This document shows, piece after piece, positions 1 through 27,480 of a stretch of 27,480 nucleotides of DNA; within the stretch, counting starts at the first letter, position 1, and every line of letters begins with the position of its first letter. Source of the DNA: Bdellovibrio sp. (lineage in GTDB: Bacteria; Myxococcota; SpSt-1050); the NCBI GenBank assembly GCA_020725805.1, contig DYEF01000030.1:1-27480 (forward strand), written 5' to 3'. A program made the translations under genes and the position numbers. Under the pieces are notes generated by a model. That model did no database searches, had not been told where the DNA came from, and saw only the letters and a program-made list of their open reading frames with translations.

Positions 1-32
1 AACCAGCTAAGATTTAGTTTTGCGGAGGATTT

Positions 33-77
33 ATGAAAAATTTTGGGGTATTTCCAGTCAAGAAAAACATCTGTTGA
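33..77 (+). CDS. possible 14-codon micro-ORF
   Basis: An ATG follows a good Shine-Dalgarno (GGAGG, 6 nt before the start) and opens a 14-codon frame ending in TGA. The stop overlaps the -35 box of the next promoter (TTGACA at 74-79). It could be a micropeptide, a leader peptide, or a chance start site left from sequence outside the window. No family can be assigned. The only support is the ribosome binding site. Confidence 0.2.
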   Translation: MKNFGVFPVKKNIC

Positions 78-102
78 CAAAACTCATAGCATATGCTAAT
101 AT
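74..102 (+). promoter_or_regulatory. sigma70 promoter for the small membrane-protein pair
   Basis: TTGACA at 74-79, a 17-nt spacer and TAATAT at 97-102 make a near-consensus housekeeping promoter. Transcription would begin near 109, giving a leader of about 27 nt with the ribosome binding site AAGGGAG (122-128) ahead of the ATG at 136. A promoter this close to consensus suggests high or constitutive expression. Confidence 0.7.
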
Positions 103-135
103 AATAACCGGAAGTCCTTTTAAGGGAGTAGAAAA

Positions 136-351
136 ATGAGAACTAAAAAAGCACAGGCTTGTTGGATGAGAGAGAATCATGTTATGATAAATCCCGGGTT
201 GCAGCTTCTTTTTCTCCTGTTGTTGTGGCTTGATAAATTTTTCCGCATTTTTGGAATTGATATCTTCAGGATTATCGAAAGACTGCTCCGGATGCTTGGT
301 CTCTGGGATATATGGCTGATGTTGCAGGGCCAGTTCCCAAAGATTGTCTGA
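136..351 (+). CDS. small hydrophobic protein, 71 aa, function unknown
   Basis: The start is supported by AAGGGAG seven bases upstream and by a near-consensus promoter ending at 102. The protein has a basic N-terminus (MRTKKAQ). A strongly hydrophobic stretch follows at about residues 21-34 (LQLLFLLLLWLDKF), then an amphipathic segment rich in Ile, Leu, Phe and Arg (IFRIIERLLRMLGLWDIWLML). It is probably a membrane-inserted or membrane-surface peptide. It lies 23 nt upstream of a second small membrane protein and the two are probably co-transcribed. I do not recognise a family. A small hydrophobic toxin-like peptide is possible, but no antitoxin or antisense RNA is evident. The reverse-strand frame here is low-complexity and looks like a shadow. 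Confidence 0.5.
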   Translation: MRTKKAQACWMRENHVMINPGLQLLFLLLLWLDKFFRIFGIDIFRIIERLLRMLGLWDIWLMLQGQFPKIV

Positions 352-374
352 TTACAAAACAGGAGGGAGGAAGT

Positions 375-545
375 ATGCCCACCGAGCGACCACCGACTTT
401 TCCTGAGTTTGTTTTTACCTGTATTGTTGCTGTTGTTTTCCTTGTTATTGTCTTTGCCCTCTTCCCTCCGGTCTCGCCGGCTCTGATTGTATTTGCCATC
501 TATCTTCTGCATAGGGAATACAATCTGATGAAAAAGGGGAAGTAA
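375..545 (+). CDS. small two-TM membrane protein, 56 aa
   Basis: The frame is open from 312, but the ATG at 375 is preceded by a strong AGGAGGGAGG ribosome binding site, and the 21 residues upstream of it are unconvincing. That gives 56 residues. A short Pro-rich N-terminus (MPTERPPTFPEF) leads into one hydrophobic helix (about residues 12-30). A second, shorter one (about 33-45) follows after a PPVSP turn, and the tail is basic (MKKGK). It appears to be an inner-membrane hairpin. It is likely in the same transcript as the 71-aa protein. No family recognised. Confidence 0.55.
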   Translation: MPTERPPTFPEFVFTCIVAVVFLVIVFALFPPVSPALIVFAIYLLHREYNLMKKGK

Positions 546-667
546 TAGTATTTGAACAGATTTTGTACGCTTTATTTGTTTTTCTGAATCAGCAGAGTAT
601 TTGTTTTAATAATATATCGATTCCGAGAATCAGATAAACCTGCGTTAATTAATTCCTGATGGTGGAT

Positions 668-758
668 TTCGTTCTAATGCAGAACGAATTTATGGTATTT
701 TCGTTCTGATATAGAACTATTTTCTTGACATCTTTAATATTCGTTCTATTATAGAACT
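668..758 (+). repeat. three copies of a GTTCT-N5-AGAAC palindrome (operator array)
   Basis: Three interrupted palindromes start with TTCGTTCT at 668, 700 and 740. Each has a 5-nt spacer and AGAAC: copy 1 spans 668-688 with full 8-bp arms, copy 2 about 700-718 and copy 3 about 740-758. Their starts are 32 and 40 bp apart, close to whole numbers of helical turns, so all three would face the same side of DNA. The third overlaps the -10 of the predicted promoter and ends at the ATPase start codon. This is the layout expected of an operator set bound cooperatively by a dimeric repressor, possibly the downstream protein itself. Confidence 0.7.
725..752 (+). promoter_or_regulatory. promoter giving a leaderless ATPase mRNA
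   Basis: TTGACA at 725-730 is followed by TATTAT at 747-752 (16-nt spacer) inside the third palindrome. The expected transcription start (6-8 nt after the -10) coincides with the A of the ATG at 759. There is no Shine-Dalgarno before that ATG, so the message is probably leaderless. Confidence 0.55.
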
Positions 759-1919
759 ATGTATGACGATATTATAGAAAGATTGGAAATAAATTATGAA
801 AGACGGATAAAATTCCTGCCGGAGAGGCTCAGGCCAGTTTTTACAAATATTAATATTGATAATTCAAGAGGCGCTATTGTATATGGTCCTCGCGGTGTGG
901 GGAAGACAACATTTATTCTTAATAAAGTCAAAAATTCAGAGAAAAAGATTCTGTATTTTAGTGCAGACAGTCCTCTGGTTTCTTCTGTTTCTCTCTATGA
1001 ATTTGTCTCATCTGTTTTTAGCAAAGGATTCGACGGAGTGGCAATAGATGAGATACATTTTGCAAACAAATGGAGTCAGCACCTCAAAGCTATTTTTGAT
1101 GATTATCCATCAAAACTGATCTGGATAAGTGATAGCAGCAATATAATTTTGAAAAATTCAGTTGTAGATCTCTCCAGAAGATTTGTTCATATAAGATTAC
1201 CCTTGTTGTCTTTTAGAGAATATATCTTTCTTACAACCGGGATAGAAACAAACACTGTAAATCCTTTTGAGAACAGAGATGAGTTGGTTCAGCTTACAAA
1301 GGAAATGAATGTATTACAGGCTTTTCACGCATATATTTCTGCTGGTATAAGACCTGTATTTTTTGAGGGAGAATATTCGGAGAGGATAAAGAATATTGTT
1401 GAGAAGTCAATCTATTATGATCTTCCGTTTTATCTTCCATCTTTTTATAATAATCAGCTTGCGTTGTTGAATGCTATTGTCGGACATCTTATATATTCAC
1501 CTGTTCCGACAATAAATGTATCAGATATGTGTAGAGACTGGGGAATTGGAAAAGAGAAGTTCTACAACATACTCTATGTGATGGAAAAGGGAGAGATTAT
1601 TAATATAGTAAGAAAGACTGAGAAAAAAGGATTTTCAAAAGGTTCGAAAATTCTTCTGACAGATCCTTCAGTCTACTATTGTTATGGCGGGAATATTGGG
1701 AGCGCACGAGAGTCATTTGTGGTAATGTCCTTAAAAGAGAAGTATAAGGTGCTGGCAAGTAAGGATGAACGTGAATGCGATTTTGTAGCAGGGGGTTATA
1801 AAATTGAGGTAGGTGGTAAAAACAAAAAGTATAAAAACGCTGACTTTGTAATTAGTGATGATATCGACATACCTTATAAAAACCGTATTCCTATCTGGAT
1901 GCTGGGATTTATATATTAG
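759..1919 (+). CDS. AAA_14/DUF4143-type ATPase with PD-(D/E)XK-like C-terminus
   Basis: A 386-aa predicted P-loop ATPase. The Walker A motif GPRGVGKTT lies at residues 43-51 and Walker B GVAIDEIH at 93-100. A sensor-like WISDSS follows near 122-127, then the family's Arg-containing LSRRF...LPLLSFREYI segment (138-156). A likely winged-helix region (about 250-290) links to a C-terminal ECDFVAGGYKIEVGGKNK stretch (339-356). That stretch resembles the ExDFV...IEVK core of the nuclease-like DUF4143 fold, with the lysine displaced by two glycines. Members of this family are common, often mobile or sporadic, and their cellular role is poorly understood. The gene stands alone, is AT-rich relative to most neighbours, and has no ribosome binding site. 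The ATG at 759 abuts a promoter and three palindromes, suggesting autoregulation and leaderless translation. Confidence 0.85.
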   Translation: MYDDIIERLEINYERRIKFLPERLRPVFTNINIDNSRGAIVYGPRGVGKTTFILNKVKNSEKKILYFSADSPLVSSVSLYEFVSSVFSKGFDGVAIDEIHFANKWSQHLKAIFDDYPSKLIWISDSSNIILKNSVVDLSRRFVHIRLPLLSFREYIFLTTGIETNTVNPFENRDELVQLTKEMNVLQAFHAYISAGIRPVFFEGEYSERIKNIVEKSIYYDLPFYLPSFYNNQLALLNAIVGHLIYSPVPTINVSDMCRDWGIGKEKFYNILYVMEKGEIINIVRKTEKKGFSKGSKILLTDPSVYYCYGGNIGSARESFVVMSLKEKYKVLASKDERECDFVAGGYKIEVGGKNKKYKNADFVISDDIDIPYKNRIPIWMLGFIY

Positions 1920-2052
1920 TGATTTTGGCCTATTTTTTGTTTGCTGTCCAATGTCGTATTAAACAGACAGACATATATTTTACAATTAATAAGCAGTCTG
2001 TGGGCGTATAAGTTTGAATAGATGCCTGTTTTTTCATTGCAGTTTATCAATG

Positions 2053-2070
2053 AAATACCCGAAGGCATTT
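2053..2070 (-). terminator. UUCG-loop hairpin between convergent genes
   Basis: Read on the minus strand this is AAATGCC-TTCG-GGTATTT, a 7-bp stem (one G-U pair) capped by a stable UUCG tetraloop. It lies about 42 nt downstream of the FeS oxidoreductase stop codon. A second inverted repeat, TTTCATTG/CAATGAAA (2032-2039 with 2048-2055), overlaps it and could form an alternative fold. There is no clean U-tract, so it is either a weak terminator or a 3'-end stabilising structure. Confidence 0.35.
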
Positions 2071-2111
2071 GCTAAAAGGCAGATACCTCTTACCTGAAAA
2101 GAATGCGGAAT

Positions 2112-4235
2112 TTATTCTATCGCCTTTGCGACTATCTCTGATATGTCGAGTACTTTGACCTTCTCTTCGGCGCCTTTGTCCTTTATTCCGTCATCGAGCA
2201 TTATGAGACAGAACGGACAGCCTACGGCGATGGTATCAGGGTTGAGTTTTAAGGCCTCCTCTGTTCTGTTTGTGTTGATACGTGTTCCGATATGTTCCTC
2301 GAGCCACATCCTGCCGCCACCGGCGCCGCAGCAGAATGACTGATAGTGATGCCTTGGCATCTCCTTGTAGCTGACGCCGCTAATTCTTTTGAGAATGTCT
2401 CTTGGCTGTTCGTAGATATCATTGATTCTGCCGAGATAGCAGGAGTCGTGATATGTGAGTGTCTGGTTAACCGGGTTTTTGAGTTTCAGTTTGCCTTCAT
2501 TTATTAGTTTCAGAATGAACTCGGTGTGGTGATATACCTCGTAGTTTCCGCCAAACTGCGGATATTCGTTCTTGATGGTATTGTATCCGTGAGGACAGGT
2601 TGTGATTATCTTCTTGACGTTGTAATTATTGAAGACCTCCACATTTGTCTGGGCAAGCGTCTGGTAGAGATATTCGTTTCCGAGTCTCCTTGCCGAATCG
2701 CCGCAGCAGCCTTCTTCATTGCCAAGCATGGCAAAACTGACACCGGCAGCATTGAGTATTCTGACCATCGCCTTTGTAATCTTCTTGTTGCGGTCATCGA
2801 AACTACCTGCGCAACCCACATAGAAGAGATATTCGAACTCCGGATTTTCAGATGCCCACTTTACTCCCTCGACTCCCTCTGCCCAGTCCTGTCTCTTGTT
2901 CGAGCCCAGTCCCCACGGGTTCGAGTTGTTCTCGAGTCCCTTGAAGACGGAGGTTGCCTCTTTCGGGAATTTTGATTCTGTGAGGACGAGATATCTTCTG
3001 AAATCAATTATCCTGCCGATATTCTCGATCTGAACAGGGCAGGCCTCTTCGCACCATCCGCAGGTTGTACAGGCCCAGATTGTATCTTCCTTTATGACTT
3101 CCCCGATCATATTGCTTCTTGAATGCTGACCTTCCGTCTCCTGTGTTGCGGTATCCTGCCTTGAGGTCTCTGCAGTCTTTTGGGCCGACTTTTTCCTCTC
3201 TTCGATTATGTACGGGGCCTCTTCGTATATGTGGTGTTTCAGGTTCTGGTTTATCTCCTTGTCAGATAATGGTTTTCCGGTCTCGTATGCCGGACAGTAT
3301 GTCTGACATCTCCCGCACTCTGTGCATGTCCATGTGTCGAAGATGTGTTTCCATGTCAGGTCCTCGATTCTGCTCGTTCCGAATGTCTCGAGTGTTTCGT
3401 CTTCAAGGTTCATCTTGGTGAGTTCGCCCTTGGGTGTCAGTTTTACGAAATATGTATTCGGTATGGATGTAATGACGTGGAAGTGTTTCGAAAGCGGCAG
3501 TACATTGAGAAATGCAAAGAAGATTACGAGGTGCAGCCAGAAATTTACCATATAGAAGGTTTCCTGAGCGTCCATTGACCAGCCGGATATTAACTTGCCT
3601 GCAAAAGCGGAGGCAAATACAAACCTGCCGTATTCCTGAGGAAGTTCGCCGGCATTGAGTTTCATTCCGAACATAAAGAAATCGCTTATCATCAGAAGGA
3701 AGATGAATATCAGAATCAGATTTGCCTCGAACGAATATGTTAGTCTTTTGGGTTTGAGTATCAGTCTTCTGTAAAAGGCTATTATAAGGCCTATGAGCAC
3801 CAGAACCTCGAAGAGGTCCTTCATAAATCCGTAGAACTTTCCGAGTATCTGGTCCGGTCCCAGAAGCGGCAGGTGGAAACCGTTTATGAATCCTTCTCCC
3901 AGAAACGTAAGTGAGTTTACCGACACCACACAGAAGCCCCAGAAGATGAGGGCGTGCATCAGACCGGCCTGAAGCTCGTTGAAGATTCTCTTCTGGAAAA
4001 AGGCGACGACTATGACATTTTTGATTCTTGCTGCAAAATTGGAGAATCTGTCCTCGTATTTCCCGATTTTAAGAATCTGCCATCTCTGATACATCAGGTA
4101 TGCAAAGACGGCAAGTCCTGTGGCAATGACAACAACAAAAAGAATCATTGCAAGTATACTGTTGTGTGTCGGAATCAGGGAGGACTGATTCTCTGCAAAC
4201 AATAATCCCAAAAGGTTCTGGTGCGTCAAAGACAT
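2112..4235 (-). CDS. membrane-bound ETF:quinone oxidoreductase-type FeS protein (EMO/EtfD-like)
   Basis: A 707-aa integral membrane iron-sulfur protein. The N-terminal part holds about five hydrophobic segments (near 27-49, 92-113, 141-160, 171-191, 228-248), as in heme-b NarI-like domains. Two 4Fe-4S clusters follow: C304, C307, C310, C314 and C389, C392, C395, C399. Two CCG cysteine-rich domains come next (C475, C510-C511, C547; C599, C635-C636, C673), as in heterodisulfide reductase HdrD/GlpC. Proteins of this architecture beside etfBA transfer electrons from reduced electron-transfer flavoprotein to (mena)quinone. It is the last gene of the etfB-etfA operon, 34 nt after etfA, with AAGGAG seven bases before the ATG. 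Alternatives are other HdrD-like oxidoreductases, but the context favours the ETF link. Confidence 0.9.
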   Translation of the reverse strand: MSLTHQNLLGLLFAENQSSLIPTHNSILAMILFVVVIATGLAVFAYLMYQRWQILKIGKYEDRFSNFAARIKNVIVVAFFQKRIFNELQAGLMHALIFWGFCVVSVNSLTFLGEGFINGFHLPLLGPDQILGKFYGFMKDLFEVLVLIGLIIAFYRRLILKPKRLTYSFEANLILIFIFLLMISDFFMFGMKLNAGELPQEYGRFVFASAFAGKLISGWSMDAQETFYMVNFWLHLVIFFAFLNVLPLSKHFHVITSIPNTYFVKLTPKGELTKMNLEDETLETFGTSRIEDLTWKHIFDTWTCTECGRCQTYCPAYETGKPLSDKEINQNLKHHIYEEAPYIIEERKKSAQKTAETSRQDTATQETEGQHSRSNMIGEVIKEDTIWACTTCGWCEEACPVQIENIGRIIDFRRYLVLTESKFPKEATSVFKGLENNSNPWGLGSNKRQDWAEGVEGVKWASENPEFEYLFYVGCAGSFDDRNKKITKAMVRILNAAGVSFAMLGNEEGCCGDSARRLGNEYLYQTLAQTNVEVFNNYNVKKIITTCPHGYNTIKNEYPQFGGNYEVYHHTEFILKLINEGKLKLKNPVNQTLTYHDSCYLGRINDIYEQPRDILKRISGVSYKEMPRHHYQSFCCGAGGGRMWLEEHIGTRINTNRTEEALKLNPDTIAVGCPFCLIMLDDGIKDKGAEEKVKVLDISEIVAKAIE

Positions 4236-4269
4236 TTTGTTACTCCTTTATGCCAAAATGAAAAATCAG

Positions 4270-5232
4270 CTATCTCGAGGCCTTTATGGCCGATACAAGT
4301 TCAGGGATCGCCTTGAACATATCGGCGACAAGACCGTAATCGGCAACCTGAAATATAGGTGCCTCTTCGTCCTTGTTGATAGCAACTATGACTTTCGAAC
4401 CCTTCATACCGGCTATGTGCTGGATTGCACCGGAAATTCCGCAGGCAATATAGAGTTCGGGGGCGACGATCTTACCGGTCTGACCGACCTGAAGGTCGTT
4501 TGGTACCCAGCCGGAGTCGACAGCTGCTCTTGAGGCACCGATAGCGGCGTTTAAGAGGTCTGCCAGTTCTTCGATCATCTTGAAGCCTTCAGGTCCTTTT
4601 GCGCCTCTTCCGCCGGAAATGACCACTCTTGCCTCTGTGAGTTCCGGTCTCTCGCTCTTCGTCTCGGCAAACTCGAGATATTCGACCTTTGCCTTTGCGG
4701 GGTCGACATTTGCGGCGAAGTTCTCGACCGGTGATACCGCTCCGCTCTCCTTTGCATGGTCAAATTCAGTTGCTCTGATGGTTGCAAACTTTACCGGTGA
4801 AGTAATTTTTATATGTGCGATTGCGTTTCCTGCCCACATCGGTCTTGCAAATACTACATCGCTCCCGCTTACCTCGACTGCGAGTACCTCTGAAGCCATT
4901 CCTGCGTCGAACTTTGCGGCTATTCTCGGAATAAGGTCTTTTGTAAACGCTGTTGCCGAGCCGAAGACGAATTCGAAATTCTGAGCCTTTATCAGCTGCG
5001 CAACGGCCTCTGCATAATTCTCTGCAATGTAATTTTTGAAAACGTCTCCATCGATTACGAAAACCTTCTCTGCACCGAATTTTGCGTAGGCATCTGCAAC
5101 ACCTTTTACATCCTTGCCAAGTACAACAAGAGAAAATCCTCCTCCGATCTTATTGGCTGCCGTGACTGATGAAAGGGTTGCCTTCTTGATCTGACCTTTT
5201 GAATGTTCTGCTATGATTAAAACCTTTGCCAT
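4270..5232 (-). CDS. etfA: electron transfer flavoprotein alpha subunit
   Basis: A 320-aa protein, normal length for EtfA. It carries the FAD domain in its C-terminal half: SGGRG (206-210), [12 protein letters not shown] (233-244), QVGQTGK (248-254), ISGAIQH (266-272), [10 protein letters not shown] (285-294) and ADYGLVAD (297-304). With EtfB it forms the soluble heterodimer that accepts electrons from acyl-CoA and related dehydrogenases and passes them to the membrane oxidoreductase encoded next. The ATG is preceded by GGAGG at 7 nt. The gene starts 18 nt after etfB and ends 34 nt before the FeS protein, so the three form one operon. Nothing indicates a bifurcating variant, though the sequence alone cannot exclude it. 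Confidence 0.96.
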
Positions 5233-5250
5233 AATAAACCTCCAGCCTGT

Positions 5251-6006
5251 TTATAAAACCTTGGATTCGTTTTTGAGTTTGTCCACAAGGGTTGCCACAT
5301 CGGGAACCTTGATTCCGGCCTTTCTGGTCGGTGGCTCAGTCATCTTCACGAATTCGGTCTTCGGGGTGACGTCAATCCCGAGTGAATCGACCGGCACCTC
5401 CTTTAGCGGCTTCTTCTTTGCCTTGAGAATGTTCGGAACTGTAGGATATCTCGGTTCGTTGAGTCTCAGGTCTGCAGAGACGATTGCCGGAAGTTCTACC
5501 TGAATTGTTTCGAGACCGCCGTCGACCTCTCTGGTCACCTTTGCCTTCTTGCCGCCGTCCGTGAGTTCGATTTTCGAGGCAAAGCAGGCCTGCGGATAGC
5601 CAAGAAGTGCAGCGAGCATCTGAGACGCCTGATTTGAGTCATCATCAACCGCCTGTTTGCCGGTGAGAATAAGGTCGGGCTTCTCCTCTTCGACAATCTT
5701 TTTCAGAATTTTGGCGACCACGGTCGAGTCGTAGTATTTGTCGATAAGAACAAGTATTGCCCTGTCAGCACCCATTGCAAGGGCTGTTCTGAGTTCCGTT
5801 GCCGCCTCTTTCGGGCCAATACCTACAACGACAATCTCTGCCTGATTTCCTTTTTCACGGATTCTCAGTGCCTCTTCAACTGCAATTTCACAGAACGGAT
5901 TGATCTTGTAGTTCATCCCGTCGGTTACGATACCTGTCCCGTCAGGTTTCACCTTGATCTTCATATCGGGGTCTGTAACCCTCTTTGCTGTAACCAGAAT
6001 CTTCAC
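5251..6006 (-). CDS. etfB: electron transfer flavoprotein beta subunit
   Basis: A 251-aa protein, normal length for EtfB. The N-terminus MKILVTAKRV with KINPFCEIAVEEALR (34-48) is characteristic. The AMP-site segment GKQAVDDDSNQASQM is at 116-130. The family signature region runs from about 157 to 200 (VTREVDGGLETIQVELPAIV, then LRLNEPRYPTVPNI). The start codon is GTG (6006-6004) with AAGGAGG six bases upstream; this agrees with the conserved N-terminus. It is the first gene of the etfB-etfA-FeS oxidoreductase operon. No acyl-CoA dehydrogenase, enoyl-CoA hydratase or thiolase lies within the window, so the electron donors must be encoded elsewhere. Confidence 0.96.
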   Translation of the reverse strand: MKILVTAKRVTDPDMKIKVKPDGTGIVTDGMNYKINPFCEIAVEEALRIREKGNQAEIVVVGIGPKEAATELRTALAMGADRAILVLIDKYYDSTVVAKILKKIVEEEKPDLILTGKQAVDDDSNQASQMLAALLGYPQACFASKIELTDGGKKAKVTREVDGGLETIQVELPAIVSADLRLNEPRYPTVPNILKAKKKPLKEVPVDSLGIDVTPKTEFVKMTEPPTRKAGIKVPDVATLVDKLKNESKVL

Positions 6007-6072
6007 GATAATCCTCCTTCTTTAATAAAAGGTTATTAAAACACGTTGCCTTTTTTCAAAATCAGAGCCTCT

Positions 6073-6128
6073 CTTATAACTCAAAGTAACAAATATTTCA
6101 AATACCAATTTTTGACGCAGTATGTCAA
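6073..6128 (-). promoter_or_regulatory. etfBA-FeS operon promoter with nearby dyads
   Basis: On the minus strand, TTGAAA (6101-6096), a 17-nt spacer and TATAAG (6078-6073) form a good sigma70 promoter. Transcription would start near 6066, leaving about 60 nt of leader. Just upstream of the -35 is a TTGAC-N7-GTCAA inverted repeat (6112-6128), a candidate regulator site. Within the leader, at 6022-6039, lies a perfect TTAATAA-N4-TTATTAA repeat next to the etfB ribosome binding site. Confidence 0.6.
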
Positions 6129-6222
6129 GATATTTTTTAAAAAGATTTTCGTTTGGGTCTCTTTTTAACAGGGAATCTGCAGAGAAAACCTGTATTATTC
6201 CCGGTTTTCCTTCCGTTTTATG

Positions 6223-6251
6223 TTGAAAAAGCATATATGGTCGGGTATAAT
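6223..6251 (+). promoter_or_regulatory. promoter of the 741-aa lipoprotein gene
   Basis: TTGAAA at 6223-6228, a 17-nt spacer and a perfect TATAAT at 6246-6251. The ATG at 6260 begins 9 nt after the -10, about where transcription should start. The 8 nt between the -10 and the ATG (TTAACTTT) contain no Shine-Dalgarno, so the mRNA looks leaderless or nearly so. Confidence 0.65.
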
Positions 6252-6259
6252 TTAACTTT

Positions 6260-8485
6260 ATGAAGAGCAGACACAAAAATATAGTTTTTTTATTTCTTTC
6301 CGTTTTTACGGTATTTCTTTTTCAGACCTGTTCGCAGGACTTTTATGCAGACCTCCCCTGTGTGACGAATGACGATTGTCCGAAGGGATATCACTGTGAG
6401 GCCGACGAGACAGGAAAGATGACCTGTAAGAAGGGAGAGACGGAACAGACGGCAGGGGTGACCGTTACTCCCGATGAGATAAGCTTCGGTGATGTCCAGC
6501 TGAGGGATAAAAAGACCGATCAGATAACGATTACAAATAAAAGTCCGTCGAAGGCAAAGGTAAATATTGCTCTCGACTTTGCAAACAAGTCAGACGAGTT
6601 GTCGCTCGAGAAGAAGACGCTCTCTGTAAATTACAACGAGACCGTAAAAGTCGGGGTCACGTATTCCCCGAAGAAGGTGGGTTCCCTTGCACAGAATCAG
6701 GTAAATATATTTATGGTCTCAGAGGGTAAATCCAACAAGGTCAAGAATGTGCTTCTCTTCGGAAAAGGGATTGACCCGAACATTTCTGCTGACCCGATGA
6801 TTCTGGATTTCGGTAAACTATATCCCGGCAATAAATCGGAATTGAAGACAATTACAATCTCCAATACAACCGGCGGAGCCCTGAAAATAACGAACATCTA
6901 TATCAGTGAGAGCGCGGTCTCTGATGCGGGTGGTTCCGAGATCGCGGAATTTGAGATAAGTGAACTTCCGACTTTCCCTGCCTCAATCAGTGAAAAGGAC
7001 GCATTTGTTGAAATAAAGGCCCAGTTTAAGCCAAAAAAGACAGGAGTCAAACAGGCAAATCTGATAGTCGAAAACACAGATATCGATAATCCCGGACTGG
7101 TTGTGACATTAAAGGGAGAAGGCGCTAGTTGTGAGCCTGATTATTACGATATCAACGGTAAGCCCGAGGATGGTTGCGAATATTACTGTGCGCCGAAATT
7201 AAAGGGCGTAGATATCTGTGACGGTGAAGACAATGACTGTGATGGTGAGATTGACAATGCTCCGTCTGATCAGGCGTGCCCTCTCAAGGATAAGGATAAG
7301 AAACATGTATCGGCAACGGCCTGTATAGAAAAAGGCGGAGAGAAGGTGTGTATTATTGCAGAATGCGAGTCCAATTACTGGGATAATGACGGACAGTACG
7401 ACAACGGTTGTGAAGCGGAGTGTGTAAAATCAAACAACGGAATAGAGATCTGCGACGGTGTCGATAATGATTGTAACGGGAAGACTGACGAACTAAATCC
7501 CAACACGATGTGTAAACCTGTTATGAATTCGAGCGAGGCACAGTGTGTTCAGGGGAAGTGCGAATATGTATGTAATTACGGATATGGGAACTGTAATGAC
7601 AACTGGGAAGACGGGTGCGAGACAGATGTGAAGAGCAATAGCGAACACTGTGGTAAGTGCAAAAACCCCTGTATGCCGGACAATGCTATAGGTATGTGTT
7701 CTGATATGCTCTGCAAGGTTGTGAGCTGCAAGAGCGGATATTATGATATAAACAAGGACCCTGCCGATGGCTGTGAGTATCAGTGCACACCTGATGGTCA
7801 GGAAAAATGTGATAAGAAAGACAACGATTGTGATGGGACTACAGATAATGGGGACATAAGAATACTCTGTCCAACCAATATTTATACAACATTTGCCTGT
7901 GAAGAGGGTGCCTGCAAGATTACAGCCTGTACCAAGGGCTGGTACGATGTTGACAAGGTAGTAGATAATGGTTGTGAGTGTCAGGCAAATGATACGTATA
8001 TGGGAGGAGATACCTGCATAGGTGCATATAATCTTGGTGAGTTTAGTTCATCTAAACAGAGTCTTGATATACAGACAAACCTGCTCCCCGTTGGTAGGTC
8101 TGCATGGTATAAGGCTACTTTTAAGGATGATGTCAGCGAGGATATTGCTGAGGGTAAGGATTTATTCCATATAAATATCAGGTTGTCCGCAAATCCTCAG
8201 AATCAGTATGGCCTTGATATATATGAAAGCGATTGTCAAAACGGAAAAATCTTTCTGGACTGTTCCGGTCAGGATTATCATTATGCAACAGATTTCAGGC
8301 AGGGAAGTACCAGTGCACCTGATACATCTGCGACCGGAGAGAATCCCTGCTATGGAAGCGGCAATGTTATCGGTAAAAACCTCTGTAAAAATAGTACCAT
8401 AACAATCTATTTTAGGGTTTTTAGGACAAATACTGCTACACCGACCTGTGAGAGTGCAAATGTCAGAATAGATTTTACGAGATGA
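6260..8485 (+). CDS. secreted lipoprotein with ASH domains and MopE-like Cys-rich motifs
   Basis: A 741-aa protein. A basic start plus hydrophobic core ends at Cys24 (LFQTC), a non-canonical lipobox, so it is probably a lipoprotein. A short Cys module (CVTNDDCPKGYHC, 34-46) follows. Next come two ASH/SPD-2-like beta-sandwich domains with the ISFGDVQ and LDFGKLY openings (about 67-170 and 175-288). A Cys-rich part (291-575) holds three CDGEDNDCDG-type motifs (320, 398, 517), as in MopE-like proteins, and one GNCNDNWEDGCE...CGKC module. The C-terminal domain (about 590-741) is uncharacterised. These modules are typical of surface proteins in Myxococcota-like bacteria. The Asp/Asn/Cys motifs could bind Ca or Cu. 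The promoter directly abuts the ATG, suggesting leaderless expression. Confidence 0.85.
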   Translation: MKSRHKNIVFLFLSVFTVFLFQTCSQDFYADLPCVTNDDCPKGYHCEADETGKMTCKKGETEQTAGVTVTPDEISFGDVQLRDKKTDQITITNKSPSKAKVNIALDFANKSDELSLEKKTLSVNYNETVKVGVTYSPKKVGSLAQNQVNIFMVSEGKSNKVKNVLLFGKGIDPNISADPMILDFGKLYPGNKSELKTITISNTTGGALKITNIYISESAVSDAGGSEIAEFEISELPTFPASISEKDAFVEIKAQFKPKKTGVKQANLIVENTDIDNPGLVVTLKGEGASCEPDYYDINGKPEDGCEYYCAPKLKGVDICDGEDNDCDGEIDNAPSDQACPLKDKDKKHVSATACIEKGGEKVCIIAECESNYWDNDGQYDNGCEAECVKSNNGIEICDGVDNDCNGKTDELNPNTMCKPVMNSSEAQCVQGKCEYVCNYGYGNCNDNWEDGCETDVKSNSEHCGKCKNPCMPDNAIGMCSDMLCKVVSCKSGYYDINKDPADGCEYQCTPDGQEKCDKKDNDCDGTTDNGDIRILCPTNIYTTFACEEGACKITACTKGWYDVDKVVDNGCECQANDTYMGGDTCIGAYNLGEFSSSKQSLDIQTNLLPVGRSAWYKATFKDDVSEDIAEGKDLFHINIRLSANPQNQYGLDIYESDCQNGKIFLDCSGQDYHYATDFRQGSTSAPDTSATGENPCYGSGNVIGKNLCKNSTITIYFRVFRTNTATPTCESANVRIDFTR

Positions 8486-8573
8486 TAGAGCGGAGATTTT
8501 CCTGAAACTCAGTATCTTTTTTTGTTGAATATTTAAATTTTTTGTAGTATTAATTTAGGCCGATAGATAGAGG

Positions 8574-8624
8574 GCCTCTATTCCTGGAGCGAATATTGTA
8601 GCAAAAGGTGTAGAGGCTTTTTTT
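8574..8624 (+). terminator. terminator after the 741-aa lipoprotein gene
   Basis: GCCTCTA (8574-8580) pairs with TAGAGGC (8611-8617), followed by seven Ts (8618-8624). The loop is long (30 nt). The 5' arm can instead pair with the AGAGG just before it (8570-8574) in a tight competing hairpin. The T-run overlaps the stop codon of the convergent metallopeptidase gene. Confidence 0.5.
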
Positions 8625-10644
8625 ATTTGATCTTTTTGACCGCCTTTTTTGCCGCCTCGATAAAAGGAGCGGTACTGATTTCCTGCCCTGTGGCGTTTTT
8701 CATCCAGAGTTCGGGGAGTATCGAACCCGATTTACACATCCTCTCCATCTCCTTTGCCAGATTTTTACCTTTGATGTAACTCTCAATCTGGAAGTCAATT
8801 ATGTGTCCGAGAGGATAGTCAGGGAGATAGAGGGCGGCATCTATCATATGTGAATAAATTGCGAGTATGGGTTCATCTTTTGTCCTGAATACCGGCGCAT
8901 AATATTTGTTCCATACATCTTTTGCAATCCCTATAACGGCCTTTCTGAGTTCCTCCGGTTTTGCATCAGGATTTTTATACATCCATCTCCAGACATACAT
9001 ATCGACGAGTGAAACACCTGCAATTTCATAGGTTGCCCAGAATTTTTCGAGGATTTTAAGATTTTCCTTCTCTTCGTCAGGTTCGTCGAGTCCGAGTACA
9101 AAAAGGTCTCTTCCCTGAAACATAAATGCAAAAGACTCTGTAAAAGCAGTATTCGGGACGCCCCTTAGAGGATAGTAATCCATTCTGTTCAGCGTAAAGA
9201 CCTGCTCTACACAATGGCCGAGTTCGTGCATTGCGATATTAAAGCCTTTGTAGTTCATCCCGCCCTTGGGTACTCTTGTCCTGAGATGTGCCTTGTCACT
9301 CTTCATCTCCGCACCCATTGCGTGTCCGGCTCCTCTGGCGGGGTCAACCTCGATATGATTTGCAAGGAATTCCGCTGTCTCTTTTTCAAATCCGAGTTTT
9401 TGCAGAATGTTTGGTATGTCCTTCGAAAAGGCCTCGAGTGTCGGATATTTCTGACTCACGATTCTGTCGAGTTCCTCTTCTTTGTATCTGGCATTGGGTT
9501 TGAATCCGGCATACCATATGTCGAAAGGTCTCAGTTTTCTGTTGAGCCGCTTTTCGATTAACTTTGCAATATCCTTTCTGACATCCGAATTGAGTATAGA
9601 AATCAGCAGTTCTTCAACCTTCTCTTCGGGAATCTGTCTGTCACGGTCGAATCTCCGTGCTATATGTGTAGGTGCTCCCGGTGTATATTTGTCAAGCAAT
9701 CTCTCTGCATCGAATATCTTTTTGAGGTTCTCATATCTTATTGAATTTTCCTCTGCAAATGTAACGGTTTTTCTCCCCTCTTTTTCGAATACCTTGTTTT
9801 CAAACGGGTCATAGAGATATTTGTCGCTGTTGATGACCTCCTTTGGAATCTTTCCTTCGATTATGTTCTTCATTACCTGAAAGATTATCTCCTGGCGAGT
9901 GAGCCCTCCCTCCTTTGCGTACTGGGCCTTCAGCTCATCACGGAGTCCCCAGTGTGATATGAGTTTGAGTTCTTTCGGAAAATGAGTCTTATCCTTGTGT
10001 AACAGATTACCCATAAAGATGTTGTACTCACTAATGTAATTATCAACCCGGGTAAAGGTCTCATTGAGTCTCTGGTTTATCTCTGCGGGAATTCTGTCGC
10101 GGAATGGTTCGGCGAGCTTGGCCATTGCCCACTCCTTCCTTCCCCAGTTTCCGGAAAGAGATGATTTTTCGTTTAACTCATACGTCGGAAAATTCAGCAG
10201 CATTATAAATGCGAGCTTGTTTTTGAAAAAGTCGTCGATGACGTGAGCTGCCGGATTGTATTCTGCAAATATATAATCGACCTTCAACGGTTCACCAAGG
10301 TCGAGCTGAAGCGGTCTTGCAAATTCTCTGGAGATAACCAGCATATTGCCGTTTAGGACCTCCATATTTTCGAGAAGTCTTGAAAAAGTCTTTTCGAGCT
10401 TATCTTTATCCGTAATGAAGTTCTCTTTAATAAAATCCTTCAGATTGCCGTCAGCCTCAGTAAATAGCGGCGCTATTGCTCTTATCCCCTTTTCGAGTCT
10501 TGTATGCTCTGATTGAGGTATCTCCTTTTTTATCTCTTCGGTCAGATTTCTGATGTCATTCTCACTCATCGCCTTCATCATATCAGCACCCAAAAACAGA
10601 ATAGTTGAAATCATTGTTACAAGGGTTAATAAGTGATATTTCAT
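8623..10644 (-). CDS. secreted HExxH metallopeptidase (M3/M2-like gluzincin)
   Basis: A 673-aa protein with an N-terminal signal sequence (hydrophobic core about 4-20, likely cut near 25). The zinc site HELGH is at 473-477 and the third ligand is probably E503 in NTAFTESFAF, 26 residues later. This is the gluzincin spacing of M3 oligopeptidases and relatives. The C-terminal stretch (597-670: YSHMIDAALYLPDYPLGH, then KSGSILPELW and GQEISTAPF) matches the conserved tail of M3-like helical peptidases. It should act in the periplasm or outside the cell on peptides; substrate unknown. AGGAGG lies six bases before the ATG. The gene is monocistronic. A possible promoter, TTTACA-17-TATTAG, sits around 10720-10750 on the minus strand. 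Assignment to M3 rather than M2 or M32 is tentative. Confidence 0.85.
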   Translation of the reverse strand: MKYHLLTLVTMISTILFLGADMMKAMSENDIRNLTEEIKKEIPQSEHTRLEKGIRAIAPLFTEADGNLKDFIKENFITDKDKLEKTFSRLLENMEVLNGNMLVISREFARPLQLDLGEPLKVDYIFAEYNPAAHVIDDFFKNKLAFIMLLNFPTYELNEKSSLSGNWGRKEWAMAKLAEPFRDRIPAEINQRLNETFTRVDNYISEYNIFMGNLLHKDKTHFPKELKLISHWGLRDELKAQYAKEGGLTRQEIIFQVMKNIIEGKIPKEVINSDKYLYDPFENKVFEKEGRKTVTFAEENSIRYENLKKIFDAERLLDKYTPGAPTHIARRFDRDRQIPEEKVEELLISILNSDVRKDIAKLIEKRLNRKLRPFDIWYAGFKPNARYKEEELDRIVSQKYPTLEAFSKDIPNILQKLGFEKETAEFLANHIEVDPARGAGHAMGAEMKSDKAHLRTRVPKGGMNYKGFNIAMHELGHCVEQVFTLNRMDYYPLRGVPNTAFTESFAFMFQGRDLFVLGLDEPDEEKENLKILEKFWATYEIAGVSLVDMYVWRWMYKNPDAKPEELRKAVIGIAKDVWNKYYAPVFRTKDEPILAIYSHMIDAALYLPDYPLGHIIDFQIESYIKGKNLAKEMERMCKSGSILPELWMKNATGQEISTAPFIEAAKKAVKKIK

Positions 10645-10890
10645 AAAAACCTCCTGAATAAAAAATTGTTTTTGATCTGTATTTCAACGGTAACGGCTCC
10701 ATCAGGTAAAAATTCCTAATATAACAAAGATGGATTTATGTAAAGGTTTATTGGGATTGGTATGGAGAATCTGGTATTGGGCCGGGATTGTAAAATCCGG
10801 AATACAGAATTGCCGGACAACTTCTTAAAAATGTGCATGTATTTAAACAAATAGGTGATTTTTGAAAAAACATTGAATTAAAAAATTATA

Positions 10891-10907
10891 CTCAAAAGTG
10901 CTAGGTA
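10891..10907 (+). repeat. 17-bp direct repeat, copy 1
   Basis: CTCAAAAGTGCTAGGTA; copy 2 at 11086-11102 differs at one base (CCAGGTA). The core AAAAGTGCCAGG resembles the start of short interspersed palindromic elements that some bacteria carry beside RAYT transposases. No matching inverted arm is present here, so these may be decayed copies. That link is inference from memory of the pattern. Confidence 0.45.
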
Positions 10908-11085
10908 TATATTCTGTAAAAATTCTGTAAATTCATATGAGTATATTCAAATCATTTAAATAATCAGCTAAAAACAGTTAATCCATGTTCAGTAATTTAA
11001 GGTATTAAAAGTTTGGTGTATTAATGAATACCGGCATATTGATATTGCAACTGGTTGAAATAACGTCTGTTTTTTGTAATCTCTC

Positions 11086-11102
11086 CTCAAAAGTGCCAGG
11101 TA
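11086..11102 (+). repeat. 17-bp direct repeat, copy 2
   Basis: CTCAAAAGTGCCAGGTA, 195 bp after the first copy and 16 of 17 identical. The following GGGTAAAGTAC contains a partial inverted echo (GTAC), but it does not build a convincing hairpin. Confidence 0.45.
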
Positions 11103-11168
11103 CGGGTAAAGTACGTCCAAGTAATAGGAAAGGAGTAAGAAAGGGGTGTCAAAAATAAATACGGTTTG

Positions 11169-11210
11169 GTGATTTAAATCACTTGCAAATTGATTAAATA
11201 TTCATACAAT
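11169..11210 (+). promoter_or_regulatory. tetR operon promoter with 14-bp palindromic operator
   Basis: GTGATTTAAATCAC at 11169-11182 is a perfect 14-bp palindrome, and its last base immediately precedes a -35-like TTGCAA (11183-11188). TACAAT at 11205-11210 is 16 nt further on; an overlapping TATAAT sits at 11210-11215. A second AAATCACTT half-site occurs at 11229-11237. This fits autorepression by the TetR protein encoded at 11264, but binding is inferred from position only. Confidence 0.55.
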
Positions 11211-11263
11211 ATAATTGAAAAGTATTTCAAATCACTTTTCATAACAGGAAGGAGACTTATTAT

Positions 11264-11896
11264 ATGAAAAAATATAAACCTCCCAAACCAGATGAACTTT
11301 TACCGATAGAAGTGATTCTGGATGCCGGGCTAGCAGAGTTTGCAGAGAAAGGGTTATCTGGTGCGAGGATAGAGTCAATTGCGTCGAGGGCCAAGATAAG
11401 CCCAAGCCTGCTCTACTACTATTTTGATAACAAAGATGAACTCTATCTGTCTGTGCTGGAATATGGGTTTAGAATTGTTTTTGAACAGTTGGGAGATAAG
11501 TTGAAACTGGAAACGGATTTTATGAATTCGTTTGGCAGCGGGTTTATGTCTACGTATGAGATTCTGAAGGCTAATCCGAATATTACAAGGCTGTTGCTTA
11601 GGGAATGCGTTGACGGGGCAGTCTATCTGAAAAAACTAAGAGAGAAACATCCGGAATGGGTTGGTTCGAATGTAAGGGTAATGGTTGATAAACTGAAGGT
11701 AGCAATTAATGCAGGTCTTGTCAGGAATGTAGATCCGGAAAGAACGATTGCTCTGGCAACTGCTTCGATATTTTTAATTCTGGGAGCAGGTCCGGTTTTG
11801 CAGCTGATGAATATTTCCGAAGATTTCAATGACGACCCGTATCTCTGGTTTTCGGTGGTTATTGATATTTTTGCCAATGCATTGAGACCCAGTTAA
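11264..11896 (+). CDS. TetR/AcrR-family transcriptional regulator
   Basis: A 210-aa protein of typical TetR length. The N-terminal DNA-binding domain is clear at residues 13-62: ILDAGLAEFAEKGLSGARIE, then IASRAKISPSLLYYYFDNKD with the family's YYYFxNKxEL ending. The C-terminal half (about 65-210) is a helical ligand domain with no recognisable ligand. GGAAGGAG lies 9 nt before the ATG. It heads a probable operon with the two lipoprotein genes downstream (20-nt gap to the first). A perfect palindrome in its promoter suggests autoregulation, so the surface lipoproteins would be induced when its unknown ligand is present. Confidence 0.93.
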   Translation: MKKYKPPKPDELLPIEVILDAGLAEFAEKGLSGARIESIASRAKISPSLLYYYFDNKDELYLSVLEYGFRIVFEQLGDKLKLETDFMNSFGSGFMSTYEILKANPNITRLLLRECVDGAVYLKKLREKHPEWVGSNVRVMVDKLKVAINAGLVRNVDPERTIALATASIFLILGAGPVLQLMNISEDFNDDPYLWFSVVIDIFANALRPS

Positions 11897-11916
11897 TTCA
11901 ACAAAGGAGGGAGAAT

Positions 11917-13146
11917 ATGATTCACAGAAGAATTTGTGAAAGAAAAACAGACAAACCGGTAAAATTGCTTTTCTTTTTGCTGGCCTGTCTCCTACTCACC
12001 TATTGTAGTGAAGATTCAGAGAGTAATGACATCTCATACTCAGACGCAGGGAATATTACAGATGCTCAGGAGGTTGTTGCAAATGTGGAAGGTGTGTCTT
12101 CCGATAGTATCAACGATGATTTCGAGGTTCTGGACCCTGTAACTGCGGCAACAGCAGCAACCTCAATGGCTTTAGAGTCTGATGAGGTATACGCCGTGAT
12201 TGACTCTTCTGCTACCCCGCCCCCTCCTGTGAGGGCGAAATCTGTGGGGAATGAATGTGTAAGAAAGGATATTAAGGTTGATACAATCAGGCTCAATTAC
12301 GACCAATGCAAGCACGCATCAGGGAATATCAGTATGTCCAGACAGGCGATTGGCAAGTGGCTGATTCACTTTGAAGACGATTTCCATATCTTTGGTATAA
12401 AGATCAACGGATTTATTCTTCTGTCGAGGAAGGATAAGGGATTATTTTCATTTTTAAGCGTTGATTCAAATGCCCAGAAAGGCGGTGAAGAGCCGTTACT
12501 CGCCGAATGGAACGGAAGAAATATTTTTCTAAAAAGAAATATTACCATCAGGGGCGAAATCAGGTCTGTGGAATCTCCTGCATCGCTTTTTGAAATTACA
12601 GGAGAGGGACTTATTTTGCGGTCCGATGATTCAGCTTTTAAAATGAACCACCTTATCGGACAATTATTTGGTGAGTCAGGAATCAAACCCCTTCTTTTTC
12701 CGCGTCCTCTGGATTGCAGGTGCCCCCATTCAGGGATACTTTCGCTTAATGGACGATTGTCTGCGAAAGTCAGAACAAATCTCTCTTTTGAGGTTGCAAA
12801 ACAGGTTTATAATCTTATTGTTGACTTAGGAGATTTTTCTTCTGATGCAGTCGTCGGATTAAAATTTAATATAAATACCGAAAACAGGATAGAAGAGACT
12901 GTTGTAAAAGCAACATCGCCGATTGAAAGCGGCGGCAAGAGCTATACGGATTCTTTTCCTGTGCCAAAAGAGAATATCCTGAAGGCTCTCTCTGAATCTG
13001 CACATCCTCAGAGTGTAAAAGACGCGATAAGTTCCTATATCTCGAAAAAGCAGATATCTGTCGGTAATATCGGTGAAGTGTTTGCAAATTCCGTGAGGGA
13101 TTCCTTTGTAAAGACGTATTCAAAGGATTTGTGCGTACTGGAGTGA
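11917..13146 (+). CDS. 409-aa lipoprotein, paralogous in design to the next gene
   Basis: The N-terminus has a basic region then VKLLFFLLACLLLTYCSEDS. The lipid-bearing Cys is either C24 (canonical LLAC) or C30, which is followed by the Asp/Ser-rich linker. Next come an Ala-rich helical stretch (about 68-85), a Pro patch (TPPPPV, 90-95) and a beta-rich domain with CRCPHSGILSLNGRLS near 268-283. The same order (acidic linker, helical stretch, Pro patch, Cys/Gly beta motif CPLSGSIRISG) occurs in the 1211-aa protein downstream. The two are therefore probably related through their N-terminal halves. No known family recognised. AAGGAGGG lies 6 nt before the ATG, 20 nt after tetR, in the same operon. 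Probably outer-membrane anchored. Confidence 0.75.
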   Translation: MIHRRICERKTDKPVKLLFFLLACLLLTYCSEDSESNDISYSDAGNITDAQEVVANVEGVSSDSINDDFEVLDPVTAATAATSMALESDEVYAVIDSSATPPPPVRAKSVGNECVRKDIKVDTIRLNYDQCKHASGNISMSRQAIGKWLIHFEDDFHIFGIKINGFILLSRKDKGLFSFLSVDSNAQKGGEEPLLAEWNGRNIFLKRNITIRGEIRSVESPASLFEITGEGLILRSDDSAFKMNHLIGQLFGESGIKPLLFPRPLDCRCPHSGILSLNGRLSAKVRTNLSFEVAKQVYNLIVDLGDFSSDAVVGLKFNINTENRIEETVVKATSPIESGGKSYTDSFPVPKENILKALSESAHPQSVKDAISSYISKKQISVGNIGEVFANSVRDSFVKTYSKDLCVLE

Positions 13147-13162
13147 TTGGGAGGGTTATATA

Positions 13163-13243
13163 ATGGTAGGTTCGTCTTTTATGAAAGGAGGTGAGGTAAG
13201 GAAATTATTGGCTTGTGTTTTTTGGTATTTATTAACCAATTAA
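13163..13243 (+). CDS. 26-codon ORF with lipobox-like LLAC between two lipoprotein genes
   Basis: An ATG at 13163 follows GGGAGGG about 8 nt upstream and opens 26 codons. The peptide has a basic middle (MKGGEVRK) followed by LLACVFWYLLTN, which mimics a short signal peptide with an LLAC lipobox. Its stop TAA overlaps the start of the next gene's ribosome binding site (TAAGGAAAGGAG), so the two could be translationally coupled. A second in-frame ATG is at 13181. It may be a real micropeptide, a coupling leader, or a decayed duplicate of a lipoprotein start. Confidence 0.35.
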   Translation: MVGSSFMKGGEVRKLLACVFWYLLTN

Positions 13244-13258
13244 GGAAAGGAGCAAAAA

Positions 13259-16200
13259 ATGTATGTAAAAAGTTTCAGAGCGATTTTTATTGCCTTGATT
13301 CTATCGTTGGTTATTTTTGCTTGCGGTGATGAGGAGGGTTCAAAGAATAAAGATGCGGAAGTAACCGGGGATGTAGTTTCTGACACAGAGACTGTAAAAG
13401 ATGTAGTCTCTGACAAAGGGTTAGAGGATGAGGGAATCATGGATACCGGGACGCCCGATGCCACAGACGGGGACGCCTCTGCAGATGTAACTGATACTGA
13501 ATGGAATCCGACTACTGATGAGTACAATGAGGCAATTATGGCACTGGAGGAGGAAAGCATTGCACATATGATGGTGAATCTCTCTGCAGCTGTTGCAGAA
13601 TCGTCGGCACAGTTCGAAGAGATAGAGAACCTAAATCCGCCACCGCTGCCTCCGCCTTCCCTGCCTGAATGCCCGGTGGTCTCGGTTGATAAAGGAATCG
13701 ACCCGAAAATAATCCTTGAATACGTAACTATTGCAAAGGATGAAAACGGGAATGATACAAAGATTGAAGGTTGTATTGGACAGAACGGAGTATTCGCAAA
13801 GGGAACGATAGAGATCTCAAGGGTAGGAAGACTCAGCAACAAGTATACAAGAGTAACCTTTAAGAACCACGTAAGGGGCAAGAGAGTACGGGCACCGGAA
13901 TTCAATGGCTGTCTGAAGGTGACACGCAAACTCACAAATACCTATCTCATTGAGTCAGACCCGGATTCGTCCTGTGCATTGTCGGTTAAGCTCGGAAAAG
14001 ATGTTTTTGGGAAAGAGATTGTTTATAACGCGACTATATGTAAGGCGGTGGAGATAGAGATAGATCGTGTAAAGGGTTCTTTGAGAATAATAAATGCAAG
14101 TATTGAATTTTCTAAAGATAGTGTGGATTGTAATCAAGCTGGTGGCAGGATTGTTACAATTAGTGACATAGAAGGGAAACCTTCGGAAATAGTATATCCT
14201 TTCCCGCTTGAAGGGAAGACGACCTGTCCGCTCAGCGGGAGTATCAGGATTTCCGGAAAATATTTCAAGAGTGACAACGAGTATGCTGCACTATCCTATA
14301 TATCAGATAATGGTGTCGGAAAACTGGGAATGATTTATTATCTTGTGAATGGAGAGACGACAGGTGTTAATCCTACTGACCCCAAAAACAAGATGATTGA
14401 CCTCAGAGGGATAGAGGGGATGTGTATGGCTGATTATGAGCGAATTTACAGGTGTACCGTTCCGGATGATATGGGTAGTTGTTCGAATATCAAGGGTATA
14501 TACATCGCCAATGCAGGAGAACCAAAGCTGAGATATATAGACTCGGCTAATAATGTGATAGCCAACGGACCAATCGGGTCTGAGGTGCCTCAGGATTTAT
14601 GTTCGGCAGCGGCTTATGGTGAGGGCAGGCAGGTCAAGGACTTCTCAATGATGATGCAGATATTCGGAAACTGTGCTGTAACATTTATTGGCGGCAGACC
14701 GTCTTATAAGGCAAGACCGGTTGCTGCCTGCGGGGAAATCGTCTTTACAAACAACGAGAAGACCTCATTCGATATAAAATATAACGGCGGGGGGTCTCCT
14801 CTCAAAGAATTTTTCGGGATAACCTCCGGAGCAGACTCTATATCAGGTACAATAGGGCAGGATGAACTGAATATTAAGTTATCCTATGTTGTTCCTGCAG
14901 ATAAAGGTGGAAAATATTGTTTCTCTGATTCGTATTTTGGGAGTAACTCATCAAAATTTATCCGGGGTGCAACAAAAGAGAGGTGTCTCGACAATCCGCT
15001 TCCGCCTCAGTCTATATGGACCCCGCAGAATCAGACAGCACTCTGGAATACACTTGATTCTTGGGGCAAGAAGACCGAACTCGGCAGGCAGTGCAGCGAT
15101 TATGCTAATGCTCTGGCAAAAGAAATCAGCAATTATGATGATATACTTGATGATGACGGAAAGATTATTCAGGTAGGGAATGATATTGAATGGAAAGATA
15201 AAAATGGCAATATTCTCCCGATCACAGAGGCGTATGGTAAGGATCTGATTAGCGTAATGGCTGACCCGGTAGCATATAACGGCAATGCAGATTTCTTTGA
15301 TCCCGCACTTAAATCATCGGTTTTTACGGATGCTGCCAAGAAAGAAATAACAATCACCTTAAAAAAGACAATTGATGGGTGTAAAGATGCTAACAAGTGT
15401 TATAAAGAGTTGTCAAACGAGGCTGATGCAGACTGGAATTTAGAATCCGGTCAGGCATTCGGATACACACCTGCAACACAGGCGCGTTGGGGCAAGAAAT
15501 TTGTATTTGTTGTAGGCAGGATAAAGGTTAACTTTCCGCAGTACGAAGATTATAAGAACGCCTGCCTTGCTTATGTCTCAGGGTGTAACAAATTGCTAAA
15601 GGCAGAAAATATCTGTGATAAAATTACTGACCCGGAATGTCTTGATGAGACAAGAATCTTCTGCGAGTCTATCGAGGTTTTCTGCAAAATATTTGATCTC
15701 GAAGATCCGGCAAAAGACCTCAGCGGTTCTATTGATACTGTGCCTGATAGCTGGAAGACGCCGGTGACTATGAGTGAGGGTACGCCCGGCGACGACCTGA
15801 ATCTTGACCAGGTCGATATAAAGTCCATAGGTGAGGTCATCAGGGGAATTGCAAATCAGAAACAGGGTCTTATGGGTAGTGATAAATACAGAGACTTTGC
15901 TTTTGCCTATGTTGACCTTAATCCTGATATAAAAGTAAACGGGAATTATGTGACGGTGAGTTTCAAAGACAGTAAGGGTAATACCAAGACCGCAAGCCTG
16001 CAACCGGCAAATCTATTGGACGGTGTACTTTCATCTGTATCACCTATGTTTAAGGAGAAGGACCTCTCTTCTTCCGGTAAGTTTTATTCAATCAACAGCA
16101 AGACAAGCCCCGCCAGCATCGAATATGTTGAAAATGAAAACTACACATTTACTCTTGGAACGGATTATACGGGAGAGATACCGGTGAATCTGAAGACTGC

Positions 16201-16894
16201 CAGCATTGCAAACATTATAGCTCCGCCTCAGTTGAATATGTGTCTGCCTCCGCCTATTATACTTGACAACATATATTTCCCGACAATCAGGTGGTCACCG
16301 CTGATTAAGGCCGACGGAGACCTCTTAAAGGCTATATTAAATGACAGTAAAGACGCTATTGACTGGTCGAAGTTCAGTATCACCTCTGGTAAAGACCTTG
16401 TGAGCAAGATGAATGAGATAGCGAAGAAAATGGTTACAATATACGTCGGGGCGTATAACAGGAAGGAATATAAACTCTCCTGGCCTCAGGCAAGACCTCT
16501 GCCGCAGATATATTACCACGAAGAGCTGAGAGACAGTATCAGAATCTTTCCGGATATTGGATTTTATACAACGACGCCGATGCGCTGGTGGGATATCGCT
16601 CCGTCAGGAAGAGATTATATGCACGGTATTTATCAGGAGATTGTTGATTATCTTCTTGATATCGCTCTTGTCAGGGCAGATCATAAGGTTCTTACGGCGC
16701 AAGAGATTTATGGAGCCGATTATTCTCCTGAAAAGGCAAATGATGTGGCAATAGTTATTTCACTTGATATTGAATGGCAGCCAACCATAGTAATTAACAG
16801 CGATAAACTGCCGGGCGGAAATGTAACTCATTTCTGGAGACGCGACCTCGTAGGACTGCTGGTGCCATCATATTATTCCTGTCCTAAGCAGTAA
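13259..16894 (+). CDS. large lipoprotein, 1211 aa, function unknown
   Basis: The signal sequence ends in a canonical lipobox, LVIFAC, with Cys22. An Asp/Thr/Val-rich linker (about 23-82) repeats VVSDTETVKDVVSDKG-like units, then a helical stretch (about 85-125) and a Pro-rich patch (NPPPLPPPSLP) follow. The body is a long beta-rich region with many Cys pairs (CPVVS, CIGQNG, CPLSGSIRISG, CAAYGE-type spacing). A helical middle contains clustered Cys (about 760-820), and the C-terminal domain is rich in Trp/Tyr (WWDIAPSGRDYMHG, then HFWRRDLVGL). No database family is recognised. AAGGAG lies 7 nt before the ATG. It is the last gene of the tetR operon, closed by a strong terminator. Codon use matches its neighbours. 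Confidence 0.8.
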   Translation: MYVKSFRAIFIALILSLVIFACGDEEGSKNKDAEVTGDVVSDTETVKDVVSDKGLEDEGIMDTGTPDATDGDASADVTDTEWNPTTDEYNEAIMALEEESIAHMMVNLSAAVAESSAQFEEIENLNPPPLPPPSLPECPVVSVDKGIDPKIILEYVTIAKDENGNDTKIEGCIGQNGVFAKGTIEISRVGRLSNKYTRVTFKNHVRGKRVRAPEFNGCLKVTRKLTNTYLIESDPDSSCALSVKLGKDVFGKEIVYNATICKAVEIEIDRVKGSLRIINASIEFSKDSVDCNQAGGRIVTISDIEGKPSEIVYPFPLEGKTTCPLSGSIRISGKYFKSDNEYAALSYISDNGVGKLGMIYYLVNGETTGVNPTDPKNKMIDLRGIEGMCMADYERIYRCTVPDDMGSCSNIKGIYIANAGEPKLRYIDSANNVIANGPIGSEVPQDLCSAAAYGEGRQVKDFSMMMQIFGNCAVTFIGGRPSYKARPVAACGEIVFTNNEKTSFDIKYNGGGSPLKEFFGITSGADSISGTIGQDELNIKLSYVVPADKGGKYCFSDSYFGSNSSKFIRGATKERCLDNPLPPQSIWTPQNQTALWNTLDSWGKKTELGRQCSDYANALAKEISNYDDILDDDGKIIQVGNDIEWKDKNGNILPITEAYGKDLISVMADPVAYNGNADFFDPALKSSVFTDAAKKEITITLKKTIDGCKDANKCYKELSNEADADWNLESGQAFGYTPATQARWGKKFVFVVGRIKVNFPQYEDYKNACLAYVSGCNKLLKAENICDKITDPECLDETRIFCESIEVFCKIFDLEDPAKDLSGSIDTVPDSWKTPVTMSEGTPGDDLNLDQVDIKSIGEVIRGIANQKQGLMGSDKYRDFAFAYVDLNPDIKVNGNYVTVSFKDSKGNTKTASLQPANLLDGVLSSVSPMFKEKDLSSSGKFYSINSKTSPASIEYVENENYTFTLGTDYTGEIPVNLKTASIANIIAPPQLNMCLPPPIILDNIYFPTIRWSPLIKADGDLLKAILNDSKDAIDWSKFSITSGKDLVSKMNEIAKKMVTIYVGAYNRKEYKLSWPQARPLPQIYYHEELRDSIRIFPDIGFYTTTPMRWWDIAPSGRDYMHGIYQEIVDYLLDIALVRADHKVLTAQEIYGADYSPEKANDVAIVISLDIEWQPTIVINSDKLPGGNVTHFWRRDLVGLLVPSYYSCPKQ

Positions 16895-16920
16895 TCTCTG
16901 ACATCGTTTAAATGTTATAA

Positions 16921-16950
16921 GGGTGCGGTTGAAATCCGCACCCTTTTTTT
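16921..16950 (+). terminator. rho-independent terminator of the tetR-lipoprotein operon
   Basis: GGGTGCGG (16921-16928), a 7-nt loop and CCGCACCC (16936-16943), followed by TTTTTTT (16944-16950). On the opposite strand the same hairpin is followed by TTATAAC, so it may also stop the convergent tdh-kbl-pepD transcript, less efficiently. Confidence 0.92.
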
Positions 16951-16969
16951 ATTTAAATTCATTGAGTTG

Positions 16970-17902
16970 TTATATCAGATCCGGTATTGCTACCCTGTTT
17001 CCGCCTTCTGCCCTTGCCTTTTCGAGAGATGAAAGGGCGCCCTTGCACATATCGTGGAAGGATATATTTTCCGACTCTCCGCGTTCGGCAACCCCTATCG
17101 ACAATGTAATTCTCTTTATCGCTTCAGGCTCGGGTCTGAATCCGGCCATTTTTGCCCTGAGTCTCTCTGCCAGAGTGACTGCGCCTTCAAGTCCGGTGTG
17201 TGGCATCACGATCATTATGTGTCCGTCCTTGTAATAGACCGGAATATCCAGATCCCTTATATTCTGCCTTATCAGCATCGAAATATTCAGAATCAGGGAG
17301 TTGCGCTCGGGTTCCTTGAGTTTTTCACAGATACCGTCATAACCATCAATGGCGCAGACCATTATCGATAACGGAAAGTTGTACCTCTGTGCCCTTTTGA
17401 GTTCTACCGAGAGAATCTTTTTGAAGAATTCGAAGTTGTAAAAATTCGTAATCGGTTCTGTCCCCTGAGCCTTATTTAGGAAGATCTTGAGTTTGCCAAT
17501 CTCGTCCGTAAGTGAACAGATATCTGTTTTAAGTCTTTTTATCTGGAGCAGGAGATTGACCGAGGCCAGTAATCCGGTCTTTCTTACGGGGTGAAGAATG
17601 AATGAATCCGCTCCGGAGTCGTTGAATATCTTTTCTGCATCGCTTTCTACCGCGGGACAGATCAGAAGTACCGGGATATATTCGGGTGAATTCTTTATAT
17701 CCTTTATAACCTGGGCGATGTTGTATTCCTTTGTGTCTCCTCTCAGAATTACCAGAGACGGAATCTTCATCTTCAGTTCGTCCGTAAAATCCCTGAGACG
17801 TCCGAATTTATAGACATTCAGGCCGTTTGATTCAAGGAAATGTGCAAGTTTGCTTCTTTCCGCATTGTCGGAGTGCAGAAGAAAAATCTTTTCTTCTACC
17901 AT
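16970..17902 (-). CDS. receiver-GGDEF-like protein with degenerate phospho-acceptor and GGDEF sites
   Basis: A 310-aa protein. Residues 4-120 have a response-regulator receiver fold, but the usual phospho-acceptor Asp after the third strand (LVILRGD) is replaced by R54, and the conserved Lys-Pro is H104-P105. Residues 150-305 have a GGDEF fold (FYNFEFFKKILSVELKRAQR, then ITLSIGVAERGE and ALSSLEKARAEGGNRV). The signature GG(D/E)EF is KDGHI at 225-229, so diguanylate cyclase activity is unlikely. It is probably a scaffold or nucleotide-sensing protein. The ATG lies 3 nt after the pepD stop codon, and the only ribosome binding site (GAAGG) is inside the pepD C-terminus. It is therefore translationally coupled to pepD as the last gene of the operon. 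Confidence 0.85.
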   Translation of the reverse strand: MVEEKIFLLHSDNAERSKLAHFLESNGLNVYKFGRLRDFTDELKMKIPSLVILRGDTKEYNIAQVIKDIKNSPEYIPVLLICPAVESDAEKIFNDSGADSFILHPVRKTGLLASVNLLLQIKRLKTDICSLTDEIGKLKIFLNKAQGTEPITNFYNFEFFKKILSVELKRAQRYNFPLSIMVCAIDGYDGICEKLKEPERNSLILNISMLIRQNIRDLDIPVYYKDGHIMIVMPHTGLEGAVTLAERLRAKMAGFRPEPEAIKRITLSIGVAERGESENISFHDMCKGALSSLEKARAEGGNRVAIPDLI

Positions 17903-17905
17903 ATC

Positions 17906-19375
17906 TTACAGACCTTCTCTTGCGATGTTTTCGAGGAGTGTCTTCAGATAACCATAGAATCTGCCGACCGACGGGATATTGAGCTTCTCCTGCGGAGAGT
18001 GAACCCCGTGCATCTCCGGACCAAATGATATTACGTCCATTCCGGGCACCTTCTCCATTATGATTCCGCATTCGAGTCCGGCATGAATGGCGGTTATATG
18101 CGGTTCATTTCCTCTCAGATTCCTGAATACGGATACTGCCTTTTTAAGAAGCGGTGAATCGATATTCGGCCGCCAGCCCGGATATCTGCCATAACCTTTC
18201 GTCTTTCCGCCATATAACTCAACAATCGAATCTATACTTTCGAGTACACTGTCGAGAGCCTCTGATACAGATGAACGGGAACTTGTCAGAATCTCTACAC
18301 TCTTGCCCTTCAGTCTGATTGTTGCCAGATTCGAACTCGTCTCAACGAGTCCCTTGATCTCCCTGCTCATCGAGATTACGCCGTGGGGCAGGGCAAGAAT
18401 GAGATTTAAGACCCTTCTTGTGTCGGCAGGATTAATTGCCTTCGGGACCTTGTTTCTGAATTCCGATACTTCGAGTTTTATCTCTTTGTCAATCGTTGCA
18501 AATTCGGTCTTCGCCTTTTCGAATTCATTGTTCAGGGCCTCGGCAAATTTTTTGATATGTTTTGTATTTACGGCAACTGTGGCAAACGACTCTCTCGGAA
18601 TTGCATTGTGTTTGTCTCCGCCTTTGATATCGGCGAGCAGAATCTCTGCCTTCGCCTTTATTGCCGCTTTCAGTATCCGTGCCATAAGCTTAATCGCATT
18701 TGCCCTGTTGTCTATGATGTTGAGTCCCGAATGACCACCTAAAAGTCCTGAGACCTTGAGTTCGTAAACTCTGAATTTGCTGCTAACGCCTATCTGTTTG
18801 ACCGGAAGGGTTGTAATTGTATTTGCACCGCCGGCACAACCGATGAAGAAGACCCCGTCTTCCTCGGAGTCGAGATTCAGCATGATTTTCCCGGACAGTA
18901 TCTTTGCATCAAGATTGCTTGCACCGGTGAGTCCGGTCTCTTCGTCGACCGTGCAGAGAATCTCGAGTGGTCCGTGGACGGCGTCCGGGTCGTCAATGAA
19001 TGCAAGTGCGGCAGCAACACCGATTCCGTTGTCTGCACCAAGGGTAGTTCCTCTTGCCTTTACCCAGTCTCCGTCTACATAGGCATCAATCGGCTGCTTC
19101 AGAAAGTCGAAGCTTACATCGGAATTCTTTTCGGCGACCATATCAATATGTCCCTGAAGGATTACGGTAGGAGCATTCTCGAATCCTTTTGTTGCAGGAA
19201 CTTTCAGTACAACATTTTTAACCTTATCCTGTCTGAATTCGAGACCCTTTTTCTGTGCAAGTTCTTTCAGATAAGCAATTACCTTTTCCTCATGTTTGGA
19301 CGGTCTTGGTATATCGAGAAGCGCATCAAAATAGTGCCATACATATTTCGGTTCGAGGTTTGTAAATCTGTTCAT
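17906..19375 (-). CDS. pepD: aminoacyl-histidine dipeptidase (cytosolic non-specific dipeptidase, M20C)
   Basis: A 489-aa protein, the normal length for PepD. Di-zinc M20 motifs are visible: VILQGHIDMV (71-80, ligand H76 and D78), TLGADNGIGV (111-120, bridging D115), VDEETGLTGA (143-152, E145/E146) and LNLDSEEDG (167-175). The dimerisation or lid region has GGHSGLNI, and a late His sits in HAGLECGII. It hydrolyses dipeptides in the cytosol. AAGGAG lies 8 nt before the ATG. It follows kbl by 18 nt and is coupled to the receiver/GGDEF-like gene. With tdh and kbl it makes an amino-acid catabolic operon: dipeptides are opened, and threonine is converted to glycine and acetyl-CoA. Confidence 0.94.
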   Translation of the reverse strand: MNRFTNLEPKYVWHYFDALLDIPRPSKHEEKVIAYLKELAQKKGLEFRQDKVKNVVLKVPATKGFENAPTVILQGHIDMVAEKNSDVSFDFLKQPIDAYVDGDWVKARGTTLGADNGIGVAAALAFIDDPDAVHGPLEILCTVDEETGLTGASNLDAKILSGKIMLNLDSEEDGVFFIGCAGGANTITTLPVKQIGVSSKFRVYELKVSGLLGGHSGLNIIDNRANAIKLMARILKAAIKAKAEILLADIKGGDKHNAIPRESFATVAVNTKHIKKFAEALNNEFEKAKTEFATIDKEIKLEVSEFRNKVPKAINPADTRRVLNLILALPHGVISMSREIKGLVETSSNLATIRLKGKSVEILTSSRSSVSEALDSVLESIDSIVELYGGKTKGYGRYPGWRPNIDSPLLKKAVSVFRNLRGNEPHITAIHAGLECGIIMEKVPGMDVISFGPEMHGVHSPQEKLNIPSVGRFYGYLKTLLENIAREGL

Positions 19376-19393
19376 CTTATAATCTCCTTCGTG

Positions 19394-20584
19394 TTAAATT
19401 ATTCCTAACTTCTTTCCTACTTTTTCAAACTTGTCAAGGGCAATATCGAGGTCTTTTTTGGTGTGATTTGCCGTGACAATGGTTCTGACCCTTGCCTTGT
19501 CTCTCGGGACTGTCGGGAAGGCAATTCCCTGTGCAAAGACACCGTTTCTGAACAATTCATCTGACAGTTTCATTGCCAGCGCTCCTTCACCTACGATAAC
19601 AGGGGTAATCGGAGTCTGCGAGTTTCCGGTGTTGAAACCGAGCTGATTCAGTCCTTCCTTGAAGTATTTTGCATTTTCCCATAGTTTCTTTACGAGCTTC
19701 TTCCCTTCCTGAGAGCTCATAACCTCGACTGCCGCTATACAGCTTGCCGTGACCGCGGGCGGATGAGATGTGGAGAAGAGGAATGGTCTTGCCCTGTGTT
19801 CCATCAGGATTCTTATATCTTTTCTTGTGGCGATATATCCGCCCATGCACCCGATTGCCTTGGAGAGTGTCCCCATCTGTATGTCCCAGACCTTGCTTAG
19901 ACCGAAGTGGTGAACCGTTCCCTTTCCCTCTCCCATAACACCTGAACCGTGGGCATCATCTACCATTGTTATGGCATTGTATTTCTTTGCCAGTTCGTAA
20001 ATTTTATCGAGCGGTGCTACATCCCCGTCCATCGAGAATACTCCATCCGTGATAATCATAATCTTCTTGAATCCCTGAGCAGCCCCCTCCTTCAGCCTTG
20101 CCTCGAGGTCGTTCATATCGGCGTGTTTGTATATCGTGCGGGTAGCCTTTGTAAGTCTGAGCCCGTCTATAATCGATGCGTGATTGAGTTCGTCGGAGAT
20201 GGCAAGGTCACCCTCTCCCAGAAGCGTCCCGATAACGCCCTGATTTGCACAGAAACCCGACTGAAAAACGAGAGCTGCCTCGACACCCTTGAACTTTGCA
20301 AGTTTCTTCTCCAGTTCCTCGTGAATCTTTAATGTCCCTATAATCGTCCTCACGGCACCGGCACCTACTCCGTATTTTTTTATGGCCTCAATCGATGCCT
20401 TAACCATTTTCGGGTGATTTGTAAGACCAAGATAATTGTTCGAAGAGAGATTGATCACTCTCTTGCCGTCGATATTGCAGACTGCTCCCTGTCTGTCCAT
20501 AATGACTTTTAGTTTCCTGAAGACACCTCTGTCCTGAAGGTCTTTGATTGCATCTTTTACAAACTGAAACCTGTCATTACTCAT
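19394..20584 (-). CDS. kbl: 2-amino-3-ketobutyrate CoA ligase (glycine C-acetyltransferase)
   Basis: A 396-aa PLP enzyme of the alpha-oxoamine synthase family. Visible motifs are SSNNYLGL (47-54), SGFCANQG (109-116), [12 protein letters not shown] (130-141, ring-stacking H135) and [10 protein letters not shown] (207-216). The PLP lysine is K242 in [13 protein letters not shown]. The family also contains BioF, HemA and SPT, but the size, the N-terminal GVFRKLKVI and the adjacent tdh make Kbl the best call. It cleaves 2-amino-3-ketobutyrate with CoA to glycine and acetyl-CoA. AAGGAGG lies 7 nt before the ATG. A small CCGC/GCGG hairpin sits just before that site. A 104-nt gap separates it from tdh, so it may have some independent control. 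Confidence 0.93.
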
Positions 20585-20688
20585 TGCTCTACCTCCTTAC
20601 CGCAAAGGGCGGCCTGAAAATTTTTTGATTTTAAAATTATTTCGAATTTTCTTAGTCCTGTATTTACAGCTGTTCTCATTTATATGTC

Positions 20689-21738
20689 TTAGAGTTTCAT
20701 CACTATTTTTGCGGCTTTGTGGTCCTGTGTATCCAGCATAAGTTCAAAACCATCCCTGAATTTGTCAAACGGAATCTGGTGGGTAATGACAGGTTCGGGA
20801 TTGAGTTTTTTGGAGTCCAGAAGTTCCTTCATCTTTATCCATGTTCTGAACATTTCCCTGCCATTTATGCCGATGATATTTGCGCCCTTGAAAATGAGGG
20901 TCTCTGCAAAATTGAGTCTGATCTCGTCGGAGGGAATACCGAATGCAACAAAGGTCCCGCCTTTCCTTAATACCCTGAATCCGTCCTGAATTGCCTTTTC
21001 GGCTCCGGACATCTCGAGTACCACATCTACACCGTCACCGTCGGTTGCCTCGATGATCTTTCTGACGTAATCCGTTTCCTTGAAGACATTTATTGTCTCT
21101 GTGGCCCCCATTCTCTTACCTATGTTAAGGTTGAATTCATAGGTGCCGAGCAGGAATATTCTGGATGCACCGCCTACGTTTGCCACACCGGTGGAGAAGA
21201 GACCGGCAGGACCATCTCCGAATATAGCCATTGAACGTCCGGTAATATCCGTTGAGAGGGCTGTATAGACCGCATTCCCGAGAGGCTCCTGAATGGCGGC
21301 AATGTGCGGAGGCATGTCCTTGTTGTTCTTCCATGCACAGATTTCGGGTATAACGGCATATTCGGCAAAGCAACCCTGAGTATCCACGCCCAGAATCTTG
21401 AGATTGGTGCAGATATGCATCTGTCCGTTCTTGCATACCTTGCAGTGTCCGCAGGGTATGTGGCTCTCCGCAGAGATAAAATCACCGGCCTTTATTCCTT
21501 TTACATTTTTGCCGACCTTTACTACCTCACCGGCAAATTCGTGACCGAATACCATAGGAGTTTTGATACGGGACTGGGACCACTTGTCCCATTTGTAGAT
21601 ATGGGCATCTGTCCCGCATATGGATGTGGCAATGACCTTTACAAGCACTTCGGAATCAGATGGCTCCGGAATATCCACCGTAACGAGTTCTGCCCCCATC
21701 TTTGGCTCTCGCTTCATAATGGCTTTCATTTTGCTCAT
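20689..21738 (-). CDS. tdh: L-threonine 3-dehydrogenase (zinc-dependent MDR family)
   Basis: 349 aa from the ATG at 21738, chosen because AAGGAG lies 5 nt upstream. The longer open frame to 21798 would include the promoter. The catalytic-zinc Cys is in SICGTDAHIYKWDKWSQ, followed by FGHEFAGE. The structural-zinc cluster is CGHCKVCKNGQMHIC. The CGTDxHIYxWDxW and EPLGNAVYTAL segments are specific for threonine dehydrogenase. The nucleotide-binding GDGPAG is intact. The acidic residue that normally ends strand beta-2 and holds the NAD ribose is a Gly here (IFLLGTYEF), so the cofactor preference may differ. It oxidises threonine to 2-amino-3-ketobutyrate, which the next gene's product (Kbl) cleaves. 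Confidence 0.92.
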   Translation of the reverse strand: MSKMKAIMKREPKMGAELVTVDIPEPSDSEVLVKVIATSICGTDAHIYKWDKWSQSRIKTPMVFGHEFAGEVVKVGKNVKGIKAGDFISAESHIPCGHCKVCKNGQMHICTNLKILGVDTQGCFAEYAVIPEICAWKNNKDMPPHIAAIQEPLGNAVYTALSTDITGRSMAIFGDGPAGLFSTGVANVGGASRIFLLGTYEFNLNIGKRMGATETINVFKETDYVRKIIEATDGDGVDVVLEMSGAEKAIQDGFRVLRKGGTFVAFGIPSDEIRLNFAETLIFKGANIIGINGREMFRTWIKMKELLDSKKLNPEPVITHQIPFDKFRDGFELMLDTQDHKAAKIVMKL

Positions 21739-21766
21739 AAAGTCTCCTTTATCAAGACGGACTCGG

Positions 21767-21795
21767 ATTATAAGTCCCAGTATCTTCAAAGTCAA
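21767..21795 (-). promoter_or_regulatory. tdh-kbl-pepD operon promoter
   Basis: On the minus strand, TTGACT (21795-21790), a 17-nt spacer and a perfect TATAAT (21772-21767). The start near 21760 gives a leader of about 22 nt containing AAGGAG before the tdh ATG. Nothing resembling a riboswitch fits in so short a leader. Confidence 0.75.
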
Positions 21796-21894
21796 CAAAT
21801 TGAATTTTGATTTTAAAATTTTTATATTGGAAAAAACATATGTTTTCAGGAAGAAATTTATACCCTGTAAGAGCGGAATCAGACCTGAAATGGA

Positions 21895-21922
21895 TTGACA
21901 AAAATCAATTAGGTGGTAAAAT
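21895..21922 (+). promoter_or_regulatory. promoter of the 882-aa lipoprotein gene
   Basis: TTGACA at 21895-21900, a 16-nt spacer and TAAAAT at 21917-21922. A leader of about 23 nt carries TTGGAGG before the ATG at 21952. This promoter is divergent from the tdh promoter. Confidence 0.6.
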
Positions 21923-21951
21923 AATTATCTTACTTAATTGGAGGTATTATA

Positions 21952-24600
21952 ATGTATAAGCAGTTTCTGGTCCTGTTTTTCTTTTTGGCTATTCTCTCTT
22001 TTTCCTGCTCTGACGAGGTAAATCAGGGGAGTCAGGATACTTTGCCGAAACAGGATGCGGCAATCGACACAGGTTTTATATGCAGAAACAAGAACGACTG
22101 CCCGTCGGGTAAGGATTGCATAAACGGCAAATGCGTGGATATAGAAGAAGATACAGGATTTGATGCTGGCTTTGATGCCGGGGATACAGGTGACGGAGGG
22201 AAGTACTGCACAAAGGACGACGAGTGTCCCGCAAATTACAAATGTAATCTTTCGAACAATACCTGTGAAGAGATAAAGGAGCCAAAGGTTTGTCTCTCCG
22301 AAAAAGAGATGGACTTCGGATATGTTCAGTATGGTCAGTCGAAAGAAAAGTGTGTGGTTATGACCAACTGCGGTAATGCGGCTCTTGCCGTTACCGGTGT
22401 TGACTTCGGGAGCAGCACGGCTACGGCGTATCAGTTCAAGGCCGGACAGGAGAAGAAGAAGACGCTCGAGCCGAATTCGTCTGATTATCTGGAGATCTGT
22501 GTGATAGTCGTTCCGAACTCCGAAGAGGCACCTCAGGGGACTGTAGAGGTATATACGAACGCAGAACCTCCGAAGGTCGTTATACCGCTCAAGAGCCAGT
22601 ACAAGGGTTCGTCAGACTTTGTCTTTCTTGATGATACGAACAAGAAGATCTGGCCCGACGGGAATACCTCGACATTCAAGGTGGATTTCGGACTCGTGGG
22701 ACCGGGAAACAAGAAATCGCTGAGGTTTAAGGTTGCGAATGCCACCGACGGAGACAAGCCGCTTCTTATAAAGACGCTGGACAAATTTGCGCCTCAGTTT
22801 TCGGGGAGGTTTTATGATATTTCGGACGACACCAAGGACCTGACACTCCCGATAATAGTAGGTCCTTCCCAGACGGTAGGGCTTGAGCTGACCTATGCGC
22901 CGACACAACGTAGTCCTAAGGATCAGGGGAATCTGCTGATTGAAACCAATGACTTTGATATAGACAACAACGGCACGGCAGATAACGGCAAACTTATGAT
23001 TGAATGCAGTGGAGTTGCAGAGTATCCGCCTGATATATCTGTTGACCCGCTCTCGATTGACTTTGGAGAGGTTCAGAAGGGCGTAAAGAATCCTCCCAAG
23101 AAGAAGATTCTGATAGTAAACACGGCGGACCCGGTAGCAGGTCAGACCCTCAAGATTACTGTAAATTTGAAAGATTTAGAAGAAGATTCTTTTAACATTA
23201 ATCCTAGTGGTTATATTGAGATACCAGCAGGGTACTCAAAAGAGTTGGATGTTACTTTTTGTCCAACAGCAACAGATCGTAGAACTAACACTATCGAAAT
23301 AACTACTAATGTTATGCAGCAAAGTAAAGAAGTTATAAATATTCCACTAAGAGGTATTGGAATTGATCCTAATATGGTTGTTAAAATAATTGGGGATGAA
23401 AATCAAAGCAATGTGTTAGATTTTGGGGAAGTAAAGATAAATACGAGTTTGGAAAAATTCATACAAGTTCTAAATAGCACAAATGTAAAGAATTCAGACT
23501 TAGTTGTTCAAGAACCTGAAATAATCACACAAGATAGTGCATTTAGCTATATGTCAAGTAAAAGTTTTGTAAATGGCTATCTAAGATTGTCTCCTGGAGA
23601 GAGCTTTACTATAACTGTTAAATACTCACCAAAACAAGTAGGTAATAATTCAACTGTCTTAAGAATAAGGAGTAATGACGAAGAGATACAAGTAAAAGAT
23701 ATTGTGTTAATCGGTCGGGCTGTGGATTATAATGGATTGCCTATAGCCATCGCAAAAATTGTTGATTCTTCTTCTGATCCAAAGAAGGGGTATTTTGAAA
23801 AAAACACAAAAGTATTAATAGATGGATCAGAGTCTAAAGACCAGGATATACCTCCGGCTGGCACTAATATTATTACTAAGTATATATGGTCAATGGAAGA
23901 GAAACCAACAAACTCAAAGGCAAGTCTAAGCAGGGTAGAAGGAGTTACTACGGATATTATAGTTGATACGGAAGGTATATATAAGATAGGCTTAAAAGTT
24001 GTAGATGACGAAGGGTTTGAAAGTACCAACATAGATGTTGTAACAATAATTGGTGTCTCGAAAGAAAATCTATTTATTAGCACCTCAAGAAACACAGGAT
24101 TAAAAGGTTTTTTACTAACCTATTGTTGGAAGTGTTTATGTGGGGACTGTAATAATTATTATGATTTAAGATATGAATATTCATCTCTTATTGTTTCTAA
24201 AAGTGTTTATAAAAATCTTGAGGGATATACGTGTGGTTTTCAAGTCGATGATCCGCAGGATCCAAAAAATACATGCAAGTGGCAAAACTTAGGTGAAGTT
24301 ATTTTAACCACTTATTGTAATGGTAACATTTTCGTAAAAGATTATATATTAAATCCATTGGAAATTGAGTATAATAGTGCACCAATAGATGAGAATCTTC
24401 ATGAATATATATATAGGTTAGAATATATGGATGATTCGATTTGCAGTGGAACTTCTAGTTTGGATGTTAGAACAGATTTTAAAATTAATGGCAAGCTTGT
24501 GAAATCAATAAACTCTACACTTTACACGAAAGGTGAAAAGAAAGATATTGCAAGAATTAAAAGACAATTTGGAAAATTTGAGATAGTCGAGCTACCTTAA
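21952..24600 (+). CDS. large lipoprotein with ASH domains and a PKD-like domain; composition mosaic
   Basis: An 882-aa protein. A signal peptide with lipobox LSFSC (Cys19) is followed by two short Cys modules (CRNKNDCPSGKDCINGKC at 44-61 and a similar one at 86-105). A GFDAGFDAGDTG linker separates them. ASH-type beta-sandwich domains then follow: openings MDFGYVQ (120), VDFGLVG (244), IDFGEVQ (369) and LDFGEVK (489). A PKD-like domain lies at about 595-701 (VLIDGSESKDQD, then YIWSME and YKIGLKVVDDEG). The last about 180 residues are Cys-containing and unrecognised. From codon 404 (base 23161) base and codon usage change abruptly: Asp/Lys/Leu switch from GAC/AAG/CTC-type to GAT/AAA/TTA-type. 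The change falls inside the third ASH domain, yet the frame and domain pattern continue. It is probably surface-exposed. Its stop codon is 25 nt from that of the convergent lipoprotein gene. Confidence 0.87.
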   Translation: MYKQFLVLFFFLAILSFSCSDEVNQGSQDTLPKQDAAIDTGFICRNKNDCPSGKDCINGKCVDIEEDTGFDAGFDAGDTGDGGKYCTKDDECPANYKCNLSNNTCEEIKEPKVCLSEKEMDFGYVQYGQSKEKCVVMTNCGNAALAVTGVDFGSSTATAYQFKAGQEKKKTLEPNSSDYLEICVIVVPNSEEAPQGTVEVYTNAEPPKVVIPLKSQYKGSSDFVFLDDTNKKIWPDGNTSTFKVDFGLVGPGNKKSLRFKVANATDGDKPLLIKTLDKFAPQFSGRFYDISDDTKDLTLPIIVGPSQTVGLELTYAPTQRSPKDQGNLLIETNDFDIDNNGTADNGKLMIECSGVAEYPPDISVDPLSIDFGEVQKGVKNPPKKKILIVNTADPVAGQTLKITVNLKDLEEDSFNINPSGYIEIPAGYSKELDVTFCPTATDRRTNTIEITTNVMQQSKEVINIPLRGIGIDPNMVVKIIGDENQSNVLDFGEVKINTSLEKFIQVLNSTNVKNSDLVVQEPEIITQDSAFSYMSSKSFVNGYLRLSPGESFTITVKYSPKQVGNNSTVLRIRSNDEEIQVKDIVLIGRAVDYNGLPIAIAKIVDSSSDPKKGYFEKNTKVLIDGSESKDQDIPPAGTNIITKYIWSMEEKPTNSKASLSRVEGVTTDIIVDTEGIYKIGLKVVDDEGFESTNIDVVTIIGVSKENLFISTSRNTGLKGFLLTYCWKCLCGDCNNYYDLRYEYSSLIVSKSVYKNLEGYTCGFQVDDPQDPKNTCKWQNLGEVILTTYCNGNIFVKDYILNPLEIEYNSAPIDENLHEYIYRLEYMDDSICSGTSSLDVRTDFKINGKLVKSINSTLYTKGEKKDIARIKRQFGKFEIVELP

Positions 24601-25920
24601 GATTATGTTAATATGAAAATAGAAGTTAATGTTTATTACAGAAATTGACTGCTTGAAGGGATTCGTAGATTGTTGTTTGTAAATCAAAATTGTATATATT
24701 AATTATTATTTCTTTTGATGAAATGTTCTTTAAATTTAACGCATTGTTCTGATTAGATTGGTTAAAATCTGTATTGTATATTAATTTTTGACTACAGTAA
24801 TCTGGTTGATCTAGCTCACTTGTAATGATAAAAAATAAACTATTGATGGGATTGTTTGGCGTAGCGAGGTATATATTGGTTAGTATCTCGTTTGATTGGT
24901 TTGGTAAAATGTTTATTAGTCCCAAAGGCATGTTAAAATAAATAAGATCCGAATAAAAGGTTTTACCTTTTGCAAAATTTAAATCCTGGTCTAATAAAAT
25001 AAGGTGATACATTAAATCTTTTTTCCCTAATGTGTCTAGGTTGTACGACAGCCCAGCAATTATAAAATTATCATTTGTTGTTGCTTGAGCAATATAATCC
25101 AAATTTTTGTCATTTAAATATATATCATTCGCTTTTTCAACAAAGTATGTAGAGCCAGATAAGAAAAGTTTCGCTATTTTAATATGGTTGAATTCATTGT
25201 TAACAGAATTAGTTTGATTGCCAATTATAATGGTTTTGTTGTAAGAATTTTTTAAGACCGCTTCAAAAGAAATAATCTCATCGTCTGGAAATGAAAACGA
25301 CTTATTAACCGAGAGATCATTGTTAATATTAATAATGCAACCTTTCATATGTTTATTGGGCACTTGATTAATTACCGTGTTTCCTATTATAAAAGTACTG
25401 TTGTCTATTGTAATCCCTGATTTTAGAATAAAACTATTTTTTTCATTGTCTGACTCAAAGTAAATCTTAGAATTTATAGTTCCACTTGTATTATATTTTA
25501 TTAGAATTCCATTAGTATATGAAAAATTATCTTTTTTGTAAATCTCCCCGAATAATAAGATCTCATTGCTAGTAGTTTGAATAGAATTTATACTTATTAT
25601 ATTTTCAAAAGAAAGAAGTTTTGTACTAACAACAACACCCTTTTCATCTAATTCTATTATTAGTAAATTTGTAAAAGTTTCAAGCGGTTCCTCTCCTATA
25701 AGAAATATTCTTTCACCAATATTGGAAACATATTTGGGGTAAAAAACTTTTGAGAAATATTTATTCCATATAATATTTCCATTTATATCAGTTTTAGTTA
25801 AAATAGTTTTGAAATCTTTTGTTTCATTGTTATATATAACGAATGTTATATAATAAGATGTATTTAACAGATGTATTGAGTATGTAAAAGTATGATAACT
25901 AATTGTTTTATATATCTTTG
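23161..25920. other. AT-rich island spanning the 3' halves of two convergent genes
   Basis: Hand counts of single 60-base rows give 30 G+C at 22681-22740 and 29 at 23101-23160, then 15 at 23161-23220 and 14 at 24961-25020, then 30 at 26041-26100. The left edge is near 23160 inside the first gene and the right edge near 25915-25925 inside the second. No integrase, transposase, terminal repeat or tRNA is visible at either edge. Confidence 0.75.
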
Positions 25921-27082
25921 GGAAGTAGCTCCATTCTTCGCAGCCGTTTGTGCGGTCGGTGTCGGCGTCTATATAGGAGATGAGACACTCATCATAGTTG
26001 CATACTTTATTTTCGCACAATATGGTTTTTACATTCTTTGTCCCGCATTTCTTTCCACACTCTCCGCAGTGTTTTATATCGGTGCTAAGGTCTGTCTCGC
26101 AGCCGGTCAGTTCGTTCAAGTCACAATCCCCGAATCCGTCATCACACACACACTTGCCTTCTGCACAGTGTGTTTTGTATGGACATATCTTTTTACACTC
26201 GCCGCAGTTTAGATTATCTTCGTACAGGTTTATCTCACACCCGGTCTTCCACAATTTGTCACAATTGCCGAATCCGCTCTTGCAATCACACACCTTATTG
26301 TTGCATACAGAGTTGTCTCCGCAGTTTGTAACACAATCGCCGCAATGAGATGAATCTGTTGCCAGATTTGTTTCGCAGCCTGTCTCGTCTTTGCCGTCAC
26401 AATTTTCAAACCCGGATGCACACTTCGTAATTATGCAGTTGCCGTTTTTGCACTCGGAGAAGGCATTGTCCAGAATGCATTTGTGATAGCATTCGCCGCA
26501 GTTGTCGTTATTGTTTAATATGTTAGTCTCACATCCGTCATCTTTCTCTTTGTTGCAATCCCTGAATCCGGTCTTGCAGACAATTTCCTGTGTGTCTGCT
26601 GTTGTGTCATCAAAGATGTCCTGCAGTATATCTGAGATATCTGCAACGTCCGTATCCGTGGTATCATCTGTTGTATCCTGAGTATCGTAACCATAATCAT
26701 AACCTGCATCGGTTAAATCTTTAATTCTTAAAACAAGAACCACTTTTTCCCTTCTCTTTTTAATAAAAGATTTTTCCGCGCTTTCTGTCGTAAGAAGATT
26801 CCCTCCTTTATATGCGGATACGGTAAAGGTCATTGCGTATTCGGTATCATTTTCGGAACTTATAAGTATCTCGAACGGAAAGTCGTTGGATTTGACATTG
26901 TAATCCTTACTGAATTTTGTCTCGTTATAGGCGGCTCCAGTGATGTTTATTTTGTCGGGGGTCTGCCCGGCCGGAAGCTGATTCTCTATTCTGAGGATAA
27001 TCTCTGTCTTTTCTTCCGAACAGGAAAGAATTAGCAAGGGGAATAATAATATTACAGGTATTCCGTTTTTTAATTGCTTCAT
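24626..27082 (-). CDS. lipoprotein with tandem Cys-rich repeats and a probable beta-propeller domain; composition mosaic
   Basis: The frame is open to a GTG at 27127, but the ATG at 27082 gives a textbook lipoprotein signal peptide of 20 residues ending in LLILSC (Cys21), so I prefer 818 aa. An N-terminal beta region follows, then an Asp/Thr linker (YDTQDTTDDTTDTD). About four tandem 40-residue Cys modules come next (pattern GF-DC-GCE-L-CG-C-C, e.g. GFGDCDLNELTGCETDLS). The C-terminal 430 residues contain repeated KTDINGNIIWNK- and IIELDEKGVV-like strands with SNEILLFGE- and FIIAGLSY-like returns, suggesting a divergent beta-propeller. That C-terminal part (24626 to about 25920) is markedly AT-rich, while the Cys-rich part is about 50 percent GC in a sampled row. 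No Shine-Dalgarno precedes the ATG; a TTGTTT-17-TATATG promoter (27121-27093) ends 10 nt before it. Confidence 0.8.
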   Translation of the reverse strand: MKQLKNGIPVILLFPLLILSCSEEKTEIILRIENQLPAGQTPDKINITGAAYNETKFSKDYNVKSNDFPFEILISSENDTEYAMTFTVSAYKGGNLLTTESAEKSFIKKRREKVVLVLRIKDLTDAGYDYGYDTQDTTDDTTDTDVADISDILQDIFDDTTADTQEIVCKTGFRDCNKEKDDGCETNILNNNDNCGECYHKCILDNAFSECKNGNCIITKCASGFENCDGKDETGCETNLATDSSHCGDCVTNCGDNSVCNNKVCDCKSGFGNCDKLWKTGCEINLYEDNLNCGECKKICPYKTHCAEGKCVCDDGFGDCDLNELTGCETDLSTDIKHCGECGKKCGTKNVKTILCENKVCNYDECLISYIDADTDRTNGCEEWSYFPKIYKTISYHTFTYSIHLLNTSYYITFVIYNNETKDFKTILTKTDINGNIIWNKYFSKVFYPKYVSNIGERIFLIGEEPLETFTNLLIIELDEKGVVVSTKLLSFENIISINSIQTTSNEILLFGEIYKKDNFSYTNGILIKYNTSGTINSKIYFESDNEKNSFILKSGITIDNSTFIIGNTVINQVPNKHMKGCIININNDLSVNKSFSFPDDEIISFEAVLKNSYNKTIIIGNQTNSVNNEFNHIKIAKLFLSGSTYFVEKANDIYLNDKNLDYIAQATTNDNFIIAGLSYNLDTLGKKDLMYHLILLDQDLNFAKGKTFYSDLIYFNMPLGLINILPNQSNEILTNIYLATPNNPINSLFFIITSELDQPDYCSQKLIYNTDFNQSNQNNALNLKNISSKEIIINIYNFDLQTTIYESLQAVNFCNKH

Positions 27083-27193
27083 AGGCAAAATCCATATAGC
27101 ACAATTTGCCTGCAAAAACAAATTCACATAAATATTCTCTCCCCGCTAATTTCGAACAGTTACCCAACAAGAGTTTTGGTCTTAAAAGTCTGA

Positions 27194-27234
27194 TAGACAA
27201 AACAGACCAACATATGTATAATATACAATATGTT
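27194..27234 (+). promoter_or_regulatory. promoter of the final gene, with an imperfect dyad over the -10
   Basis: TAGACA at 27194-27199, a 17-nt spacer and TATAAT at 27217-27222. The -10 sits in an imperfect dyad running from AACATATG (27209) to ATATGTT (27234), a possible operator. The leader is about 55 nt and ends in TGAGGAG before the ATG at 27284. Confidence 0.6.
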
Positions 27235-27283
27235 AACAAGAACCAAACATATAAGTACAACTAATATTTCCTGAGGAGTATTT

Positions 27284-27480
27284 ATGAAAAAATCATTACT
27301 TTTATTTGTTTTTGCAATATTCCCGTTTTTACTTTCTGCTGCCGGTATTCCTATGGTGATAACGCATCAGGGGTATATTACGGATAAGGACGGCAACGGA
27401 GTAACCGGTAATCTCAGCTTTTCAATCGGTATTTATAAGAGCATAGATGGGGACAGTTCCGATTTGCTCTGGGAGGAGGA
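27284..27480 (+). CDS. N-terminus of a secreted protein with a QGxLTDxxG...LW-type domain (truncated by window edge)
   Basis: 65 complete codons are visible and the frame is still open at the window end. A signal peptide (MKKSLLLFVFAIFPFLLSAA) is followed by HQGYITDKDGNGVTGNLS, then FSIGIYKS and LLWEE. This matches the widespread N-terminal pattern QGxLTDxxGxPxxGxxxxxFxLYxxxxGGxxLWxE. That pattern is found at the start of secreted and collagen-like or repeat-rich proteins in Myxococcota and other bacteria. GAGGAG lies 7 nt before the ATG. The rest of the protein, and so its role, is outside the window. Confidence 0.75.
   Translation, partial: MKKSLLLFVFAIFPFLLSAAGIPMVITHQGYITDKDGNGVTGNLSFSIGIYKSIDGDSSDLLWEE

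Follow-up and report, generated by a model that had tools for sequence, protein, structure and literature searches.

The window analysed here, 27,480 nucleotides of Bdellovibrio sp. (assembly GCA_020725805.1, contig DYEF01000030.1, positions 1 to 27,480), contains two convergent lipoprotein genes, here called A and B, whose 3' halves lie in one AT-rich island of 2.76 kb. This island was probably imported by homologous recombination, replacing the 3' halves of both genes. For gene A, there is good evidence of recombination within a conserved domain. It is plausible that the A and B tails arrived in one event, as their matching codon usage and adjacency suggest, and a single paired import would be the simplest reading of the two tails.

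An AT-rich island across two convergent genes

Gene A (21952-24600, plus strand) encodes an 882-aa lipoprotein with DUF1573/choice-of-anchor D (ASH) repeats, and gene B (24626-27127, minus strand) a Cys-rich lipoprotein convergent with it. Gene A ends at 24600 and the stop codon of B begins at 24626 (plus-strand coordinate), leaving a gap of 25 nt (24601-24625) between the two stop codons. From its sequence, the true start of B is probably the ATG near 27082, rather than the mechanically assigned GTG at 27127.

Both genes are divided into a part of native composition and an AT-rich part. In gene A, codons 1-403 (21952-23160) encode the lipoprotein signal, a linker, and DUF1573/choice-of-anchor D (ASH) repeats, with a GC3 of 0.56. 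Codons 404-882 (23161-24600; GC3 0.22) encode what remains of an ASH repeat, another such repeat (residues ~487-588), a PKD-like domain (618-695), and a C-terminal domain specific to the clade. Among 195 genomes of the phylum, this last domain was found only in the genome itself, in the same-genus SKW273 and, weakly, in a same-order genome. In gene B, the N-terminal part (25918-27127; GC3 0.48) encodes the lipoprotein signal, a linker, and MXAN_6577-like Cys-rich repeats (residues ~182-397), and the C-terminal part (24626-25917; codons 404-833, about 430 residues) has a GC3 of 0.23.

The window scan placed the island at 23161-25917, with the GC content falling from ~0.49 to 0.25-0.36 and recovering in gene B. 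The GC3 change points were placed by likelihood, with 2-log-unit ranges for the edges, and each step was scored by its log-likelihood ratio (LLR) against a null in which codons were shuffled within genes. In gene A, GC3 passes from 0.56 to 0.22 at codon 401 (range 394-407, nt ~23134-23173; LLR 53.5), and in gene B from 0.48 to 0.23 at codon 404 (range 400-409, nt ~25915; LLR 28.8), the median GC3 of the genome's genes being 0.48. The largest step among 20 codon-shuffled sets of 860 genes had an LLR of 12.0, and the within-gene composition break in A thus exceeds the chance expectation. The genome-wide scan for GC3 steps covered 1.68 of 3.29 Mb, about half of the genome.

The edge in A lies inside an ASH/choice-of-anchor D repeat, and that in B directly past the last Cys-rich repeat. 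Both reading frames are uninterrupted through the island edges, near which only short, weak pairs of repeats were found. The codon usage of both tails lies at a distance of 0.28-0.29 from native genes, 95% of native 450-codon chunks being reached at 0.164. An earlier note on this DNA had described a composition drop at 23160 within an ASH domain and a return near 25920 past the Cys-rich repeats of B, a change of codon choice along with GC, a 25-nt junction, and frames open over both edges; the GC profile, the GC3 change points, and the codon usage distances bear out this description.

The two tails resemble each other: their GC3 values are equal (0.223 in A and 0.231 in B, p=0.81), their codon usage distance is 0.147, and no compositional seam between them was seen along the island GC profile. 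The tails' codon usage is also near that of the genome's other AT-rich loci (CRISPR-Cas and Rhs-tip contigs; distances 0.085 and 0.114), and the closeness of the tails is partly expected from AT-richness alone.

Elsewhere in the window, positions 6260-8485 (plus strand) hold another lipoprotein gene, with ASH and Cu-binding-MopE-like Cys-rich parts, whose product is 75% identical to that of an SKW273 gene over nearly the full length and whose GC3 declines mildly from 0.51 to 0.35. An AAA_14-type ATPase gene (759-1919, plus strand), probably also acquired, lies in AT-rich DNA (GC ~0.33) at the window's left end.

Divergence of gene A from its relatives

We compared gene A of this genome (G000) with its orthologues in SKW273 (G001), a same-genus metagenome-assembled genome (MAG), and in NC_groundwater_1649 (G002), a MAG of the same order. 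An alignment-based contig search found both genomes, a query with A only having given none. With two usable orthologues, the signal for import consists of branch length and composition, not of topological conflict between the halves of the gene.

The SKW273 orthologue is full length and colinear with gene A to the last residue. Its GC3 is ~0.34 in the N-terminal half, near its genome average, and ~0.28 in the C-terminal half, without a sharp step. The G002 homologue is also full length, with a uniform GC3 of 0.81-0.97. The composition step of gene A, whose sharing by relatives the earlier note had regarded as evidence against an exchange, is thus absent from both.

Protein identity between gene A and its SKW273 orthologue is 0.78 over codons 1-402 and 0.48 beyond, the break being placed at codon 403 (399-405); the identity and GC3 change points (403 and 401) coincide within about 3 codons. 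In the nucleotide alignment, most differences in the codons through 23160 are at third positions, and the match collapses from 23161. Immediately before this edge, a conserved ASH strand (23092-23160, plus strand) has all residues identical to SKW273, with differences mainly at third positions.

Such a pattern could also arise with no recombination at all, if the C-terminal domains evolved fast under weak constraint and drifted to AT, so that identity and GC both fell. C-terminal GC is indeed lower in G002 genes as well, both in a B-like gene (0.87 to ~0.6) and in the tail of the orthologue of a long lipoprotein gene on our contig C8 (0.86 to 0.74), and C-terminal modules may tend toward lower GC for another reason. 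Identity breaks alone are also not rare: that of A (LLR 42) ranks third among 77 G000-G001 orthologue pairs (96th percentile), and by itself is therefore no proof of recombination. Against this explanation, the edge in A is confined to a few codons inside one ASH repeat, a step is slight or absent in the A genes of SKW273 and G002, and the identity between these two does not drop at the A edge, being 0.326 in the N-terminal half and 0.294 in the C-terminal half (p=0.46 on a near-identical earlier alignment). Since these values are nearly equal, the C-terminal half of A is not intrinsically fast-evolving. Furthermore, in comparisons with four outgroup or paralogue sequences, the C-terminal half of A is always more distant in G000 than in SKW273, while the N-terminal halves are level (p=0.02, the comparisons not being independent). 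Among the other pairs in the top 15 by identity break, the GC3 break LLR is at most 8.4, versus 53.5 for A, and of the 77 pairs A alone combines a strong identity break with a strong GC3 break. The joint breaks and the position of the edge inside one ASH repeat favour recombination over drift, which we consider very unlikely.

A different possibility is that the island is a metagenome assembly chimera, in which reads of a co-occurring AT-rich relative were joined into the contig at conserved stretches. The relatives are MAGs, the genome itself (115 contigs) looks like one, and the A edge follows a conserved stretch, where assemblers can switch. However, a chimera would require two in-frame joins within 2.8 kb plus a return to native composition, the full-length architecture of A is genuine according to SKW273, and a similar two-tone gene lies on another contig (C8). 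A chimera is thus unlikely.

Gene B and the other two-tone genes

The gene downstream of A in both SKW273 and G002 is a same-strand gene, not B (a reading of the sequence, the SKW273 contig stopping 493 nt past A). Gene B is one of a large set of modular paralogues whose ends are interchangeable. Its C-terminal part consists of repeats of ~50-57 residues, with hhhGE/N motifs at residues 475, 524, 579, and 633 (spacing 49-55 residues), which may form propeller-like repeats; a single-sequence fold prediction of this half gave a mean pLDDT of 36.5. The C-terminal half of B had no match at E<=1e-3 in 193 genomes of the phylum, nor any match among viral contigs, phages, and plasmids, and is remotely similar to the C-terminal parts of paralogues in its own genome. 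In B-like paralogues on contigs C78 and C89 of this genome and in G002 genes, the Cys-rich part and the remotely similar C-terminal part are colinear across the edge of B, and the paralogues on C78 and C89 have no such GC3 step. Only these remote paralogues span the edge, there being no B orthologue for a divergence comparison. In a B-like gene on contig C85 of G002 (L038), GC3 is 0.87 up to codon 300 and about 0.6 beyond it; this drop, close to where the Cys-rich part ends, may be an independent parallel of the edge in B.

The earlier note had argued for recombination within conserved domains. This holds for A, given the coincident breaks, the relatives without the step, and a C-terminal half whose homology and colinearity extend to the last residue. 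For B, an origin in the same event is plausible but unproven, because its C-terminal half has no close relative. The tails could instead derive from separate events, with the C-terminal half of A acquired by homologous exchange and the AT-rich part of B independently, by module fusion or by exchange among Cys-rich lipoprotein paralogues. The different neighbour of A in SKW273 and G002, the modular family of B with its interchangeable ends, and the lack of a close homologue of its C-terminal half all agree with this reading. Conversely, the tails adjoin, share the same GC3 and a similar codon usage, and show no seam between them, and we regard separate events as rather unlikely.

The evidence does not support the suggestion of a locus that switches antigens or specificity. 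Programmed switching of paired surface-protein ends, by cassettes or as antigenic variation, would agree with the paired, probably exposed ends that change together and with the gene of similar anatomy on contig C8. Nevertheless, the silent copies of similar 3' blocks that it implies were searched by DNA and protein in the own genome (97.9% complete), and neither a second DNA copy of the island nor a close protein copy of the C-terminal half of A was found, the paralogues being at most 38% identical over short stretches. Repeats near the edges are short and weak, no recombinase gene was noticed in the window ORFs, both relatives have another gene after A, and the island is known from one genome only. 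Finally, lipoproteins show no significant enrichment of 3' AT drops under two signal definitions, in a weak test, since B escaped both definitions owing to its mechanically assigned start and A escaped the first. Switching is therefore extremely improbable.

Other loci of the genome are two-tone or AT-rich. The strongest GC3 step in the scanned half of the genome lies in a contig C8 gene (L082:10682-17977, minus strand) for a 2432-aa lipoprotein, with a fall from 0.52 to 0.22 at codon 2023, just before the FG-GAP repeats at its end. Its G002 orthologue is full length and colinear, the identity passes from 0.54 to 0.30 at the step, and the GC3 of G002 also dips there; no match was found in SKW273. 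A second gene on the same contig (C8:31133-35986; L193:13634-18487, minus strand) encodes a 1618-aa lipoprotein with a milder drop at codon 1033 (0.49 to 0.32), at the start of its LVIVD repeats. Contig C64 (L157:13445-17411) carries an RHS-core fragment that ends in an AT-rich tip. More AT-rich ORFs follow, two of them with a motif like the end of the RHS core (YYNWWRWY...GRYLQ), and the region is likely an array of displaced Rhs ends. Contig C1 (L075:2294-8643) holds AT-rich CRISPR-Cas genes (GC3 ~0.2) with Cas3, Cas5, and DevR/Csa2 matches.

Proposed import and comparison with known systems

In the proposed import, the donor would be a relative carrying A, of higher AT content (GC3 about 0.22), whose lineage branched off before this genome and SKW273 separated. 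The donor segment would start within A, cross the shared 3' ends, and end within B. Homologous recombination would have joined it at the conserved ASH strand in A and beside the last conserved Cys-rich repeat in B, and joins at these positions would account for the preservation of both frames and domain registers. The outcome would be two mosaic alleles, in which a native N-terminal lipoprotein anchor and native proximal domains are joined to foreign distal domains, presumably the outermost ones. The direction of transfer, a RecA-type mechanism, and a benefit from altered exposed domains are all presumed in this account. No donor of the A tail was found in the 195 phylum genomes, where only SKW273 and weak G002 relatives appeared, and no donor of the island among viral contigs, phages, and plasmids. 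A donor with A and B paired tail to tail is hypothetical, this arrangement being absent from SKW273 and G002.

A more general possibility is that convergent modular lipoprotein pairs act as a recombination unit, in which one crossover pair in two conserved proximal domains repeatedly swaps both distal ends from an AT-rich allele pool; we give this idea very little credence. If such pairs were to recur, their tail-to-tail order would offer a simple route to exchange two surface specificities in one event. The locus itself presents a probable within-gene import in an uncultivated lineage, affecting a probably exposed part of a surface protein, with a breakpoint set to a few codons by two independent signals.

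In naturally recombining bacteria, mosaic surface-antigen genes have exposed domains replaced by the divergent alleles of relatives. The present locus is similar in that exposed surface-protein domains appear to have been replaced by divergent alleles, but here in an uncultivated deltaproteobacterium and in one genome. At the level of protein families, A matches the choice-of-anchor D proteins of NF012200 well above the curated cut-off (107.1 bits versus 45). Gene B shares the repeat pattern of the MXAN_6577-like Cys-rich proteins of NF041328, but lies below the curated cut-off (45.5 bits versus 100) and has an extra C-terminal part of ~430 residues.

Rhs C-terminal displacement (Jackson et al. 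2009, PMC2935791) likewise concerns proteins in which the N-terminal core is conserved and the C-terminal end is variable, AT-rich, and deviant in composition. In contrast to an unrelated tip, however, the C-terminal half of A is homologous to that of its relatives. Neither A nor B has a Pfam or NCBIfam match to an RHS core or to the core of another polymorphic toxin upstream of the AT-rich tip, and neither a toxin nor an immunity gene was identified. The locus is not a case of Rhs or polymorphic-toxin end displacement.

The closest comparison is with mosaic genes. Chan et al. 2009 (PMC2639706) described the lateral transfer of gene fragments, with breakpoints within genes and within domain-coding regions, the latter not being preferentially preserved intact. 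The locus shares with these genes intragenic and intradomain breakpoints and a conserved reading frame; it differs in having a segment that apparently covers the 3' halves of a convergent gene pair and is strongly set apart by composition. Most likely, it is a clear further example of known within-gene recombination.
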